Positions 1-64,000 of a DNA stretch of 64,000 nucleotides are shown piece after piece. The DNA is taken from NCBI GenBank assembly GCA_040902225.1, contig JBBDXT010000007.1, positions 186,001-250,000 on the forward strand, read 5' to 3'. A program made the position numbers and the translations under genes. This stretch comes from Chloroflexota bacterium (lineage in GTDB: Bacteria > Chloroflexota > Limnocylindria > QHBO01). Under the pieces are notes generated by a model. The model did no database searches. It was not told where the DNA came from and saw nothing but the letters and a program-made list of their open reading frames with translations. How positions within the stretch are numbered: the first letter of the stretch is position 1; every line of letters begins with the position of its first letter.

Positions 1-307
1 CCTCGCCAAGCTGGTCGGCAAGCGCGACCTTGCCACCGTCCGCCGAGACGGCAAGCAGGCTCATGCCGGTCGTCGATGACTCAACCTCGACAAGGGTTGA
101 GCCACCGACGGGCCGCTGGATCAGGTGAATCGCCGATCCCGTCCGCTCGGCGTCCGCGGCGCTCACGCGCGCGACGCCGGCCGGCAGCTCGGCTGACGCG
201 ACGCCCATCGCCAGCAGGCCGAGGATGAGGGGAGCGGCAAGGTAGGCGGCAATGCGCGGATTGCCGGCCGGGTAGCGGCGCGCGATGGCGCCTTGGGACG
301 GGGACAT
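1..307 (-). CDS. Signal-anchored secreted protein, N-terminal part (truncated by window edge)
   Basis: An open frame runs from ATG at 307 down to base 1 without a stop, so only the first ~102 residues are present. A GGAGG ribosome site lies about 5 nt upstream of the ATG. A short basic N-terminus is followed by one hydrophobic helix (about residues 20-40) ending near an ASA motif, which reads as a signal peptide or membrane anchor. The following residues include a strand-like stretch (LLAVSADGGKVAL) reminiscent of beta-propeller or TolB-type blades, but the piece is too short to assign a family. It is divergent from the gene at 449, with a 141-bp spacer. Confidence 0.6.
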   Translation of the reverse strand, partial: MSPSQGAIARRYPAGNPRIAAYLAAPLILGLLAMGVASAELPAGVARVSAADAERTGSAIHLIQRPVGGSTLVEVESSTTGMSLLAVSADGGKVALADQLGE

Positions 308-448
308 GGAGACCTCCGTAAGCGTTGAGGAACGACCGCTGACGACAAACGCTCCGGTGGCGACTGACCTCCATGAGTGGGACGACGACGGCTGCGAGCC
401 TAGCCACCGCCCCTTACCGCAGACTTATCGGGACATGACTGGTCCCAG

Positions 449-1210
449 ATGCCCCCCCCGCTGATGCTTCCCGGCTGGCTCGCGCTCGGCGGCGTCCTGC
501 TGCTGGGACTCGGGCTTGTCCTCATCCGCCGCTCCGGGGCTCGACCGGCGATCGGCCGGCGGCTGGCCGGTGCCCGTCAGCTCCGCGTTGGGCAGCTGCT
601 CGACCTCGCGCCAGGGGATCCGTTGCCCCAACGCCCGGTGCGGGTCCTCGGCCGCATCAGGTGTGCCGAACCGATCGTCACCTCGCAGCACGACAGGCTG
701 GTCGCCTTCCATCGGGACGTGGAGGTGGCGGCGCCGCGTGGCGGGTGGAGGAGCATCGAACGGCTGCGCGAGACCCGCTCCTTCGAGCTGTGGGACCAGG
801 ACGGATCGCTCCAGGTCGATCCCGCCCAGGCGGCCGAGCCGCTGGTCGTGCTGCCGCACGTGTGGGCAGGGTCGGCCGCGGAGCTGGACGAGTCCTACGC
901 GGGTGCGCTGGAGCGCGTCGCGGCTGAGCAGGGTCGCCCTCTCCATGCGCGAGCCACGACCCGGATGGTCAGCGTCGTCGACCGGCTGCTGCTGCTGGCG
1001 GCGGTCACGCGCGATACGGATGGCCGCGTGGCCCTGGCTGCGCCACCCGGCGGATACGTCATGAGCGCGCTGGAGCTCGACGATGCGATGCGGCTGCTGG
1101 GCGGCCCGCACCCGCGGCTGATGCTGACCGGGACCGCGGCCGTGGCGCTGTCGGGGGTGCTGCTGATCGCCGCAGCGCTCCTGCTGGTCGGCGGGCTCGT
1201 CGCCTCCTGA
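449..1210 (+). CDS. GIDE-domain-like membrane protein with N- and C-terminal TM helices
   Basis: The 253-residue product has one hydrophobic helix at each end (about residues 8-26 and 225-250) around a soluble central domain. The centre (about 60-180) has the pattern of the GIDE domain: a VLGRI start, a segment through VTSQHD and VAFHRDVEV, a conserved Trp, then RSFELWDQDGSLQVDP. GIDE is best known from mitochondrial E3 ligases such as MUL1 and occurs in bacteria without the RING finger; no RING cysteines are present here. Bacterial function is unknown, possibly envelope-associated. The domain call is by eye and moderate. Confidence 0.55.
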   Translation: MPPPLMLPGWLALGGVLLLGLGLVLIRRSGARPAIGRRLAGARQLRVGQLLDLAPGDPLPQRPVRVLGRIRCAEPIVTSQHDRLVAFHRDVEVAAPRGGWRSIERLRETRSFELWDQDGSLQVDPAQAAEPLVVLPHVWAGSAAELDESYAGALERVAAEQGRPLHARATTRMVSVVDRLLLLAAVTRDTDGRVALAAPPGGYVMSALELDDAMRLLGGPHPRLMLTGTAAVALSGVLLIAAALLLVGGLVAS

Positions 1211-1341
1211 CCGCCTCGCGCCCGGCGGGTACGGGGGCGATGGGGTACGAACGGGGTATCGAGCCGAGAGCTACCCAATTCTACCATCCGCTGCACGGGA
1301 CTTACCAGAAGTTCCAAATGACTGCAGAGCAGGAGCGAAGA

Positions 1342-4300
1342 GTGGCGCACGCAGCGCGCGACCGCGCAGAGGGCCAGGAGGCCCTGGTCAGCGTTGCCCA
1401 GGCTGCCGCGCTGCTGGGCGTGCATCCCAACACGGTCCGCTCCTGGAGCGACGCCGGCAGGCTGCCCGCGTACCGGATCAATGCGCGCGGGGACCGGCGC
1501 TATCGCAGCGGCGACGTTCAGCGGCTCCTGGCGGAGGGCACCGCATCGGATTCGCCGCCGCCCGTGGAACGCCGGACCGACGCCGAGCTCGCGGTCCTGG
1601 CCCGGCTGACCGGACCCGGTGCCTCGGCCAATGCCACCGCCGTCTGCCGGACCGCCGTCGAGGCGCTCCGTTCACACCTACGCATCGCACGGGTCGCCGC
1701 CTACCTCACCCGGGAAGGTGGCGACGGCCAGCTTCAGCTCGAGACCCACGCGGGATACCAGGTCTCCCCTGCGGAGACCCTCGATCCCGCCGGCGCCGAT
1801 CTGGCGGAGGAAGGCAGCCCGTTAGCCGACATCGTGGTCGGGCCGCTCCGTCGCCAGCTCGCGCTGCGGGCGGGCGGTGACATCATCGGGACGCTCATCC
1901 TCGAGGACGACCCGGATGGCCCCCTGGCGGGCGTGGCGCTCGCCTTCCTGCGAACCGTCGCGACGGCCGTGGCTGCCAATGTCCTCACTGCGCGCGCACT
2001 TGGTCGCGCCAAGCGCGAGGTGACGCGATCACGTGCCTTGCGTCACGTTGCCCAGGAGCTCGCCGGTCAGCTCGACCTGAGCACGGTCCTGGACGACATC
2101 GTCGACCGCACTCGCACGCTGTTCGACGCCGACAAGGCCGGCCTGTGGCTGGTCGAGGAGGGTGAATTCCCGTTCCACGTCGCGGCCGTGCGAGGCCTTG
2201 GCGAGGGCTTCCTGGCGAAGACACGGGCGCTGACCTGGGAGAGCACCACGGTGGGCGTCCAGGCCGCCAAGGAGCGCCGCAGCATCGTCGTGCGCAACGC
2301 CGATACCCGAGCAGGTGTCGGCGCCATGCAGCAGCACTACCGCGACGAGGGGATCAAGACTTCCTGCCTCGTGCCGTTGGTGAATCATGACCAGGCGCTG
2401 GGCCTCATCGGCCTGTTCCACACGCGGGACCGGGAGTGGCCGGACGACGAGGTCGCCCTGGCGCAGTCGTTCGCCAATCAGGCCGCGGTTGCGATCAGCA
2501 ACGCGCGCCTCTACCGCTCGGTGGCGGACCAGGCCGCCCGCATTCGGTCGATCCAGGACCTCTCCTCCAGGCTCAACCGCCTGACCGATGTCCAGGCGAT
2601 CGCCGACGCGATCGTCGCGGAGGCGAGCACCCTGGCCGCCTACCACGACATCCGCGTCTACGTGGTGAACTGGGAGGATGGCTTCTGCGAGCCGATCGCC
2701 TACACCGATCGGCTGCTCGGCGAGGGCGACTTCCACGAGCGCCTGAAGGTCGCCATCGGCGAGGGCTCGTTCACCGGCTGGGTTGCCGAGCACGGGGAGC
2801 CGCTGCTGATCAACGACGCGCTCAACGACATGCGCGGACACACCATCGAGGGAACCGACGACATCGAGGAGTCGATGCTTGTGGTGCCGATGCTCTTCGA
2901 GGGTCGCGCCGTCGGCGTGGTTGCCCTGTCGAAGCTCGGCAAGGACCAGTTCAGCAACGACGACCTGCAGACGATGCTGATCTTCGCCGGCTATGCCGCA
3001 CAGGCGATCACGAGCGCGTCGGCCTACGAGCGGATGGAGCTGCAGTCGACCGAGCTTGCCCGACAGCTCCAGTCGCAGCGCCGCCTGCTGGAGATCAATG
3101 AGCGCCTGCTGTCGACCCTCGACCAGCAGCACGTGCTCGATACGATCGCCGACGGCCTGCGCTCGGTCGTCCACTTCGACAACCTGTCGATCTATCGAGC
3201 GGACCACCAGAACCGGGTGATGGTGCCTGTCCTGACGCGGGAGCGGCACGCCGAGCAGGTCATGCGCTTCCTCGCACCATTCGGGCGCGGCCTGATGGGC
3301 TGGGCGGTCGAGCACGCGGAGCCGTTGCTTGCCAACGACGCGCTGAACGACCCGCGGGCGATGCAGATCCCGGGCACCCCTCCCGAACCAGAGGCGCTGG
3401 CGATCGTGCCGCTGGTGAGCGACGGCGAGGTGATCGGCTGCATGAACATCTCCCGCATCGGCGGCGAGGAGAACTACTTCAGTGAGCAGGACTTCGAGCT
3501 GGTCAAGCTCTTCGCCGGCCAGGCGTCCATCGCCCTGCGCAACGCGGACACGCATCACGCCGTCAGCCAGCGAGCCGACACCGATGCCCTGACCGGGCTC
3601 GGAAACCATGGATCCTTCCAGCGCACCCTAGGCGAGCTGGCGAGTGATTTCGCCGCCGAGCCTGGAACGCGCCGGGGCAAGGGGGCGCGGAGCAAGCAGC
3701 GCCCCATCTCGCTGCTCATGATGGATCTCGACGCATTCAAGGGGTACAACGACCGCCTCGGCCACCCGGCGGGTGATGCGCTGCTGCACGCGGTCGGGAC
3801 CGCGATCTACGGCGCAGCCCGCAGCGACGACCGGGTCTACCGCTATGGCGGCGACGAGTTTGCCCTGATCCTGCCCGCGGTCGATGCCGATGCCGCCGCC
3901 GCGATCGGCGAGCGCGCGCGCCAGGCGGTCTTACGACTCACCGTGCACGACCCGTCGCCGGTCACCATCTCGATCGGCGTTGCGACCCTGCCCGGCGACG
4001 CCAATGACAAGAATGAGCTGATCGCCGCCGCTGATATCGCCCTCTACCATGGAAAGCAGTCGGGCGGCGACCGCGTCACGCGCGCCTCCGACGTACCCGG
4101 CGAGATGCGCGACCTTCGCGACACCCTCGATCGGTCGGCGCGCACGGCGCTGCTCCGTCCGCCGGATGGCGTGGTCGAGGCTGACCCAGGCCAGGCACAT
4201 CGCGGATCAGGGACGCCGATCATCTCAGGCACGGACGAAGGGGTGATCGATGCCCTGCTGGCTCTCGCCCGCTCCATCGACATGCGGGATCCCGCGGGGC

Positions 4301-4743
4301 GTGGCCACACCGAGCGGGTGGCCATCCTCTCCGGCAGGCTCGCGAACCAGCTCGGCATCCATGCCCAACAGAGGACCGAGATCGAGCTCGCGGCTCGGCT
4401 GCATGCGCTCGACCTGGTCGGTGCCGCCGAGCTCGAGGCGATTCGTTCGCTGCGTCCCGCGGCGGTCCTCGTCCGCCAGCACCGCGCCGCCATGAACCCG
4501 CAGGAGGCCCTGATCGGTTCGCAGATCGTCTCGGTGGCCGATGCCTACGACTCGCACCTCAGCGGCATGGACGGGAAGCGGCGTGGCCGCGCCACGGCCC
4601 TGGCCGCCATGCGGTCCGAGGTCGGGACGCGCTACCGAGCCGAGGTGGTGGAGGCGCTCGCCACCGTGGTTGCCGCCCGCACTGGTGGCGGGCAGCAGCG
4701 CCGGCGGAGCGACCGGCAGGCCCGCGAACGGGGAGCCGCCTGA
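1342..4743 (+). CDS. Multi-sensor diguanylate cyclase: MerR-type HTH, four GAF domains, GGDEF, degenerate HD-GYP
   Basis: About 1133 residues. An N-terminal helix-turn-helix of MerR/excisionase type (GVHPNTVRSW, ~10-60) is followed by four GAF-like sensor modules (~75-735). Next is a GGDEF domain with an intact GGDEF signature (nt 3847-3861) and an RxxD inhibitory site (RSDD) five residues before it, so it should make c-di-GMP with product inhibition. The C-terminus aligns with HD-GYP phosphodiesterases (GHTERV, VADAYDS), but LHDIGK reads LHALDL and no HHE or GYP motif is seen, so metal binding is lost. GTG at 1342 is chosen because AGGAG sits 6 nt upstream; in-frame ATGs at 1240 and 1318 lack such a site. 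A cyclase with its own DNA-binding domain is unusual. Confidence 0.85.
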   Translation: MAHAARDRAEGQEALVSVAQAAALLGVHPNTVRSWSDAGRLPAYRINARGDRRYRSGDVQRLLAEGTASDSPPPVERRTDAELAVLARLTGPGASANATAVCRTAVEALRSHLRIARVAAYLTREGGDGQLQLETHAGYQVSPAETLDPAGADLAEEGSPLADIVVGPLRRQLALRAGGDIIGTLILEDDPDGPLAGVALAFLRTVATAVAANVLTARALGRAKREVTRSRALRHVAQELAGQLDLSTVLDDIVDRTRTLFDADKAGLWLVEEGEFPFHVAAVRGLGEGFLAKTRALTWESTTVGVQAAKERRSIVVRNADTRAGVGAMQQHYRDEGIKTSCLVPLVNHDQALGLIGLFHTRDREWPDDEVALAQSFANQAAVAISNARLYRSVADQAARIRSIQDLSSRLNRLTDVQAIADAIVAEASTLAAYHDIRVYVVNWEDGFCEPIAYTDRLLGEGDFHERLKVAIGEGSFTGWVAEHGEPLLINDALNDMRGHTIEGTDDIEESMLVVPMLFEGRAVGVVALSKLGKDQFSNDDLQTMLIFAGYAAQAITSASAYERMELQSTELARQLQSQRRLLEINERLLSTLDQQHVLDTIADGLRSVVHFDNLSIYRADHQNRVMVPVLTRERHAEQVMRFLAPFGRGLMGWAVEHAEPLLANDALNDPRAMQIPGTPPEPEALAIVPLVSDGEVIGCMNISRIGGEENYFSEQDFELVKLFAGQASIALRNADTHHAVSQRADTDALTGLGNHGSFQRTLGELASDFAAEPGTRRGKGARSKQRPISLLMMDLDAFKGYNDRLGHPAGDALLHAVGTAIYGAARSDDRVYRYGGDEFALILPAVDADAAAAIGERARQAVLRLTVHDPSPVTISIGVATLPGDANDKNELIAAADIALYHGKQSGGDRVTRASDVPGEMRDLRDTLDRSARTALLRPPDGVVEADPGQAHRGSGTPIISGTDEGVIDALLALARSIDMRDPAGRGHTERVAILSGRLANQLGIHAQQRTEIELAARLHALDLVGAAELEAIRSLRPAAVLVRQHRAAMNPQEALIGSQIVSVADAYDSHLSGMDGKRRGRATALAAMRSEVGTRYRAEVVEALATVVAARTGGGQQRRRSDRQARERGAA

Positions 4744-4767
4744 CCCGCCAAGGTCCGCGCCGGGCGC

Positions 4768-4773
4768 TATCAT
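4768..4773 (+). promoter_or_regulatory. -10 hexamer TATCAT before lipoprotein gene
   Basis: TATCAT ends 10 nt before the ATG at 4784. It overlaps the earlier in-frame ATG at 4772, so that codon would not be transcribed; this supports the 4784 start. Confidence 0.4.
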
Positions 4774-4783
4774 GGCGCCTCCC

Positions 4784-5509
4784 ATGCCGACCACCCGACA
4801 GGACGCTGCCCGCCGGCGGCGCGCCACGCAGAAGCGGCGACTCATCCCGCTGTCCGCCCTTCTGCTGATGCTCGCCGGGTGCGCATCGCCGTCTCCGACA
4901 CCCACCTCGAGCCCCACTCCCATCCCGACCGCCGTCCCGACCCCGACGCCGGAACCGACCGTCCAGCCAACGCCCATCTTCAGCAACGTTGCGGACCCCG
5001 CCCTGGTCGCGCTGATCCCGACCGAGGCGGCCGGACAGGCCGTCCAGATTCCGCCCATCACCGAATTCGCGATCACGCCCGGAGACATCGGCGAGGTCTA
5101 CGGCGAGATCGGCACCCGCTTCCGCTCCCTCCAGCTGGCGTATATCTCGCGACCCCGCCTCTCCCTGTACGCCATGCGCATGAACCCACCGACGGTGAGG
5201 ACCGCGGACCTCGAGCCGTACCTGGCCGCGGCAGCGCAATACGTCGGCATCGCCGGCCTCCACCGCGAGCCCTGGACCCTCCAGACCGTGGCCGGCCACG
5301 TGGTCTGGGTGCGGCCCGAGGACAATGCGACGCTGCCGGGCACGCGCGTCTATACCTGGGCGGTGGACGATCTCGTCTTGCTGATGATCGGGACCGACGA
5401 GGCGCAGAACCTTTCGATGCTCGCTGGCCTGCCGGGCGAGGCCCCGCCCACGCCAACGCCGGCCGCGTCGACCAGCGGCAGCGCCAGCGCGGGGCCCTCC
5501 GCCTCATGA
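4784..5509 (+). CDS. Lipoprotein with Thr/Pro-rich linkers
   Basis: The 241-residue protein has an Arg-rich N-terminus, a hydrophobic core and a lipobox LAGC (C about residue 28), so it should be lipidated and face outside. A Pro/Thr/Ser-rich linker follows, then a soluble domain (~residues 60-215) with no family I recognise, then a second Thr/Ser/Pro tail. It lies 40 bp after the GGDEF gene and its stop overlaps the next start as ATGA, so it is probably cotranscribed with the WYL regulator. Confidence 0.7.
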   Translation: MPTTRQDAARRRRATQKRRLIPLSALLLMLAGCASPSPTPTSSPTPIPTAVPTPTPEPTVQPTPIFSNVADPALVALIPTEAAGQAVQIPPITEFAITPGDIGEVYGEIGTRFRSLQLAYISRPRLSLYAMRMNPPTVRTADLEPYLAAAAQYVGIAGLHREPWTLQTVAGHVVWVRPEDNATLPGTRVYTWAVDDLVLLMIGTDEAQNLSMLAGLPGEAPPTPTPAASTSGSASAGPSAS

Positions 5510-6531
5510 CCGATTGGGGTGCCTGGGGCGACGACGCTCGCGACGACCGCCTGTCCCGCAAGCGAGACCGGCTGGCCCGCCTCCTCTCGGTCGCGTCGAT
5601 CCTCTACGCCCGCGGCAGCGGTGAGTCAGGCGTGCCGGTCTCCGAGATTGCCGGCCTGACCGGGATGACGACTCGCACCGTCTATCGCGACATCAAGGCC
5701 CTGGAGGAAGAGCTGGCGATGCCGATCTTTCAGGCGGGCAAGGGGCGCTACGGGATCGAGAAGAAGTACTTCCTCCCGCCGCTGCACCTCTCCCTGCCGG
5801 AGGCTGTGGTCCTCTTCCTGGCGTCCCGCCTGATCGCGCGCTGGTCCGACGCCTATGACCAGGCGGTGGTCAGCGCCTTCACCAAGCTCTCCGATCTCCT
5901 TCCACAGCCGATCGCACGGCACGTGGCCGCAACGATGCTGACCGTCGGCCGGGCGGCGCCGAACGACCAGTTCGTGCGCAACTTCGCCCACGTCGCCCAG
6001 GCGTGGGCCGATGGGCGGGTGGTGGAATTCGAGTACGAGTCGGGCGAGGGGGAGGGCCGCAGCGCGCGCGTGCATCCGTACTTCCTGGAGCCCGATGCCG
6101 CGGGGCGCAGCGTTTACCTGATCGGCTTCGATGAGACGGTGAACGCCATGCGCACCTACAAGGTGGAGCGCATCCGCAGTTCCACACTGACCGCGGAGCG
6201 CTACCAGATCCCTGACGACTTCGACCCAGATCGCTGGCTCGCCCACTCATGGGGGATCTGGTCGTCGGACACCACCGCCACGGCCGACGTCCGGCTGCGA
6301 TTCGAGGCATCCGTTGCGCACCGCGTCCGCGAGGCGGTCTGGCACCGCTCGCAACGGGTCACCGAGCTGCCCGACGGTCGTGTCGAGCTGACGGTGACGG
6401 TCGCGGGGATCGTCGAGATCCGACCGTGGATCCTCTCCTGGGGCGATGGGGTCGAGGTGCTCGAGCCGCCGGAGCTGCGCGACGCGGTGGCGCGGGGACT
6501 TCGCGGCGCGGCCACCCGCTACGAGGGGTGA
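5506..6531 (+). CDS. WYL-domain transcriptional regulator (DeoR/YafY type)
   Basis: A 341-residue protein with an N-terminal winged HTH (~20-75: VSEIAGLTGMTTRTVYRDI) and a WYL domain (~165-240, ending in a segment with RTYKVERI) followed by the usual WCX C-terminal extension. Such proteins sense small molecules or nucleic acids and often control repair and defence genes. The ATG overlaps the preceding stop (ATGA) and the stop overlaps the following GTG (GTGA), placing it mid-operon between the lipoprotein and the CYTH gene. The Ku/ligase genes lie just downstream on the other strand; regulation of them is only a possibility. Confidence 0.9.
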   Translation: MTDWGAWGDDARDDRLSRKRDRLARLLSVASILYARGSGESGVPVSEIAGLTGMTTRTVYRDIKALEEELAMPIFQAGKGRYGIEKKYFLPPLHLSLPEAVVLFLASRLIARWSDAYDQAVVSAFTKLSDLLPQPIARHVAATMLTVGRAAPNDQFVRNFAHVAQAWADGRVVEFEYESGEGEGRSARVHPYFLEPDAAGRSVYLIGFDETVNAMRTYKVERIRSSTLTAERYQIPDDFDPDRWLAHSWGIWSSDTTATADVRLRFEASVAHRVREAVWHRSQRVTELPDGRVELTVTVAGIVEIRPWILSWGDGVEVLEPPELRDAVARGLRGAATRYEG

Positions 6532-7208
6532 CCTCGTCGCGGGTCGAGGCCGAGCTGAAATACACCGCCATCACCGACCGACCGCTTCAAGAGCTGGAGC
6601 GCGCCGAGGTGCTCGGCCCCGCACGCCTCGGAGTCCCCAGCACCGTCGCGGAGGTCGATCGATATCTTGACACCGCCGACCTGCGGCTGGCCGCCGCTCA
6701 CTGGGCGTGCCGGCTGCGATCACGCGACGGACGGACGATCGTCTCGCTGAAGGGGCCCGCCGAGCATCGGCCCGGCGACCTGCTTCACCTCCGCCCGGAG
6801 GTCGAGGGACCCGCCGATGCCGATCTCGAGGCGCCCGCCTGGCCGCCATCGCTGGCGCGTGACCAGCTGCTCGCCATGGCCGCCGGAGCCTCCCTGGTCG
6901 AGCGATTCAGCCTCGAGCAGGAACGGACGGAACGCGGCGTGACCGTGGAGGGGACCCGGATCGGCGGCCTCTCGCTCGACCGGGTGCGGGTCATGCATCA
7001 CCAGAGCGAGATCGGCCGGATGACCATCGTCGAGCTGGAGCTGGACCCCGCCGCGTTGGAGCAGGGCCTCGACCATGCTCCGCTCGCGCTGGCGCTGTCA
7101 GCGGTGGACGGGCTCCTGCCGGATCCGAGGAGCAAGTTCGAGCGAGCGCTGGCGATGCTGCCCCAACCTGACCCAGGCGTCAGTCGCCAAGCGGAAGGCG
7201 GAGGATGA
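6528..7208 (+). CDS. CYTH-domain protein (triphosphate tunnel metalloenzyme-like)
   Basis: The 226-residue protein begins with the CYTH signature ExExK (EAELK, residues ~8-12), followed by alternating charged strands (YLDT, CRLRSRDG, VSLKG, ERF, EQERTER, VELEL) typical of the TTM tunnel fold that binds triphosphates such as tripolyphosphate or nucleotide triphosphates. GTG at 6528 overlaps the preceding TGA (GTGA) and places ExExK at the very N-terminus, as usual for the family. The 3' end overlaps the convergent LigD-like gene by 29 bp. Substrate cannot be predicted. Confidence 0.8.
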   Translation: MTSSRVEAELKYTAITDRPLQELERAEVLGPARLGVPSTVAEVDRYLDTADLRLAAAHWACRLRSRDGRTIVSLKGPAEHRPGDLLHLRPEVEGPADADLEAPAWPPSLARDQLLAMAAGASLVERFSLEQERTERGVTVEGTRIGGLSLDRVRVMHHQSEIGRMTIVELELDPAALEQGLDHAPLALALSAVDGLLPDPRSKFERALAMLPQPDPGVSRQAEGGG

Positions 7209-7872
7209 GCGCCAGCGTCGGACGTGGTCGCGGCTCGGGCGCCAGCAGGGACGCGCGCAACCACGCCTCCCGGGCCGACCCCGCGCGATGCCGGGCGCTC
7301 AGCTGCCGTGCCGAGAGGCCATCGATCCCCAGGGCTGCCAGCGCCTCGGCAACCAGGGTCCCGTCGCCGACGTAGGCGCGCCCGACGGTGACCCGATCAC
7401 CTGGGGTCAGGATCGCCTCGAGCCACCGACGCCGGACGCCGAACGACCTCGCCACCACCGCCTGGCCGCCGCTCCACAGCAGATCGCCGGCGACGTAGGC
7501 AGGGCGCCCGGGGAGGCCCCCTCCCGCAAGCCTGGCCCGCAGCAGCTCTGGATCGGGGCGTCCCGCGTCATCCAGGACGAGCAGCGTCCCGTCGAGCGCC
7601 ACCCCATCCTCAGCGAGCTGCTCGGGCATCGGCATCAGCTCCGGGAAGGCCGCCAGGGCGTCGGCCATGCCGGCGACCTGCAGACGCAGGCTGCCGTGCT
7701 CGATGAACGCGATCGCACGGGCGCCGGGCCACCACGGCTCGAAGAGATAGCCGGGGTCGTCGAACGGGGCATCGACATCGGTCGCCTGCATCGGGGAGAT
7801 GCGTGACGGCAGGCGTCGAGCGGGCGAATCGCTGCTTGGCGGGACCGGGAGCGGAAGCTGCTCTGCCGTCAC
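7180..7872 (-). CDS. LigD-type DNA ligase adenylation-domain pseudoenzyme next to Ku
   Basis: The 230 residues follow the adenylation domain of LigD-family ATP-dependent ligases in order, but every catalytic motif is altered. Motif I expected as ExKWDG reads EPWWPG, so the AMP-accepting Lys is Trp. LDGE reads LDGT. FDLL reads GDLL. The EGxxxK region reads DGLSAR. The closing WLK reads WLR. No OB-fold follows. It starts 8 nt after the Ku stop and is certainly in its operon. It is intact as an ORF with normal codon use, so it is likely a maintained non-catalytic partner (for example DNA-end or Ku binding) rather than debris. Homology is by eye; function is inference. Confidence 0.65.
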   Translation of the reverse strand: MTAEQLPLPVPPSSDSPARRLPSRISPMQATDVDAPFDDPGYLFEPWWPGARAIAFIEHGSLRLQVAGMADALAAFPELMPMPEQLAEDGVALDGTLLVLDDAGRPDPELLRARLAGGGLPGRPAYVAGDLLWSGGQAVVARSFGVRRRWLEAILTPGDRVTVGRAYVGDGTLVAEALAALGIDGLSARQLSARHRAGSAREAWLRASLLAPEPRPRPTLALILRLPLGD

Positions 7873-7880
7873 GCGAACGG

Positions 7881-8822
7881 CTAGGCGCTCTTGCGTTGGC
7901 GCGGCCGAGCGACCTCTTCAACGGTCGCGGCCTTCCGGGACTTCGCGGCGACCTTCGCGGGCTTCGCGGCGACCTTCGCGGGCTTCCCGGCAGCCTTCGC
8001 TGCGGGAGCCTCCTTGGCCTTCGGCGATGCGCCCTTGCTTCGCGCCTCGCGCGCGCTGGCCACGCTCGCCTCGAGGGCGGCCATCAGGTCGCCGATGCGC
8101 GTCGGCTCGACCTTCTGTGCCGGCGCCGGAGCCTCGCCCGCGACCTTGGCCTCGATCACCGCCATCAGCGCCTCGCGGTAGTTGTCCTTGAACTCGTCCG
8201 GCTTGAACTCGCCGGTCATGGAGGCGACCAGCTGCTCGGCCATCTTGCGTTCCGCGGGCTTGACCTCGATCTCCTCGTCGGGGATGTTCAGCTCCTCGAG
8301 CGAGCGGATCTCGTCCGGCCAATGCAGCGTGGTCAGCAGCATCGTCTTGGTGTACGGGTTCAGGGCGGCGAGCTGCTCGCGATCCTTGAGCACGATCTTG
8401 CAGATGGCGGTCTTGCCCTGCTCGGCCAGCACCTGCCGCAGCAGCTCGAAGGCCTTGCGACCGATCGGGTCCGGCTCCAGGTAGTAGGCCTGCTTCACGA
8501 ACTCGACCCCCTGCCCCTCGCGATGGGCGTCCACGAACATCTCGATCTCGATCGCACGGACCGTCTTGAGCGGCACAGACTCGATGTCCTCATCGGTCAC
8601 CACCACGTAGCGCCCCTTGGCCCACTCGTAGCCGCGCACCGTGTCCGAGCGAGACACCACTTCATCGTGGAATGGGCAGTACACCTTCATCTGGATCCGG
8701 TTCAGACAGCTCTCGTGGAGCATGTTGAAACCGATGCCGCCCGTCTCGGTCGCCAGGTAGAGCTTGACGGGGATGGTGACCAGTCCGAATTGGATCGCGC
8801 CGCGCCACATTGAACGTGCCAT
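7881..8822 (-). CDS. ku: Ku protein, bacterial non-homologous end joining
   Basis: The 313-residue protein has the bacterial Ku core (WRGAIQFGLVTIPVKLY at the N-terminus, then the beta-barrel and bridge through YTKTMLLTTLHWPDEIR). Ku forms a ring on double-strand break ends and recruits a ligase. After ~residue 240 the sequence becomes a Lys/Ala/Pro-rich tail with repeated AKPAKV units, a type of C-terminal extension known to modulate DNA binding and ligase contact. The start is the ATG giving MARSMW; a TAGGAT hexamer 7 nt upstream implies a leaderless mRNA. The adjacent ligase-like gene is catalytically dead, so the sealing enzyme may be the ligase at 10225-11958. Confidence 0.93.
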   Translation of the reverse strand: MARSMWRGAIQFGLVTIPVKLYLATETGGIGFNMLHESCLNRIQMKVYCPFHDEVVSRSDTVRGYEWAKGRYVVVTDEDIESVPLKTVRAIEIEMFVDAHREGQGVEFVKQAYYLEPDPIGRKAFELLRQVLAEQGKTAICKIVLKDREQLAALNPYTKTMLLTTLHWPDEIRSLEELNIPDEEIEVKPAERKMAEQLVASMTGEFKPDEFKDNYREALMAVIEAKVAGEAPAPAQKVEPTRIGDLMAALEASVASAREARSKGASPKAKEAPAAKAAGKPAKVAAKPAKVAAKSRKAATVEEVARPRQRKSA

Positions 8823-8829
8823 GCGCAAG

Positions 8830-8835
8830 ATCCTA
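8830..8835 (-). promoter_or_regulatory. -10 hexamer TAGGAT of the ku gene (leaderless)
   Basis: TAGGAT on the minus strand ends 7 nt before the ku ATG, the same geometry as other leaderless genes of this window. Confidence 0.5.
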
Positions 8836-8945
8836 CAACGGAGAGGCAACGAGGCTTCGATATCGACGAAAGGACACGGAGCCTGCAGGACCATCACGCC
8901 ATTGGCCGGCCGTCGCGCCACCGCGAGACTCGGCGAATGATGCCC

Positions 8946-9437
8946 TCAGAGGACCTGAGCGCCCTCCGGTCCCGTGACCGCCACCAGCGCGTTGACCTCC
9001 TCGCCGTCTCCCCGGACGAGTCGGAAGCGGTGCTCAATCCGCACCGAGCGCGACAGCATCGCGCTCACCGGGCAGTAGGTCGTCGCCGAGAGCTCAACCG
9101 CTCGTCGCAGCGCCTCGGGCTCGATCTCGCCCGCCAGCTGGTGATCGACCACGATGCTGGTGTAGACCTGCGGGTGCTCGTCTCTCTTCTCTCCAGTGAC
9201 CGCAATGCGGTAGCTGGCCGCCGGCTGCCGCTTCTTGCGCAGGATGCTGCCGACGTCCATCGAGGTGCAGGCCGCAAGCGCTGCCAGGATCGACTCGGTC
9301 GGGCTCGGCCCGGCGCGATCCGCCCCTGCGTCGGCAGTGTCGAAGATCAGCTCGAAGCCGGTCCCACTCATCACGTCGACGCGCACCGCCTGCCCCGGAT
9401 CGACCACGGTGGCCAGCGCGGTGAGCGTGGTGGGCAT
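8946..9437 (-). CDS. OsmC/Ohr family peroxiredoxin-like protein
   Basis: A 163-residue OsmC-fold protein with the two family cysteines in their usual settings (AACTSMDV, ~residue 57, and TTYCPVSAML, ~122), which act together in reducing organic hydroperoxides in Ohr/OsmC enzymes. The N-terminal half contains PSPTESILAALAAC, a hallmark of the family. The gene is divergent from the NERD-like gene with only 20 bp between start codons, and appears leaderless. Confidence 0.88.
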   Translation of the reverse strand: MPTTLTALATVVDPGQAVRVDVMSGTGFELIFDTADAGADRAGPSPTESILAALAACTSMDVGSILRKKRQPAASYRIAVTGEKRDEHPQVYTSIVVDHQLAGEIEPEALRRAVELSATTYCPVSAMLSRSVRIEHRFRLVRGDGEEVNALVAVTGPEGAQVL

Positions 9438-9443
9438 GTCATG

Positions 9444-9449
9444 AGCCTA
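9444..9449 (-). promoter_or_regulatory. Extended -10 (TGC-TAGGCT) of the OsmC gene (leaderless)
   Basis: TGC followed by TAGGCT on the minus strand ends exactly 6 nt before the ATG at 9437. The CTAG core is shared with a weaker plus-strand hexamer (TAGCAG) 4 nt before the divergent ATG at 9458. Confidence 0.45.
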
Positions 9450-9457
9450 GCAGTCGG

Positions 9458-10228
9458 ATGTTGCCGGTGCGCCTGATCCATCCGGTCCTGATTCGCGGCA
9501 TGCGCACCAACGCACTCGCCGTCGCGCTCGGCATGCTGGTGGTGGGGAGCAGCGCGCTGCTGCTGATGGCCCTCCTGCCAGCGAATCGCCTCGCAGCGCT
9601 CGCGCTGCTCGGCCTCTCCGCGACGCTCGGCATCGGGGTGGGCAGCGCCATGGTCTGGCGGGAGGCGAGCGCGGGCCGCCGCCGGCGGAATGAGATCGGC
9701 GACGACATCGCTCGACTGCTTGCACCGGCGTTCGACGACTCGTACACCCTGGTTCTGGCCCCCCGCCTGCCCGGAGTTCCCGCTGACCTCGCCGCCCTGC
9801 TGGTTGGACCGGCCGGCGTCCGATCCCTCGTCGCACGGCGCTGGCACGGGCGGTACCGGGTCCGTGGACGCGGATGGGAGCTCGACACCCGCTCGCGAGC
9901 GGGGTGGATCCCCACCCTCACCAACCCGTCCTTCGATGCCGAGGCTGTGGCCGGTGCGGTAGCGCGATGGTCGCGGACGGCCATCGACGACCCGAGCGTC
10001 GGTATCACGCCGGCGATCGCCTTCCCCCGAGCCTACTCCAGCGTCGTGCTGGAGGAGCCTGCTGGCGAGGTCGTGACCACTGACAACGCTCCGTGGTGGG
10101 CGCAAAGCATCGGGCGAATCCAGCGCCTGGATGCGCCCCGAGCGGCGCGCTTCGTCGAGGCCGTTCTCAGCGCATCCGAGGCCGAGGCAAAGGCGGCTTC
10201 GCACTGCGCTGCGCCCTGGGTCGCCTAG
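9458..10228 (+). CDS. Membrane protein with NERD-like (nuclease-related) domain
   Basis: The 256-residue protein has two adjacent hydrophobic helices (~18-40 and ~45-65) and then a cytosolic region (~85-190) resembling the NERD domain, with LVLAPRLPGVPADLAALLVG and a following GPAG segment, then a Trp near GRYRVRGRGWEL. NERD domains are distant relatives of restriction-like nucleases, but the Asp/Glu-x-Lys residues are not recognisable here, so catalysis is doubtful. Its stop shares a CTAG palindrome with the stop of the convergent DNA ligase gene. An alternative start is ATG at 9500. Confidence 0.5.
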   Translation: MLPVRLIHPVLIRGMRTNALAVALGMLVVGSSALLLMALLPANRLAALALLGLSATLGIGVGSAMVWREASAGRRRRNEIGDDIARLLAPAFDDSYTLVLAPRLPGVPADLAALLVGPAGVRSLVARRWHGRYRVRGRGWELDTRSRAGWIPTLTNPSFDAEAVAGAVARWSRTAIDDPSVGITPAIAFPRAYSSVVLEEPAGEVVTTDNAPWWAQSIGRIQRLDAPRAARFVEAVLSASEAEAKAASHCAAPWVA

Positions 10229-11958
10229 CCCTTCGCCTCCTCGTCGGCAAGCTCCCCGGTCGCGGCGATCCGCTCCGTCTCGCCCCTGGCGCCACGCGCC
10301 AGCAGGATCCTGCCGCTCGCCTGGGCCGCGAAGAGCTTCTCGACTGTGGCCAGGTCGTCGATGTCGGCGGGCGTCTTGTCGTCGCGAATTCGCACGATCC
10401 GCGGAAACCGCATCGCGAACCCGCTCTTGTGGCGCGCGCTGCGCGTGAGGCGATCGAACGCGATCTCGACCACGACCTCCGGCACCACGCTCCGGTAGCG
10501 CCCGAAGTCGCGCAGGGTGATCTCCTTGAAGTGCTCCGTCATGGTCGCGATCTCGGCATCGGTCAGGCCGGTGTAGGCCTTGCCGATGGTGAGAAGTGAC
10601 TCGCCATCCGGGCCGCGAACGGCGAAGGTGTAGTCCGACAGGACGCCGCGACGCTTGCCGTGTCCCCACTCGACCCCCACCACCACGCAGTCCAGGGTGG
10701 CGAGCGCCTTCTTGAGCTTCAGCCAGCCAAGCCCGCGCCGCCCTGGCTGATAGACCGATGCGGGATCCTTGACCATCAGCCCCTCGTTGCGTCGCTCCCG
10801 CGCATCGTCGAAGTGAGCTTCCACGTCGGCCGCGGAATGCGCCGTGGCGAGATGCGAGTAGAGGAAGCGCTCGCCGCTGCGCTCCGGCAGGCTCAGCTCC
10901 TCCAGCGCGGCCCTGCGCTCGCGCAGCGGCGTCTCCAGCAGATCCCGACCGTCGAGGTGCAACAGGTCGAAAGCGACCAGGACCACAGGCACCTCCGCGA
11001 GCAGCTCGGCGCTCGGATCCACGCGGCCGAGCCGCGTCTGCAGGCTGGCGAAGTCGAGCACCGCGCCGGACCGATACGGAATCAGCTCGCCGTCGATCAC
11101 CAGCCGGTGCTCGAGCGCTGCGGCAGCTGACACGACCTCCGGGAAGGCCCCGCCGATCTCGTTGAGGTCGCGGGAGAAGAGGAGTGGCGGCGCCGGAGGG
11201 TCCAGGTGCAGCTGCGCCCGAACACCGTCGTACTTGTCCTCGATCCAGGCCTCGTCGCCCACCCGGCGCATCACCTCGTCGGCATCGGCGACCGGCGTGG
11301 CCAGCATGAAGCGGATCGGCCGTGCCAGGTGCAGCGCCGCCTCGGCGAGCCGGTCGTCGCGGGCCAGGGCCGCCGCCTCGCCGGGCTCGCCGACCAGCAT
11401 CAGCGCCCGGCGCACCGCCACGATCGGCCGCTCGAAGGCTTCGGCGATCGCCTCCTCCAGCAACCCCTCGCGCAGCCCGATCCGCAGCTCGCGCGCCGCG
11501 ATGCGGCCCACGAAGCGCGCCTCCGCTGCGGTGGCGCGTCGAAAGAGGTCGGTCATCAGCGCCACGCGCTCCGCGGTGCTGCCCGCCTCGCTCATGGCTC
11601 GAAACGCCGCCTCGAGATCCGCCAGCGTCAACCGGGACTCCAGCGCGGAGCGCTCGCTGAGCAGCTCGGCTGCCGCGTCCCCGAGGTCGGAATGGCGCAG
11701 GTACGCCTCGTGCAGCGCCCGCTCGTCGGCACCACTCGCCGCGGCGAGCGCCTGCGTCTGCTGCACCCAGCCGAGCCCCAGCTTGTCGGCGCTGCCGGGG
11801 AGCGGCCTGCCGGCGAAGAAGGTGGCGGCGATCGGTACGTCGGCCATCGGGAGGGTGCGCAGGTAGGACGCCAGCAGGTCGCGTTTGCGCAGCTTGGAGG
11901 TCGTGCCCGCGACCGCCTCCGCCGTCTCGGCAAACGCGGCGAACGGGCTGGAGGACAT
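10225..11958 (-). CDS. lig: ATP-dependent DNA ligase (archaeal/LigB type)
   Basis: A 577-residue ligase with an N-terminal DNA-binding domain (~1-210), an adenylation domain with all motifs intact (I: EDKYDGVRAQ with the adenylated Lys; III: VAFDLLHLDG; IV: EGLMVKD; V: WLKLKK) and a C-terminal OB domain containing the basic RHKSGF and FPRIVRIR segments. It seals nicks using ATP and, given Ku nearby and the dead LigD-like protein, may be the functional NHEJ ligase. A TAGACT hexamer lies 6 nt before the ATG, so it should be leaderless. No primase or phosphoesterase domain is attached. Confidence 0.93.
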   Translation of the reverse strand: MSSSPFAAFAETAEAVAGTTSKLRKRDLLASYLRTLPMADVPIAATFFAGRPLPGSADKLGLGWVQQTQALAAASGADERALHEAYLRHSDLGDAAAELLSERSALESRLTLADLEAAFRAMSEAGSTAERVALMTDLFRRATAAEARFVGRIAARELRIGLREGLLEEAIAEAFERPIVAVRRALMLVGEPGEAAALARDDRLAEAALHLARPIRFMLATPVADADEVMRRVGDEAWIEDKYDGVRAQLHLDPPAPPLLFSRDLNEIGGAFPEVVSAAAALEHRLVIDGELIPYRSGAVLDFASLQTRLGRVDPSAELLAEVPVVLVAFDLLHLDGRDLLETPLRERRAALEELSLPERSGERFLYSHLATAHSAADVEAHFDDARERRNEGLMVKDPASVYQPGRRGLGWLKLKKALATLDCVVVGVEWGHGKRRGVLSDYTFAVRGPDGESLLTIGKAYTGLTDAEIATMTEHFKEITLRDFGRYRSVVPEVVVEIAFDRLTRSARHKSGFAMRFPRIVRIRDDKTPADIDDLATVEKLFAAQASGRILLARGARGETERIAATGELADEEAKG

Positions 11959-11964
11959 GCGCCA

Positions 11965-11970
11965 AGTCTA
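11965..11970 (-). promoter_or_regulatory. -10 hexamer TAGACT of the DNA ligase gene (leaderless)
   Basis: On the minus strand TAGACT ends 6 nt before the ligase ATG at 11958; no ribosome site is present in the gap. Confidence 0.5.
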
Positions 11971-12003
11971 CGAGCGGGGCGCCTTGACGAGGCTGATCGG
12001 TCC

Positions 12004-12327
12004 ATGCACGCTTCGCGGATGCACCCGTTCCTGCGCAACGTGGTGATCGGCGTGGTCGGGCTGCTGATTGCGGCCGGCCTGACGGCCATGTCCGTGCTGA
12101 GCGCCGATACCGGCTTTTCCGTGGCGGCCATGCTGGGATCGGCACTGATCGCGGTGGCGATCGGCATCTTCCTGTTCGTCCAGGGCTGGATCTGGTCCCA
12201 GCGCGCGTACCGCACCCGCTCGACCGGCATGTCGGTGGCGATCGCGCTGGGCGGCGGCTTCATGATCCTGCTGGCGGCCCTCGCGCTGGCCGGCGCCGTG
12301 ATCCTGGTGATCCTCTTCTACCTCTGA
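12004..12327 (+). CDS. Small integral membrane protein, three TM helices
   Basis: The 107-residue product has three hydrophobic segments (~12-33, ~40-60, ~76-105) separated by a short basic loop (QRAYRTRSTG). No catalytic motif or known family is recognised. A second in-frame ATG at 12019 is an alternative start. It lies divergent to the DNA ligase gene, 45 bp away. Confidence 0.55.
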   Translation: MHASRMHPFLRNVVIGVVGLLIAAGLTAMSVLSADTGFSVAAMLGSALIAVAIGIFLFVQGWIWSQRAYRTRSTGMSVAIALGGGFMILLAALALAGAVILVILFYL

Positions 12328-12362
12328 GAGACCGGCACCGATGGCGGTGTGGAGCGCCTTGC

Positions 12363-12368
12363 TACGAT
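12363..12368 (+). promoter_or_regulatory. Extended -10 (TGC-TACGAT) of tRNA-Glu
   Basis: TGC followed by TACGAT ends 12 nt before the mature 5' end of tRNA-Glu, giving a precursor leader of a few nucleotides. Confidence 0.5.
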
Positions 12369-12380
12369 GGGCGCGTCAGC

Positions 12381-12457
12381 GCCCCCATCGTCTAGAGGCC
12401 TAGGACGCCACCCTTTCAAGGTGGAGATCACCGGTTCGAATCCGGTTGGGGGCACCA
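12381..12457 (+). tRNA. tRNA-Glu (anticodon UUC)
   Basis: A complete cloverleaf: acceptor GCCCCCA pairs with TGGGGGC, the anticodon stem CCACC/GGTGG encloses CTTTCAA with anticodon TTC, the T-arm has GGTTCGAATCC, and CCA is encoded at 12455-12457. Confidence 0.95.
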
Positions 12458-12472
12458 TTTTGATCGAGACCG

Positions 12473-12955
12473 ATGCCCACCTGGCAGACGCTGCGCAGCC
12501 TGGCCCCCGAGCTGGTCACCGTCGGCGAGGCACGCCTCCGACATTTCCGCCTCGCGATGCTGGGCACGATCCGAGCGGATGGGTCGCCGCGCATCAGCCC
12601 GATCGAGCCCTATTTCGGCAGCGGGGAGCTGCTCTTCGGAGTGATTCGGGGCTCCGCCAAGGCGCGTGACCTCCTGCGCGATCCGCGCTGCACGCTGCAC
12701 TCAATCATCGATGACCCCGATGGCGGCGACCCGGAGCTGACCCTGCGCGGCCGATTCATCGAGGTCGATCCTGTTGTCCGCCAGGCCGATCCTGACGCTT
12801 GGTGGCTCTCGTTCGAGGAGACCGCTCCGCTCGTCGGAACGATCGAGCTCGAGGCTGCCTCCCTCCTGCGCTTCGACCTGGAACGAGGCGAGTTATCGGT
12901 GATGCTCTGGACGCCGCCGAGCGGCGTCACGGAGCGGCGAAAACCCTACCCCTGA
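12473..12955 (+). CDS. Pyridoxamine-phosphate-oxidase-like flavin/F420 split-barrel protein
   Basis: The 160 residues fit the split beta-barrel fold of PNPOx/F420-dependent reductases: an N-terminal helix, the strand pair AMLGTIRADGSPRISPIEP, then FGVIRGSAKARDLLRDPRCTLH, where a cofactor phosphate is normally bound. Members bind FMN, F420 or heme and reduce diverse substrates; the cofactor cannot be settled from sequence alone. It sits 15 bp after tRNA-Glu and may be transcribed through it. Confidence 0.75.
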   Translation: MPTWQTLRSLAPELVTVGEARLRHFRLAMLGTIRADGSPRISPIEPYFGSGELLFGVIRGSAKARDLLRDPRCTLHSIIDDPDGGDPELTLRGRFIEVDPVVRQADPDAWWLSFEETAPLVGTIELEAASLLRFDLERGELSVMLWTPPSGVTERRKPYP

Positions 12956-12961
12956 ACGCGG

Positions 12962-13141
12962 CTAGACGTGGTTGATCTCGACCCGATCCCCGCAGTCGGG
13001 GCAGTACAGGAGCAGCAGCTTCGGGTCGTCCGGCACCGGGCGCCAGGAATAGACCATCTCCTCGGTGACCCGCTCGCCGCAGTGCGGGCACTCGGCGCCG
13101 ATCTCCAGCCACTGGTCGCGCGGGACGTTCTGGCGACCCAC
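12962..13141 (-). CDS. Small zinc-ribbon protein (59 residues)
   Basis: A short frame from GTG at 13141 to TAG at 12962 encodes two CxxC knuckles (CPHC near residue 18 and CPDC near residue 48) about 30 residues apart, a typical zinc ribbon. The GTG directly follows the stop of the upstream gene (13142) with no gap, implying translational coupling. The fold suggests nucleic-acid or protein binding; the role is unknown. Confidence 0.7.
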   Translation of the reverse strand: MGRQNVPRDQWLEIGAECPHCGERVTEEMVYSWRPVPDDPKLLLLYCPDCGDRVEINHV

Positions 13142-13624
13142 CTACTCGGTCTCTCCGTCCGGCTCGTCGGCCTCCCTGCGGGCGGCGGGAGGAGGCGCCC
13201 AGCCGGGCTTGCCGACGGGATTGGTCGGGCTCGGGGCATCTGCGGGCGAGCCGTCCGCAGCCACGATCGCGGCCCGGGTCCGCTCGGCATGCGGCGACGG
13301 GGCGAGCAGTGGGTAGGCACGCGCCGCGTAGCCGGGCCACAGGCCGACCGCGCCGTCGCGGATCATCACCTGTGAGCGACGGAAGCTGCCGGTCACGTCG
13401 CTGGCGGCTCGATCCAGGACCTGGTAGTCGTGTCCGGTCACCTGGCGCAGGGCGGCCGGCAGCGTCTCGACCAGGTCATCGGGGTTCGGATTGGCGCTGA
13501 GTGCGATCTCGAGGGCGGCGAGGACCTGTTCGTCCGGCAGGTTGCGGGGCAGGGGAAGGCTGATCAGGGCCATCCGGGGGTCGCGGCTCGGGCCCTTGAG
13601 GGTGCGGATCAGGGAGTTGATCAT
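13142..13624 (-). CDS. Uncharacterised protein coupled to zinc-ribbon protein
   Basis: A 160-residue soluble protein from ATG at 13624 (MINSLIRTL). It has a helical N-terminal half (RNLPDEQVLAALEIAL, LPAALRQVTGHDYQVL), a middle segment with SQVMIRDGAVGLWPGYAARAY, and a Pro/Ala-rich acidic tail. I do not recognise a family. TACAAT ends 9 nt upstream of the ATG, and there is no ribosome site, so the mRNA is probably leaderless or nearly so. The in-frame upstream extension to 13699 is unlikely because it lies before that promoter. Confidence 0.6.
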   Translation of the reverse strand: MINSLIRTLKGPSRDPRMALISLPLPRNLPDEQVLAALEIALSANPNPDDLVETLPAALRQVTGHDYQVLDRAASDVTGSFRRSQVMIRDGAVGLWPGYAARAYPLLAPSPHAERTRAAIVAADGSPADAPSPTNPVGKPGWAPPPAARREADEPDGETE

Positions 13625-13633
13625 CGGGTCGCG

Positions 13634-13639
13634 ATTGTA
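13634..13639 (-). promoter_or_regulatory. -10 hexamer TACAAT of the 13142-13624 gene
   Basis: TACAAT on the minus strand ends 9 nt before the ATG at 13624. Confidence 0.45.
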
Positions 13640-13686
13640 GCGTTGTGGACCCTGGCCGCTTCGCGGGCGCGGCCGGCGAGCGTTGC

Positions 13687-13692
13687 TATACT
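13687..13692 (+). promoter_or_regulatory. Extended -10 (TGC-TATACT) of galU
   Basis: TGC followed by TATACT gives a transcript start near 13699 and an ~88-nt leader before the galU GTG. It rules out an in-frame ATG at 13683 as the start. Confidence 0.5.
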
Positions 13693-13787
13693 CCTTCACC
13701 CGTGAGGCACCCCTGCATCAGGCGCAGCCTGAGATCCGCCGGCGCGCTGCGCCGCACAGAACCCGCCCGAGGAGAGACCTGATCACA

Positions 13788-14660
13788 GTGCGCGTCAGAA
13801 AGGCCGTCCTGCCGGCGGCCGGCTTCGGCACCCGCTTCCTGCCCGCGACCAAGGCCATCCCCAAGGAGATGATCCCGCTGGTCGACCGGCCGATCATCCA
13901 GTACGCGGTCGAGGAGGCGGTCGCCTCGGGGATCGAGCAGATCATCATCGTCATCGCCAGCGGCCGGAGCGCCGTCGAGGAGCACTTCGACTCGCATCCC
14001 GGCCTGGAGAGCTGGCTCGAGGAGCGTGGCGACATCGAGATGCTGCGCGTGGTGCGTCGCATCTCCGAGATCGGGCCGATCGCGTTCGTCCACCAGAAGG
14101 AGCAGCTCGGGCTCGGCCACGCGGTGCTGATGGCCAAGGAGCTGGTGGGTGACGAGCCGTTCGCCGTCCTCCTCTCGGACGACGTGATGCTCAACCCCGG
14201 TGGCAAACCCGTCACGGAGCAGCTGATCGAGCAGTACCACGCGCACCGCGGCTCGATGATCGCCGTCCAGCGCGTGCCGCGTGATGACGTCGACCGCTAC
14301 GGGATCGTGGCGCCGCTCCACCAGGAGGGGCGGCTGGTCGAGATCGACGACCTGGTGGAGAAGCCATCGGTCGGCGACGCGCCGTCCGACCTGGCCGTCC
14401 TGGGACGCTACATCCTCAGCCCCAAGATCTTCGACAAGCTGGAGACGACCCAGCGGGGCGCAGGCGGCGAGATCCAGCTCACCGACGCCATCCGTGCCCT
14501 CTCGGCGGAGCAGCCGGTCTTCGGCTACCAATTTGAGGGCGTGCGACACGACGCCGGCACCAGGCTCGGCTGGCTGAAGGCCAACATCGCGATGTCCCTG
14601 GAGTCCGACCTCGCTGACGAGGTGCGGGCCCATGTGCGCAGCCTCGACCTGCGAGACTGA
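13788..14660 (+). CDS. galU: UTP-glucose-1-phosphate uridylyltransferase
   Basis: The 290-residue enzyme makes UDP-glucose from UTP and glucose-1-phosphate. The N-terminal nucleotide-binding signature KAVLPAAGFGTRFLPATK starts at residue 5, and PKEMIPLVDRP, VLLSDD and GGEIQLTDAI follow at their usual places; length is the GalU norm. GTG at 13788 is preferred: a GGAGAG site lies upstream and the signature then sits at the N-terminus. UDP-glucose would feed GalE (42577-43656) and the glucosyltransferase at 37909-39861. Confidence 0.93.
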   Translation: MRVRKAVLPAAGFGTRFLPATKAIPKEMIPLVDRPIIQYAVEEAVASGIEQIIIVIASGRSAVEEHFDSHPGLESWLEERGDIEMLRVVRRISEIGPIAFVHQKEQLGLGHAVLMAKELVGDEPFAVLLSDDVMLNPGGKPVTEQLIEQYHAHRGSMIAVQRVPRDDVDRYGIVAPLHQEGRLVEIDDLVEKPSVGDAPSDLAVLGRYILSPKIFDKLETTQRGAGGEIQLTDAIRALSAEQPVFGYQFEGVRHDAGTRLGWLKANIAMSLESDLADEVRAHVRSLDLRD

Positions 14661-14666
14661 TCCGCG

Positions 14667-16310
14667 GTGGAGATGATCGGGCGGCTGATCGGCGGTCGGT
14701 ATCGAGTCATCGCCCCCCTCGGTGAGGGTGGGATGGCGACGCTGTGGCGCGCCATGGACGAGCAGCTCGACCGCGAGGTCGCCGTCAAGCTGCTCCGGCC
14801 GCAGTACGGCAACGACCCCGGCTTCGCCGCGCGGTTCAAGCAGGAGGCACGATCGGCCGGGTCGCTCTCCCATCCGAACATCGTCTCGGTCTACGACTAC
14901 GGGACCGATGCGGAGACGGGCGGCCAGTTCATCGTCATGCAGCTGGTCGACGGCGAGGACCTGGCCGCCATCCTGCATAAGCACGGACGCCTCGAGACCG
15001 ATGACGCGGTCCGCATCGCGATCGGGGTGGCATCCGCCCTCGAGGCCGCGCATCGGCGCGGGATCGTGCATCGAGACGTGAAGCCGGGAAACATCCTGAT
15101 CGACCAGGACGTGAAGGTGACCGACTTCGGGATCGCCCGGGCCGTCAGCGAGGCATCGATGACGGTGACCGGCACCACGCTGGGATCGGTCCATTACTTC
15201 AGCCCCGAGCAGGCGCGTGGCGACGAGGTGACCGGCCAGTCCGATGTCTACGCGCTGGGGATCGTCCTGTACGAGATGCTGACCGGGCGCCGCCCGTTCG
15301 AGGGCGACTCGGCCGCGGGCGTTGCGCTGAAGCGGCTCTCCGAGGACCCGGCACCCCCGACCGTCCACGGGCCCGTCTCGCCGGGTCTCTCGGCGATCGT
15401 CATGCGCGCGCTCGAGCGCGATCCCGCCGGCCGCTACCCGGACGCCGGCGCGTTCGCGGAAGCCCTCAGGGTCTGGCAGCGCGACCCCGACGCCGCCAAT
15501 GCAGTTGCCGCGGCCACCGTCGTCCCAGCGACACCGGCGGGGGGCGAGCCGACCGTCTACGTGCCGCCGCGGGTCACCCTCCCATCCGACCGCGCGGCAA
15601 TCTCGGGCATCCCCCCGGACGGGGCCGGTGGCTCGCGTGGCGCACCGCCGGGCCGTCCGCTGCAGCGCTACCCTGAGCCGCGCGACGAGGGACAGCCATG
15701 GTGGATCTGGCTGCTGGCCCTGCTGGCGGTCATCCTGCTCGGCACGCTCGGCTTCCTGGGAGCCCAGCTGCTCGGCGGGCTCGGGCCGAATGGTTCGGCA
15801 ACGCCGACTCCGAACGGGCTGACCGTGCCCAACTGGGTTGGCGACCCGATCGCCGGTGTCCGCGCGGACGCAGATCGCCTTGGCATCGACCTGAGGGAGC
15901 TGCCGACCGAGCCGAGCGACACCGTTCCAGTCGACCGCGTGATCCGGACCAGCCCCGAGGCCGAAACCCCCATCGAGCGGGGCGGAACCGTGAGCGTCGT
16001 CGTGAGCTCGGGGGAGGAGCAGGTGGTCGTTCCGGTCCTGATCGGGCAGACCCGCGCCGAGGCGACGGCCACCCTGGAGAGAAATGACCTGGTGCTGGGG
16101 CGCGTCACAAGCGAGCCGTCCGGCCAGCCCGCCGGGGATGTGATCAGCACGAACCCCAGCGCCGGCATAGAGGTGGGGGTAGGAAGCCAGGTCGACCTCG
16201 TGCTCTCCCTTGGGCCGACGCCGTCGCCCAGCCCGTCGCCGACACCCGTGCCAACGCCGAGCCCCACGCCGCTGCCGCCGCCGCCTACGCCGGAGCCATC
16301 GACGTCCTGA
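14667..16310 (+). CDS. PknB-type Ser/Thr protein kinase with two PASTA domains
   Basis: The 547-residue receptor kinase has a cytosolic kinase domain (~10-270) with GEGGM glycine loop, VAVKLL lysine, HRDVKPGN catalytic loop, DFG and the APE-equivalent SPEQ. A Pro-rich juxtamembrane linker, one TM helix (~347-367) and two extracellular PASTA repeats (~385-450 and ~452-517) follow, then a Pro/Ser/Thr tail. PASTA domains bind peptidoglycan fragments, so the protein likely links wall state to phosphorylation. GTG at 14667 lies 7 bp after galU; ATG at 14673 is an equally possible start. Confidence 0.93.
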   Translation: MEMIGRLIGGRYRVIAPLGEGGMATLWRAMDEQLDREVAVKLLRPQYGNDPGFAARFKQEARSAGSLSHPNIVSVYDYGTDAETGGQFIVMQLVDGEDLAAILHKHGRLETDDAVRIAIGVASALEAAHRRGIVHRDVKPGNILIDQDVKVTDFGIARAVSEASMTVTGTTLGSVHYFSPEQARGDEVTGQSDVYALGIVLYEMLTGRRPFEGDSAAGVALKRLSEDPAPPTVHGPVSPGLSAIVMRALERDPAGRYPDAGAFAEALRVWQRDPDAANAVAAATVVPATPAGGEPTVYVPPRVTLPSDRAAISGIPPDGAGGSRGAPPGRPLQRYPEPRDEGQPWWIWLLALLAVILLGTLGFLGAQLLGGLGPNGSATPTPNGLTVPNWVGDPIAGVRADADRLGIDLRELPTEPSDTVPVDRVIRTSPEAETPIERGGTVSVVVSSGEEQVVVPVLIGQTRAEATATLERNDLVLGRVTSEPSGQPAGDVISTNPSAGIEVGVGSQVDLVLSLGPTPSPSPSPTPVPTPSPTPLPPPPTPEPSTS

Positions 16311-16341
16311 GCGGCGGACGCCCGGCCGCCGGCCGTGGTGC

Positions 16342-16347
16342 TACGAT
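16342..16347 (+). promoter_or_regulatory. Extended -10 (TGC-TACGAT) of the thioredoxin gene
   Basis: TGC followed by TACGAT predicts a transcript start near 16354 and a ~34-nt leader containing GGAGGT before the ATG at 16388. Confidence 0.5.
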
Positions 16348-16387
16348 CCCGGCCGCACAACATCCCGACCTGGAGGTCAGCACGAAG

Positions 16388-16714
16388 ATGACAGCCCCAA
16401 TGACGGTCGATGACGCGACCTTCGAGGCGGAGGTCCTGAACGCCGAGAAGCCGGTCCTGGTCGACTTCTGGGCGCCGTGGTGCGGCCCCTGCCGCCTCGT
16501 CTCGCCGGTCGTCGAGGCCGTCGGCGAGGCGCATGCCGACAAGATCGCCACGGCCAAGGTGAACACCGACGAGAACCAGCAGCTGGCGATGCGCTACAGC
16601 ATCTTCAGCATCCCCACGCTCATCGTTTTCCGGGACGGCCGCGAGGCCGCGCGCCTCGTCGGATACATGCCGCAGGAGGCGATGGAGGATCGGCTTCGCG
16701 AGTTTCTGGCCTAG
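16388..16714 (+). CDS. trxA: Thioredoxin
   Basis: The 108-residue protein has the canonical active site WCGPC (residues ~32-36), the conserved cis-Pro segment (SIPTLIVFRDG) and full thioredoxin length. It reduces protein disulfides in the cytosol. A GGAGGT ribosome site lies upstream of the ATG at 16388; ATG at 16400 is a weaker alternative. It stands alone with its own extended -10 promoter. Confidence 0.95.
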   Translation: MTAPMTVDDATFEAEVLNAEKPVLVDFWAPWCGPCRLVSPVVEAVGEAHADKIATAKVNTDENQQLAMRYSIFSIPTLIVFRDGREAARLVGYMPQEAMEDRLREFLA

Positions 16715-16745
16715 GCCAAGAGCGTTCCTGCGCATCGGCAGTCGC

Positions 16746-16751
16746 TAGACT
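16746..16751 (+). promoter_or_regulatory. -10 hexamer TAGACT before Cys-rich/fol operon (leaderless)
   Basis: TAGACT ends exactly 6 nt before the GTG at 16758, so the first gene of the folate operon should be leaderless. Confidence 0.5.
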
Positions 16752-16757
16752 CAGCCG

Positions 16758-17315
16758 GTGATCATCAAGACGGAGCGCCGGACGCCCCCGGACCGGCGCC
16801 AGGTGGCCGACCCGTTTGCGCCGGAGCGCCCGACGGGCGACCGCCGCACCATGTGCTGGGAGGTCGAGAACTGTACCCTCACCATTCGCTACCGCTGCCC
16901 CGCCTTCATCCTGCGGCGGCCGTGCTGGGAGCTCTGGGCAGTGGAGGGCGTGGGTCCGGCGCGCGCCTGCTGCCACAACGAGATCGACTGTGAGCCTGGT
17001 CGCTGCGCCATCGCCGAGAAGCGCTTCGCCGCGACGGCCGAGCCGCTCACCGTCCACGTCGGACGGCGGGGAGTCCCCCTCGGTTACGGCAAGCCTCGGC
17101 GTCACTCCTGCCCCCACTTCTACCTGACCCACGGCTCGAAGGGTCGCGTCGGCACCGATTCGCCCGGCGTCCTGCGCATGCTGATGAAGCAGGAGGGGGT
17201 GGTGAACCGATGCGAGCTGCGCGGCGGCGTCCACCTGGACGCCAGTTACGTGAGCGACCTGTGCATGACCGGCCAGTATCACGACTGCGTCTTCTACGAG
17301 GACGAGGGGGCCTGA
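16758..17315 (+). CDS. Cys-rich protein with two-CW-like motif, first gene of folate operon
   Basis: A 185-residue protein with about a dozen cysteines. The first group (CWEVENC, then C near residue 47, then CWE) matches the spacing of the small two-CW domain; later cysteines occur as ACC, DCEPGRC, SC, RC, LC and DC. The pattern suggests metal or Fe-S binding, but no classical cluster motif is complete. A TAGACT box 6 nt before the GTG predicts a leaderless mRNA. The stop overlaps a likely CTG start of folC as CTGA. A link to folate metabolism is only positional. Confidence 0.6.
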   Translation: MIIKTERRTPPDRRQVADPFAPERPTGDRRTMCWEVENCTLTIRYRCPAFILRRPCWELWAVEGVGPARACCHNEIDCEPGRCAIAEKRFAATAEPLTVHVGRRGVPLGYGKPRRHSCPHFYLTHGSKGRVGTDSPGVLRMLMKQEGVVNRCELRGGVHLDASYVSDLCMTGQYHDCVFYEDEGA

Positions 17316-18658
17316 GCGCGTCCGCCGATCTGGACTACGACGGGGCGGTGGCCGCCCTGCGCAGCCGGGGCCGTTTTGGGATCAGCCTGGGCCTGACCCG
17401 GATCGCGGCGCTCCTCGATGAGCTCGGCAACCCGCAGCGACGGCTGCGCGGAGCGCTGGTCGGCGGCACCAACGGCAAGGGCAGTGTCGTTGCCCTGGCG
17501 CGATCCGTGCTGCAGGAGGCGGGCCTACGGATCGGCACCATGCCAAAGCCCCACCTGGTCAGCTACCGCGAGCGGATCGCCATCGACGGCCGGCCGATCA
17601 GCCGAGAGCGGTTCGCCGCCGCCCTGGAGGCGGTCACGCCGGCGATTGCGCGGGTGACGGCTCGCCTCGGACCACCGACCGAATTCGAGGTGCTGACCGC
17701 GGCCGCATTCCGGGAGCTGGCCAACGCGGGGGTCGACCTCGCCCTGGTGGAGGTGGGGCTGGGAGGGCGGCTCGACGCAACCAATGTCCTGGATCCCGGG
17801 GTGGCGGTGATCGCCAACGTTCAGCACGATCACGAGCGTCTGCTGGGATCAACCCTGGCTGCCATCGGCGCCGAGAAGGCGGCCATCATCAAGCCCGGCA
17901 ACCTGGCGGTGACCGGCGCGCGCGGACGCGGGCTTCGGCCGATCCTTGCCCGCTGCGTCGATGTCGGCGCTTCGCTGCGTCGAGCCGGCCCTCGGCAGCC
18001 GTATGACGCCGCTCTCCGGGAGGCCGGCTGGGACGGGATTATCGTCGAGGCGACACGAGGGCCCGGCGGCCCGCTGCCGGGCCTGCGTATCGGGCTGCTG
18101 GGGAGCCACCAGGCCGCCAACGCCGCGGTGGCGCTCGGCCTGCTCGACGCCCTGGTCGAGGACGCGGTCAGGAAGGGCATGGTGCTGGCGGTGGACGAGG
18201 GGGCGATTCGGCGAGGCTTTGCGGCCGCCCGCTGGCCGGGCCGGCTCGAGCTGCTCAGGGAGACGGCCTTCGGTCCCGTGCTCCTCGACGGTGCACACAA
18301 CCCGGCTGGCGCGCGCGCCCTGGCTCGCGCGCTCGGCGAGCTGGATCTGCGCCGCTTCCCGATGGTCTTCGGCGCGATGCGCGGCAAGCGGGTGGCGGCA
18401 GTCCTGCGCGCGCTGGCACCGCTCGATCCTCGGCCGGTCTTCACCCGCGTCGAGGACGCCGGCGCGATCCCGGCCGAGGAGCTGCTCGGGCGCTGGCGGA
18501 GCCTTGGCGGACACGGACGGACCGCGGCGAGCCCCGAGGCGGCCCTCCGGCTGGCAGCCGATCTTCGCCGCTCCGCGGAGCAACCCGTCCTCGTCGCCGG
18601 GTCGCTCTACCTCGTGGGCGCGGTGCGTGGGATGCTGCGCGGCGGGGGGGACCCGTGA
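17312..18658 (+). CDS. folC: Folylpolyglutamate synthase / dihydrofolate synthase
   Basis: FolC adds glutamate to (dihydro)folate or dihydropteroate. The Mur-ligase ATP loop GGTNGKGSV, the LVEVGLGGRLDATN segment, HDH-like QHDHERLLG and the C-terminal LDGAHNPAGARAL are all present over ~448 residues. There is no ATG/GTG/TTG between the upstream gene and the conserved N-terminus except GTG at 17348. CTG at 17312 overlaps the preceding TGA as CTGA and has a GAGG/GGGGG ribosome site, the same arrangement seen at nuoC. The stop overlaps folP as GTGA. The start is therefore uncertain, the function is not. Confidence 0.9.
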   Translation: MSASADLDYDGAVAALRSRGRFGISLGLTRIAALLDELGNPQRRLRGALVGGTNGKGSVVALARSVLQEAGLRIGTMPKPHLVSYRERIAIDGRPISRERFAAALEAVTPAIARVTARLGPPTEFEVLTAAAFRELANAGVDLALVEVGLGGRLDATNVLDPGVAVIANVQHDHERLLGSTLAAIGAEKAAIIKPGNLAVTGARGRGLRPILARCVDVGASLRRAGPRQPYDAALREAGWDGIIVEATRGPGGPLPGLRIGLLGSHQAANAAVALGLLDALVEDAVRKGMVLAVDEGAIRRGFAAARWPGRLELLRETAFGPVLLDGAHNPAGARALARALGELDLRRFPMVFGAMRGKRVAAVLRALAPLDPRPVFTRVEDAGAIPAEELLGRWRSLGGHGRTAASPEAALRLAADLRRSAEQPVLVAGSLYLVGAVRGMLRGGGDP

Positions 18659-19509
18659 TCGACCTCTCGTGGGGCGAACGCACCTACGTGATGGGCATCA
18701 TCAACGTCACCGCCGACTCATTCAGCGGAGACGGCATCGCCACGCCCGGCCGCAGCGAGGCGGAGATCGTTGGTGCGGCGCTTGAGCAGGCACGCAGTTT
18801 CGTGGCGGCCGGTGCGCAGCTCCTCGATGTCGGCGCCGAATCCTCCCGGCCGGCGCAGTTCTACGGTGAGCACGCATCGGTCTCCGCCGAAGAGGAGGCC
18901 GCGCTGGCCGTCCCGGTGGTGGCAGCGCTGGCAGTGAAGCTTGGCGATCGCGCCAGCGTGAGCATCGATACGACCAAGGGCTCGGTGGCTCGCGAGGCGC
19001 TGGCGGCAGGCGCCACCATGGTCAATGACGTGTGGGCGGGCCGCCGCGACCCGGACACGGTGGCCGCCGCCGCCGAAACCGGCGCCCACCTGGTCCTGAT
19101 GCACAACAAGGATCTGGCCGAGTACCCCGCCGGCGTGTTCGACGAGGTGGTGTCGTGGCTTCGGGCCGCCATCGAGGACGCCATCGCCGCCGGTGTCCAG
19201 CGAGAGCGGCTGATCGTCGACCCGGGGATCGGCTTCGGCAAGACACCCGCCCATTCGATCGAGATCCTGCATCGGCTGGCGGAGCTCAAGGAGGCGCTGG
19301 GCGGGCTCCCGCTGCTGGTCGGCACGAGTCGCAAGCAAGTCATCGGCGAGCTGCTGGGTGGCGCCTCGCCGGACCAGCGGCTGGAGGGAACGGCCGCCAG
19401 CGTCGCGCTGGCCATTGCCGCCGGCGTAGACATCGTTCGCGTCCACGACGTGGAGGCGATGATGAAGACGGTGCGCGTGTCGGACGGGATCGTGAGGTGG
19501 CGACCATGA
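18655..19509 (+). CDS. folP: Dihydropteroate synthase
   Basis: The 284-residue TIM-barrel enzyme condenses p-aminobenzoate with dihydropterin pyrophosphate. Signatures are MGIINVTADSFSGDG at the N-terminus, LLDVGAESSRP, SIDTTKG, NDVWAG, DPGIGFGKT and GTSRKQ, all in order. GTG at 18655 overlaps the folC stop and the TGA overlaps the folB ATG, so folC-folP-folB are translationally coupled. Confidence 0.95.
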   Translation: MIDLSWGERTYVMGIINVTADSFSGDGIATPGRSEAEIVGAALEQARSFVAAGAQLLDVGAESSRPAQFYGEHASVSAEEEAALAVPVVAALAVKLGDRASVSIDTTKGSVAREALAAGATMVNDVWAGRRDPDTVAAAAETGAHLVLMHNKDLAEYPAGVFDEVVSWLRAAIEDAIAAGVQRERLIVDPGIGFGKTPAHSIEILHRLAELKEALGGLPLLVGTSRKQVIGELLGGASPDQRLEGTAASVALAIAAGVDIVRVHDVEAMMKTVRVSDGIVRWRP

Positions 19510-19871
19510 GCGACCGGATCACGCTGCGCGGGATGCAGTTCATGGGCCGCCACGGCGTTGCAGCCGAGGAGCGCGCGGAGCCGCAGCCGTTCGAGGTCGA
19601 CCTGGTGCTGCGCCTTGACCTGTCCGGGCCCGCCGAGACCGATGACCTGGCCGACACGATCAACTATTCAACCCTCTTCAAGCTGGCGGGCCAGGTGGTC
19701 GAGGGGCGATCGTTCCAGCTGCTCGAGGCGTTGGCCGGGGCGATCGCCGACGCCGTGCTCGCAGCGCATCCGGTCGACGACGTGGAGGTTCGCGTCCGCA
19801 AGCCAAAGGCCCCGTTGCCCGGGGCCTTTGAGGCGGTGGAGGTTCGGATTCGCCGCCGACGCGGTGCTTAA
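19506..19871 (+). CDS. folB: Dihydroneopterin aldolase
   Basis: The 121-residue protein carries out the aldol cleavage giving 6-hydroxymethyl-dihydropterin. It has the typical start RITLRGMQFMGRHGVAAEER, the YSTLF substrate loop, a Glu in FQLLEALA and the closing VRVRKPKAPLPG. The ATG overlaps the folP stop (ATGA). Its stop shares the palindrome TTAA with the stop of the convergent htrA gene. An antisense hairpin lies inside its 3' end (19805-19829). No folK is present after it. Confidence 0.92.
   Translation: MSDRITLRGMQFMGRHGVAAEERAEPQPFEVDLVLRLDLSGPAETDDLADTINYSTLFKLAGQVVEGRSFQLLEALAGAIADAVLAAHPVDDVEVRVRKPKAPLPGAFEAVEVRIRRRRGA
19805..19829 (-). terminator. Hairpin inside folB, possible terminator of htrA
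   Basis: AAAGGCCCC and GGGGCCTTT form a perfect 9-bp stem around a 7-nt loop. On the minus strand it lies ~40 nt after the htrA stop and ends in TTT, so it could end the htrA transcript while being coding sequence for folB. Confidence 0.4.
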
Positions 19872-21148
19872 GGCGTCTGCGGGAGCGTCCCAAGCGTCAC
19901 GCTGATCTCCAGCGTTTGCCCATCTCGGACCACGCTGAGGGTCACCTTGTCGCCGGGTACGTGGGGCAGGATGCGAGTCGACAGGTCGTGGTCCGCGTCG
20001 ACCGCGTCGCCATCGACCGCCACCACGATGTCACCCTCGGCCAGGCCGGCCTTATCCGCGGGGCTCCCCGCGAAGATCGCCGGATCCCCATTGGCGGGCT
20101 TGTCGATGAGCACGCCATGGTCGACCGCGAGCCCGAGATCCTTGGCGACCTGCGGGTCCACCAGCTTGTAGAAGACGCCGATCCAGGGCCGCGCGAGCGG
20201 CTCGCCGGCCAGCGCCAGCTCGACGATGGGCCGCGCTACGCTGATCGGGATCGCGAAGCCGATCCCTTGAGCGTCCTGGTTGACCGCGGTGTTGATGCCG
20301 ATCACCTGCCCGGCGCTGTTGATCAGCGGCCCGCCCGAGTTGCCGGGGTTGATGGCGGCATCGGTCTGGATCAGGTTGTTCAGCTGCTCGGACGAGCTGC
20401 CGGTGGAGTCACCCGCCTGGATCTGCCGACCCAGCCCGGAGACGACGCCGGTGGTGACCGTGTTCTCGAAGTTTCCAAGCGGGTTGCCGATGGCGATCGC
20501 CAGTTGCCCCAGCTGGAGCTCTTCGCTCGACCCGAGGGTGGCGACCGGCAGCCCGGTGGCATCGATCTTGACGATGGCCAGGTCGGTCAGCGTATCGATG
20601 CCATACACGCGACCGCTGAAGACGCGACTGTCGTTCAGCTGGACGCTGATCTCATCGGCGCCGTCGACGACGTGCTTGTTGGTGAGGATCCACCCGTTCG
20701 AGTCGAAGATGAACCCGGAGCCGGTCCCGTTCGCGCCGCCGATGACTCCCCCGTTGCTGCGCGACTCGATGACGACCACGGCAGGCATCACACGCGCGAC
20801 GGCCGTGATGACCGCGCTCGATTCGTCGATGTGCACCTGGCTCACGGAGCTGCCGGTCGGCGCATTCGTCACGCCACCCGAGCTGGGCCGCAGGAGGTTC
20901 GCCACGGCCGCGGCCGAGAGGGAGCCGGAGACGATCGCCGTCACCAGCGCGATGGTCATGACCGGGACGACGCCCAGGCTGCGCCGCTCCCGGGGTTGGG
21001 TCTGCTGGGCCGACGCCCGCGACCAGGCCGGGTTGTCCCAGGTTGGTCGTGTCGGCTGGCTCGGTGGGGGCCCGTAGCGCTGGACCTCGGGTTCAGAGGG
21101 CTGGGCGTCGGGGTCGTCTTGATCGATCATCTCTCGTTTCGTGCTCAC
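19868..21148 (-). CDS. HtrA/DegP-type membrane-anchored serine protease with PDZ domain
   Basis: The 426-residue protein has a disordered acidic/Pro-rich cytosolic N-terminus, one TM helix (~62-84), a trypsin-like domain with the triad His (TNKHVV), Asp (TDLAIVKI) and Ser (GNSGGPL), and one PDZ domain (~325-420). It should act outside the membrane as a quality-control protease. The start is a GTG. The next genes downstream of its start are the two-component system at 21223-23388 on the same strand, a common pairing for envelope stress, though a 74-bp gap separates them. Confidence 0.93.
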   Translation of the reverse strand: MSTKREMIDQDDPDAQPSEPEVQRYGPPPSQPTRPTWDNPAWSRASAQQTQPRERRSLGVVPVMTIALVTAIVSGSLSAAAVANLLRPSSGGVTNAPTGSSVSQVHIDESSAVITAVARVMPAVVVIESRSNGGVIGGANGTGSGFIFDSNGWILTNKHVVDGADEISVQLNDSRVFSGRVYGIDTLTDLAIVKIDATGLPVATLGSSEELQLGQLAIAIGNPLGNFENTVTTGVVSGLGRQIQAGDSTGSSSEQLNNLIQTDAAINPGNSGGPLINSAGQVIGINTAVNQDAQGIGFAIPISVARPIVELALAGEPLARPWIGVFYKLVDPQVAKDLGLAVDHGVLIDKPANGDPAIFAGSPADKAGLAEGDIVVAVDGDAVDADHDLSTRILPHVPGDKVTLSVVRDGQTLEISVTLGTLPQTP

Positions 21149-21222
21149 TGCTTACGTATCGGGGGCGTCACGGCGATCCTGCGCCGCATGGGTTGCGGCC
21201 GTACGCAGCAGGGCGTGAAGTT

Positions 21223-22677
21223 TCATTGACCTTGCTGGACCGTCGCGGTGCGTGGCAGGCGCACGGTGAATGACGATCCCTCGCCGATCGCGCTGGCAAC
21301 CTCGATCTGCCCGGCGTGCATCTCGACGATCGATCGCGCGATCGCCAATCCCAGCCCGCTGCCGGAGGCTCGCGCATCGCCGACATTCGTGCCGCGGAAG
21401 AAGCGTTCGAAGACGTGGGGAAGCTCCGATGCGAGGATGCCCGGCCCCGAGTCGCGGACCTCGAGCACGGCACCCTCCGGTTCATCGGTGAGCGTGACCC
21501 GTACCTGTCCGCCCCGCGGGGTGAACTTCAGGCCATTGCCGACGAGGTTGCTCAGCAGCTGCACGATGCGCTCGCGGTCGAACGGCAGCATCACCGGTGC
21601 CGGTGGAACCTCGCTCAACAGCGACACGCCGCGCTGCTCGGCCAGCTCGGCGTGCGCTTCGACCACGGAGCGCATCGGGTCGCGCAGATCGCCCGGTCGC
21701 ACGTCGAGTGGGAAGATCCCCGCGTCGATGCGCGACAGGTCGAGCAGGTTGGTGCTCATCCAGTCCAGCCGGCTGATCTGCTCGCTCGAGCGATCGAGGA
21801 ACTCGCGCCGCGTGGCCTCGTCCACCTGGCCGTCTCGCTGGAGCTCGGTGAAGGCCCGCAGCGCGGCGATCGGCGTGCGCAGCTCGTGCGACACGTCGGC
21901 CACGAACTCGCGGAGCCGATCGCGATCGGCCTCCAGCATGCGCAGCGATTCGGAGAGGCGATCCGCCATCACGTTGAACTGCCGGGCCAGGTCGTCGATC
22001 TCGACGATGTCGGAGCGAGGCGCCCGTTCGTCCAGCTCTCCCTGAGCCAGGCGGCTCGAGGCGCGCCGCAGGCGCGCCAGCGGGGTCGTCATGCGCCTGG
22101 CGACGAGGGCGCCCAGGACCATTGACACGGCCAGCGCGATGACCCCCGCGAAGATGAGCGTGCCGCGCACGCTGTCGAGCGTCGCCAGCCGGCTGGTGTA
22201 CGGCTCCGAAACAATGATCGTGAGCCTGATCGGTTCGGGAAGGCCGCCCAGGTCCCTGAACGTCTGCGTGACGCCCTGGTCGGCAACAGCCGGATCCGGC
22301 CGAAGACCCTGCGAGCGCAGCTCGGTGTCGGTGGCGTCGTCAGGCGAGGCGCTCGCCGCCAGCGACCCATCGGCATTGAAGATCGAGACGGTGCCCTGCG
22401 CAAGCGTGTTGGCAGCCGTCCGGGCCATCGGGAGCAGGAACTGCGTGTTGCGGAGCTCCGGTGTGCCGAGAACCTCCGGCGGCACTCTCGAGGCGTTGTC
22501 CTCGATGAGCAGGGCCGTCGCGGCCGCGGCGATCCTGGCACGCGTCTCGGCCTGGCTCACGAAGAGGCCGGGTAGGATCTGGTTCAGCGTTGCACCGGAG
22601 ATGAGCAGGGCGATCAGCGCCACGCTGGCCAGCGCGATGACCAACCGCACGTTCAGGCGCTGCATCAGGCCGGCCAA
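21223..22677 (-). CDS. Sensor histidine kinase (HAMP-HisKA-HATPase)
   Basis: The 484-residue kinase has two TM helices (~8-30 and ~165-190) around a ~130-residue external sensor domain of no recognised family, then HAMP, a HisKA domain with VSHELRTP (phospho-acceptor His), and an HATPase with N box LSNLVGNGLKF and G boxes DSGPGI and GSGLGLAI. It begins 15 nt after the response regulator stop, so the two form an operon. The neighbouring HtrA protease suggests an envelope-related stimulus; this is inference. Confidence 0.93.
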   Translation of the reverse strand: MAGLMQRLNVRLVIALASVALIALLISGATLNQILPGLFVSQAETRARIAAAATALLIEDNASRVPPEVLGTPELRNTQFLLPMARTAANTLAQGTVSIFNADGSLAASASPDDATDTELRSQGLRPDPAVADQGVTQTFRDLGGLPEPIRLTIIVSEPYTSRLATLDSVRGTLIFAGVIALAVSMVLGALVARRMTTPLARLRRASSRLAQGELDERAPRSDIVEIDDLARQFNVMADRLSESLRMLEADRDRLREFVADVSHELRTPIAALRAFTELQRDGQVDEATRREFLDRSSEQISRLDWMSTNLLDLSRIDAGIFPLDVRPGDLRDPMRSVVEAHAELAEQRGVSLLSEVPPAPVMLPFDRERIVQLLSNLVGNGLKFTPRGGQVRVTLTDEPEGAVLEVRDSGPGILASELPHVFERFFRGTNVGDARASGSGLGLAIARSIVEMHAGQIEVASAIGEGSSFTVRLPRTATVQQGQ

Positions 22678-22692
22678 CCCCCAGTTGCGTGA

Positions 22693-23388
22693 TCAGTCTT
22701 CGCTGAATGCATACCCGACGCCCCTCACCGTCTTGATGAAGCGGGGCTGGGCGGGGTCCGGCTCGATCTTGTCGCGAATATGGCTGATGTGGACGTTGAT
22801 CGTCCGCTCGTCGGCCTCCAGGGCCTCGTAGTCGCGGACCAGCTCGAGCAGCTGCGTTCGGGTGTAGACGCGCCCCGGCTTGGTGGCCATGTGGCGGAGC
22901 AGGTCGAACTCGGTCGTGGTCAGGCTGATGCGCTCGTTGCCGCGGGTCACGCGCCTTCGTTCGAGGTCGATCACCAGGTCGCCGCGGCGCAGCGTGCGCC
23001 CGGTCTGCGTGTCGGCCAGCTCGCCGTAGGCGCGTCGCAGCAGCGCCTTGATGCGACTCACCAGCTCGCGGACGCTGAACGGCTTGACCAGGTAGTCATC
23101 GGCTCCAATCTCGAGCCCCACCACCTTGTCGACCTCATCGGCACGCGCCGTCAGGAAGAGGACCGGTGCGCGTGTCTCGCGGCGCAGCTGACGGCAGACC
23201 TCGAAGCCATCGATCCCGGGCAGCCGGACGTCGAGCAGGATCAGGTCGGGCGCAATGTCGGCGAACTGCTTCACCGCCTCCTCGCCCGTCCCGACGATGG
23301 CGGTGCTGTAGCCCTCGCGCTCGAGGGCAACCTGGACGCCCCGCGCCACCGCCGGCTCATCCTCGACGATCATGATCGTTCCAGCCAT
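22693..23388 (-). CDS. OmpR/PhoB-family response regulator
   Basis: The 231-residue regulator has a receiver domain (acidic VEDE near the start, phosphoryl Asp in LILLDVRLPG, Thr in FLTARA, Lys in DYLVKPF) and a C-terminal winged helix (SLTTTEFDLLRHMA, then ERTINVHISHIRDKIE). It controls transcription on phosphorylation by the adjacent kinase. TAGAAT ends 10 nt before the ATG, giving a leader of at most a few nucleotides. Confidence 0.95.
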   Translation of the reverse strand: MAGTIMIVEDEPAVARGVQVALEREGYSTAIVGTGEEAVKQFADIAPDLILLDVRLPGIDGFEVCRQLRRETRAPVLFLTARADEVDKVVGLEIGADDYLVKPFSVRELVSRIKALLRRAYGELADTQTGRTLRRGDLVIDLERRRVTRGNERISLTTTEFDLLRHMATKPGRVYTRTQLLELVRDYEALEADERTINVHISHIRDKIEPDPAQPRFIKTVRGVGYAFSED

Positions 23389-23398
23389 TCGGTCTGGG

Positions 23399-23404
23399 AT
23401 TCTA
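23399..23404 (-). promoter_or_regulatory. -10 hexamer TAGAAT of the response regulator gene
   Basis: TAGAAT on the minus strand ends 10 nt before the ATG at 23388; transcript start would fall within about 4 nt of the start codon. Confidence 0.4.
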
Positions 23405-23450
23405 GACCGATCCCCCGATGGGCCTCCTTGCCGCTCGATCGGCCCGCTGG

Positions 23451-23456
23451 TACGAT
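23451..23456 (+). promoter_or_regulatory. Extended -10 (TGG-TACGAT) of the L25 gene
   Basis: TGG followed by TACGAT lies 75 nt before the L25 ATG at 23532. It is back-to-back with the response-regulator promoter. Confidence 0.45.
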
Positions 23457-23531
23457 GCCGCCCCGCACAGCAATGTCGCCACCTTCGTCCGGCCGTGCCC
23501 GGCCCGAGCTATTCGAGGATCAGCCGCACCG

Positions 23532-24227
23532 ATGGACCTGGAGATCGCCGTCAACGCACGCGACGTGTACGGCAAGCAGAACAAGCGCCTGCGGACCACC
23601 GGCGTGGTGCCCGGCGTCCTGTTCGGCAAGACGACCGGCTCGATTCCGGTCCAGCTCGACGCGAAGGCGCTCGACGCCCTCTACCGCCAGGCGGGCCGCA
23701 CCAGCGTGGTCAAGGTCGCGGTCGACGGTGGCCAGCCGACGAGCGCGATCATCAAGGGGATCCAGCGCAACCCGCTCACCGGGAAGGCGCTGCACGTGGA
23801 CTTCTTCGCCGTCGACCTGACCCACGAGATGCTGGCCGACATCCCGCTCGTCTTCACCGGCACCTCACCGGCCGTCGACCTCGAGGGGGCGATCCTGTTC
23901 ACCTCGCTCGACCACCTCAAGGTGCGCGGCCTTCCCGGCGACCTGCCCCACGAGGTCGAGGTTGACCTCGCCCCGCTGGTCGACCTCGAGGCAACGATTC
24001 ATGTTCGCGACCTGGTGGTCGACGAGAAGGTGACCGTCATCAACGACCCCGATGAGCTGGTCGCCAAGGTCACCCCGCCGCGCGAGGAGGAGGTCATCGA
24101 GCCTGTCGTCGTCGAGGGCGAGGGCGAGGAAGGTGCCGAGGGCGAGGGCGAGGAGGGCGCCGAGGGCGAGGGTGCTGGGGAGGGCGCCTCAGCGACCGAC
24201 GAGGGCGACGAGGGCGACGAGAGCTAA
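23532..24227 (+). CDS. rplY: Ribosomal protein bL25 / general stress protein Ctc
   Basis: The 231-residue protein has the N-terminal L25 5S rRNA-binding domain (RDVYGKQNKRLRTTGVVPGVLFGK, ~10-95) and the CTC-type second beta domain (~100-190). The last ~45 residues are a repetitive Glu/Gly-rich acidic tail (EGEGEEGAEGEG units, encoded by imperfect 24-bp repeats), as in many high-GC relatives. ATG at 23532 is chosen because the L25 domain starts there; an upstream in-frame ATG at 23418 precedes the promoter. Confidence 0.93.
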   Translation: MDLEIAVNARDVYGKQNKRLRTTGVVPGVLFGKTTGSIPVQLDAKALDALYRQAGRTSVVKVAVDGGQPTSAIIKGIQRNPLTGKALHVDFFAVDLTHEMLADIPLVFTGTSPAVDLEGAILFTSLDHLKVRGLPGDLPHEVEVDLAPLVDLEATIHVRDLVVDEKVTVINDPDELVAKVTPPREEEVIEPVVVEGEGEEGAEGEGEEGAEGEGAGEGASATDEGDEGDES

Positions 24228-24654
24228 ATTACCCGGCCACACCGGTCCGGGCGAGCGGGCGGTTGAACCTCGGCGGGCGCAGTCCGCATGCCACGGCGGA
24301 CTTGCCGCGACGTGTCTGACCGCTTGCGACGTCGGTTTATGCGACCAGTGGATTCGAAATGACGCGTTCTGGCGCCTCATGCGTCGTTGCTAGTCCGGTT
24401 AGACATATCCGCCGTCAGGAGCGGACGCAATCTCCACCTTTCCGGGCTTGACCCGCATGGCTATAGTCGCACCGTCCGGCTCGCCTTTCGCGACGAGCGC
24501 TCCAGTGGTTCGGCGCGTCACGTCGCGCTCGCAGCAGGAAGGAGGCGACCCGCACCACGCCGGCGGCCTTTCGCCCAACACGTGACCTGACCTTCGCCCG
24601 CGCAGCGCGTGCCCGTCACGCCCGCGGCTTCGTCCCAAGGAGGAGAGGTTCCAC
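24228..24654 (+). other. 427-bp intergenic region before the permease gene
   Basis: No gene is supported here. Just after the L25 stop, CCCGG and CCGGG arms (24232-24251) could form a weak hairpin. GTCCGCTCC-type short inverted repeats occur near 24410-24425. A strong AAGGAGGAGAGG ribosome site ends the region. The length and small inverted repeats are compatible with a structured 5' leader, but I recognise no riboswitch family. Confidence 0.35.
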
Positions 24655-26259
24655 ATGACGCAATCACGCGAAGATGCCATTCGGCAGGACGTTCGCGACC
24701 TGCACGGTCTGGGCTACGCCCAGGAGCTGCTCCGCAGCATGGGCGGGTTCTCCAACTTCGCGATCAGCTTCAGCATCATCTCGATCCTGACCGGCGCGGT
24801 CATTCTCTACAACCTCGGGCTCACCCTCGCCGGTCCAGCCGCCGTTGGTCTCGGCTGGCCGCTGGTCACGCTCTTCACCCTGATGATCGCAGCAACGATG
24901 GCCGAGATCGCATCCGCCTACCCGACGGCGGGCGGCCTCTACTACTGGGCCAGCAAGCTCCGCAACAAGGACTGGGGCTGGTGGACCGCCTGGCTCAACC
25001 TCGGGGGCCAGATCTCCATCGTCGCCGGCATCAACTACTCCGCCGCCTTCTACCTGTGCGCCACGATCCTGAACCCGCTCTTCGGGGTCGATCCGAACGT
25101 CGAGACGTTTGGCGTCCTCAACGCAATCTGGATTACAGGGATCCTGATCGCCATCGAGATCGGCTTCAATGTCGCCGGGACCCGGATCGTCGCGTTGATG
25201 AACGACCTCTCGGTGTGGTGGCACATCTTCTTCGTACTGGCGATCGCCTTCGCGCTCTTCGCGTTCGGCAGTCAGACAACGCATGACCTTGGGTTCCTGT
25301 TCACCGTGGCGCCCGGCACCAATGCCGACGGCGTATCGTGGCAGCAGGTCATCCCGTTCGGGGTTGCCGGCGCCTTTGCGTTGAGCCTCCTCCAGTCGCA
25401 GTGGACCTACACCGGTTACGACGCCTCCGCTCACGTGGCCGAGGAGACCGTGTTCGCCCGCCGGGCATCCGCCTGGGGCGTCTTCCTCTCGGTGGCGGTT
25501 TCGGCGGTAGCCGGCTACATCGTCCTGGTCGCCCTCACCCTGAAGATGTCGAGCCCGGCTGATGTGCTTGCCAACAGCGGCGGCGGCGGCGGCGTCCAGT
25601 ACATCCTCGAGCAGAACCTCGGCGCCGGCCTGAATGCGTTGGGCGGACTGCTGGCGGCGGGCGTGGCCTTCGCCATGACCTTCTGCGGCTTCTCATCCAT
25701 CGCGTCGGCCGGACGGATGCTCTTCGCCTTCAGCCGCGATGAGGGCGTGCCAGGCAGCGGATGGCTGAAGAAGGTGAGCCACCGCTGGCGCACCCCCAGC
25801 AACTCGGTGATCGCGATCAGCACCCTGAGCTGGCTCCTGATCGTCCTGATCTACGTCCTCACCAACCTATTCCAGGGCGACCCGCTCTTCCTGATCGGAG
25901 GGATCACGTCCGTCAGCACCGTGCTCCTGTACTGGGCGTATGGCGTATGCATCTGGCTCGGGATGCGCGGCGACCAATCATGGCGCAGCCGTCAGACATG
26001 GAGCCTGGGCCGGTGGAGCAGGCCGATGGCCTGGCTCTCCGTGATCTGGATCGTCCTGTTCAGCCCGGTCTTCCTGTACCCGTTCGCGCTGAACCCGGCG
26101 TCGTGGATCATCGTGGGCTCGTTCCTGGTGCTGCTGCTCATCTACTACTTCGTCTGGGCCCGGAACCGCTTCCGCGGTCCTGTGCCGCAGGGCACGGAGC
26201 AGGAGCTGAGCGATATCGAGCGCGAGTTCTCGCAAGCGGCCGCCGAGATCGGCGCCTGA
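24655..26259 (+). CDS. APC-superfamily amino acid/polyamine permease
   Basis: The 534-residue transporter has about 12 hydrophobic helices and the APC signature region near the N-terminus (QELLRSMGGFSNFAISFSI, then a Gly-rich helix), resembling the AAT/GABA-permease and PuuP-like eukaryote-type branch. A very strong ribosome site (AAGGAGG) precedes the ATG. A hairpin separates it from the glutamine-synthetase-like gene. Together with the downstream GS-like, ALDH and PuuD-like genes, uptake of an amine or gamma-amino acid is the likely role; substrate is inference. Confidence 0.85.
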   Translation: MTQSREDAIRQDVRDLHGLGYAQELLRSMGGFSNFAISFSIISILTGAVILYNLGLTLAGPAAVGLGWPLVTLFTLMIAATMAEIASAYPTAGGLYYWASKLRNKDWGWWTAWLNLGGQISIVAGINYSAAFYLCATILNPLFGVDPNVETFGVLNAIWITGILIAIEIGFNVAGTRIVALMNDLSVWWHIFFVLAIAFALFAFGSQTTHDLGFLFTVAPGTNADGVSWQQVIPFGVAGAFALSLLQSQWTYTGYDASAHVAEETVFARRASAWGVFLSVAVSAVAGYIVLVALTLKMSSPADVLANSGGGGGVQYILEQNLGAGLNALGGLLAAGVAFAMTFCGFSSIASAGRMLFAFSRDEGVPGSGWLKKVSHRWRTPSNSVIAISTLSWLLIVLIYVLTNLFQGDPLFLIGGITSVSTVLLYWAYGVCIWLGMRGDQSWRSRQTWSLGRWSRPMAWLSVIWIVLFSPVFLYPFALNPASWIIVGSFLVLLLIYYFVWARNRFRGPVPQGTEQELSDIEREFSQAAAEIGA

Positions 26260-26297
26260 ATCTCGGGCACCGCGGATCGCGGCGCTCGTCTTCGAAT

Positions 26298-26330
26298 GAT
26301 GGGCCGGTCGGGCAATCCGGCCGGCCCATC
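26298..26330 (+). terminator. Perfect 10-bp hairpin between permease and GS-like gene
   Basis: GATGGGCCGG and CCGGCCCATC form a perfect 10-bp stem with a 13-nt loop, 38 nt after the permease stop and 31 nt before the next ATG. No T-tract follows, so it may be an attenuator or RNA-stability element rather than a full terminator. Confidence 0.45.
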
Positions 26331-26361
26331 GGCATCAGTGATCAAGAAAGCGAAGGACGCG

Positions 26362-27747
26362 ATGGCCAACGAGCACAAGGGCAACCACCCGAAGCTCGCC
26401 GAGCTGAAGGCGATGGTGCGCGACGGGCGGATCGACACGCTCATCGTGGCGCTGACTGACATGCAGGGGCGCCTGATGGGCAAGCGCGTCCAGGGCCAGG
26501 CCTTTCTGAACGGAGCCATCGACCACGGCGCGCACTTCTGCACCTACCTGCTCGGCACCGACATGGAGATGAACACGCCGGACGGCTTCCAGCTGATGAA
26601 CTGGGAGACCGGCTACGGCGACTGGATCGCCGATCCGCTGTGGGACACCATGCGGGTCGTGCCCTGGCTGGAGAAGACGGCGCTGGTTCTCTCCGACACG
26701 ATCGACCACCACGGCCACGAGATCGCCGTCTCGCCGCGGACGATGCTGAAGCGCGTCGTCGAGCGCGCCACCAAGCAGGGGTTCCGCGTCATGGCCGGCT
26801 CAGAGTTCGAGTACTACCTGCTGACCGATACCTACGAGCAGGCCTGGAAGAAGGGCTACGTCGGGCTCGAGCGCTTCGGCTACTACAACGAGGACTACCA
26901 CCTCCTGCAGGCGACCAAGGGCGAGCCGATCCACGGCAAGCTGCGCAACCTGATGACCGAGGCCGGGATCCCGGTCGAGTTCAGCAAGGGGGAGGCGGCT
27001 CCCGGCCAGCACGAGGTCAACATCCACTACACCGATGTCCTGGAGATGGCCGACCAGTCGGTCATCTTCAAGCACGGCGCCAAGGAGATCGCCTACCTCA
27101 ATGGCTTCGGCCTCTCCTTCATGGCCAAGCCGGACCACACCTGGACCGGGTCGAGCGGCCATCTGCACATGTCGCTGTGGGACAGGGCCGGCAAGAAGTC
27201 CCTCTTCTATGACGCCAAGGGCGAGCCCTACGGCATGTCCAAGACCATGCGCCACTTCCTGGGCGGGATGATGAAGTACTCGCGCGAGCTGGCCGTCTTC
27301 TGGGCCTGGAACGTGAACTCCTACAAGCGCTACGCGGTCGCCTCGTGGGCCCCGGTCAACGTGGTGTGGGGCCGGGACAACCGGACGACCGGCTTCCGCA
27401 TCGTAGGCGAGGGGTCAGGGCTGCACGTCGAGGACCGCTTCCCCGGAGGCGACATGAACTCGTACACGACCTACGCGGCGGTGGTCGGAGCGGGGCTGCT
27501 CGGCATCGAGCGCGAGATCGAGCCGCCCGATGAGTACATCGGCAACGGCTACGTGGCGACGGACTGCGACCGCATGCCAAGGGCCCTGCACGAGGCGATC
27601 CGCGAGCTGGAGGGGAGCGAGGCGGCGGCCGAGATCTTCGGCGCCAACGTCGTGGCGCATTACCTCAATGCGGCGCGCGTCGAGCAGGAGACCTACGACG
27701 CGGTCGTCCACCCTTGGGACCGCGAGCGCTACCTGGAGCGCGGCTGA
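26362..27747 (+). CDS. Glutamine-synthetase-family ligase (gamma-glutamylamine synthetase-like)
   Basis: The 461-residue enzyme has the GS beta-grasp start (VALTDMQGRLMGKRV), the metal-binding GSEFEYYL, GQHEVNIHY, the SSGHLHMSLWD histidine segment, and NSYKRY with the substrate-binding NRTTGFRI. It lacks the adenylylation-type Tyr region of GlnA, and its neighbours suggest a PuuA/GlnA4-like enzyme that glutamylates an amine using ATP rather than ammonia assimilation. ATG at 26362 is chosen for an AAGGA site 5 nt upstream and because the earlier ATG at 26296 lies in the hairpin. The stop overlaps the SDR start (TGATG). Confidence 0.85.
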   Translation: MANEHKGNHPKLAELKAMVRDGRIDTLIVALTDMQGRLMGKRVQGQAFLNGAIDHGAHFCTYLLGTDMEMNTPDGFQLMNWETGYGDWIADPLWDTMRVVPWLEKTALVLSDTIDHHGHEIAVSPRTMLKRVVERATKQGFRVMAGSEFEYYLLTDTYEQAWKKGYVGLERFGYYNEDYHLLQATKGEPIHGKLRNLMTEAGIPVEFSKGEAAPGQHEVNIHYTDVLEMADQSVIFKHGAKEIAYLNGFGLSFMAKPDHTWTGSSGHLHMSLWDRAGKKSLFYDAKGEPYGMSKTMRHFLGGMMKYSRELAVFWAWNVNSYKRYAVASWAPVNVVWGRDNRTTGFRIVGEGSGLHVEDRFPGGDMNSYTTYAAVVGAGLLGIEREIEPPDEYIGNGYVATDCDRMPRALHEAIRELEGSEAAAEIFGANVVAHYLNAARVEQETYDAVVHPWDRERYLERG

Positions 27748-28514
27748 TGCGACTCGAGGGCAAGGTCGCGATCATCACCGGGGCCGGCAGCGGCATGGGC
27801 CGCGTCGCGGCGCAGCTCTTCGGCGCGGAGGGCGCAAAGGTCGTGGTCGCTGAGTTCGACGAGGCGGCCGGCAACGAAACCGTCGAATCTGTGCAGAAGG
27901 CAGGCGGCGAGGCGACCTTCGTGCGCACCGACGTCAGCAACGAGGCCGATGCGAAGGCCATGGTCGACCACGCGGTGGCGACCTTCGGCCGGGTCGACGT
28001 CCTCTACAACAACGCGGGTGTCATGCCCGAGCCGGATCACTCGGTGATCGACACCGACGTCGCCACCTGGGACAAGGTGATGGCCGTCAACGTGCGCGGC
28101 GTCTTCCTGGGTTGCAAGTACGCGATCCCTCAGATGCTCGAGCAAGGGGCGGGATCGGTCATCAACATCAGCTCGTTCGTGGCGCTGCTGGGCTGCTCCG
28201 TCCCGCAGGACGCCTACACGGCCTCCAAGGGAGCTGTGCTGAGCCTGACCCGCTCGCTGGCGGTGCAATTCGGCCCACGCGGTGTGCGTTCGAACGCCAT
28301 CTGCCCCGGCCCGATCGAGACGCCGCTGCTGATGGATTGGCTGCTGAAGGACGAGGCAGCCAAGCAGCTGCGCCTGGCGCGCAACCCGACCGGGCGCTTC
28401 GGAAAGCCCGAGGAGGTCGTCAGCGCCGCGATCTACCTCGCCTCGGACGAATCGCGCTGGACGAACGGCGCCTCATTCGTGATCGACGGCGGCATCAGCG
28501 TCAACTACTTCTAG
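27747..28514 (+). CDS. Short-chain dehydrogenase/reductase
   Basis: The 255-residue Rossmann enzyme has the SDR cofactor motif TGAGSGMG, NNAG, the catalytic Ser (INISSF) and Tyr-Lys (YTASK), and the C-terminal SRWTNGASFVIDGG found in glucose-1-dehydrogenase/3-oxoacyl reductase types. It is translationally coupled to the GS-like gene (TGATG), so it may oxidise the amine-derived alcohol or take the place of the missing PuuB oxidase; this is inference. NAD preference is suggested by an acidic residue after strand 2 (VAEFDE). Confidence 0.88.
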   Translation: MRLEGKVAIITGAGSGMGRVAAQLFGAEGAKVVVAEFDEAAGNETVESVQKAGGEATFVRTDVSNEADAKAMVDHAVATFGRVDVLYNNAGVMPEPDHSVIDTDVATWDKVMAVNVRGVFLGCKYAIPQMLEQGAGSVINISSFVALLGCSVPQDAYTASKGAVLSLTRSLAVQFGPRGVRSNAICPGPIETPLLMDWLLKDEAAKQLRLARNPTGRFGKPEEVVSAAIYLASDESRWTNGASFVIDGGISVNYF

Positions 28515-28523
28515 CGGCCGCCC

Positions 28524-29096
28524 ATGGGCCAACGCTCCCTCCTGACCGATCTCGCCGGCTCGGGACTCCTGGCGTGGGCCGTGCTGCTGGCCTACATCAG
28601 CATCCCGACGCTACTCAGTCAGGACCCGTTGTGGGACGGCGGGATCTCCCTGCTCGCCGCTCTGCTGGCGGCCGGCCATCTGGTTGCGGCGCTCGGTGTC
28701 ACCCGGCGCGCCGCGTGGGCTCGTCGCCTGGGGCTGTGGATGGGCGTGATCGGGTTCTTCGGGAGCAGCATGGTCCTGCTGACCCTGGCAGCCAGCCTGC
28801 TGGCACGAAGGGACAGCAGCGTCGACGCCTTTCCGGGGCTCCTGCTCGCGATTCCGGCCAGGCGCGGGATAGTAGTCGGGAACGCGCGTCGGCGGCACGG
28901 CGTCTGGTTGCCGTCGTGCGCTCCATCGGACTGTTCCTTGTCGTTGCCATCCTGCTTGCCGGGTGCTCGGAGGCCGGACCGTCGACCAGCGGGGAGGGTG
29001 GTGGCAGCCCGAGCGCAATTCCGGCGCCGCTCGCCCTGCTCGACTGCGATGGCGCTCCCTCCGAGATGGGCGGTATCGGCCCGTTTGGCGTTGTAA
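28524..29096 (+). CDS. Small membrane protein, C-terminus doubtful
   Basis: Residues 1-115 look real: three hydrophobic helices (~12-30, ~40-60, ~75-97) and the start of a fourth (FPGLLLAIP). After ~residue 117 the sequence turns into an Arg/Ser/Pro/Cys-rich stretch that reads like out-of-frame translation and overlaps the next gene by 181 bp. A frameshift near 28860-28870, where another frame has a stop, would explain this. Start is ATG 9 bp after the SDR. Function unknown. Confidence 0.45.
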   Translation: MGQRSLLTDLAGSGLLAWAVLLAYISIPTLLSQDPLWDGGISLLAALLAAGHLVAALGVTRRAAWARRLGLWMGVIGFFGSSMVLLTLAASLLARRDSSVDAFPGLLLAIPARRGIVVGNARRRHGVWLPSCAPSDCSLSLPSCLPGARRPDRRPAGRVVAARAQFRRRSPCSTAMALPPRWAVSARLAL

Positions 29097-29683
29097 CGCT
29101 CGGCGAAACGGCAGCGGCAGCGCTCGCCAGCTGGCTTGAGGCTCCCGTCTTCGTCGTACCGGTGAACGATTGGGCGCTCTACGCGATCGTGGGGGATCGG
29201 GCGATCTTCGTGTATCGCAGCGCGGACCGGATCAAGGTCGTGGCGGTCTTCTCGACTGAACGCACCGAGGTGGGCGAGGGGATCTTTACCCTTCTCGAGC
29301 TCCGTGCCTGCAACGAGAGCGAGTTTGGCCCCGACGCAGTTTTCGCCAACGGCGAGCGGGTGTGGGCTAATGACGCCGGGTTGATCCTGCGCGACCAGCC
29401 CGGGCCTGCGCACTGCGGCTGGCAGCAGGCGCGCTTCCTGCACATCGGGGAAGGCGTCGACAGTCGTCAGTACATCGGCGACCCTGTCGGCGTCATGCCC
29501 AGCCGAACGCTCCTTGAGCCCTACGACGGCGACGCCCCGCTTGCCGCGGACGGGACGGCGAGCGGGTACCGGAACGGTGACCTGGAGCTGTGGTTCGTCC
29601 CCGATGGGCGGGCCATCTTCGTGGTCGGCACTGACCGCGTCGAGCTGTGGCCGCGCAGCGACCCGCCTGTCGGCTGCGCCTGA
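28916..29683 (+). CDS. Lipoprotein of unknown function
   Basis: From GTG at 28916, the 255-residue product has a hydrophobic signal and lipobox LAGC (C about residue 17), then a Ser/Gly linker and a soluble domain with four or more cysteines. No family is recognised. The start is placed to give a proper lipoprotein signal; it lies inside the doubtful 3' part of the preceding ORF. Confidence 0.65.
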   Translation: MRSIGLFLVVAILLAGCSEAGPSTSGEGGGSPSAIPAPLALLDCDGAPSEMGGIGPFGVVTLGETAAAALASWLEAPVFVVPVNDWALYAIVGDRAIFVYRSADRIKVVAVFSTERTEVGEGIFTLLELRACNESEFGPDAVFANGERVWANDAGLILRDQPGPAHCGWQQARFLHIGEGVDSRQYIGDPVGVMPSRTLLEPYDGDAPLAADGTASGYRNGDLELWFVPDGRAIFVVGTDRVELWPRSDPPVGCA

Positions 29684-29716
29684 CGAGCCCTGATCGCGCG
29701 ACAGTTCGCGACGCTT

Positions 29717-29722
29717 TAGGAT
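29717..29722 (+). promoter_or_regulatory. -10 hexamer TAGGAT of the sulfatase-like gene (leaderless)
   Basis: TAGGAT ends exactly 6 nt before the GTG at 29729. Confidence 0.5.
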
Positions 29723-29728
29723 CGCGGG

Positions 29729-31120
29729 GTGAACGACCGCATCCGTCAGGCCCTGCTGGCGGTCGCCGTCGCGTATCTCGCCTTCGCCGGCTACATTCTC
29801 GGCCGCTTCGCGAACTCTGCGTTTCCGACGTTTTACCTGCTTCGCCCGCTCCTGCTCGTCATCCCGCTGGCAATCCTGGTCGGCCTGCTCGTGGCCTGGC
29901 TGGCGCGGTCGCACGCTCCCCTCGCGGCGGGTGCGGCGGTCGGCCTCATCTGCTTCTGGGCGACCTTTGCACGGCACTGGTGGGAGGCCACGCTGCTCGG
30001 CGTGGCGTGGCTCGCACTTGTCCTGGTGGTGCGCCGCTTCGGCCGGCCCATGCCGTTCGTTCCGCGCGCAGCCTCGACGGCAACCACCGCCTTCGTGCTC
30101 GTTTTCTTCGTCACCGGAGTGGCTCGCGCCTTCATGAGCGCCGAGGGGCCGATCACTCCCGTCGCGGCAACCGAGGTCGCCGACGGGCCGAACATCTACC
30201 TCGTGCTGCTGGACGGGTACCCGCGGCGCGACACGCTGATGAACGACATGGGGATCGACAACGGGCCGTTCGAGGAGGCGCTGGCTGACCGGGGCTTCGA
30301 TGTCTACGACGACGCCCATACCGATCGCCGCTATACCGACCTCACCCTCATGACGCTCCTGACCGGAAGCACCGAGGGTGTCCCCGACGACACCGCGCCC
30401 GCCAGCGAGGTGCAGTGGCTGGTGCGACGCGCGCTATCCGCCGCCGACCTGCCACGGCAGGCCCAGGCGGCGGGCTACGAGTGGGACGTCATCGACTCCC
30501 CGGCTGGGCATGTAACCTTCGCGGCCGGGGAGCACATCCAGCACGGCGGGGTCAATACCTTCGAGGACAACATGCTCGCCGAATCGATCTTCGCCCATCC
30601 GGTGAAGGCGACCCTGCCATACCTGCTCACCGACTCGCTGCGTGCCCACTTCGAGGGGAGCGTCGATAGCCTCATCTCGCTGGCAGACCCCGAGGCGCAT
30701 CGGCTCGTGCTCGCGCACCTCTTCCAGCCGCACCTGCCCTTCCTGTGGGACGGCGACGGGCACCCGGTGCCGGTCCCAATCTTCTGGCCGAGGGAGAACA
30801 TCTTCGCGGCGCAGATCGAGACGATGGGGATGACCCTCGCCGACTATTCAGCCGCCATGAAGGGTGACCTCGCCACGCTCAACCCGAAGCTGCTGGACAT
30901 GGTCGACGCGATCGTGGCTCGCGACCCGGGGGCGGTGGTCGTGCTCTTCAGCGACCATGGCGCGCGCTACAGCCTGGACCTCAGGACGACTGAGTGGTAC
31001 CACTCCTTCCTGGCGGCCCGCACCCCGGATCATCCTGAGCTGTTTGCCTCGGAGCCCGTCCCGACCGCGATCCTGCGCACGCTGCTCCCAACCTACTTGA
31101 CGCCTAGAATCAGCCAATGA
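29729..31120 (+). CDS. Membrane-anchored alkaline-phosphatase-superfamily (sulfatase-like) protein
   Basis: The 463-residue protein has four or five N-terminal TM helices (~8-135) and an external domain of the alkaline phosphatase/sulfatase fold: NIYLVLLDGYPRRDTL supplies the first metal-binding Asp and a nucleophile position, and VVVLFSDHGAR supplies the second metal site. It resembles LtaS-like phosphotransferases in layout. Substrate is unknown. The start GTG is leaderless, and its stop overlaps the ALDH start (ATGA). Confidence 0.75.
   Translation: MNDRIRQALLAVAVAYLAFAGYILGRFANSAFPTFYLLRPLLLVIPLAILVGLLVAWLARSHAPLAAGAAVGLICFWATFARHWWEATLLGVAWLALVLVVRRFGRPMPFVPRAASTATTAFVLVFFVTGVARAFMSAEGPITPVAATEVADGPNIYLVLLDGYPRRDTLMNDMGIDNGPFEEALADRGFDVYDDAHTDRRYTDLTLMTLLTGSTEGVPDDTAPASEVQWLVRRALSAADLPRQAQAAGYEWDVIDSPAGHVTFAAGEHIQHGGVNTFEDNMLAESIFAHPVKATLPYLLTDSLRAHFEGSVDSLISLADPEAHRLVLAHLFQPHLPFLWDGDGHPVPVPIFWPRENIFAAQIETMGMTLADYSAAMKGDLATLNPKLLDMVDAIVARDPGAVVVLFSDHGARYSLDLRTTEWYHSFLAARTPDHPELFASEPVPTAILRTLLPTYLTPRISQ
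31105..31110 (+). promoter_or_regulatory. -10 hexamer TAGAAT of the ALDH gene (leaderless)
   Basis: TAGAAT ends 6 nt before the ALDH ATG at 31117, inside the last codons of the preceding gene, so ALDH may be transcribed independently. Confidence 0.45.
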
Positions 31121-32589
31121 CCACGCAGACAAGCGCCCAGCCGGCCGTCACCAACGTGAGGATGATCATCGGCGGCGAGCAGGTCGACGCCGCGGACGGG
31201 CAGACCTTCGACGTCATGAACCCCGCCACCGGCGAGATCATCGCCCGAGCCCCGCTCGGCGGCGCCGAGGACGTCGATCGCGCGGTCAAGGCCGCGCAGT
31301 CCGCCTTCGAGGGTCCGTGGTCGACCTGGTCAGCCTCCAAGCGGGGACGGACGCTGCAGAAGTACTCGAACCTCGTGAAGCAGAACATGGAGGAGTTGGC
31401 CCAGCTCGAGAGCAGGAACGTCGGCAAGCCGATCAGCAGCGCTCGGGGCGAGGCATTTGCGGTCAGCCTCGTGTTCGAGTACTACGCCGGCGCTGCCAAC
31501 AAGCTCTTCGGCGAGACGATCCCGGTCAGCACCCCGGGGCTCGACTTCACTCTTCGCGAGCCGATCGGGGTCGTCGGCCTGATCGTCCCCTGGAACTTCC
31601 CGATGAACATGGCCAGCTGGAAGCTCGGCCCCGCGCTGGCGGCCGGCAACACCACCATCCTCAAGCCGGCCAGCTACACGCCGCTGACGGCGATTCGCTT
31701 GGGCGAGCTGGCGCTGGAGGCGGGCTTCCCGCCCGGCGTCGTCAACGTCGTCACGGGGCCTGGCGGCTCGGCCGGCGCGGCCCTGGCCGGTCACTCGGGG
31801 GTCGGCAAGATCGCCTTCACCGGCGAGACGACGACGGGGCAGGAGATCATGCGGCTGGGCGCCGGCAACGTGAAGAAGATCTCGCTGGAGCTCGGTGGCA
31901 AGAGCCCGAACATCGTCTTTGCCGATGCGGACCTCGAGCGCTTCGCCACGGAGTCGCCGCTGGCGGTCTTCGACAACGCGGGGCAGGACTGCACAGCCCG
32001 CAGCCGGATCTTCGTGGAGGCCTCGGTCCACGATCGGGTGGTCGAGCTCTTCACCGATGCGACCCGCAAGCTGGTCGTCGGCGATCCATCGCAGGAGGCC
32101 ACCCAGATGGGCAGCCTCGTCAGCGAGCGGCAGCGGGAGCGCGTGAGCGACTACATCGCCATCGGTCGTGACGAGGGAGCGGAGCTGGTCTACGGTGGCG
32201 AGGCGCCCAGCGGCGAGGTGTTCGACATCGGCGCCTACCTGATGCCGACCATCTTCGACGGCGCCAGCACCGACATGCGCATCGTGCGGGAGGAGATCTT
32301 CGGCCCGGTGGTGGCCATCATCCCGTTCAGCGACGAGGCGGATGCGATCCGCCTGGCGAACGACACGCCGTACGGGCTGTCCGGCTCGATCTGGAGTCGC
32401 GACATCGGCAGGGCGCTGCGCGTCGCCAAGGCGATCAAGGCCGGGGTGCTATCGGTCAACAGCAACAGCAGCGTGCACACCGAGGCGCCGTTCGGCGGCT
32501 ACAAGATGAGCGGCACGGGGCGCGAGCTGGGGATGCATGCGCTGGAGTTGTATACCGAGGTCAAGAACGTCTTCGTCGACCTGACGTAG
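31117..32589 (+). CDS. Aldehyde dehydrogenase (PuuC/betaine-aldehyde type)
   Basis: The 490-residue NAD(P)-dependent enzyme has PWNFPMNMASWKLGPALAAG, the catalytic Glu in ELGGKSPNIV, the catalytic Cys in GQDCTARSR, and the C-terminal FGGYKMSGTGRELG. Close fit to the gamma-aminobutyraldehyde/betaine aldehyde group. In this neighbourhood a role in oxidising a gamma-glutamyl-aminoaldehyde is plausible. It overlaps the convergent PuuD-like gene by 29 bp. Confidence 0.93.
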   Translation: MTTQTSAQPAVTNVRMIIGGEQVDAADGQTFDVMNPATGEIIARAPLGGAEDVDRAVKAAQSAFEGPWSTWSASKRGRTLQKYSNLVKQNMEELAQLESRNVGKPISSARGEAFAVSLVFEYYAGAANKLFGETIPVSTPGLDFTLREPIGVVGLIVPWNFPMNMASWKLGPALAAGNTTILKPASYTPLTAIRLGELALEAGFPPGVVNVVTGPGGSAGAALAGHSGVGKIAFTGETTTGQEIMRLGAGNVKKISLELGGKSPNIVFADADLERFATESPLAVFDNAGQDCTARSRIFVEASVHDRVVELFTDATRKLVVGDPSQEATQMGSLVSERQRERVSDYIAIGRDEGAELVYGGEAPSGEVFDIGAYLMPTIFDGASTDMRIVREEIFGPVVAIIPFSDEADAIRLANDTPYGLSGSIWSRDIGRALRVAKAIKAGVLSVNSNSSVHTEAPFGGYKMSGTGRELGMHALELYTEVKNVFVDLT

Positions 32590-33310
32590 CCCGCGCGGCG
32601 TCGACGAAGGCGCACCACAGGCGGTCGAACTCGGGGCCGATGAACTCCGGCCGCTCCGGGTGGAACTGGACGCCGATCAGCCAGTCTTGCGGGTCGTCTG
32701 CCTCCAGCGCCTCGACCAGCTCGCCGTCCTCGTGTGGCGCCATCGCGGACGCGACCAGCCCAGGGGCGAGGTCGGCGGGTCGAATCGCCTGGTGGTGGTA
32801 CGAGTTCACCTCGGTGCGGCGCAGTGCCTCGTCCTCACCGAGGATCCCCGCCAGGCGCGACGCCGGATCCAGGTACAGCTCATGCGCCTGCGGAGCGCTG
32901 GTCGGGCTGTCGTGCCCCTCGAGGTGCTGCACCAGTCCTCCACCTGAGAAGACGTTGATCGCCTGGAAGCCGCGACATACGCCGAGGATCGGCACGCCAC
33001 GCTCGCGTGCGGCCGTCCACGCAGCCAGTTCCAGATCGTCGCGAGCTCCCTCCACCGCCACCGCGGGATGCGGCACCTCCCCATACAGAGCCGGGTCGAG
33101 ATCCGCGCCGCCCGGCAGGAGCAGCCCGTCCATCGCGGCCAGGGCCTCCGCGCGCTCTGCATCACGCGACGTCGGGTCGAGCGCGACCGGGTCACCGCCG
33201 GCGCGGCGCACCGCGTCGAGGTAGTTATCGAACGAGGCCCAGGTCGGTTCCTCGAGCGCTGCCTGCTCCGGACCATGCAGGGTCACGACGATCCGGGGTC
33301 CATCGCTCAT
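32561..33310 (-). CDS. Class I glutamine amidotransferase, gamma-glutamyl-GABA hydrolase-like (PuuD type)
   Basis: The 249-residue hydrolase has LLPGGADLDPALYGE, the nucleophile elbow GVCRGFQAINV, SYHHQA and the catalytic His/Glu in GVQFHPERPE, characteristic of the PuuD/peptidase C26 family that hydrolyses gamma-glutamyl-gamma-aminobutyrate. With the permease, GS-like ligase and ALDH it completes most of a gamma-glutamylated amine pathway. TATCAT ends 6 nt before the ATG, so it is leaderless and divergent from the Nudix gene. Confidence 0.9.
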   Translation of the reverse strand: MSDGPRIVVTLHGPEQAALEEPTWASFDNYLDAVRRAGGDPVALDPTSRDAERAEALAAMDGLLLPGGADLDPALYGEVPHPAVAVEGARDDLELAAWTAARERGVPILGVCRGFQAINVFSGGGLVQHLEGHDSPTSAPQAHELYLDPASRLAGILGEDEALRRTEVNSYHHQAIRPADLAPGLVASAMAPHEDGELVEALEADDPQDWLIGVQFHPERPEFIGPEFDRLWCAFVDAARATSGRRRRS

Positions 33311-33316
33311 GGACCG

Positions 33317-33322
33317 ATGATA
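33317..33322 (-). promoter_or_regulatory. -10 hexamer TATCAT of the PuuD-like gene (leaderless)
   Basis: TATCAT on the minus strand ends 6 nt before the ATG at 33310. It is back-to-back with the Nudix promoter in a 38-bp divergent spacer. Confidence 0.5.
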
Positions 33323-33335
33323 CGGTCGCGCCTCC

Positions 33336-33341
33336 TACAAT
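33336..33341 (+). promoter_or_regulatory. -10 hexamer TACAAT of the Nudix gene (leaderless)
   Basis: TACAAT ends 7 nt before the GTG at 33349. Confidence 0.5.
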
Positions 33342-33348
33342 CGGCCGC

Positions 33349-33867
33349 GTGACCGAGAACAAGACACGCAGCGAGGGCTGGCCCGCGCACCGTGTGACGG
33401 GCGTTGACGTGTGGCCGTATCGCGAGTTCGAGGGCACGGCCGAGTTCCTGCTGCTGCATCGGTCCGGGCGTGACGGCGCTCCGTTCTGGCAGGGAGTCTC
33501 CGGCTGGATCGAATCCGGCGAGGCCCCGCACCTTGCCGCCCTGCGCGAGCTGCGCGAGGAGACCGGGCTCGAGGCCGCGGAGCTGTATTCGGTGGACGCC
33601 GTATTCGACCTGTACGCGTGGCGGCGGGGAACGGTCGAGGCGATCGTCCCGTTTGCCGCGCTGGTCGCTGCCGAGGCGGAGCCGCAGCTGTCCGCGGAGC
33701 ACGACGAGTGGCGCTGGGAACCGTTCGCGGAGGCCGTCCAGCTGGTCCCTTATGAGCCGCAACGGGCAACCCTGCGACGGATCTCGGCTGACCTCCTCGA
33801 GCGTCCGGACCTCGCGCACCTGTACCGCATCGGGCCGCCATTCGAGGGGCGCGAAAAAGGTCGTTGA
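33349..33867 (+). CDS. Nudix hydrolase
   Basis: The 172-residue protein has a perfect Nudix box: G-x5-E (GWIESGE), seven residues, then RELREETGL. The overall layout resembles dihydroneopterin triphosphate/dATP pyrophosphatases (NudB-like), with a WEPF segment after the box. If it acts on dihydroneopterin triphosphate it would serve the folate operon at 16.7-19.9 kb, but that is speculative. GTG start from the TACAAT box 7 nt upstream. Confidence 0.88.
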   Translation: MTENKTRSEGWPAHRVTGVDVWPYREFEGTAEFLLLHRSGRDGAPFWQGVSGWIESGEAPHLAALRELREETGLEAAELYSVDAVFDLYAWRRGTVEAIVPFAALVAAEAEPQLSAEHDEWRWEPFAEAVQLVPYEPQRATLRRISADLLERPDLAHLYRIGPPFEGREKGR

Positions 33868-33939
33868 CTCCGCCATCTGGGCGCTCCTACGCTGCCGCCC
33901 AGCCCGGCCGATCGGTCGCCTGCGCGGAGCTGTCGCGGG

Positions 33940-34509
33940 CTACTCCTCGGCGTCCGCCGCCTTCCGGTGCTTGGCGCCCACCCGAACCTCGTGGGGGAAT
34001 GCGCGCATCAGGCGCCGCAGCAGGGCGTGCAGGCGTTCCTTCTCAGTTTCGGTCAGGGCCGATGCGATCAATGCTTCCTTGCCGGCCTGCGTATCGGTGG
34101 CGCGGTCCCAGGCCGCGTGCCCGGCCTCCGTGGGCTCGACCAGCACCCCGCGCCGATCCTCAGGATCCGGCAGGCGCCGAACGAGGCCGGCAGATTCCAG
34201 GCGATCGAGCCGGTTGGTCATGGCACCGCTCGAGAGGCCCATCCCCTCGGCGAGCTGTCCAGCGGAGAGGCGATAGGGCAGCCCCTGGTAGCGGAGCCTG
34301 GCGAGCACCCGATGCGTGCGTCGGTCGAGCCCGAATTCGGCCAGCGTAGTCTCCATCGACTGGTCGAAGTATCGGGAGAGGATGTCGATCCGCTCGACGA
34401 TCCCCTCGGTCAGACGATCGAGGCTCGGGATCTCGCGGACCCAGACCCCTAGCATCCTGTCGACGTAGTCGGCCCGTTTCTCGACAGTCCGCTCCTTTTT
34501 CGAGGCCAT
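33940..34509 (-). CDS. MarR-family transcriptional regulator
   Basis: The 189-residue protein has a MarR winged helix (LSAGQLAEGMGLSSGAMTNRLDRLESAGLVRRLPDPEDRR, ~90-130) flanked by dimerisation helices. The start chosen is MASKKER at 34509; an upstream start at 34557 would run through the operator. A perfect palindrome 30 bp upstream (34539-34557) overlaps the -35 box of the divergent gene, so it likely represses both itself and that gene. Confidence 0.9.
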   Translation of the reverse strand: MASKKERTVEKRADYVDRMLGVWVREIPSLDRLTEGIVERIDILSRYFDQSMETTLAEFGLDRRTHRVLARLRYQGLPYRLSAGQLAEGMGLSSGAMTNRLDRLESAGLVRRLPDPEDRRGVLVEPTEAGHAAWDRATDTQAGKEALIASALTETEKERLHALLRRLMRAFPHEVRVGAKHRKAADAEE

Positions 34510-34538
34510 GGCGTAAGTGTGCGCTTGACGGACTCTTA

Positions 34539-34557
34539 ATGTCAAGTCTCTTGACAT
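34539..34557. promoter_or_regulatory. MarR-type operator palindrome
   Basis: ATGTCAAG-TCT-CTTGACAT, perfect 8-bp arms with a 3-bp centre, covers the -35 box of the plus-strand promoter and lies 30 bp before the marR start. Confidence 0.7.
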
Positions 34558-34579
34558 CGAACGAATGAGACTCTACACT
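34551..34579 (+). promoter_or_regulatory. Consensus sigma-70-type promoter of the 66-residue gene
   Basis: TTGACA (34551-34556), a 17-bp spacer and TACACT (34574-34579); the only textbook -35/-10 pair I found in the window. Its -35 is inside the MarR palindrome. Confidence 0.75.
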
Positions 34580-34655
34580 GACGCAACAGTCTTCAGATAA
34601 AGAGTCTTGGACCGGAACGACAAGGGCAGCGGGCCGCCACCTGGAGGACCAACCA

Positions 34656-34856
34656 ATGAATACGTACATCATCCAGCAGGCGCTCTCGGTTGGCGTGCAG
34701 GGACGCGACGAGCCTGCCGCCAAGACCATGCGCGATCCGCGCCACACCAGCGGCGCGCGCCAGGCACTCGGGGCGTCCCTGGTTTCGATTGGTCAGCGGA
34801 TAGCAGGCGAGATGCCGGTCGCGCGGACTGCGCGACCGGACGCAGACTGCGTCTAG
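34656..34856 (+). CDS. Small protein under MarR control (66 residues)
   Basis: The ATG is preceded by GGAGG at good spacing and lies ~70 nt downstream of a strong promoter. The product starts MNTYIIQQALSVGV, has a charged middle and an amphipathic segment (LGASLVSIGQRIAGE) near the end. I recognise no characterised family; the layout recalls small uncharacterised proteins found beside MarR genes in high-GC bacteria (inference). It may be a small regulatory or membrane-associated peptide. Confidence 0.55.
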   Translation: MNTYIIQQALSVGVQGRDEPAAKTMRDPRHTSGARQALGASLVSIGQRIAGEMPVARTARPDADCV

Positions 34857-34862
34857 CAGGCG

Positions 34863-34976
34863 TTAGTCGCCGGTGCGAACCTCTTCGGCGTAGTACCGGC
34901 GCTCGCCCGTGGCGGGATCGAGGTAGACCCGCAGTCGTTGCCCGCTGGTCGGGTCCACGAACAGCTGCGTGTTCAC
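34863..34976 (-). CDS. Possible mini-ORF (37 residues)
   Basis: From GTG at 34976 to TAA at 34863, with VDPTSGQRLRVYLDPATGERRYY, an internal near-repeat (DPTSGQR / DPATGER). The repeat and clean codon use suggest real coding sequence, perhaps the end of a gene cut by the element junction at ~34970. Could also be chance. Confidence 0.3.
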   Translation of the reverse strand: MNTQLFVDPTSGQRLRVYLDPATGERRYYAEEVRTGD

Positions 34977-35313
34977 CAACACGATTGGGCGCCACCTGGA
35001 CGCTTCGACGGTGACGCATCAGTTCCAGGCGCTGCTGGCCGAGGCCGGGCTGCCCCGCATCCGGTTCCACGACCTACGGCACAGCTGCGCCACGCTGCTG
35101 CTGAATGACGGGGTGCCGCTTCACACCGTGTCGCGGCTGCTCGGCCACTCGCAGATCGCCATCACCGCCGACACCTACGGGCACCTCGTGCCCGACGCGG
35201 CCCGACAGGATGGGCGTACTTGCTGGCCGGTGCGGCGGTCGGCTGAACTAATGGGCCTACAGATGGGCCTACACGCGGGGCCGCAAGGCCGCGTGGCGCC
35301 GATTCGTGCGTGA
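34969..35313 (+). pseudogene. Tyrosine integrase C-terminal remnant beside tRNA-Thr
   Basis: The frame encodes the last ~110 residues of a phage/element integrase: box II HDLRHSCATLLL with the second catalytic Arg, LLGHSQIAITADTYGHL with the His and nucleophile Tyr. The N-terminal arm and core domains with the first catalytic Arg are absent, and stop codons lie upstream in frame (34864, 34891, 34924). It ends 5 bp before the 3' end of tRNA-Thr, the classic insertion site, so this is a relic of an excised or decayed integrative element. Confidence 0.85.
35251..35273 (+). repeat. 11-bp direct repeat at the integrase 3' end
   Basis: ATGGGCCTACA occurs at 35251-35261 and again at 35263-35273, separated by one base. 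It could be integrase arm-binding sites kept inside the coding end. Confidence 0.5.
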
Positions 35314-35317
35314 ATGA

Positions 35318-35392
35318 TGGAGCCGAAGGTGGGACTCGAACCCACGACCGACGGTTTACGAAACCGTTGCTCTACCACTGAGCTACTTCGGC
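35318..35392 (-). tRNA. tRNA-Thr (anticodon CGU)
   Basis: Read on the minus strand, acceptor GCCGAAG pairs with CTTCGGC, the anticodon stem ACGGT/ACCGT encloses TTCGTAA with anticodon CGT, and the T-arm has GGTTCGAGTCC. CCA is encoded at 35318-35320. The integrase remnant abuts its 3' end. Confidence 0.95.
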
Positions 35393-35480
35393 CCGATGCA
35401 GGCGGGGCCGAAGTCTAGCAGTCCCCCGAATGGTCGGCCGCGCGAGGGAAGAGGGAGCCGCCCCCGCGCAGCCGATGGAG

Positions 35481-35747
35481 TCAGACGGGTGAGCGACCGG
35501 GGAGGGCGCGCACGAGGAAGATCAGGATCACCGCGCCGACGAAGGCCACCACGATGCTGCCCCAGAAGCCGGCAGTCCCGCCACCGGTGATCAGGGTGAA
35601 GACGAGTCCACCGACGAAGGCGCCGATGAGCCCGACCACGATGTTTCCGATGATCCCGTAGCTGCCCTTCATGACCATGCCGGCCAGCCAGCCAGCGATC
35701 AGTCCGACGACGAGCCATGCAATGATGCCGCCTGGATCGAGGTCCAT
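35481..35747 (-). CDS. GlsB/YeaQ/YmgE-family membrane protein
   Basis: The 88-residue Gly-rich protein has three hydrophobic helices (IIAWLVVGLIAGWLAG, GIIGNIVVGLIGAFVGG, FWGSIVVAFVGAVILIFLV) with the family pattern G-x-I-GN-VVG-GA-GG. These small stress-related membrane proteins are annotated as transglycosylase-associated; the biochemical role is not established. ATG at 35747 is preferred to GTG at 35753 because GGGAGA then lies at a workable distance. Confidence 0.85.
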   Translation of the reverse strand: MDLDPGGIIAWLVVGLIAGWLAGMVMKGSYGIIGNIVVGLIGAFVGGLVFTLITGGGTAGFWGSIVVAFVGAVILIFLVRALPGRSPV

Positions 35748-35899
35748 CTTCACTCTCCCAACTTCCAGCTTGAGGTCTCGGTCGCAGCAGGGCGTTCGAG
35801 ACGGTGCTGGCCGAATTGAAGCGGATCCCCCGTTTCAGTCGCGTAACAGACTTGGCCACGGCCATGCCAACAGCCAAGGGCCGCTGGCCTACGGAACCG

Positions 35900-36724
35900 T
35901 CAACGACGCTCGGGGGGCGCCCAACCGTGGATCAGCTCGTGGTGGTACCGAGGCGCGCCACCGTCCGCCGGCGAGCCGCGCGGGACCGGCGCCATGGGAG
36001 CCTTTCCCCGACGCGCGAGGGCGAAATACGGGCAGACGTCCGTCAGCGGGCAGAGGCCGCAGATCGGTCGCGGGGCCCGGCAGGTATCGCGCCCATGCCG
36101 AATCATCTCGACGTGGAACGGGTACATCTCGTCAGGCCGGAGTGCCGCCTCGAGCAGCAGGTGCGCGCGTTCGACATCGGTCCGGAGCGGGATCAGCCCC
36201 AGGCGCAGCGCGACCCGATGCACGTGGGTGTCGACCGGCAACGCGGGCCGGCCAAAGCCGAATAGGAGCACGATCGCCGCCGTTTTGCGTCCGATCCCCG
36301 GCAGCACCATCAGCCACGCCCGCGCCTCCTCCAGCGGCCACTCGCCGAGGAAGGAGAGGTCCCAGCTGCCGTGGGTGGTGCGTTCGACCTCCGCCAGGAC
36401 GGCCTGGATGCGCCGCGACTTGGTGGGAGCCAGGCCACCGGGGCGAAGCACCTCCTCCAGCTCGTCGGTGGGAGCGGCCAGGACTTCGGGCCAGCTGGCG
36501 TACCGTGCCCGCAAGGCGGTGAAGGCCCTGAACGAGTTTGTGTCGGCCGTGTTCTGGGACAGGATGGTGAGGACCAGCTCGCTGACCGGGTCCACGCGCG
36601 GTCCCGCCCAGGTCGGGCGGTGATAGCGGTCGCCCAGCCGCTCGAGGACGAGGTCGACGAGGCGCCTGCGCGCGCGACGGTCGGCGGCGAGTTTCTGTGG
36701 GGAAGGCTTGCGGCGCGGAGGCAT
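35900..36724 (-). CDS. nth: Endonuclease III family DNA glycosylase (HhH-GPD, Fe-S)
   Basis: The 274-residue protein has the HhH-GPD fold: LTILSQNTAD, the hairpin LPGIGRKTA with the catalytic Lys, the catalytic Asp in VDTHVHR, and a C-terminal [4Fe-4S] loop C-x6-C-x2-C-x5-C (CRAPRPICGLCPLTDVC). It removes oxidised pyrimidines and nicks the strand. N-terminal extension of ~35 basic residues and a C-terminal tail make it longer than E. coli Nth (211). It precedes the glycerate kinase gene with no operon overlap. Confidence 0.9.
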   Translation of the reverse strand: MPPRRKPSPQKLAADRRARRRLVDLVLERLGDRYHRPTWAGPRVDPVSELVLTILSQNTADTNSFRAFTALRARYASWPEVLAAPTDELEEVLRPGGLAPTKSRRIQAVLAEVERTTHGSWDLSFLGEWPLEEARAWLMVLPGIGRKTAAIVLLFGFGRPALPVDTHVHRVALRLGLIPLRTDVERAHLLLEAALRPDEMYPFHVEMIRHGRDTCRAPRPICGLCPLTDVCPYFALARRGKAPMAPVPRGSPADGGAPRYHHELIHGWAPPERR

Positions 36725-36730
36725 CGCGGA

Positions 36731-37909
36731 TCAGGGCCTCGCCAGTGCCAGCCCGATCCCGACGCTGCGCGCCAGCCGCTCAGCGGCGTTCGTCAGCAGG
36801 CGATCGGTGTCGGCCATCGCCTCCTCGAGGGTCATCGGCCGGTCCCCAACCGGCTGGATCAGCCCGAACAGGCCGGACCCCTCGAGCGCCTCGGAGCCCG
36901 GCCCAAGCGTCCCGCACAGGAGGGCGACCGGGATGCCCTGCTTCCCCGCCAGGAGGGCGACTCCCATCGCCGCCTTCCCCGCCAGGGTCTGCTCGTCGGC
37001 GCGACCCTCGCCGGTGATCACCAGGTCGGCGTCCTCCAGGGCCGCAGCCAGGCGGACCATCTCGGCCACCACCTCGACACCCGGCCGCAGCGTGGCATTC
37101 GTGAAGCCGAGCAGCGCCGCGCCGGTTCCGCCTGCGGCGCCCGCCCCGGGCTGGTCCGCCACTGCCCGCCCGGTCACCGTCTCGATGGCCGCGCCGTAGA
37201 TGCCGAGCGCCGCATCGAGGTCCGCCACAGCGTCCGCGTCGGCTCCCTTTTGTGGCCCGTACGTCGCGGCCGCTCCCGCCGGACCGGTCAGCGGGTTGGT
37301 GACGTCGGAGGCGACCACCACCTCGACCCGAGCCAGGCGCGGATCGAGTCCCGATGGGTCGATCACGATCAGCTCGGCCAGCGCCGCGCCGCCGGGCTTG
37401 AGGTCCGCTCCGCCCATGTCCAGGAACCGTGCGCCCACCGCGGCCAGCATTCCGCTCCCCCCGTCGGTGGTGGCAGACCCGCCGAGCCCCAGGATCACCT
37501 GCTTCACCCCGGCGTCGAGCGCGCTGCGCAGCAGCTCCCCGGTGCCACGGGTGCTCGCCATGCGGGCCGAGGCCGGCGTCCGCTCCTCCGTCGTCAGCTG
37601 CGCGAGGCCGGATGCGGCCGCCATCTCGACGAATGCGACGCGGCCGTCGTCGAGGAGGAGATAGTCGGCAGAGATCGGGCGGCCCAGCGCGTCGTGAGCG
37701 GCGACTGAGTTGCGGACCGCCCGCTCGCCGAGCGCCATCGCGACCGCCGCCAACGTCCCCTCGCCACCATCGGCCATCGGCGCCTGGACCACCTCGTCGA
37801 CCGGTCGCGCCCGCAGCCAGCCGGCGGTGATTGCGCGGGCCACCGCGACCGAGTCGAGGGCACCACCGAAGGAGTCGGGAGCCACCAGGATGCGCAGCGG
37901 CGCGCCCAT
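36731..37909 (-). CDS. Glycerate kinase (GlxK/GarK family)
   Basis: The 392-residue kinase begins with LRILVAPDSFGGALDS, followed by MADGGEGT, the GLGGSATTDGG motif, SDVTNPLTGPAGAAATYGPQKG and VITGEGRADEQT, all family hallmarks. It phosphorylates glycerate with ATP, giving 2- or 3-phosphoglycerate. The ATG overlaps the stop of the upstream Usp-GpgS gene (TGATG), so in this operon it may supply or recycle phosphoglycerate for the glucosyltransferase. Confidence 0.92.
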   Translation of the reverse strand: MGAPLRILVAPDSFGGALDSVAVARAITAGWLRARPVDEVVQAPMADGGEGTLAAVAMALGERAVRNSVAAHDALGRPISADYLLLDDGRVAFVEMAAASGLAQLTTEERTPASARMASTRGTGELLRSALDAGVKQVILGLGGSATTDGGSGMLAAVGARFLDMGGADLKPGGAALAELIVIDPSGLDPRLARVEVVVASDVTNPLTGPAGAAATYGPQKGADADAVADLDAALGIYGAAIETVTGRAVADQPGAGAAGGTGAALLGFTNATLRPGVEVVAEMVRLAAALEDADLVITGEGRADEQTLAGKAAMGVALLAGKQGIPVALLCGTLGPGSEALEGSGLFGLIQPVGDRPMTLEEAMADTDRLLTNAAERLARSVGIGLALARP

Positions 37910-39861
37910 CAGCGCTTCAGCGAGCGACGCCGCTCCTGGTAGGCGGCCACGCTGCGCATCGGTGGACGAACCGCGTCGGCGACCTCGCGGACCTCGAGGT
38001 TGAATCGGTCCTTCTCCTGCCCGATCACCTTCATGCCGCGACCGACCTCGGTCAGCAGCTCGATCCGATGCCGCTCCTCGAGCTTGCTGATGGCGGCCTG
38101 CAGGATGGTGAAGCTCATCTGCGACAGGTTGGCGAGCGGCTGGTTGCGATGGATCCGTCGCTCGAGGTCGACCTGCCCGATGGAGGACAGCCCGGCCGTC
38201 TCGGCGATGTCGATCAGGAGGCCGATCTCGACTCCATAGCCGGTGAAGAACGGTACCGACTCGAGGATGGCGCGACGACCCGCGTATTCCCCCGAGAGCG
38301 GCTGGATGAATCCCGACAGCTCCGGAAAGAAGAGGTTGATCAGCGGCCGTGCCATCAGCTCGGTCACCCGTCCGCCACCCTCGGCGAAGAGGGTCAGGCC
38401 CTGGCGGATCGGGCGCCGGTAGAAGCCCTTCACGTACTGGATCCGCGGCTCGCGCAGCAGCGGACCGAGCAGCCCGTGCACGAAGCGCGGCTGGATATTG
38501 CGGATGTCGGTGTCGATCCAGGCCACGATGTCCCCGTCGAGCACGTGGAGGCTCTTCCACAGCGCCTCGCCCTTCCCGACGTAGGTGCCCATCTCCGGCA
38601 GGATCCGCGAGTGCCGCACCACCGGGACCCCGAGGTCCGCCGCGATCTCGCGGGTCCGGTCGCTGCTGTCGCTGTCGATCAGGACCAGCTGATCGAGAAG
38701 CGGGACGCGATCCATCAGCGCTGCCTTGATGCGCTTGATGACGAGCCCGATCGTCTTCTCCTCGTTGAGGGCCGGGAGCCCGAGGCTGATGGTGACGCCC
38801 TGCTTCTCCTTGAGCTCAACCAGCTTCGCCACGTCGCGGAACTCGGAGGCATGAAAGGTGTTCTCCGCGAACCAGCGGTCCACAACGGTGGGCAGTGCCC
38901 GACCGTCCTCGACGAACGCGTCGGCCGCCGCCAGCGTCCCCTCGGCGGCACGCAGCTCGTCGAAGAGCGAGACCGCCAGCTCCTGCTTGGTCTTGACCAC
39001 CATCACGGTCGGCTTGGCGCGGGAGGCGACCGCCTCGGCGACTACTCCGAACAGGAAGCGACCATCGGGGGTCATGGTCGAGGGATTGGCCGATGCGCCC
39101 ATCACCACCAGCTGGTGGTTGCTCGACTCGCGAAGGATGGCGGCACGCACCGACGCCGCCTCCCGGAGGATGCCGATTACCTTGCGTCCGCCGCGGTGCT
39201 CCGCCACGAAGCGGTCGAGCGCCACCTGCTCTCGGGCCAGCGCTCGCTCCCCGATCCCCTTGGGGACCACGTGCATGACCACCACCTGCGCCCCGAAGCG
39301 CTTGCCCAGGTCGCGGGCCAGTCGCATCGCCAGCTCGGCGTGGGGACCGCCGCGCACGGGCACCAGGATCGAGCTGACGTTGTCGAGGCCGCGCTGCTTC
39401 ACCACGGCGATGTCCGACGGGGATTCCCGCACCACTGCGTCGATGGTTGGTGAGAAGACGGCCGACTCGGCCGGCCTGCCTCGAGTCGCGGTCGATCGCC
39501 TGGCGGCCGCTGGTGACGGGGGTCCGCCCCAGCCGAAGATCACGAGGTCCGCGCTCTCCTCGCCGACCGCCTCGATCACCCCGTCGGCGGCCCGGCGGCC
39601 GATGCGAACCATGGTCCGGAGCTCGACCTCCTCCTCGTCACCGAAGTCGAGGACGCGCTGCAGGAGGCGTCGCGCGGTGCGCGCGTGCGTCGCTCCCTCG
39701 GAGAGCGAGACGCCCTCCGGCACCTCGACGATTCCGAGCGCGGTGATCTCGGTTCGGCGTCCCTGACCAACCCCGGCACCGATGCGCACCAGGTCGCGCG
39801 CGGTGCGCGGATTGGCGAGGGGCAGCAGGATCCGGTACGGCTGGCGCCGGCGGGACGCCAT
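37909..39861 (-). CDS. gpgS: Universal-stress-domain / glucosyl-3-phosphoglycerate synthase fusion
   Basis: The 650-residue protein has an N-terminal region (~1-300) of two Usp-like alpha/beta domains (RILLPLANPRTARD; later SSILVPVRGGPHAELAMRLA and VMGASANPSTMTPDGRFLFG with nucleotide-loop features). The C-terminal part is a GT81-type transferase: WFAENTF, GLPALNEEKTIG, IDSDSSDRT, GKGEALWKSL, the metal-binding DTD in AWIDTDIRN, and IQPLSGEYAGRR. GpgS transfers glucose from an NDP-glucose to 3-phosphoglycerate for glucosylglycerate-type compatible solutes. Usp fusion to GpgS is unusual and may couple activity to ATP or stress. It is TGATG-coupled to both neighbours. Confidence 0.85.
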   Translation of the reverse strand: MASRRRQPYRILLPLANPRTARDLVRIGAGVGQGRRTEITALGIVEVPEGVSLSEGATHARTARRLLQRVLDFGDEEEVELRTMVRIGRRAADGVIEAVGEESADLVIFGWGGPPSPAAARRSTATRGRPAESAVFSPTIDAVVRESPSDIAVVKQRGLDNVSSILVPVRGGPHAELAMRLARDLGKRFGAQVVVMHVVPKGIGERALAREQVALDRFVAEHRGGRKVIGILREAASVRAAILRESSNHQLVVMGASANPSTMTPDGRFLFGVVAEAVASRAKPTVMVVKTKQELAVSLFDELRAAEGTLAAADAFVEDGRALPTVVDRWFAENTFHASEFRDVAKLVELKEKQGVTISLGLPALNEEKTIGLVIKRIKAALMDRVPLLDQLVLIDSDSSDRTREIAADLGVPVVRHSRILPEMGTYVGKGEALWKSLHVLDGDIVAWIDTDIRNIQPRFVHGLLGPLLREPRIQYVKGFYRRPIRQGLTLFAEGGGRVTELMARPLINLFFPELSGFIQPLSGEYAGRRAILESVPFFTGYGVEIGLLIDIAETAGLSSIGQVDLERRIHRNQPLANLSQMSFTILQAAISKLEERHRIELLTEVGRGMKVIGQEKDRFNLEVREVADAVRPPMRSVAAYQERRRSLKR

Positions 39862-41102
39862 CAGCCGGCCGCCTGGGCGCGCATCTCGCGCCAGCGCGTG
39901 ACGAGGTACGGCTTGAGCTCCTCGAACTCGCGCGCCACCGCCTCGATCACACGTTCCGCCTGGTCGGTCGTCATCTCGATCGTCTCGGCGATGAAGCCTG
40001 CGGTCCGCCCGAAATAGAGCGGGGTCAGCGCCGCGAGGAGGCGCTCCCGGTCAGTGCCGGGCCGGTTGTAGGCCACGAGGGCGTCGTACAGGCACCGGAT
40101 CCAGAGGTCGGCGGGGAAGTGGAAGGCGCCGGGCTCGCTCGGGATCTCGACCGACATGACGCGATCCAGCTGCTCGGACGAGAGGATCTGGGCCCAGGCA
40201 TCCGCCTGTGACAGGCGCGCCGTCTCGAAGGTGTCGACCAGCTTGGCGTGGTTGACCTCCACCAGCTCCGGGGCGATCACCCGCTCGAATCCGTACTCGG
40301 GAATCGAATGCGAGCCGCGGACCTTGAGCCATCGGTCCTGGTAGCGGCCGGCGAGCCCGAAGAGGGTGCCGACCACCTGCCGGAACATCGGCCCCAGGTC
40401 GGAGGCGGGGTCCTTGGCGTCATGGATCTTGGCGCCCAGCCGCGTCTGGCAGACGGCGAACCCCTCGTTGATGGCCGAGTGCGTCATCCACACGTCGATC
40501 CCGAAGCGCGCGGTCAGCTCGTCGAAACTGTCGAGCTCCAGGTAGCGCTGCACCAGGTCGCCGCTGATCGCGAACTCGCCGCCGATCGGCTGGCGGATGC
40601 GCGCCCCGTAGAGCGCGCGGGTGAGCGGGTAGGCGATCGCGTTGGTGATCGTGCCGTCGTACTTGTAGCGCGCGTAGAGCGGCGCCACGAAGTCATAGCC
40701 GCCCTTGAGGATCGGTCCGGCCAGCAGCTCGATCCATTCGGGGGCGATGCTGCGCAGGTCGGAGTCGACCATCACCATCGCCTTCACCCCCAGCTCGCGC
40801 GCGACCTCGAACAGGGCTCGCACCGCGGTTCCCTTGCCGCTCAACCCGTGGTAGGTGAAGGTGATCCGCTGCAGCTTGTGGCGCGGGCTGACCAGGATGA
40901 TCTTCTCGATGTACTCCGGACTCTCCGCGGTGATCGCCACGCGCGGCGTGTGGTCGGGAGAGCCGCCGTCGGAGTTGACCAGGATCGGCTTCAGGTCGGG
41001 GAAGTACTGCACCATCCCGGCCGTGGCGGCGCGCACCACGAAGCCGATCGTCTCGGCGTTGCCGAAGCTGGGGATGCCGACCATCAGGTCCGCCTGCCCC
41101 AC
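39861..41102 (-). CDS. Glycosyltransferase (GT2/GT78-like), likely second sugar transfer on glycerate
   Basis: The 413-residue enzyme has a GT-A fold: IPSFGNAETIGFV, LVNSDGGSPDHT, GKGTAVRALF, the metal-binding VDSDLRSIAPEWI and QPIGGEFAIS. Layout recalls mannosylglycerate synthase and GpgS-like enzymes. Its position with GpgS and glycerate kinase suggests it makes or extends a glycosylglycerate solute. GTG at 41102 has GAGG 8 nt upstream, but in-frame coding-like sequence continues upstream to a CTG at 41171 that also has GAGG before it, so the N-terminus could be 23 residues longer. Confidence 0.75.
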   Translation of the reverse strand: MGQADLMVGIPSFGNAETIGFVVRAATAGMVQYFPDLKPILVNSDGGSPDHTPRVAITAESPEYIEKIILVSPRHKLQRITFTYHGLSGKGTAVRALFEVARELGVKAMVMVDSDLRSIAPEWIELLAGPILKGGYDFVAPLYARYKYDGTITNAIAYPLTRALYGARIRQPIGGEFAISGDLVQRYLELDSFDELTARFGIDVWMTHSAINEGFAVCQTRLGAKIHDAKDPASDLGPMFRQVVGTLFGLAGRYQDRWLKVRGSHSIPEYGFERVIAPELVEVNHAKLVDTFETARLSQADAWAQILSSEQLDRVMSVEIPSEPGAFHFPADLWIRCLYDALVAYNRPGTDRERLLAALTPLYFGRTAGFIAETIEMTTDQAERVIEAVAREFEELKPYLVTRWREMRAQAAG

Positions 41103-41221
41103 GCGGCGGACCTCGGCGAGCCCGCTCGCGTCGAGCGCTGAGGGGATCGGCGTGGATCGAGTGGTCTTCAGCGGTGAGACCTCGTCATGCGCGGCAAGGG
41201 TAGCGCGCCGCGCGAGGCGGG

Positions 41222-41244
41222 TCAGGTCAGGATCGGCGATCAGG

Positions 41245-41257
<13 letters not shown>
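41222..41257. repeat. 18-bp tandem duplication at the DEAD helicase 3' end
   Basis: Two 18-bp units (TCAGGTCAGGATCGG plus three variable bases) lie side by side across the helicase stop codon, a recent small duplication of the gene end. Confidence 0.6.
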
Positions 41258-42522
<1,265 letters not shown>

Positions 42523-42555
42523 ACGGGGGCTCCGAGGGAGGGTGACTTGGCCTCG

Positions 42556-42561
42556 ATCGTA
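42556..42561 (-). promoter_or_regulatory. Extended -10 (TGG-TACGAT) of the DEAD helicase gene
   Basis: On the minus strand TGG followed by TACGAT predicts a ~27-nt leader containing GGAG before the TTG start. Confidence 0.45.
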
Positions 42562-42576
42562 CCACGCAACAGGAGC

Positions 42577-43656
42577 CTAGGCCGAAGCCGGAGCCCCCGG
42601 TCGGGAGGCCTGCCGGTCCGCGCGGCCATCGGATTGCTGGCGATCGAGGGCTGCGCCGTCGGTCCGTGGACCCCTGGCGTAGCCGTTCGGGTGCGTCAGC
42701 TTCCATGCCCATGCATCGGCCAGCATCTGCTCGAGCTTGGAATGCTCCGGGTGCCAACCCAGGGCAAGCCGCGCCCGACGCGACGAGGCGACGAGCACAG
42801 GCGGGTCGCCGGTGCGGCGTTTCACGACGCGGGCAGGGATGGCGCGACCGGTCACCTTGCGGGCGGCCTCGACCACCTCGCGCACGCTGAAGCCCGCCGC
42901 CGAGCCCAGGTTGTACACCTCGAACGAGGGATCACCCTCACCGGTCACCTCGAGAGCGCGGAGGTGCGCGGCAGCCAGGTCGCGGACGTGGATGAAGTCG
43001 CGGATGCAGGTCCCATCAGGGGTCGGGTAGTCCTGGCCGAAGATCTGGACGTGCGTCGCTTCCCCGGCAGCCACCTTCAGCATCAGCGGCATGAGGTGCG
43101 TCTCGGGCTCGTGGTCCTCGCCGTTGCGCTCCGTCGCGCCGGCAACGTTGAAGTAGCGCAGGCTGATCGCCTGGAAGTCGTGGCTGGCCGCGAACCAGCG
43201 CATGGCGCCCTCGAAGGCGAGCTTCGAGGCCCCGTACGGGTTGATCGGCTCCGTTCGGTCCGATTCGGCGATCGGAACCCGGCGCGGCTCTCCGTAGACC
43301 GCGGCCGTGGAGGAGAAGACCAGCCGATTGACGCCGACGACGCGCATCGCCTCGAGCAGGGCAACCCCGCCGCCCACGTTCTTGCGGTAGTAGAGACCGG
43401 GGTCGGCCATGCTCTCGCCGACGAGCGACTTGGCGGCGCAGTGGAGGACCGCGTCGATGTGCTCCTGGCGCAGGATGTGCTCCAGGTGCCCCTGGTCCTC
43501 GATCTGTCCCCGTACCAGGCGGGCAGGGCGCACCACCGCCGAGGCGTGCCCGCTCGACAGGTCGTCGTAGACCACGACGTCGTGCCCCGCGTCGACGAAC
43601 CTCTCGACGCTCGTCGAGCCCACGAACCCGGCCCCGCCGACGACCAGGATGCGCAA
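42577..43656 (-). CDS. galE: UDP-glucose 4-epimerase
   Basis: The 359-residue extended SDR has the GGAGFVG NAD motif, the AAKSLVGES substrate segment, SSTAAVYG with the catalytic Ser, YGASK with Tyr/Lys, and GTCIRDFIHVRDLA. It interconverts UDP-glucose and UDP-galactose, downstream of GalU. TTG at 43656 is preceded by GGAGG 8 nt upstream. The last ~30 residues are a disordered polar extension. Confidence 0.93.
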   Translation of the reverse strand: MRILVVGGAGFVGSTSVERFVDAGHDVVVYDDLSSGHASAVVRPARLVRGQIEDQGHLEHILRQEHIDAVLHCAAKSLVGESMADPGLYYRKNVGGGVALLEAMRVVGVNRLVFSSTAAVYGEPRRVPIAESDRTEPINPYGASKLAFEGAMRWFAASHDFQAISLRYFNVAGATERNGEDHEPETHLMPLMLKVAAGEATHVQIFGQDYPTPDGTCIRDFIHVRDLAAAHLRALEVTGEGDPSFEVYNLGSAAGFSVREVVEAARKVTGRAIPARVVKRRTGDPPVLVASSRRARLALGWHPEHSKLEQMLADAWAWKLTHPNGYARGPRTDGAALDRQQSDGRADRQASRPGAPASA

Positions 43657-43681
43657 CTTGAACCCTCCTCGCCGATCCGGG

Positions 43682-44410
43682 TCAGCGGGCCGCCGCGCCG
43701 ACGTCGGCGGGCGATCCTGCGGTCTTGGGCGCCGGCTGCCGCTGCCAGGCCAGGAACTCGGCGGCCAGCTCGGGGCTGAATGTGGTCGAGATGCGGTCTG
43801 CTCCGGCCGACACCACCTCGATGAGCTGCGAGAGCTCGGTGAACTCGCCGGCGGCCTTCACCTGGAGATGGCCTCCCACCACCTCGTGCAGCAGGCGAGC
43901 CTGTTCGATGGTCGCGGCGGCCGGCTGCTCCCCATCCGAGGTGACCACGTACGCGGCCGCAGAGCGAGCCGCCAGCCGGCACGCACGCCGCACCAGCTCA
44001 TCGCTGAGGGGGCCGGCGCGCACGATCACGCCGCAGGTGGCCACGGCCGAGTTGGCCATCTCGACCACGGCCAGCATGTCGTGCAGGACCACATCGTCAT
44101 TCCCAGAGACGAGAGCCCCCGCGTTGAGCATGACGTCGATCTGGGTGGCGCCGTGCTCGAGCGCGGTGGAGGCCTCGAAGGCCTTGACGGCGGCAACCTG
44201 GCCGCCGTGGGGAAAGCCGATCACGGTTGCCACGCTGACCGGGCTCCGCGACAGGAGCCGCGCAGCCGGTTTCACCAGCCAGGGACTGACGAGGAGCGTC
44301 GCCATCTCGTGCTCAAGGGCGAGCCCGGCAGCGGCATGAAGGTCCGCCAATGATGCCGTCGGCTGGGTCAACCGATGCTCGAGCCGCGCTGTGCGCGCCA
44401 AGGCGGTCAT
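43682..44410 (-). CDS. DeoC-like aldolase-fold protein lacking the Schiff-base lysine
   Basis: The 242-residue protein follows deoxyribose-phosphate aldolase along its length (VIGFPHG, GATQIDVMLNAG with the conserved Asp, LQVKAAGEFTE with the second Lys at ~185). The Schiff-base segment normally KTSTG reads VVTSDG (Val ~156), and the KVIIETG strand reads GVIVRAG. It therefore cannot form the usual enzyme-substrate imine. It may have another function or be inactive; the frame is intact. It is 25 bp upstream of galE. Confidence 0.7.
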   Translation of the reverse strand: MTALARTARLEHRLTQPTASLADLHAAAGLALEHEMATLLVSPWLVKPAARLLSRSPVSVATVIGFPHGGQVAAVKAFEASTALEHGATQIDVMLNAGALVSGNDDVVLHDMLAVVEMANSAVATCGVIVRAGPLSDELVRRACRLAARSAAAYVVTSDGEQPAAATIEQARLLHEVVGGHLQVKAAGEFTELSQLIEVVSAGADRISTTFSPELAAEFLAWQRQPAPKTAGSPADVGAAAR

Positions 44411-44470
44411 CGCGGGGATGGGAACCTCCGCTCCACGTCATCGGCGCGTGGCACGCGCTCCGGATCGCCG

Positions 44471-44476
44471 ATTGTA
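44471..44476 (-). promoter_or_regulatory. Extended -10 (TGC-TACAAT) of the DeoC-like gene
   Basis: On the minus strand TGC plus TACAAT lies 60 nt before the ATG at 44410; the leader contains GGAGG, although 14 nt from the ATG. Confidence 0.45.
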
Positions 44477-44484
44477 GCAGCGCC

Positions 44485-45843
44485 CTATCCGCTCGCCATG
44501 GCGCGGGCAAGTGTCAGCAGCTGTTCCCGCGAGTTGAGGGTCGGGTCCTCTACGACCGCTTCCAGCAGCGCCGCCAGCAATCGCCCGATGGCTGGGCCAG
44601 GCGGAATCCCCAGCTTGGTCACGAGGTCGTCGCCGGTGATCGCCAGCTGTTGCGCCTCCAGCGGATCGTCGGCAACGGCCGCCACTCGCTCACGGAGCTC
44701 CTTCCAGCCGCCCCGCGTCTCGTCGACGCCGGAGGCCACGTCGTCGGCCGCGCGCAGGGCGAAGAGGTCGGGCATGAGGTCCAGGCCGACGCGGCGCACG
44801 AAGCGCCGCACGGCCGCATCGGTCCAGTCGGGGGTGTAGGCGAACATGTGGTGGCGCACGAGGCGCCCGACGCGGGTGATCTCGGCCCGAGGTGCCCGCA
44901 GCCGCAGCAGGACCTGCTCGGCGAGGAGCGCGCCATCGCGGTCGTGGTGCAGGAAATGCCCGTCAGCCAGGCTCGTCGCCTTGCCCACGTCATGCAGCAG
45001 GCCCGCAAGGCGCAGCACGGGATCGCCCGACGGCAGCGCATCGGCCGTGCGCAGCGAGTGGTCGAGTGCATCCCCCGCCAGCCGCTTCGCCTGCGGAACG
45101 CCGCGAAGGGCCGCCAGCTCGGGAAACAGCACGCCGAGCAGCCCCAGGCGCTCCATCAGCTCGAAGGCGCGGGACGGCGGTGCGGCGTCAGACAGGATGC
45201 GCATCAGCTCGTCACGGATCCGCTCCCCGGAGAGGCCGGCCGCGTCCGGCGCGTGGGCGAGGATCGCGGCCTCGGTCGGCGGATCGAGCCTGAGATCCAA
45301 GCGCGTGGCCAGACGCACGGCGCGCAGGAGGCGGAGGGCGTCCTCACTGAAGCGCTCACCCGTGTCTCCGACGGCGCGCAGCAGGCCCGCCTCCAGGTCT
45401 GCCGCTCCGCCGTACGGGTCAACCAGCCGGCCGCTGCCTTCGGCGGTGGCTTCCGGGACCCAGGCCATGGCGTTGATGGTGAAGTCGCGCCGAGCCAGGT
45501 CGTCGGCCAGCGAGCGGCCCCAGCGCAACTCGTCGGGCCGCCGCCGGTCCCGATACCCCGCCTCGACCCGGTAGGTCGTGACCTCGATCCCCGGCCCGCC
45601 CTCCGGATCGCGCACCGTCACCGTGCCGAACGGGTTCTCCCAGGTGGCACCGGGAAACCGGCCCGCCACCGTCTCCGGCGGGGCAGAGGTCGCCACGTCC
45701 CAGTCGGCCGGCTCGTCGCCCCGCACCAGGTCGCGGACGCAGCCACCGACGAGCACCGCTTCGTCGCCTCCGTCACGGAGGGTGGTGAGCACCGCGGCCA
45801 CGGCTGGTGGCAGGTCGATCCGAAGGGGATCGCCATCGCGCAT
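44485..45843 (-). CDS. cca: CCA tRNA nucleotidyltransferase with HD domain
   Basis: The 452-residue enzyme has the class II nucleotidyltransferase signature LVGGCVRDL, the metal-binding DWDVAT, RRDFTINAMAW, RFSEDALRLLRAVR and a C-terminal HD domain (GLLHDVGKATSL). It adds or repairs the tRNA 3' CCA; the HD domain may give 2',3'-phosphatase activity. Both tRNA genes here encode CCA, so repair is the likelier role. GGGAGG precedes the ATG, and the HNH gene ends 22 bp upstream. Confidence 0.92.
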   Translation of the reverse strand: MRDGDPLRIDLPPAVAAVLTTLRDGGDEAVLVGGCVRDLVRGDEPADWDVATSAPPETVAGRFPGATWENPFGTVTVRDPEGGPGIEVTTYRVEAGYRDRRRPDELRWGRSLADDLARRDFTINAMAWVPEATAEGSGRLVDPYGGAADLEAGLLRAVGDTGERFSEDALRLLRAVRLATRLDLRLDPPTEAAILAHAPDAAGLSGERIRDELMRILSDAAPPSRAFELMERLGLLGVLFPELAALRGVPQAKRLAGDALDHSLRTADALPSGDPVLRLAGLLHDVGKATSLADGHFLHHDRDGALLAEQVLLRLRAPRAEITRVGRLVRHHMFAYTPDWTDAAVRRFVRRVGLDLMPDLFALRAADDVASGVDETRGGWKELRERVAAVADDPLEAQQLAITGDDLVTKLGIPPGPAIGRLLAALLEAVVEDPTLNSREQLLTLARAMASG

Positions 45844-45865
45844 CGGTTCCTCCCGGCCAGATGGC

Positions 45866-46399
45866 CTAGGCGCGCGAACCCGGGGCGTCGCTCAGGAAGA
45901 GGTAGCTTCGCCAGGCGTCGTTCTGCTCGTCGGCGAGGTAGGTGCCATACAGGTAGCGCACGTCCGCGCGCGGCGCGCGGGGCTCGCGGCGCAGCAGCAT
46001 GCGCGCCTCGGCCAGCGTCTTGCTCCCCTTGCGGTGGTTGCAGGCGCGGCAGGCGGTGACCAGGTTCTCCCATTCGTGCCGGCCGCCGCGGTGCTTGGGG
46101 ACGACGTGGTCGATGGTGAGATCGCGCGTCCCGGCGCCGCAGTACTGGCAGGTATGCGCGTCGCGCGCGAACACCTCGCGCCGGCTCAGCTTGACCCGCG
46201 GACGGGGGCGACGGACGAGGTAGACCAGCCGGATCACCGATGGGGCGGGGATCGCCAGCGTCGGCGTGTGGATGACCTGGTGGTTGCGCTCCAGCAGCTC
46301 GGCCTTCTCGGAGCCGAGCAGGTTGAAGGCACGCCTGATGTCGCAGACGTTGAGTGGCTCGTAATTCTGGTTCAGGACCAATACCGGTGCGTTGAGCAA
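45866..46399 (-). CDS. HNH endonuclease
   Basis: The 177-residue protein begins with VLVLNQNYEPLNVCDIRRAF, the N-terminal strand segment of a family of stand-alone HNH proteins, and carries the ββα-metal nuclease motif: CQYCG, DLTIDHVVPKHRGG (first H), ENLVTACRACNHRKG (N and H) with two zinc CxxC pairs. The target is unknown; such genes are common chromosomal, non-mobile members in Chloroflexota and Actinobacteria. TTG at 46399 is chosen because GGAGG lies 6 nt upstream. Confidence 0.9.
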   Translation of the reverse strand: MLNAPVLVLNQNYEPLNVCDIRRAFNLLGSEKAELLERNHQVIHTPTLAIPAPSVIRLVYLVRRPRPRVKLSRREVFARDAHTCQYCGAGTRDLTIDHVVPKHRGGRHEWENLVTACRACNHRKGSKTLAEARMLLRREPRAPRADVRYLYGTYLADEQNDAWRSYLFLSDAPGSRA

Positions 46400-46419
46400 T
46401 CCGTGCCTCCGTGGCGCGG

Positions 46420-46425
46420 ATGATA
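46420..46425 (-). promoter_or_regulatory. Extended -10 (TGC-TATCAT) of the HNH gene
   Basis: TGC followed by TATCAT on the minus strand predicts a ~14-nt leader that holds the GGAGG site before the TTG start. Confidence 0.45.
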
Positions 46426-46497
46426 GCAACCACGCGCCGATCGGCTTTCGAGCGGTCCCGGCCGGGTGCGCAGGTGGGAGCTGAGCACGCTCCCGAG

Positions 46498-46503
46498 TAC
46501 AAT
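46498..46503 (+). promoter_or_regulatory. -10 hexamer TACAAT of pdxST
   Basis: TACAAT places the transcript start near 46510, after the in-frame ATG at 46506, which supports ATG at 46572 as the pdxS start. Confidence 0.45.
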
Positions 46504-46571
46504 GCATGGCCGAGCGCGGCGCGGCGGCGCCGCCATCGGTCTCAAGCACGAAGTCGACACGAAGAGGCTGC

Positions 46572-47462
46572 ATGGCCGGTATCGAAACCAGCACCTGGAC
46601 GACCAAGGTCGGGCTCGCCCGAATGCTCTCCGGCGGGGTGATCATGGACGTCGTCACGGCCGATCACGCCCGGATCGCGCAGGAGGCGGGAGCGGTTGCC
46701 GTCATGGCGCTCGAGCGCGTTCCGTCGGACATCCGCAAGTTCGGCGGCGTGGCCCGCATGTCCGACCCGAAGCTGATCGAGGAGATCAAGGCCGCGGTCA
46801 GCATCCCGGTCATGGCCAAGTGCCGGATCGGGCACGTCGCTGAGGCGCAGATCCTCCAGCAGCTGGAGGTCGACTTCATCGACGAGTCCGAGGTGCTGAC
46901 CCCGGCCGACGAGGAGCATCACATCGACAAGCACGAGTTCCGGGTCCCGTTCGTGTGCGGCTGCCGCGACCTGGGCGAGGCGCTGCGGCGCATCGGCGAG
47001 GGAGCGGCCATGATCCGGACCAAGGGCGAGGCCGGGACCGGCAACATCGTCGAGGCGGTGCGCCACATGCGCGCCGTGATGAAGGGGATTCGCGAGCTGG
47101 CCGGCATGCGCGAGGACGAGCTGTACGCGGCGGCCAAGGAGCTGCGTGCGCCGCTCGACGTGGTGCGCCAGACCGCGACGCTGGGCGAGCTGCCCGTCCC
47201 GAACTTCTCCGCGGGTGGCGTGGCCACGCCTGCCGACGCCAGCCTGATGCGCCAGCTCGGCGCGCAGGCCGTCTTCGTCGGGAGCGGCATCTTCAAGAGC
47301 GAGAACCCTGACCGCGTGGCGCGGGCGATCGTGATGGCGACGACCCACTGGGACAACGCCGAGATCCTGGCCGAGGTGAGCACTGGCCTGGGCGAGCCGA
47401 TGCACGGGCTGGAGCTCTCCGAGATTCCGGCGGAGGAACGCCTGGCCGTCCGCGGCTGGTAG
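46572..47462 (+). CDS. pdxS: Pyridoxal 5'-phosphate synthase, synthase subunit
   Basis: The 296-residue TIM-barrel protein makes PLP from ribose-5-phosphate, glyceraldehyde-3-phosphate and ammonia supplied by PdxT. Key features: [21 protein letters not shown], the imine Lys in VMAKCRIGH, the second Lys in [10 protein letters not shown], and [15 protein letters not shown] at 46572 has AGAGG ~4 nt upstream and gives the normal family N-terminus. pdxT follows 15 bp later. Confidence 0.96.
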
Positions 47463-47477
47463 GGAGGCCGAGCACCG

Positions 47478-48104
47478 ATGGCGCAGACCGTCCCTGCTCC
47501 CATACCCTTCGGCACGGCTGAGGCGCGCCGGCCGCGGATCGGCATCCTGGCCCTGCAGGGCGACGTTCGGGAGCACGCCAACGCGCTCCGCGACGTGGGC
47601 GCGGAGCCGATCGAGGTTCGCCTGCCCCGCGACCTGGTAGGGCTCGATGGGCTCATCCTTCCGGGCGGCGAGTCCACGACCATGCGCAAGCTGATCGACC
47701 TCTACGGGCTGCGCGAGCCGATCGTGGCTCTGGCACGCGGCGGCGCATCGCTATATGGCACCTGCGCCGGCATGATCCTGCTCGCCGAGCGCATCGCCGA
47801 CGGCGACGAGCCGGTCCTGCGGCTGCTCGATATCACCGTCGAGCGCAACGCGTACGGACGACAGCTCGACTCCTTCGAGGCCGATCTGGAGATCCCCTCC
47901 CTCGGCGACGAACCGCTGCACGGCGTCTTCATCCGCGCTCCGGTGGTCAGCGAGGTGGGCCCGGACGTCGAGGTGCTGGCCCGCGACCAGGATGGCCGGC
48001 CGATCGCCGTCCGCCAGGGGCGAGTGATGGCGACCGCCTTCCACCCCGAGCTGACCGGGGATCGGCGGCTGCATCGGCTCATGCTGGAGCTCATCGCGCG
48101 GTGA
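47478..48104 (+). CDS. pdxT: Pyridoxal 5'-phosphate synthase, glutaminase subunit
   Basis: The 208-residue class I glutaminase has RIGILALQGDVREH, LILPGGESTTM, the nucleophile Cys in YGTCAGMILL and the His in TAFHPELTGD. It releases ammonia from glutamine for PdxS. The stop overlaps the next gene's GTG (GTGA). Confidence 0.96.
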   Translation: MAQTVPAPIPFGTAEARRPRIGILALQGDVREHANALRDVGAEPIEVRLPRDLVGLDGLILPGGESTTMRKLIDLYGLREPIVALARGGASLYGTCAGMILLAERIADGDEPVLRLLDITVERNAYGRQLDSFEADLEIPSLGDEPLHGVFIRAPVVSEVGPDVEVLARDQDGRPIAVRQGRVMATAFHPELTGDRRLHRLMLELIAR

Positions 48105-49093
48105 AGGACGCAGCCGGCTCGATCAGGCCAGCGCGGCTCACCGACCGCCCGGCGCTCGTCGCCCTGTCGCGCCAGGTGCATGAGGGAAGCGAAGGTTTTC
48201 GCCGTTCGCTGGGCGTCCCCGCCCATTCCTCGGCGCCGCCACAGATCAGCCTGGCGGCGCTGATGCCGGCATGGGTGCCCCTCCGGTCGCCATCGGTGCA
48301 CATGGTCGCCGAATGGGATGGCCAGCTGGTCGGCAGCTGCCGCGCCGTCGAGGAGCCGCACCGGGACGACTGGGTCATCACCGAGCTCGATGCCGCCGAC
48401 TCGCCAATGGCGAGCGAGGTGCGCTTCGCGCTGCTGCAGGCGGTAATCGAGGAGGGGGGCAAGCGTGACGTGGCCCGCTACCACGCAGCCTGCGCCGATG
48501 TCCCGGAGAACATGGAGCTCTTCGGGCAGCTGAACTTCATGGCCTATGCCCACGAGGAGATCTGGTACCGGCCGCCGGGCCGGCTCGAGAGCGGACGCGC
48601 AGAAGACCTGCAGCCCGCCACGCCGCCCGATGCATGGCACCTGTTCGACCTGTGGACGCACACCACGCCGCCCGCGATCGCGCGGATCGAGGGATATGGC
48701 GCACAGGATTGGGAGCCGGTCGGGCACGAGGGGGTCGTGCCGCGCAGCAGCCTGAATCCGATCCTGCACTTCAGCGCCGTCAATGCCTGGCTCCTCCCCG
48801 AGGGCCAGCGCGTCGCCGGCTTCGCGCAGCACGGCGCGTGCAGGTCCGGGCCGCACTACCTGCGCTTCCTGGTGCGCGACGGTGCCGACGGCGCCGCCTT
48901 CCTGGGCGCCGCGTTGAGGGCGGCCGGCGACGAGGCCCTCTCTGCAGGGATCCTGGCTCCGGTGCGAACATATGAGGCAACGGGGAGGCAGGCCGCCAAA
49001 GCGGCCGGATTCGAAGCGGTGGGCCAGGTCAGCATGCTGGTGCGCGAAGTCCTGGCCAGCGCCCGCCAGCCCGCGATGGTCCCGGCAGTTTAG
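48101..49093 (+). CDS. GNAT-like acetyltransferase-fold protein (two-lobed)
   Basis: The 330-residue protein starts with [26 protein letters not shown], a GNAT N-terminal pattern, and has a second GNAT-like lobe (~170-320) with VAGFAQHG and [11 protein letters not shown]. No clear Q/RxxGxG/A acetyl-CoA loop is visible. The close coupling to pdxT (GTGA) and to the R3H ATPase downstream suggests an operon, but no substrate can be suggested. Confidence 0.55.
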
Positions 49094-49118
49094 TCAGCGC
49101 GAGGAAGATAGCGACAAG

Positions 49119-50873
49119 GTGACCAAGCAAGAGACGACCGACGACCTGGACGCGCTGCTCGAGGCGCTCCCGCCCGAGATCGTGGCCCGCCTGCGCGGCT
49201 TCGCCAACCGTGCGGACCTGCTCGAGGTGGTGCTCGACCTTGGACGGCGTCCCGAGGCGCGCTTCACGCACGGCGAGGAAGTGCTCCTCGATCGAGAGAT
49301 CGTCGAGGCCGATCTCGCCCAGGTCATCGACCACATCGGCGCCTTCGGGGGCGACAACCGGGCGGGCATCGAGCGCACCCTGCACCGCATCAGCGCCATC
49401 CGGAACCGGGCAGGCAAGGTGGTCGGGCTGACCTGCCGCATCGGGCGCGCCGTGTTCGGCACGATCGACATCATTCGCGACATCGTCGAGGGCGGGCAGA
49501 GCGTGGTGCTGCTGGGCCGGCCCGGCATCGGCAAGACGACGATGCTGCGGGAGGTGGCCCGCGTCCTGGCCGATGACCTCGGCAAGCGCGTGATCGTGGT
49601 CGACACCAGCAACGAGATCGCGGGCGACGGTGACATCCCGCACCCCGGCATCGGCGACGCGCGGCGGATGCAGGTGCGCATCCCGGCCGAGCAGCACGCC
49701 GTCATGATCGAGGCGGTCGAGAACCACATGCCCGAGGTGATCATCATCGACGAGATCGGGACGGAGCTGGAGGCGGCCGCGGCCCGCACCATCGCGGAGC
49801 GGGGCGTCCAGCTGGTCGGCACCGCGCATGGCAACACGCTCGACAACCTGATGCTGAACCCGACCCTGTCGGACCTGGTCGGCGGGATCCAGACCGTCAC
49901 CCTGGGCGACGAGGAGGCCCGACGGCGCGGCACGCAGAAGACGGTGCTGGAACGCAAGGCTCCACCGACCTTCGACGTGGTGGTCGAGATCGTCGAGCGT
50001 GACAGCGTGATCGTGCACCGTAACGTGTCGGAGACGGTGGATGCCATCCTGCGCGGCCACATGGTCCCCCCCGAGTCGCGCTGGAGGGAGGGGGGCGAGC
50101 TGCGTGCCGCCACCAAGTACGACTACCACATCGCCGAATCCCCGACCGGCATCCCGGCCTTCGCTGCCCTCGAGCCGACGGGCGGCTTTGGGGCATTTGG
50201 CCGCGGCCGCGGCAACGGTGGTGGCGGGCCGGGGCTTCGGCCCCTGCCCGGGCGGGGGAGCGGGGGACGCGACACGGGACGCGGCAGGGCCCTGGTCGGC
50301 GAACCGTCGGAATCGTCCGACCCACGTCGGCACCTGGAGGTGGCGATGCGCGAATCGGCGGCGCCGGAGACCAGTGGCGTGGGCACGACGCCGGTGCGCT
50401 CCCATCGGCCCCTGAGCCTGTTCGGCTTCGGAGTCAGCCGCAAGCACCTCGAGCAGGCGGTCCGCGAGCTGGGCGTGCCGGTCCACGTGGCACGTGACCT
50501 TGACGAGGCCGATGCCGTCGTCACCCTCCGCAACTACTACCGTCGCAAGCCATCGGCGCTGCGTGACGCAGAGTCGGGCGGGATCCCGATCTACGTCCTC
50601 AAGACCAACACCATCATCCAGATGGAGAACCTGCTGGCCAGCCTGTTCGACCTGGAGGCCGATCCCTCAGCGGCTGCTTTGCACGAGACGGCCGAGGCGA
50701 TCGGCCTGGTGCAGTCGAGCGGCAACCCGATGGAGCTGGCGCCGCAGAACGCCTACGTGCGCCGCCTCCAGCACCAGATGGCCGAGCGCAACAACCTCAT
50801 GAGCCGCTCACGGGGGACCGAGCCGAACCGCCGCGTGGAGCTCCTCCCCGACGAGGGGCGTGCGTGGCGGTGA
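49119..50873 (+). CDS. R3H-domain AAA ATPase (Ycf45/SpoIIIAA-like)
   Basis: The 584-residue protein has an N-terminal helical region, an AAA domain with Walker [10 protein letters not shown] and Walker B VIIIDEIG, followed by [10 protein letters not shown] and DEEARRRG typical of the Ycf45/SpoIIIAA group. A Gly/Arg-rich low-complexity linker (~350-395), a further domain ([20 protein letters not shown]) and a C-terminal R3H single-stranded nucleic acid domain (RRLQH as RxxxH) follow. It should be an ATP-driven nucleic-acid or ribonucleoprotein factor. GTG at 49119 has AAGG just before it. Confidence 0.9.
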
Positions 50874-50877
50874 GCCG

Positions 50878-51534
50878 GTGAGCGCGGCCCGTCGCGGCCG
50901 CTTCATCACCCTGGAGGGCCCCGACGGGAGCGGCAAGACGACCGCCGCCCGTCACCTGGCCGAGTGGCTCCGCTCGCGGGCCGAGCCGACCGTCCTGACC
51001 GGCGAGCCGGGCGGCACGCCGCTCGGCGAGGAGGTTCGTCGCCTGGTCCTCCATGAACGCGACGTCTCGGATGACCTCGACCCCCGGGCCGATGCCCTCC
51101 TCTTCGCGGCCGCCCGAGCCCAGCACACCGCACGCGTGATCGAGCCTGCGCTGAAGCGCGGCCACAACGTGGTATGCGCGCGCTACCTGGACTCGTCGCT
51201 GGCCTACCAGGGCGCCGCCTACGGAATCGACGCCGATGCGATCCGCCAGCTGCAGCGCTTCGCCACCTATGACACGGTGCCGGACATGACGATCCTGGTC
51301 GACGTGCCGGTCGAGGTCGGCCTCGCCCGCAAGCGGCGGGGACAGTGGAACCGCTTCGAGGATACGGAGGGCGAGCGCTTCTTCGAGTTGGTGCGGCAGG
51401 CCTACCTGGCCTTCGCCGCCGCCGAGCCGGAGCGCTATCGGGTGGTCGACGGCTCGGGCAGCGTCGAGGCCACCGACGCGGCCATCCGCGCGGCCGTGGA
51501 GCCACTCGTCTTCAATCGATCGCCCTCCACGTGA
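50878..51534 (+). CDS. tmk: Thymidylate kinase
   Basis: The 218-residue enzyme phosphorylates dTMP to dTDP. Signatures: FITLEGPDGSGKTT (P-loop), TGEPGGTPLGEEVR, DPRADALLFAAARAQH, ARYLDSSLAYQG and the LID KRRGQWNRFE. GTG at 50878 is used, 4 nt after the R3H ATPase stop; GTG at 50860 is an alternative that overlaps it. Its TGA overlaps the next GTG. Confidence 0.95.
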   Translation: MSAARRGRFITLEGPDGSGKTTAARHLAEWLRSRAEPTVLTGEPGGTPLGEEVRRLVLHERDVSDDLDPRADALLFAAARAQHTARVIEPALKRGHNVVCARYLDSSLAYQGAAYGIDADAIRQLQRFATYDTVPDMTILVDVPVEVGLARKRRGQWNRFEDTEGERFFELVRQAYLAFAAAEPERYRVVDGSGSVEATDAAIRAAVEPLVFNRSPST

Positions 51535-52022
51535 GCTCGCCTGGCGCGCTCCTGGTCCTGTTCGACGCCGATTGCGGCTTCTGCGCCCGTTGCGCGATGG
51601 TCCTCCAGCAGCTTGATCGCAGTCACCGTCTTGCGTTCCTGCCGCTGCAGGATGCGGCATCGGTGCTGACCGGAGCCCCCAGCCGGGAGGAGCTGGCGAT
51701 GACGTTGCACGTCCGAGACCTTGACGGCCGTTGGGTGCGCGGCGGCGCCGCCTGCCTTCGGATCGCGGCGGCCCTTCCGGTCCTCATGCCGCTGGCTTTC
51801 GCTGGTCGCCTTCCGTTTGCCTCGGTCGTGGTCGAGGGCGCGTATCGGCTGGTCGCGCGCAACCGACACCGGCTGAGTCGCGTACTCGGCCGTCCGGCAA
51901 GGCGCGATAAGCGGCAGTTATGCTCGCGCACCGAAGGGCCGCCGCGGGCGCCTGGTGATAAGCCAGCGTTATCAGGCAGCACAGATCGGGCTGTCGCGGT
52001 GCACGAGCATAAGCCTGGGTAA
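51531..52022 (+). CDS. DCC-family thiol-disulfide protein (DUF393)
   Basis: The 163-residue protein has the DUF393 signature DADCGFCARC near residue 12, then LPLQDAAS and a helix pair near the middle (AACLRIAAALPVL). Family members are thought to be thiol-disulfide proteins near membranes; function is not established. GTG overlaps tmk's stop (GTGA). The last ~40 residues (from about 51900) do not fit the family and coincide with a 51-bp-periodic repeat in the DNA. Confidence 0.8.
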   Translation: MSSPGALLVLFDADCGFCARCAMVLQQLDRSHRLAFLPLQDAASVLTGAPSREELAMTLHVRDLDGRWVRGGAACLRIAAALPVLMPLAFAGRLPFASVVVEGAYRLVARNRHRLSRVLGRPARRDKRQLCSRTEGPPRAPGDKPALSGSTDRAVAVHEHKPG

Positions 52023-52024
52023 TC
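51906..52024 (+). repeat. Three 17-bp imperfect palindromes at exact 51-bp spacing
   Basis: Units at 51906-51922, 51957-51973 and 52008-52024 share the form GATAAGC-N4-GTTATC (unit 1 GATAAGCGGCAGTTATG, unit 2 GATAAGCCAGCGTTATC, unit 3 CATAAGCCTGGGTAATC). Start-to-start distance is 51 bp both times, about five helical turns. They lie just before the promoter of the PstA-like gene and overlap the 3' end of the DCC gene. Confidence 0.65.
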
Positions 52025-52072
52025 ACGCCATTCACCGTCCCGGAGGGGTGGCCCCCGGGCGCTCCTCTGCGG

Positions 52073-52078
52073 CATAAT
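52073..52078 (+). promoter_or_regulatory. -10 hexamer CATAAT of the PstA-like gene (leaderless)
   Basis: CATAAT ends exactly 6 nt before the GTG at 52085; it lies 49 bp after the third palindromic repeat. Confidence 0.5.
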
Positions 52079-52084
52079 CGGCTT

Positions 52085-52414
52085 GTGAAGCTCGTGACCG
52101 CCATCGTCCACAGCGAGGATGCGGGCAACCTGGTCGACGCCCTTCTCGAGAAGGAGTTCCGGGCCACCCGGCTCCAGTCCTCGGGCGGCTTCCTGAAACA
52201 GGGCAACGCGACCATCCTGGTGGGGGTCGAGGATGACCAGGTCGACGCGGTGCTCGAGCTCGTGAGCGCCAACTGCCACTCGCGCAAGCAGTTCGTGAAC
52301 CCCATGCCGCCGATCATGGAGCCGGGCGAGTTCTACATGCCGTACCCGGTCGAGGTCGAGGTCGGCGGCGCGACGGTCTTCGTAGTCCCCGTCGAGCGCT
52401 TCGAGCGCCTCTAG
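52085..52414 (+). CDS. PII-like signalling protein of the PstA/DarA (DUF970) family, c-di-AMP receptor-like
   Basis: The 109-residue protein has the PII-like ferredoxin fold of PstA/DarA: KLVTAIVHSEDAGNLVDALLEKEFRATRLQSSGGFL at the start and NATILVGVEDDQVDAVLELV, matching the characterised c-di-AMP receptors. Binding of c-di-AMP is inferred from family membership. The GTG is leaderless, and three periodic palindromes lie just upstream. A DNA-repair/replication context (tmk, R3H ATPase) resembles the tmk-darA arrangement of Firmicutes. Confidence 0.85.
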   Translation: MKLVTAIVHSEDAGNLVDALLEKEFRATRLQSSGGFLKQGNATILVGVEDDQVDAVLELVSANCHSRKQFVNPMPPIMEPGEFYMPYPVEVEVGGATVFVVPVERFERL

Positions 52415-52425
52415 GACCGATACCG

Positions 52426-53037
52426 ATGGCGGCCCCGGCATGGCTGGCCGCCCTAGAGCCACGCGCCCCGGACGTGGTCGCCGTGTGGCGAACGATCGAC
52501 GACGAGAAGCCGGTCATCCGCGGCATCGCCTTTCGGCGCGAGATCCGACGGCGGGCGGGTCCCGGTAGCGCGGCGCGGATCCTGTCGCAGCAGGACGCGA
52601 TCGCCGACGCGCTCGGAGCCGTACTGGCGGAGATGCCCGAGGCGCTCCTGCGGGCGCCGGGCGGCGAGGGCGACTGGAACGTGGTGCAGGCCTTCGCCCA
52701 CACGACCGGCTCGCGGCGCTGGCTGGCCCACGCGGCGGCCCTCGCGGCGCGCGGCGAATGGCCGGCGGACCCTCCGCGGGTCGTGCCGGGCGTGCCGGGC
52801 CCCGCCGATGCGGACGTCGCCACTCTCCTGACGTTGCTCGGCAAGAGCCGGCGCTCGCTGGCCACGTCGGCCGAGGCGATCGCCGGACACGAGTCCGATC
52901 CCTGCCCCCTCGACCATCCCCTGGTGGGGCGCCTGCGCTGCGGGGAGTGGCTCCTCTTCGCCGGGGTCCACGACCTGATGCACCTTCGCCAGCTCCATCG
53001 CCTCAGGGTTGCCGGGCCGGGGGGCCAGGATGCCTGA
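52426..53037 (+). CDS. DinB-like four-helix protein
   Basis: The 203-residue protein follows the DinB_2 pattern: a helix ending EGDWNVVQAFAHTTGSRRWLAHAAAL (first metal-type His) and a C-terminal VHDLMHLRQLHRL (second and third His). DinB-fold proteins bind metal and often transfer thiols such as bacillithiol or mycothiol; activity here is not assured. It overlaps the next gene by 8 bp. Confidence 0.65.
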   Translation: MAAPAWLAALEPRAPDVVAVWRTIDDEKPVIRGIAFRREIRRRAGPGSAARILSQQDAIADALGAVLAEMPEALLRAPGGEGDWNVVQAFAHTTGSRRWLAHAAALAARGEWPADPPRVVPGVPGPADADVATLLTLLGKSRRSLATSAEAIAGHESDPCPLDHPLVGRLRCGEWLLFAGVHDLMHLRQLHRLRVAGPGGQDA

Positions 53038-54196
53038 GCGACCGGCGCCCCTCGTCCTGGTGGTCGACCCCGGCACCATCCCCGACCCGGATCTGCCGTT
53101 CGGGTCCTATGCCGCGGTCTGCATGGCCGGGCGGAGGCGGCTGGCGATCGAGCTGTCGCGCCGTCTCATCGCGGCCGGGTCGGGCGTCGCAGCCCTGCAC
53201 GCAGCCAAACCAGCCACCGGAGAGGCGTTCCACTGGGGACGCTGGTACGCGGCCGCCGCCCGCGCCATGCTGGTCCGGGTCCGCGCGGAGGGGCGACCCC
53301 TGGACGGGATCGGCTACGCCGGAGCCGGAGCCCTGGCTCTCGCCGACGACGCGCTGATCGAGGGGATCGTCTCGGCCATTCCCGGCGAGGCTGTCGCCAA
53401 CAACCGCTACTCGACCGATGCCTTCCTGGTCGCCGGGCAGCCATCCGGCCGGCTCACGCTGGAGGCGGCGCTGGCTGCACTCGAGGAGTGCTCGACCGAC
53501 AACGCGGCAATGCACTGCCTGGAGGCCGCCGGCTTCGCGATCCGGGACATGTCCTCGGCGAGCTGGGCGCGCTTCGACGTGGATACGCCGCTGGACCTCG
53601 CGCTGCTCCGGGCCGGGACCCGGCTGCCGACCACCCGTCGCCCCGACGGCGTGGTCGCGGCCTTCCTGGAGATGGCGATCCTGCCCGGCGGCCACTCCCT
53701 CGAGGTCCCGCACCTGGCCGAGGTTGGGGCCGTCCTCCGCGACCGCGAGTCGCAGATCGTCGTCGCCGGTCGCGTCCCGTCGACAGCCTGGGCCTACCTC
53801 GAGACGGAGAGTGCCTGCCGCGTGCGTTGCTTCATAGAGGAGCGCGGCATGCGCTCAGCGCGCGACGCCGTCCCCCACTCGCTCCTCGCCGACTGGATGG
53901 ATCGGCTCGGTCCGGCGGAACTGGTGAAGGAGCTGTCGACACTCGGTGACGCGGTGATCCTGGACAGCCGGGTGCTGATGGCCAGCCGCGCCGGGTCGTC
54001 GGACGCGACCACCTGGCCGCCCGCCGAGGAGCGGTTCGCCTCCGACTTCCTGGACGCAACGCCCGTCAGCACGCCCTGGCTGGCCGAGCTGACCGAGGCC
54101 GCGGCGGGCTCATCGGTGCCGTTCCTGCTGGGCGGTCACGCCCTCGTCAGCGACGGGCTTCGCATCCTCGTCGACGCCGCCTGGCTGGGCCGATAG
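53030..54196 (+). CDS. Uncharacterised protein, possible nucleotidyltransferase fold
   Basis: The 388-residue protein has no signal or TM helix. Its N-terminal half reads like an NTP-transferase (VDPGTIPDPDLPFGSYAAVC, later VANNRYSTDAFLV and FDVDTPLDLALLR, a closing motif seen in MobA/CofC-type enzymes). The C-terminal ~180 residues are of unknown type. The proposal of a nucleotidyltransferase fold is weak. ATG at 53030 overlaps the DinB-like gene's stop, and a GGGGGGCCAGG precedes it. Confidence 0.5.
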   Translation: MPERPAPLVLVVDPGTIPDPDLPFGSYAAVCMAGRRRLAIELSRRLIAAGSGVAALHAAKPATGEAFHWGRWYAAAARAMLVRVRAEGRPLDGIGYAGAGALALADDALIEGIVSAIPGEAVANNRYSTDAFLVAGQPSGRLTLEAALAALEECSTDNAAMHCLEAAGFAIRDMSSASWARFDVDTPLDLALLRAGTRLPTTRRPDGVVAAFLEMAILPGGHSLEVPHLAEVGAVLRDRESQIVVAGRVPSTAWAYLETESACRVRCFIEERGMRSARDAVPHSLLADWMDRLGPAELVKELSTLGDAVILDSRVLMASRAGSSDATTWPPAEERFASDFLDATPVSTPWLAELTEAAAGSSVPFLLGGHALVSDGLRILVDAAWLGR

Positions 54197-54225
54197 CCAA
54201 CGCCAACAACCGCCGATCCGGCTGC

Positions 54226-54231
54226 TAGACT
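54226..54231 (+). promoter_or_regulatory. Extended -10 (TGC-TAGACT) of the nuo operon
   Basis: TGC followed by TAGACT gives a transcript start near 54238 and a ~95-nt leader before the nuoA ATG. Confidence 0.5.
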
Positions 54232-54332
54232 GTTCGTGAAGCTGCCCTCGCGATGAGCGTGAGCGGCCGACGAAACGAGCACCAACCGTGCGGGGCCCCC
54301 AGGTCCTGCGCCCGAGCAACCGCGGAGCTGGC

Positions 54333-54692
54333 ATGGATCAGACCGGACTGCTCTACGTCATCGGCTTCGGAATCGCAGCGTCGATCTTCCTCTTCGGGAC
54401 GATCCTCTTCTCGTGGCTGATCACGCACCGCCGCCGGACGCCCCAGAAAGGGCTCCCCTACGAGTGCGGGATCGACACCATCGGCGACACCTGGTCGCGC
54501 TTCGGGCTCGCCTTCTACCTGTACGCCCTGCTCTTCGTGGCCTTTGACGTGGAGATCGTCTTTGTCTACCTGTGGGCGGTCGTCGTGCGGGACCTCTCCG
54601 TGCAGGGGATCGTCCTGATCGGCGTCTTCCTGGGGATCCTGCTCTTCGGAGAGCTGTACGCCTGGCGAAAGGGTGACCTGAAATGGCGCTGA
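54333..54692 (+). CDS. nuoA: NADH-quinone oxidoreductase subunit A
   Basis: The 119-residue membrane subunit has three TM helices and the family loop [36 protein letters not shown] that shapes the quinone site of complex I. GGAG sits 5 nt before ATG 54333. It overlaps nuoB by 10 bp. It opens an operon running to 62796. Confidence 0.96.
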
Positions 54693-55348
54693 AGACTCCC
54701 CCACCTCCCACCGCCGCGGAAGCGGAAAAGGTTCTCACCGGTGGCACGCCCCCCATCGTCATCCCCGATCAGGCTGGCGACGACCAGCTCCTGACCGAGT
54801 TCGGGATGGAGGAGCACCCGCAGGGCGGCTTCCACGGCCTGCTGGAGGTGATCCCGACCCGCGCGGACATCGTCCTGGACCTGATCCGCGCCAACTCGCT
54901 CTGGCCGCTCCTGTCGGGGCTCAGCTGCTGCGCGATCGAGATGATGAGCACCGCCACCAGCAAGAACGACATCGACCGCTTCGGGATGTTCCCGTTCCGC
55001 GCCTCCCCGCGCCAGGCCGACGTGCTGATCGTGGCCGGCACCCTGACGACCAAGATGGCGGGCCCGCTGGTGCGCCTCTGGGAGCAGATGCCCGAGCCGA
55101 AATGGTGCGTCGCGATGGGCACCTGCACCACATCGGGCGGTCGCTTCAAGCGCAGCTACAGCGTGGTGCAGGGGGTCGACCGGGTGATGCCGGTCGACGT
55201 CTACGTGCCGGGATGCCCGCCACGCCCGGAGGCTCTGATCCACGGCATGATGCGGCTCCAGGAGCTGGTCAAGCAGCGGCGCGGCGAGTGGGCGACCTAC
55301 GTCGATCGCGGCGTGCAGCGGATCGACTGGGAAGGAGACGTGCGCTGA
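54683..55348 (+). CDS. nuoB: NADH-quinone oxidoreductase subunit B
   Basis: The 221-residue subunit binds the terminal [4Fe-4S] cluster N2 next to quinone; the four ligands are visible in LSCCAIEMM (two), MGTCTTSGG and [10 protein letters not shown]. It overlaps nuoA at the start and shares a CTGA overlap with nuoC. Confidence 0.96.
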
Positions 55349-55929
55349 CCGCCCCGGCCAAGGCGGGCGCCCTGGTCCGGCTCCTGCTCGATCGCTTCCC
55401 GGACCTGGCCGCCAGACTGTGGACCGACGAGGACAGCGTCGAGGTCTCGATCGAGGGCGACCGCAACGTGGCCCTGCTCCAGGTGTTGCGCGACGAGCCG
55501 GAGCTCAACTTCTTCTTCCTGGCCGATGCCGCCGCGGTCGACTACGGCGTCACCGAGCATTTCGAGGTGGTCTATCACCTCTACTCCGACCGTCATCCCG
55601 CCTGGCTCCGCGTCCGCGCACGGGTGCATCGCGCCGATCCCCACATCCCGACCATCACCGGCCTGTGGGAGGGAGCGATGTTCCACGAGCGCGAGATGTA
55701 CGACATGATGGGGATCATCTTCGACGGTAACCGCGACCTGCGGCGGATCTACATGTCGCCCGACTACCGCAGCTTCCCGCAGCGCAAGGACTTCCTCCTG
55801 CCCGATGACGCCGCCGACTCATCGGCGGCGGGGGTGCGTCCGCTCGAGCGCCCCGAGACCTGGGACCTGACCCGCCTCTCCGACGAGCTGGGGCCCGGCG
55901 TGATCGCCCATGTCGAGGGCGAGTCATGA
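55345..55929 (+). CDS. nuoC: NADH-quinone oxidoreductase subunit C (probable CTG start)
   Basis: The 194-residue subunit has [18 protein letters not shown] and the family signature [17 protein letters not shown]. No ATG/GTG/TTG lies in frame between nuoB and the conserved N-terminal region. CTG at 55345 overlaps nuoB's TGA as CTGA and has AAGGAG 7 nt upstream, so it is the best start. The alternative GTG at 55288 would overlap nuoB by 61 bp. The stop overlaps nuoD as ATGA. Confidence 0.92.
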
Positions 55930-57200
55930 CCAGCGAGGTGAAGATCCCCGACCCGCTCGACGTGGACCGGGAAGAGGAGGCACGGCTGCGTCAGGTGGCG
56001 GGCCTTCCCCCAGCCAAGGCCCCCGCCGGCGAGTACGCCGGCTTCGAATCGGTGGGGCTGCCGGAGCGGCCGCCGCAGACCGAGCGCGAAGTCGAGGTGT
56101 ACACCCTCGAGGAGGGCGAGATGCTGGTCAACATGGGCCCGCAGCACCCCTCCACCCACGGCGTCATGCGCCTGGTGGTGAAGGTCCGCGGCGAAGTGGT
56201 GATCGATATCGATCCGGTGCTCGGCTACCTGCACCGCGGGATCGAGAAGCTGTGCGAGGAGGCCACCTACACCACGGTCCTGACCTATGTCGACCCAATG
56301 GACTACATCGCGACGATGCACAACGAGCACGCTCCGGCGATGGCCTTCGAGAAGCTGTTCGGGGTCACTGCCCCCAGGCGGGCAGAGTACATCCGCGCGC
56401 TGGTGGTGGAGCTGAACCGGGTCTTTAGCCACAGCCTGATGATGGGCTTCCTGGCCCTCGACATGGGCGGCCTGACCCCGATCCTGTACGGCTTCATCAA
56501 CCGCGACGAGATCGTCGACATGCTGTCGGCGATCAGCGGTCAGCGCATGCTCTTCAACTTCTTCCGGGTTGGTGGCGTCAACTGGGACACCAACGACGAG
56601 TTCCTGTCGCGCCTCGGCACGTGGCGCAGCCACGTCCTGAAGAACGTCGAGATGAGCGAACGGGTGATGACCGACAACGAGGTCTTCCGCTCGCGGACGA
56701 TCGGGATGGGGACCCTCTCCGGCAAGGACGCGATCGCGCTGGGCGTGTCGGGGCCGAACCTGCGCGCCTCCGGCGTGCCGTTCGACGTGCGCAAGGCGCA
56801 TCCCTACTCGATCTACCCCGAGCTCGAGTTCGAGGTGATCACCCAGCCGGGCGGCGACTCGAACGCCCGCTACCTGCAGCGCGTCGCCGAGATCAAGCAG
56901 AGCATCCACCTGATCGACCAGATCGTGGACAAGATGCCGCACGGCGCGGTGCAGGCCCAGGTGCCGGGGATCATCCGGCCGAAGCCGGGCCGGGCCTACG
57001 CGGCCATCGAGTCGCCACGCGGCCTGTACAGCGTGTACGCCATCAGCGACGGCGGGCCGAACCCGTACCGCTTTCGGATGCGCGACCCGAGCTTCATCAG
57101 CCTCCAGGCGATCCCCAAGCTGATGCCCGGCCGGCTCATCGCCGACACGATGGCGGTCATGGCCAGCTTCGACCCGGTGATGGGCGGGGTCGACAAGTAG
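55926..57200 (+). CDS. nuoD: NADH-quinone oxidoreductase subunit D
   Basis: The 424-residue subunit shapes the quinone pocket with NuoB. Signatures: NMGPQHPSTHGVMRLV, VLGYLHRGIEKL, DYIATMHNEH, and the C-terminal DPVMGGVDK. An N-terminal extension of ~60 residues precedes the core. Starts ATGA-coupled to nuoC; nuoH follows with no gap. Confidence 0.96.
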   Translation: MTSEVKIPDPLDVDREEEARLRQVAGLPPAKAPAGEYAGFESVGLPERPPQTEREVEVYTLEEGEMLVNMGPQHPSTHGVMRLVVKVRGEVVIDIDPVLGYLHRGIEKLCEEATYTTVLTYVDPMDYIATMHNEHAPAMAFEKLFGVTAPRRAEYIRALVVELNRVFSHSLMMGFLALDMGGLTPILYGFINRDEIVDMLSAISGQRMLFNFFRVGGVNWDTNDEFLSRLGTWRSHVLKNVEMSERVMTDNEVFRSRTIGMGTLSGKDAIALGVSGPNLRASGVPFDVRKAHPYSIYPELEFEVITQPGGDSNARYLQRVAEIKQSIHLIDQIVDKMPHGAVQAQVPGIIRPKPGRAYAAIESPRGLYSVYAISDGGPNPYRFRMRDPSFISLQAIPKLMPGRLIADTMAVMASFDPVMGGVDK

Positions 57201-58211
57201 ATGGACCTAGACCTGCTGTTCGGTGTCCTGCGCTTCCTGCTGGCCACGACCCTGATCCTGCTGCTGACCGTGCCGACCGCCTTCGTCGTCATCCAGATGG
57301 AGCTCAAGATCATCGCCGGCGCGCAGCTTCGCTACGGCCCCAACCGGGTCGGGCCGTGGGGGATGTTCCAGAGCACGATCCACGGCTTCAAGGTCCTCGC
57401 CAAGGAGGACCACATCCCGGACCAGGCGGATCGCGCAACCTTCACCCTCGCGCCATGGATGGTCTACATGGCGGCCGCCATGAGCATGCTGGTGATCCCG
57501 TTCGCGCCCGGCGCCATCGCCGCCGACTTCAACATCGGCATCGTCTACTTCTTCGCGGTGCTGGGCCTCAGCGTGGTCGGGCTGCTGGTCGCGGGCTGGG
57601 CGAGCTACAACAAGTACTCGCTGCTGGGTGGGCTGCGCAGCGCGGCGCAGATGGTGAGCTACGAGATCCCGCTCACCCTGTCGGTGGTCGGTGCCGTGGT
57701 ACTGGCCGGCACGCTCAACTTCCGGGAGCTGATCGAGTGGCAGCGGGCACATGGCTGGATGCTGATCTGGCAGCCGGTCGGGCTGGTGATCTTCTACATC
57801 GCATCGCTGGCCGAGATCAATCGGACCCCGTTCGACATGGTCGAGGCCGACAGCGAGCTGGTGGCAGGCCCCTTCACCGAGTACTCCGGCATGCGCTTCG
57901 GCTTCTTCTTCTTCGCCGAGTACGTGGCCCTCTTCATCATGAGCGGGATCATGATCTCGCTCTTCTTCGGCGGGTGGCTGGCGCCGTGGCCCTTCCCCGA
58001 CCAGCTGGATGGCTTCATCGGCACCGTCTACGGCGTCATCTGGTTCTTTATCAAGACCTACCTCTTCGTGGCGATCGCGGTCCTGCTGCGCGCCACGCTG
58101 GTCCGGGTGCGGGTCGACCAGCTGATGGGGATGGCCTGGAAGGTGCTGCTGCCGCTGGCCATGGTCAACCTGATCGTCACCGCCGCCGCGGTGCTGGTCT
58201 TCAAGCTGTGA
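57201..58211 (+). CDS. nuoH: NADH-quinone oxidoreductase subunit H
   Basis: The 336-residue membrane subunit has about eight TM helices, RYGPNRVGPWGMFQS, the acidic loops AEINRTPFDMVEADSELVAG and FTEYSGMRFG lining the quinone chamber. ATG at 57201 directly follows the nuoD stop; its TGA overlaps the next GTG (GTGA). Confidence 0.96.
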   Translation: MDLDLLFGVLRFLLATTLILLLTVPTAFVVIQMELKIIAGAQLRYGPNRVGPWGMFQSTIHGFKVLAKEDHIPDQADRATFTLAPWMVYMAAAMSMLVIPFAPGAIAADFNIGIVYFFAVLGLSVVGLLVAGWASYNKYSLLGGLRSAAQMVSYEIPLTLSVVGAVVLAGTLNFRELIEWQRAHGWMLIWQPVGLVIFYIASLAEINRTPFDMVEADSELVAGPFTEYSGMRFGFFFFAEYVALFIMSGIMISLFFGGWLAPWPFPDQLDGFIGTVYGVIWFFIKTYLFVAIAVLLRATLVRVRVDQLMGMAWKVLLPLAMVNLIVTAAAVLVFKL

Positions 58212-59050
58212 CGATCCCGGGCCTTGGCATCCTCAAGGGGCTGCGCCAGACCGCGCGCAACTACTGGGCGCCCAAGGTCACCAACCAGTACCCGGAGTCG
58301 CGCCCGACCATGCCGGACCGATGGCGTGGCCGCCTCGACCTGATCTACGACCCGTTCGGCGAGCACAAGTGCGAGGTCTGCTTCCAGTGCGCACAGGTCT
58401 GCCCGGTGGAGGCGATCGACATGAGCGGCTTCGATTCGACCGGGCAGCGCATCCGCTACGGCCTGCCGGAGATCTACGACGAGCGCAAGGATCCCAACGC
58501 CTATCGCCGCGCCGGCCTGCCCGCGGCGCCGATGCGCAACGCGGCGCGCTGGGACGAGGAGATCGACACGCCCTGGCTGCATGGCGTGATCGACGGCTTC
58601 GGCGGCAAGCCCGAGGCGCTGGTCGCCATCTTCTCCGCCGTCGAGGAGCGCTACGGCTACCTTCCTGAGCGGGCACTGCGCGAGTCGAGCGAGCGGATGT
58701 CGATCCACTGGGCCCAGATCTTCGGAGCAGCCGGGCTGGGCGGCTTCCGTCTCCTCCCGGCCGATGGGCACCTTGTCACCGTCTGCACCTGCGCCGCCTG
58801 CCGCTTTGCCGGCGGCGACGCTCTCCTGACGGCGCTGCGCACGGACCTGGGGATCGAGCCGGGCGAGACGACCGCGGACGGTGCCGTCACCCTCGACACC
58901 AGCGACGAGGTCGCGGCCGGAGCTCTTTCCCCGGCGCTGCGCATCGACACCATGGTCTATGGACCGTTGACCGTGGATCAGGGCCGCCACGTGGTGGCCG
59001 AGCGACGCAGGGCCCCGTCGCGCGGGCGCGCCGCGCAGCCCGTCTCATGA
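58208..59050 (+). CDS. NuoI-NuoE fusion with incomplete Fe-S motifs
   Basis: A 280-residue protein. Residues ~1-95 are the N-terminal half of NuoI with one [4Fe-4S] motif (CEVCFQCAQVCP, Cys 55/58/61/65); the second NuoI cluster is missing. Residues ~135-265 are NuoE: IFSAVEERYGYLPERAL, VCTCAAC with the first Cys pair (193/198), LGIEPGETTADGAVTL. At the second NuoE pair, where Cys-x3-Cys is expected, the sequence is DEVAAGALSPAL: both cysteines are gone. So the usual N1a [2Fe-2S] cannot be fully ligated. The second NuoI motif appears at the C-terminus of the 60415-62796 protein. GTGA overlap with nuoH; overlaps the next ATG. Confidence 0.88.
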   Translation: MTIPGLGILKGLRQTARNYWAPKVTNQYPESRPTMPDRWRGRLDLIYDPFGEHKCEVCFQCAQVCPVEAIDMSGFDSTGQRIRYGLPEIYDERKDPNAYRRAGLPAAPMRNAARWDEEIDTPWLHGVIDGFGGKPEALVAIFSAVEERYGYLPERALRESSERMSIHWAQIFGAAGLGGFRLLPADGHLVTVCTCAACRFAGGDALLTALRTDLGIEPGETTADGAVTLDTSDEVAAGALSPALRIDTMVYGPLTVDQGRHVVAERRRAPSRGRAAQPVS

Positions 59051-60402
59051 CCGACGCGAGCACGGGCCTCTCCCCGCAGATCCGAATCCTGCCCGGCGGC
59101 GACCAGCGGGTGCTGGCGGAGATCGGCGTCGTCGACCCCACCAGCCTGGACAGCTACCGCAAGGCGGGTGGCTACGCCGGCCTGAAGCGCGCGATTGGGA
59201 AGCTGGGTCCCGAGGGCACCATCGACGAGATCGCCATCGCGGGCCTGCGCGGCCGTGGCGGCGGCGGCTATCCGACCGCCGACAAGTGGCGTGCCGCCCG
59301 CGCCGCGGCGGGTGACAGCAAGGTCGTGGTCGCCAACCTGATCGGCGCCGATCCGACCGCGCTTGGCGACCGGGCGCTGGCGGAGGGCAATCCGCATCTC
59401 GTGCTCGAGGGACTCCTGCTCGCCGCCTTCGCGACCGGCGCCTCGGACGCAATCATCGCAGTCCGTCGCGACTGGACGGTGGCCATCGAGCGGCTGCGAG
59501 CCGCGATCACAGAGGCCGAGGCCGCGCACCTCGCCGGCTACCTGGTCATGGGTACGGACTTCTCGTGCGTGGTGCGCGTCTGGGAAGGTGCGGTCGCCCT
59601 GGTCGCGGGCGAGGAGACGGCCCTGCTGGCCGCCCTGGCCGGGGATCGCGGCATGCCCGTCATCCGGCCCCCCTACCCCACCGAGCGAGGGCTAGGCGGC
59701 GCGCCGACCACTGTGCAGAACGGCGAGACGCTGGCGCACGCGGCCTGGATCGTGAGCCATGGAGCCAAGAAGTTCCGCGCCATCGGCTCGAAGGACGCTC
59801 CCGGCACAAAGCTGGTCACCATCTACGGGCGCGTGGCACAGCCCGGGCTGGTCGAGGTGGCGCTGGGAACGCCGCTCTCCGAGATCGTGGCGCTGGCCGG
59901 TGGCGGGACCGGGGCGACCAAGGCGGTCTTCGTGGGCGGCCCGGGCGGTGGCGCGCTGCGTGCCGACCAGCTGGACACCGTCTACGACTACGCTCCGCTG
60001 CATGCCGCCGGGGCCGGCATCGGCCTGGGCCAGTTCCTGGTGGCCGATGCCGAAACCTGCATGGTCGACTCCGCCCGCTTCTTCCTCGACTACTCCGCCC
60101 GCGAGGCCTGCGGCAAGGCGGTCCCGTGCCGGATCGGCACCAAGCGGCTGGTGGAGACCCTGGACCGCATCCTGGCGGCGAGCCCGCGGCCCAACGACGT
60201 GCTGCTGCTGCGCGAGCTGGCCCGCAAGATGACCGACACCGCCCTCTGCCACCTCGAGGCTCGCGCACCGGGACCGATGCTGACCACGCTCGACCGCTTC
60301 CCCGACGAGTACCGCGCCCACGCCGAACGGGGCGAATGCCTGGCCGGCTCATGCACTGCGTCGCAGCTGCCACCGCTCCTGACGCCACTGGCAGGCCTCT
60401 AA
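59047..60402 (+). CDS. nuoF: NuoF-like flavoprotein subunit with altered NADH and N3-cluster sites
   Basis: The 451-residue protein aligns with NuoF throughout: FMN loop LRGRGGGGYPTADKW (~67-81), AGEETALL (~188-193), PTTVQNGETLA, and the N3 cluster region. Differences: the acidic loop normally NxDExEPG reads NLIGADPTALGDR (~97-109), removing the Glu that faces NADH; and ESCGKCTPC reads EACGKAVPC, so the middle cluster Cys is Ala 358. The fourth ligand C401 is present. FMN binding looks possible, normal NADH oxidation doubtful. ATGA overlap upstream; 12 bp before the next gene. Confidence 0.88.
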   Translation: MTDASTGLSPQIRILPGGDQRVLAEIGVVDPTSLDSYRKAGGYAGLKRAIGKLGPEGTIDEIAIAGLRGRGGGGYPTADKWRAARAAAGDSKVVVANLIGADPTALGDRALAEGNPHLVLEGLLLAAFATGASDAIIAVRRDWTVAIERLRAAITEAEAAHLAGYLVMGTDFSCVVRVWEGAVALVAGEETALLAALAGDRGMPVIRPPYPTERGLGGAPTTVQNGETLAHAAWIVSHGAKKFRAIGSKDAPGTKLVTIYGRVAQPGLVEVALGTPLSEIVALAGGGTGATKAVFVGGPGGGALRADQLDTVYDYAPLHAAGAGIGLGQFLVADAETCMVDSARFFLDYSAREACGKAVPCRIGTKRLVETLDRILAASPRPNDVLLLRELARKMTDTALCHLEARAPGPMLTTLDRFPDEYRAHAERGECLAGSCTASQLPPLLTPLAGL

Positions 60403-60414
60403 GATGCACCGGCC

Positions 60415-62796
60415 ATGAGCTTCGCCACCGACGGCAACGGGAACGGCAAGGGCGCGCCGCTGCGCCCGGAGGACTACACCCCCATCTGGCCGATGGTGCC
60501 GGGCACCCGCAAGATCAGCGTCACCATCAACGGCGCGCAGGTCGAGGCCGAGGAGGGGCAGACCATCCTGCAGGCCACCCGCGTGCTGGGGATCGACGTC
60601 CCGACGCTGTGCTACGAGCCGAAGCTGGCGCCCTACGGTGCCTGCCGCATCTGCGTGGTCGAGGTCGAGGGCCAGGAGACCACGCCGATCAGCTGCGGGA
60701 CGCAGATCACCGACGGGATGGTCATCACCACCCACTCCGATCGGCTGGTCGAGAACCGGCGCATGGTGCTGGAGCTGATCTTCAGCGACCACGACGCCTA
60801 CTGCCTGCCGCCGTGCCAGTTCAAGTGCCCGACCAGGGTCGACATCCCCGGCTACCTGAAGCAGAACACCCTGGGCAATTGGGAGGAGGCGACGCGCATC
60901 CTGAAGCGCTCGCTGCCGTTCCCGGCCATCCTGGGCCGCGTCTGCCCCGCGCCGTGCGAGACACACTGCCGGCGCGAGGAGGTCGACACCGCCATCGCCA
61001 TCCGCGACTCGCACCGCTACTGCGCGGATCGGGTGCTCGAGGTCGACGCTCCGGCCCCCACGCCGTGGCCCAAGGAGCCCGACTCGGGACGCCGGGTGGC
61101 GGTTATCGGTTCCGGCCCGGCAGGCATGTCGGTGGCCTATTACCTCCAGCTGCGCGGCCACCACTGCGACGTCTTCGAGGCCGATCCGGAGCAGGGCGGC
61201 ATGCTGCGCTACGGGATCCCCGCCTATCGGCTGCCGAAGGAGTGGATGGACCGCGAGCTGAACCACGTCTGGGAGCTGGGCGCCACCTTCAGGCCGAACA
61301 TGCGCCTCGGTCGGGACTTCCACGTCGCCGACCTGCTGGAGCAGGGCTACGACGCGGTCTACGTGGGCATCGGCTGCTACAAGTCCAACGAGATGGGGAT
61401 CCCCGGCGAGGACGCGGACGGCGTGGTCAACGCCCTGGAGAACCTCTACAACAGCTCGCGCGGCGTCGAGATTCCCGCGCTGAAGGACGCGCGGGTGGTG
61501 GTCATCGGCGGCGGCTTCACGGCCATCGACTGCACGCGCACCAGCCTGCGCCAGCGCGCTGCCGAGGTGACCCTGGTCTACCGCCGCGACCTGAAGGACA
61601 TGCCTGCTCAGGACGAGGTCCACGAGGCGATCGAGGAGGGGGCGCGCGTCATCTTCCAGGCAGCACCCGTACGGATCGTGACCGACAAGAACAACAAGGT
61701 CACCGGCGTCGAGTTCCAGCGCATGCACCTGGGCGAGCCCGACGAGAAGGGTCGCCGTCGCCCGGAGCCGATGCCCGGCACCGAGTTCACCGTGAGCTGC
61801 GACACGGTGCTGGGTGCCATCGGCCAGGGACCCGAGCTGACCTGGATCGAGAGCGAGCCCGAGGAGATCCGCGCGCAGCTCGAGACCAGCCGCCGCGGCA
61901 CCCTGGTCAGCGAGGACGACATCTTCCGCACCGGCCTGCCGAAGGTCTTCGCGTCAGGCGACGTGCGCGCCGGAGCGACGACCGTGGTCGAGGCGATCGG
62001 AGAGGGGCGGCGCGCCTCCTATGCGATTGACTACTGGCTGCGCGGCCACAACCTCGACGATCCGCAGGTGCGCCGCATCGTGAGCGAGCCGCAGCCCAGC
62101 TTCCTGACCATCGTGCCCTTCACCGACGACGTGAAGGAGCCGAAGGCGGTGATGGGCAAGCTCGACGCGGCCACGCGCAAGCAGGACTTCGGGGAATACG
62201 AGTTCGGCTACACCGGCGACCAGGCCATGGCCGAGGCGGCGCGCTGTTTGCAGTGCACCTGCGAGGCAATCGGCCACTGCGACCTGCGCGAGGCCGCCAT
62301 CGAGTACGAGACGACGCTCAACATGGCGATCGACGAGCGCTCGATCCAGGACAACCCGTACGTCGGCGCCAACCACGGCTACGGCCGGGACGAGACGCAC
62401 TCCTTCATCCTGCGCGACTACTCCCGCTGCATCGACTGCGGCCGCTGCGCGCAGGTCTGCAAGGACATCGTGGGTGCCGGCTGCTACGACTTCATCGGCA
62501 AGGGCTTCGACTCGCTCGTCACCACCGCGGACTTCGTCTCCCTCAACGAGACCCCGTGCGTGTCCTGCGGCCGCTGCGCCGAGACATGCCCGGTCGGCGC
62601 CCTGATGCCGCGGCCACGGACCCTCGAGACGTACCAGCTCGACATGAGCCGATGCATCTTCTGCGGCATCTGCGCCGACGCCTGCCCGTACGACGCCCTG
62701 CGCTGTGGCCCTGAGTTCGAGTTCAGCGAGTACCAGCGCGATCTGCCGATGCTGGACATCCTCGAGATGTCCGACCGGGAGCGACCCACCAGGTAG
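60415..62796 (+). CDS. NuoG-type [2Fe-2S] / GltD-like FAD-NAD(P)H / multi-ferredoxin fusion, with NuoI C-terminal half
   Basis: A 793-residue fusion in the place of NuoG. Residues ~32-100: plant-type/NuoG [2Fe-2S] (Cys 66, 77, 80, 94). ~126-205: GltD-type Cys-rich [4Fe-4S] region (HDAYCLPPCQFKCPT; GRVCPAPCETHC). ~226-545: FAD and NAD(P)H domains with IGSGPAG and IGGGFTAID, as in glutamate synthase small subunit/NfnB. Then CLQCTC (611-616), CIDCGRCAQVC (672-682), CVSCGRCAETC (715-725) and CIFCGICADACP (747-758) with PEFEFSEYQRD after it, which matches the second half of NuoI. No molybdopterin domain. It could itself accept electrons from NAD(P)H and wire them to complex I. Confidence 0.9.
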   Translation: MSFATDGNGNGKGAPLRPEDYTPIWPMVPGTRKISVTINGAQVEAEEGQTILQATRVLGIDVPTLCYEPKLAPYGACRICVVEVEGQETTPISCGTQITDGMVITTHSDRLVENRRMVLELIFSDHDAYCLPPCQFKCPTRVDIPGYLKQNTLGNWEEATRILKRSLPFPAILGRVCPAPCETHCRREEVDTAIAIRDSHRYCADRVLEVDAPAPTPWPKEPDSGRRVAVIGSGPAGMSVAYYLQLRGHHCDVFEADPEQGGMLRYGIPAYRLPKEWMDRELNHVWELGATFRPNMRLGRDFHVADLLEQGYDAVYVGIGCYKSNEMGIPGEDADGVVNALENLYNSSRGVEIPALKDARVVVIGGGFTAIDCTRTSLRQRAAEVTLVYRRDLKDMPAQDEVHEAIEEGARVIFQAAPVRIVTDKNNKVTGVEFQRMHLGEPDEKGRRRPEPMPGTEFTVSCDTVLGAIGQGPELTWIESEPEEIRAQLETSRRGTLVSEDDIFRTGLPKVFASGDVRAGATTVVEAIGEGRRASYAIDYWLRGHNLDDPQVRRIVSEPQPSFLTIVPFTDDVKEPKAVMGKLDAATRKQDFGEYEFGYTGDQAMAEAARCLQCTCEAIGHCDLREAAIEYETTLNMAIDERSIQDNPYVGANHGYGRDETHSFILRDYSRCIDCGRCAQVCKDIVGAGCYDFIGKGFDSLVTTADFVSLNETPCVSCGRCAETCPVGALMPRPRTLETYQLDMSRCIFCGICADACPYDALRCGPEFEFSEYQRDLPMLDILEMSDRERPTR

Positions 62797-62804
62797 GAGT
62801 TGAT

Positions 62805-62822
62805 GGGGCGGCCGGACGCCCC
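62805..62822 (+). terminator. Possible terminator hairpin after the nuo operon
   Basis: GGGGCG and CGCCCC form a 6-bp stem with a 6-nt loop, 9 nt after the last stop codon of the operon. No T-tract, so efficiency is uncertain. Confidence 0.3.
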
Positions 62823-62887
62823 CTCCGCTGGCTGGCGCGACAGCGATCGGGAGCGCCCGCCCACCCCTTCTTCTTCGTTCCGGTGGC

Positions 62888-64000
62888 TCAGGCGCTGGCC
62901 AATGGCAGTCGCTGTTGCACGACCGCGTACGGATCCTCGAGCTCCCAAGATCTGCCGAGCTCCCAGACAGGCGCCGCGAGCGAGAACAGAGCCGGCGTCG
63001 CAACGTAGAACCGGCCCCGCTTCTCGCCCATTGGCTCGAGCAGCCCGAGTTCGACGAGCCGCTTCAGATCACGGCCGCCGGCGTGTTCCGAGATCTCCGC
63101 GTTCTCGTGGTATTGGCCGTTCCGGACACGGAATCGCTGTGCGGCATCGAACAGGGCCAGCACCGTGCGTTCTGGCAAGCCATCACGGGCTGACCGGTCG
63201 GTTAGCACCGACCACAGCCGTTCAGCCTGGCGGGCCCGCCGCATGAGGGTCCGGGCCTGCCGGAAATGCGCGGTGAGGTTGAACCGAATCCACGGTGAGG
63301 CGTCGTTCCACGGCTGCCATGTGCCGCGTCCTACCTCAGCGAGAACGTCGTAATAGGCCTGCGTGTTCCGGCCCAAGTACTCCTCGACGCTCGCGAATTC
63401 GGTCTGCAGGATGCCTTCCTGCGACAGGACAAGCGACTGAATGATGCGGGCCATGCGCCCGTTGCCGTCGCGGTAGGGATGGATCATGGCCAGGTTCAGG
63501 TGAGCCATTGCGGCGCGCACGAGGGCGGGCACGCTCGTGGAGTCGTGAAGCTCGGCTACCAGCTCTTCCACTAGCCCGGGAACCTCGTCTCCGGGCGGCC
63601 CCTCGTAGACGATCTGACCCGATGCCTCGTTATGCACGTAGATCGGCCCTGGCCGGAAGAGGCCCGGCCCCTTGGCCATGTCGTACTTGAGCATCATGAA
63701 GTGAAGGCTGTTGATTAGCCCCTGGCTGTAGGCGAAGTGCGGGTCATTCGCCAGCTGCAGGACGTACGTCATCGCGTCCCGATAGCCCGCGATAGCCTGG
63801 CGCGTCTCCTCGGCGGCACCGAGCGGCTCCTCGCCCTCCGCCATCGCCATGGCATCGGCCAAGGTGACGATGTACCCCTCGATGGTGTTGGAGCCTTGGA
63901 TCGCGCGTGCGAACATGACGCGGCGTAGCGACCCCGTCCAACGCCGGGGGCTCTGAGCCACCGCGTATCGAAGGTTGGTACGTAGATCGTCGATCTTCGC
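62888..64000 (-). CDS. Fic-domain AMP-transferase-like protein (truncated at window edge)
   Basis: The frame is open from 62888 to the right edge; codons continue in frame beyond GTG 63961 (KIDDLRTNLRY before it), so the true start lies outside. The Fic motif HPYRDGNGRMAR is intact and should transfer AMP or a related group to a target hydroxyl. An N-terminal inhibitory motif SNTIEG (S-x3-E-G) is present, marking a self-inhibited class II protein. A C-terminal winged-helix-like region (~280-340) is typical of this branch. It converges with the nuo operon and has no visible antitoxin partner in the window. Confidence 0.9.
   Translation of the reverse strand, partial: AKIDDLRTNLRYAVAQSPRRWTGSLRRVMFARAIQGSNTIEGYIVTLADAMAMAEGEEPLGAAEETRQAIAGYRDAMTYVLQLANDPHFAYSQGLINSLHFMMLKYDMAKGPGLFRPGPIYVHNEASGQIVYEGPPGDEVPGLVEELVAELHDSTSVPALVRAAMAHLNLAMIHPYRDGNGRMARIIQSLVLSQEGILQTEFASVEEYLGRNTQAYYDVLAEVGRGTWQPWNDASPWIRFNLTAHFRQARTLMRRARQAERLWSVLTDRSARDGLPERTVLALFDAAQRFRVRNGQYHENAEISEHAGGRDLKRLVELGLLEPMGEKRGRFYVATPALFSLAAPVWELGRSWELEDPYAVVQQRLPLASA

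Follow-up and report, generated by a model that had tools for sequence, protein, structure and literature searches.

The window, the whole 64,000-nucleotide stretch of Chloroflexota DNA analysed here, ends inside a complex I operon (Table 1). The genome that contains it is 2.28 Mb in size, 99.4% complete and has one NuoH; named relatives (records of Candidatus Limnocylindrus, Aquidulcis and Limnocylindrales) assign the window to the Limnocylindria (Chloroflexota). NuoJ-K-L-M-N lie about 2 kb downstream of the NuoG-position protein (GI'') on the same contig (C7:250823-256759), and the genome has a full set of genes for the membrane arm and for the quinone module (NuoA, B, C, D, H and J-N). The gene for GI'' is separated from nuoJ by reverse-strand genes, among them one for a Fic-family-like protein with an HPYRDGNGR motif (window positions 62888-64000, minus strand); in a related locus, L050, the two genes are almost adjacent.

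Table 1 Complex I genes and gene parts in the window, with positions counted from its first nucleotide.
Feature	Position	Strand	Matches and remarks
NuoA	54288..54692	+	PF00507
NuoB, N2 cysteines SCC, GTC and PGC	54683..55348	+	PF01058/TIGR01957
NuoC (start approximate)	55345..55929	+	PF00329
NuoD, quinone-site motifs HPSTHG and MDY	55926..57200	+	PF00346
NuoH, stop overlapping the NuoI'-E start by 4 bases	57201..58211	+	PF00146
NuoI'-NuoE fusion, 280 aa, GTG start	58208..59050	+	TIGR01971 positions 2-66, PF01257
NuoF homologue, 451 aa	59047..60402	+	without NADH-site acids, one N3 cysteine lost
GI'', NuoG-position protein (GltD-NuoI''), 793 aa	60415..62796	+	profile matches, alignments, predicted fold
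I'', C-terminal half of NuoI	62605..62796	+	TIGR01971 positions 71-112, 53.2 bits, top family

NuoI is a conserved core subunit of complex I. In this operon the sequence shows it cut in the linker that separates the two cluster motifs, with the N-terminal half fused to NuoE and the C-terminal half fused to the end of a flavoprotein, in agreement with a preliminary description of the DNA that had proposed a NuoI split across two polypeptides. The N-terminal half comprises residues 1-78 of the NuoI'-NuoE fusion and carries the first CxxCxxCxxxCP motif (Cys55, Cys58, Cys61 and Cys65; CEVCFQCAQVCP), while the second motif (Cys747, Cys750, Cys753 and Cys757; CIFCGICADACP), followed by PEFEFSEYQRD, stands at the C terminus of GI''; both motifs were found where that description had placed them. 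Two further ferredoxin motifs of GI'', a (Cys672-682) and b (Cys715-725), lie upstream of this one (motif c) and had been missed in it. Residues 12-77 of the fusion scored 49.0 bits on positions 2-66 of the curated NuoI model TIGR01971 and 55.0 bits on NF004536. The matches of the two halves are complementary and do not overlap: GI'' residues 735-776 scored 53.2 bits on TIGR01971 positions 71-112, compared to 26 bits on the best generic ferredoxin model, and for each half taken alone the top families were NCBIfam NuoI models. The eight NuoI cysteines show no substitution in alignments of 33 and 31 relatives. The halves share with NuoI/Nqo9/TYKY the N-terminal helix, the YP...RG segment, both cluster motifs and, in the I'' half, the PxFExxEYxR segment after the second motif; they differ in the division at the linker between the motifs and in being carried by two proteins.

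When joined, the halves gave one continuous TIGR01971 match of 106.4 bits, just below the curated cut-off of 113.05 bits, and aligned over the full length to NuoI of plants and Escherichia coli by phmmer. On a second profile built from 13 canonical Chloroflexota NuoI sequences, the true join added 22-29 bits over the N half; the N half followed by motif b gained 6-12 bits, and the reversed order gained nothing. Motifs b and c together scored no better than c alone on this profile, and b plus c as the NuoI domain was not supported. Within the genome itself the two halves were the best NuoI matches, with E = 4.8e-13 and E = 1.6e-12 ahead of 6.4e-6 for the next one; a complete NuoI, the presence of which had been named beforehand as an argument against the split, was not among its 11 NuoI matches. 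Likewise named beforehand was a grouping of the C-terminal motif with generic ferredoxins, against which stands its higher score on NuoI.

The remainder of GI'' contains a [2Fe-2S] domain (Cys66, Cys77, Cys80 and Cys94), an HxxxCxxxCxxxC motif at residues 126-138 and GltD-type FAD/NAD(P) domains at about residues 130-545. By sequence, some 700 residues of the protein aligned with chains of NfnABC/StnABC (E to 3.5e-162), and its predicted fold matched the same group over about 715 alignment columns (E = 3.6e-60). The FAD and NAD(P) folds and a conserved YRR segment are retained, and GI'' belongs to the StnC/NfnABC kind of NADPH:FAD flavoprotein, with a probable preference for NADPH read from the YRR motif and the relation to StnC. 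StnC itself is a NuoG-like and GltD-like NADPH subunit (PMC10482914). Motifs a and b scored as HydA/HoxU/NuoG instead of NuoI, align without gaps to StnC/NfnA and keep a fixed distance of 33 residues, with 22 residues between b and c, in 113 of 113 cases; with this Stn-like spacing a and b would pair with each other, leaving the third motif, c, as the spare one. A NuoG model matched in the genome only at positions 1-95 and 97-214, both inside the GltD protein. His200 of GI'', invariant in 33 sequences, aligns to StnC Lys170, and Ile144 stands at the position of StnC Cys114. The lysine ligates the FAD-proximal cluster of StnC and is a glutamate in NfnB (PMC10482914); together with cysteines, His200 of GI'' could provide a Cys3His ligand set for the FAD-proximal [4Fe-4S] cluster.

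The distribution of the split was explored across the class Limnocylindria and other Chloroflexota. With E up to 1e-8, NuoI matches were detected in 113 of 117 class genomes, most of them to one half, and none of the 117 had a NuoI over the curated cut-off; of 14 other Chloroflexota, 13 yielded a complete NuoI in the same search. By pattern, both halves were located on different open reading frames in 90 of 114 loci, and six more N halves, with enough sequence upstream and carrying WPE for YPE, were recovered by tblastn; a complete NuoI of the search pattern was found in none of these 114 loci. The N-half pattern was wide enough to admit variants such as KFRG for R-x-RG. Complete NuoI-like matches in some class genomes (L018, L028, L029, L035 and L039) were rejected: they adjoin distant NuoD/NuoB homologues in group-4-hydrogenase-like operons, not complex I. 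The order A-B-C-D-H-I'E-F-GI''-J-K-L-M-N is common to families f1, f2 and f3, and f4/f5 have two clusters, B-D-I'E-F-GI'' and A-C-H-J-K-L-M-N.

Some Chloroflexota have the cassette NuoB-NuoI'E-NuoF-GltD-NuoI'' in addition to a canonical nuo operon that is complete. These four genes, as B-I'E-F-GI'', are carried outside the class by families f11, f19 (genome sizes of about 4-14 Mb, for the most part >5 Mb), f33 and f36, together with a separate nuo operon with complete NuoI, and f29 has an A-B-C-D-H-I'E-F-GI'' operon plus a complete NuoI elsewhere. The four-gene cassette comprises a homologue of every complex I subunit that bears a cofactor, and of no other subunit. The NuoI split is ancient. 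Individual loci displayed further arrangements: three tandem, nearly full-length GltD-NuoI'' copies by one NuoI'E and one NuoF (L178; G328:C1:1115112-1122585), a lone second GltD-NuoI'' copy with NuoB, NuoI'E and NuoF not nearby (L177; G358:C1:10326000-10345000), and a contig with two incomplete complex I operons, one A-B-C-D-H-I'E-F-GI'' and the other a distant A-B-C-D (L184; G167:C115). In L053 and L054, both from metagenome assemblies, the GltD-NuoI'' gene is apparently frameshifted or broken.

The two other input-module proteins have lost parts of their cofactor and substrate sites. The NuoE-like domain (residues 127-264 of the fusion) has no second cysteine pair for cluster N1a in those rows of the class alignment that were displayed; in f5 and in the cassettes outside the class the domain is truncated. 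In NuoF, ANLIGADP stands for N-x-DESEPG; the acids of this segment (DE..E), which matter for NADH binding, are missing in 31 of 31 readable cassette copies and kept in 4 of 4 canonical ones. The window copy reads CGKAVPC at cluster N3, and 14 of 15 NuoF rows of f1-f3 lack one N3 cysteine, with N3 intact in f4/f5 and in the cassettes outside the class. The FMN-site residues GRGG and GEE are retained, so that NuoF may still bind flavin. Canonical and cassette copies are separated in a NuoF tree; a NuoB tree had long branches and was not relied on.

The system is complex I in a variant form rather than a new type of machine. It shares with complex I (NDH-1; NuoA-N) the subunits NuoA, B, C, D, H, J, K, L, M and N in one operon, the N2 cysteines of NuoB and the quinone-site motifs of NuoD. 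It differs in that NuoI is on two chains in place of a single NuoI with two [4Fe-4S] motifs, and in that the GltD flavoprotein replaces a NuoG with [2Fe-2S], HC3 and molybdopterin-fold part; furthermore, instead of NuoF with NADH site and N3 and NuoE with N1a, the homologues are those depleted at these sites, the N3 cysteine being lost here in addition to the NADH-site acids. The best solved relatives of NuoI'E, NuoF and GI'' are the electron-bifurcating transhydrogenases StnABC/NfnABC (8oh5, 9bov and 9n5u), which consist of three homologous subunits (NuoE-like, NuoF-like and GltD plus NuoG-like) and likewise have a large subunit with [2Fe-2S], GltD FAD/NADPH and two ferredoxin clusters. Compared to StnB, of whose 584-aa chain only residues 106-525 are aligned, NuoF here is without the thioredoxin-like N terminus and the ferredoxin-like C terminus; compared to StnA, the second cysteine pair of the [2Fe-2S] site is missing in NuoE; and compared to StnC, in addition to the lysine and cysteine replacements, the NuoG C-terminal region after motif b is absent from GI'' and the NuoI half is there instead. 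Unlike those of StnABC/NfnABC, the genes here sit within a membrane complex operon. A literature search that covered few subscription journals turned up no account of NuoI in two parts or of complex I with a GltD subunit. In the papers found on these bacteria complex I is not discussed, and a Ktedonobacteria paper gives nuo only as a module; a paper on a Chloroflexi genome, of Limnocylindria or of another class, reports a plain 14-subunit complex I (PMC3971608).

The explanation that we favor, with a probability of about 0.7, is that the locus codes for a single complex I, complete and proton-pumping, in which the split NuoI is rebuilt across chains and the GltD-type FAD is the working electron entry. 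The operon product is predicted to couple quinone reduction to proton pumping. In the assembled enzyme the NuoI halves would come together next to NuoB and re-form the ferredoxin fold of NuoI. In NuoI and other 2[4Fe-4S] ferredoxin folds, each cluster is bound by three cysteines of one motif and a fourth from the other; by this rule both N6a and N6b would lie across the two chains, each with three cysteine ligands from one chain and the fourth from its partner. The preliminary description had placed N6a and N6b on different chains, which holds for the motifs but, if the fold is reassembled, not for the clusters, each of which would be ligated by both chains. The joint of the halves would also lock the input module to the quinone module. 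The 42-residue C-terminal extension of E. coli NuoI reaches NuoE, NuoF and NuoG (PMC8357420), which makes the linker of roughly 50 residues from NuoI' to NuoE sterically plausible. Electrons, probably from NADPH, would pass from the FAD through the clusters of the GltD and ferredoxin parts to the split NuoI (N6a and N6b), then to N2 in NuoB and to quinone. Entry at the GltD FAD is the simplest reading because the flavoprotein is intact and NuoE and NuoF are damaged; the latter two, with an impaired NADH site and, in f1-f3, a broken N3, would stay as structural or regulatory pieces.

The same split could also serve an enzyme in which NuoF and its FMN still work and the GltD FAD provides an additional port, so that electrons of NADH, NADPH and quinone are joined or split as in StnABC. 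The nearest relatives of all three proteins do bifurcate with both flavins active (PMC10482914), the residues of the FMN loop are retained, and N3 is unbroken in f4/f5 and in the cassettes from outside the class. We nevertheless consider this unlikely, given the absence of the NADH-site acids from every readable cassette NuoF, the N3 cysteine loss in f1-f3, the incomplete N1a site of NuoE and the lack of the StnB N- and C-terminal domains used for ferredoxin. More doubtful still is that motif c pairs with b in its own chain as a private ferredoxin domain, or holds one cluster alone, with NuoI' as an anchoring remnant. In the cassettes outside the class, motifs b and c can be aligned to NuoI positions 41-111 with 56-59 bits, and AlphaFold2 lends no support to an inter-chain domain: in monomer models the core folds were fine, and the I' half alone and GI'' residues 635-793 had pLDDT <50. 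These monomers are not diagnostic, however, since the latter segment includes motifs a and b, which have solved relatives. Against a pairing of c with b, the gapless alignment and fixed spacing of a and b indicate that b is already taken, b adds nothing to c on the Chloroflexota NuoI profile, and the four I' cysteines are all invariant, unlike those of a remnant. That the split is an assembly or gene-calling artefact is hardly credible, for although the relatives are mostly metagenome-assembled genomes, the break point, the fusions and the gene order repeat in about 100 independent assemblies, single-contig genomes included.

Going beyond the favored explanation of a rebuilt NuoI and GltD entry, we tentatively propose, as a possibility with the odds somewhat against it, that both NuoI clusters bridge two chains, that the cassette is an exchangeable redox wire and that in Limnocylindria, where it would be the only wire, the complex is an NADPH:quinone oxidoreductase.

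A stable, class-wide division of NuoI, with each half in a different module, offers a natural experiment on the way in which the input and quinone modules of complex I connect, and on whether the electron wire can be passed on as one piece. Automatic annotation can hide such a variant. The arrangement suggests that abundant uncultured bacteria of soil and freshwater may use a complex I that takes its electrons from a GltD flavin and not from the FMN of NuoF.

Follow-up and report, generated by a model that had tools for sequence, protein, structure and literature searches.

Stn, the Sporomusa-type Nfn (StnABC, PDB 8oh5; relative 9bov), is a soluble enzyme of NuoE-, NuoF- and GltD/NuoG-like subunits, whose genes follow one another in this order in stnABC (excerpts of PMC7483475). 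According to excerpts of PMC10482914, the NADPH:methyl viologen activity of Stn resides in StnC, electrons pass from FAD through the StnC clusters to StnB, and the Stn reactions are reversible. The other closely related systems are the canonical 14-subunit complex I (NuoA-N) of other Chloroflexota, in which the genes E-F-G precede H and an intact I follows it in the outgroup operons, and the 11-subunit complex I-like enzymes without NuoEFG, which are also a complex I core without the ordinary NADH module (excerpts of PMC11238625). The electron donors of complex I and its 11-subunit relatives are described as an open question in the same excerpts. In this study, we analysed a complex I operon in a window of 64,000 nucleotides (the whole stretch of DNA) from a Chloroflexota genome of the class Limnocylindria. 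On the evidence of its sequence, this operon probably encodes a proton-pumping complex I with a Stn-type NADPH dehydrogenase input end instead of a NADH dehydrogenase, in which NuoF and NuoE would be scaffold relics. By title or abstract, no Stn-type complex I and no split nuoI is described in the open-licence literature searched.

The operon runs nuoA-B-C-D-H, a NuoI/NuoE fusion gene, nuoF and the gene of a 793-aa GltD/NuoG protein; the features are listed below, and the counts for the N3 motif, the fusion and the 793-aa protein here and in the following refer to alignment rows thinned by a shared-segment key, in which a few genomes possibly stand under two loci.

54333..54692, plus strand: nuoA, start uncertain (Pfam Oxidored_q4, 1.5e-31)
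54683..55348, plus strand: nuoB (TIGR01957 nuoB, above its cut-off)
55345..55929, plus strand: nuoC, start uncertain (Pfam Complex1_30kDa, 6.8e-36)
55926..57200, plus strand: nuoD (Pfam Complex1_49kDa, 5.4e-81)
57201..58211, plus strand: nuoH (Pfam NADHdh, 1.8e-108)
58208..59050, plus strand: fusion of the NuoI N-terminal half (aa 1-77) with NuoE (aa 127-264), GTG start (TIGR01971, Pfam 2Fe-2S_thioredx)
58370..58402, plus strand: NuoI motif 1, CEVCFQCAQVC (Cys55/58/61/65), four Cys in all 40 covering rows (44 aligned)
59047..60402, plus strand: NuoF homologue, the main subject, a single 451-aa ORF from ATG to stop
59335..59355, plus strand: NLIGADP, FMN/NADH-site loop, aa 97-103 (NuoF alignments)
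60103..60129, plus strand: EACGKAVPC, N3 motif with Ala358, aa 353-361 (NuoF alignments)
60415..62796, plus strand: 793-aa subunit (profile and structure-sequence matches)
60805..62043, plus strand: GltD/StnC-like FAD and NADPH domain, aa 131-543 (profile match, StnC alignment, conserved Arg)
61012..61014, plus strand: His200, at the place of StnC Lys170 (StnC alignment; His in 31 of 31 rows)
62617..62793, plus strand: NuoI C-terminal half with motif 2, CIFCGICADAC (Cys747/750/753/757; TIGR01971 match at aa 735-776), four Cys in all 25 covering rows (31 aligned)

The genes nuoJ-K-L-M-N lie just past the window end, after minus-strand genes (about G000:C7:250730-256756), and the complex I core is complete (NuoA, B, C, D, H, J, K, L, M and N), while the complex I operon holds no ordinary E/F/G module. 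NuoN was assigned to the 501-aa frame L041:6355-7857 by position and by likeness to NuoM/NuoL; the NuoN rows of the operon comparisons, including those for family f2 and the outgroup operons, are void as the reference was off-frame. Between the GltD protein and nuoJ, a Fic-like gene (62888-63961, minus strand) and a VanZ-like gene (L041:1330-1782, minus strand) were named by eye; at locus L050 nuoJ directly follows the GltD protein. Elsewhere in the window, a little downstream of a thymidylate kinase-like frame (50860-51534), a 109-aa protein is encoded at 52085-52414 on the plus strand, which looks to us like a member of the PII-like c-di-AMP receptor family.

The analysis showed that nuoI is split around the NuoE/NuoF/GltD-NuoG cassette, with motif 1 now on the NuoE chain and motif 2 at the end of the GltD/NuoG protein. 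The two halves tile TIGR01971 (positions 3-66 in the fusion, 71-112 in the 793-aa protein), and each of the two proteins carries one CxxCxxCxxxCP motif, in place of two motifs in one chain. The 793-aa protein aligns to E. coli NuoI at aa 712-775, and this stretch could be read as a whole two-motif ferredoxin; however, the first two motifs of the protein are the usual HydA/NuoG pair, so one NuoI motif is left over in each protein. In known NuoI, both clusters take cysteines from both motifs. Since each cluster needs both, we infer that the NuoI clusters N6a and N6b would be shared between two chains. Among the matches listed, no NuoI in any of the 61 class genomes passed the TIGR01971 cut-off; by hand count, the first half was present in at least 57 of the 61, the second in at least 55 and both, separately, in at least 54. 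Matches that covered the NuoI as well as the NuoE part of the fusion (beginning at query residue 1-3 and reaching at least 176) were counted by hand in at least 43 of 57 class genomes, and none was among the matches listed for the 343 other genomes of the phylum (400 in total), where two weak fusion matches, in G158 and in G317, begin only at residues 50-55 and are interrupted by stops. The source genome holds no second match to the fusion. Of seven outgroup operons from other Chloroflexota, five (L155, L156, L158, L161 and L162) possess a single, undivided NuoI with both motifs beside NuoH; the stretches taken for L157 and L159 contain none. AlphaFold gave a mean pLDDT of 53.5 for the fusion (6-row alignment) and of 31.2 for the 793-aa protein (4-row alignment), values too low for the models to be informative.

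The 793-aa protein consists, in order, of a NuoG-type [2Fe-2S] start, the GltD FAD/NADPH domain, a HydA/NuoG-type double [4Fe-4S] domain and the C-terminal half of NuoI. Its FAD/NADPH motifs are kept across the class rows: all 30 rows that reach Arg375/379/390/391 have these four residues, and Arg272, the counterpart of StnC Arg239, is found in 31 of 31. The cluster cysteines are likewise invariant in the covering rows, save for one Phe at Cys682. The best solved relatives of all three module proteins are chains of the Stn-type structures 9bov, 8oh5 and 9n5u, and the module shares with Stn the gene order, the [2Fe-2S] start, the HxxxCxxxCxxxCP motif and the FAD/NADPH site. In contrast to soluble Stn, it is joined to complex I, lacks the FdhF-like domain, and has a NuoF that aligns to StnB residues 106-525 of 584 only, without the N-terminal or ferredoxin domain of StnB. 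The ligand set of the StnA [2Fe-2S] bifurcation cluster is incomplete in the source NuoE, where the second Cys pair is lost, and Ile144 stands against StnC Cys114. In excerpts of PMC10482914, StnC Lys170 is an unusual ligand of the cluster adjoining FAD and strictly conserved among StnC proteins, with Glu in NfnB; because this residue is His200 here, the GltD relay may behave differently. Compared with canonical complex I, the Q module (B, C, D, H) and the membrane arm (A, J, K, L, M, N) are the same, but full-length NuoG and intact NuoI are missing, NuoE and NuoF are degenerate and a GltD domain is added. Unlike the 11-subunit enzymes, the source operon encodes, and fuses, a probable donor module.

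The NuoF homologue lies at the position, strand and frame given by the sequence-only reading. Pfam Complex1_51K, SLBB and NADH_4Fe-4S all match it and it is 35% identical to E. coli NuoF over 402 aa, but its score of 305.6 bits is below the TIGR01959 cut-off of 558.65. That EACGKAVPC replaces ESCGKCTPC was borne out: the N3 ligand positions read Cys355, Ala358, Cys361 and Cys401, and no substitute conserved Cys was seen near Ala358 in the aligned NuoF motifs. Likewise, NLIGADP does stand in place of the NxDExEPG loop (the protein reads NLIGADPT), and alignment to E. coli NuoF identifies the lost loop acids as Asp92 and Glu93, now Ile99 and Gly100. In source-NuoF numbering, all 30 aligned canonical Chloroflexota NuoF (loci from a search of 121 genomes, 42 of which were over the NuoF cut-off) have Asp99, Glu100, Glu102, Gly104, Cys187 and Cys358, where the source has Ile, Gly, Asp, Thr, Ala and Ala. 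The proposed loss of the NADH-contacting Glu (Nqo1 Glu97) could not be upheld. E. coli NuoF Glu95, which we take, judging by the motif, to be the counterpart of Nqo1 Glu97, aligns with Asp102 of the source protein. This substitution is conservative, and StnB likewise has an Asp (Asp186) at the place of Nqo1 Glu97, with NAD+ bound (excerpts of PMC10482914). With an Asp at this position in NAD-active StnB as well, the Glu97 argument against NADH use fails and was rejected. In our alignment, the second of the two lost loop acids corresponds to Aquifex NuoF Glu95, which is involved in nicotinamide binding via a water molecule and in a peptide flip that depends on the redox state (excerpts of PMC6560083). 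The claim that the other FMN-site motifs are retained holds for the Gly-rich loop, Lys80 and GEET, but not for E. coli Cys180, Asn217 and Gly97, which are Ala187, Gln224 and Thr104. Thus, apart from its Glu97 argument, the earlier conclusion stands in direction: judged from these residues, a standard N3 cluster in the source NuoF is unlikely and NADH oxidation by it doubtful. Both points are also supported by the N1a losses in NuoE, the conservation pattern of NuoF and the adjoining FAD/NADPH entry subunit.

Across the class, the second N3 Cys is absent in 32 of the 38 NuoF rows that cover all four sites (19 Ala, 12 Thr, 1 Ser; the source and L001 are one sequence, and L001 was omitted from this count). 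Therefore, Ala358 is neither chance nor a sequencing error. By family, the position is Ala in 19 of 19 f1 rows (source included), Thr in 10, Ser in one and Cys in one of the 12 f3 rows, Thr in both f5 rows and Cys in all five f2 rows. The remaining three cysteines are kept in 38 of 38 rows, so that Ala358 alone is no proof of N3 loss, and N3 may persist as a three-cysteine cluster. Asp at position 99 is gone in every covering class row, whereas it is present in 30 of 30 canonical NuoF; Glu at position 100 is kept in some f3 and f5 rows. In the NuoE part, the second pair of N1a ligands is lost; no class row has a complete set, and the first pair is also lost in six f3 rows and all five f2 rows. 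Loci L030 and L164 of genome G053 have a split-nuoI operon too, yet their NuoF retains all four N3 Cys and Glu100, and it is possible that this NuoF is an evolutionary intermediate. Given the four N3 cysteines in f2 and G053 and the Glu100 of some f3 and f5 rows, the NuoF site cannot be called dead throughout the class. The three invariant cysteines and these full N3 sets suggest some remaining role of NuoF, perhaps with a [3Fe-4S] or oxygen-liganded cluster, or one in structure only.

In the class, NuoF is among the less conserved subunits, as are NuoC and NuoJ, whereas in canonical Chloroflexota operons it ranks with the better-conserved ones. Between source and L053, identities are 67% for F, 83% for D, 80% for H and 87% for the GltD protein, and between source and L164 they are 47, 65, 62 and 60%; for F, D, H and NuoG, the outgroup pair L156 and L158 gave 58, 63, 47 and 41% and the pair L158 and L159 gave 62, 72, 53 and 55% (13 pairs compared, several cells empty). 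In a midpoint-rooted tree with a long f2 branch, the class NuoF rows group in a clade of their own (100/97), separate from both Stn/Hyd and canonical NuoF. In f2, B, D, the fusion, F and the GltD protein stand together; in G022 of this family, C-H-J-K-L-M-N are on another contig (the N row being void), with no NuoI between H and J. The f2 complex I genes thus lie in two clusters (L160 on G022:C33 and L068 on G022:C8), and the Stn-like module adjoins nuoB and nuoD. A soluble hydrogenase was considered for the f2 set and rejected, as NuoH was found in all eight f2 genomes queried and the membrane genes of G022 are on another contig. Two other arrangements were observed. At L073:7668-10850 (minus strand), a 1061-aa frame matches NuoF, with HydB-like motifs, and a GltD stretch, and NuoE-like and NuoG-like frames adjoin it. 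A separate cluster at L163 (G035:C72) with NuoL/M-like, NuoD-like (28%) and NuoB-like (46%) frames is perhaps a membrane-bound hydrogenase or a relative.

We propose that NADPH would reduce the FAD of the GltD domain, from which electrons would pass through the Fe-S clusters of the 793-aa protein to the two [4Fe-4S] clusters N6a and N6b between the NuoI halves, on to N2 in NuoB and then to quinone, with proton pumping by the membrane subunits. This route is suggested because the branch through NuoF seems to lead nowhere and one half of NuoI is joined to the StnC-like protein. The decay of N3, loop and N1a alongside intact cluster and NADPH motifs in the GltD protein supports the NADPH-input reading, with NuoF and the NuoE part as scaffold relics that would have a crippled FMN/NADH loop, an incomplete N1a set and a three-cysteine N3 at best. 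PntAB would turn metabolic NADH into NADPH, so that NADH would enter the complex by way of PntAB. PntB was found in all 20 class genomes tested, including four reduced ones of 1.1-1.2 Mb, and in the source genome PntA-like frames, named by eye, adjoin it.

It is also conceivable, though we regard it as unlikely, that NuoF is still catalytic, with FMN and NAD(H) bound in a remodelled pocket, and that the complex uses NADH at NuoF together with NADPH at GltD or acts as a transhydrogenase plus quinone reductase. Binding of FMN and NAD(H) may have survived, since the FMN-loop glycines, Lys80, GEET and Asp102, the match of StnB Asp186 near bound NAD+, remain, and three N3 cysteines are invariant, with four in f2 and G053. 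An active NADH site would moreover be useful to the source organism, in whose genome the E. coli Ndh query found no NDH-2; the same query matched 100 of 121 genomes of the phylum, including G002 of the same genus, and missed 21. Against this, class rows have lost Asp99 throughout and the second N3 Cys in most cases, the N1a set is incomplete, and conservation of NuoF is below that of D, H and the GltD protein. The complex might instead run in reverse, with electrons from ferredoxin or, driven by the proton motive force, from quinol reducing NADP+ at the GltD FAD to provide NADPH for biosynthesis. The reversibility of Stn and the many class genomes with an NDH-2-like match that could feed quinone would suit such a role; however, we consider it very improbable, as the complex lacks the C-terminal StnB domain that reduces ferredoxin, the class already has an NADPH maker in PntB, and the source genome encodes a haem-copper oxidase. 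Loss of cofactor ligands in NuoE and NuoF might also point to a degenerate, non-functional operon or to an assembly artefact. This is scarcely credible, as the architecture is conserved class-wide, with all frames open in independent genomes of f1, f3 and f5 and up to 96% conservation of the 793-aa protein, and the source NuoF is the only NuoF match in a genome that is 99% complete.

With slightly less than even confidence, we extend the NADPH-input reading to the whole class, which would then respire via an NADPH:quinone complex I, with a stnABC-type cassette inserted between the nuoI motifs, N6a and N6b built from two polypeptides and the NADH subunit decayed to a scaffold. The decay of the NADH site is graded, from four N3 cysteines in f2 and G053, through Thr or Ser in f5 and the remaining f3 rows, to Ala in f1. 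The class provides naturally occurring variants of N1a, N3 and the NADH loop as well as a ferredoxin domain divided between two chains, and it cautions that annotation of nuoE and nuoF need not mean NADH respiration. For this lineage, the answer to the question of the electron donor may be written in the genes themselves, where an NADPH module is joined to NuoI on the scale of a class.
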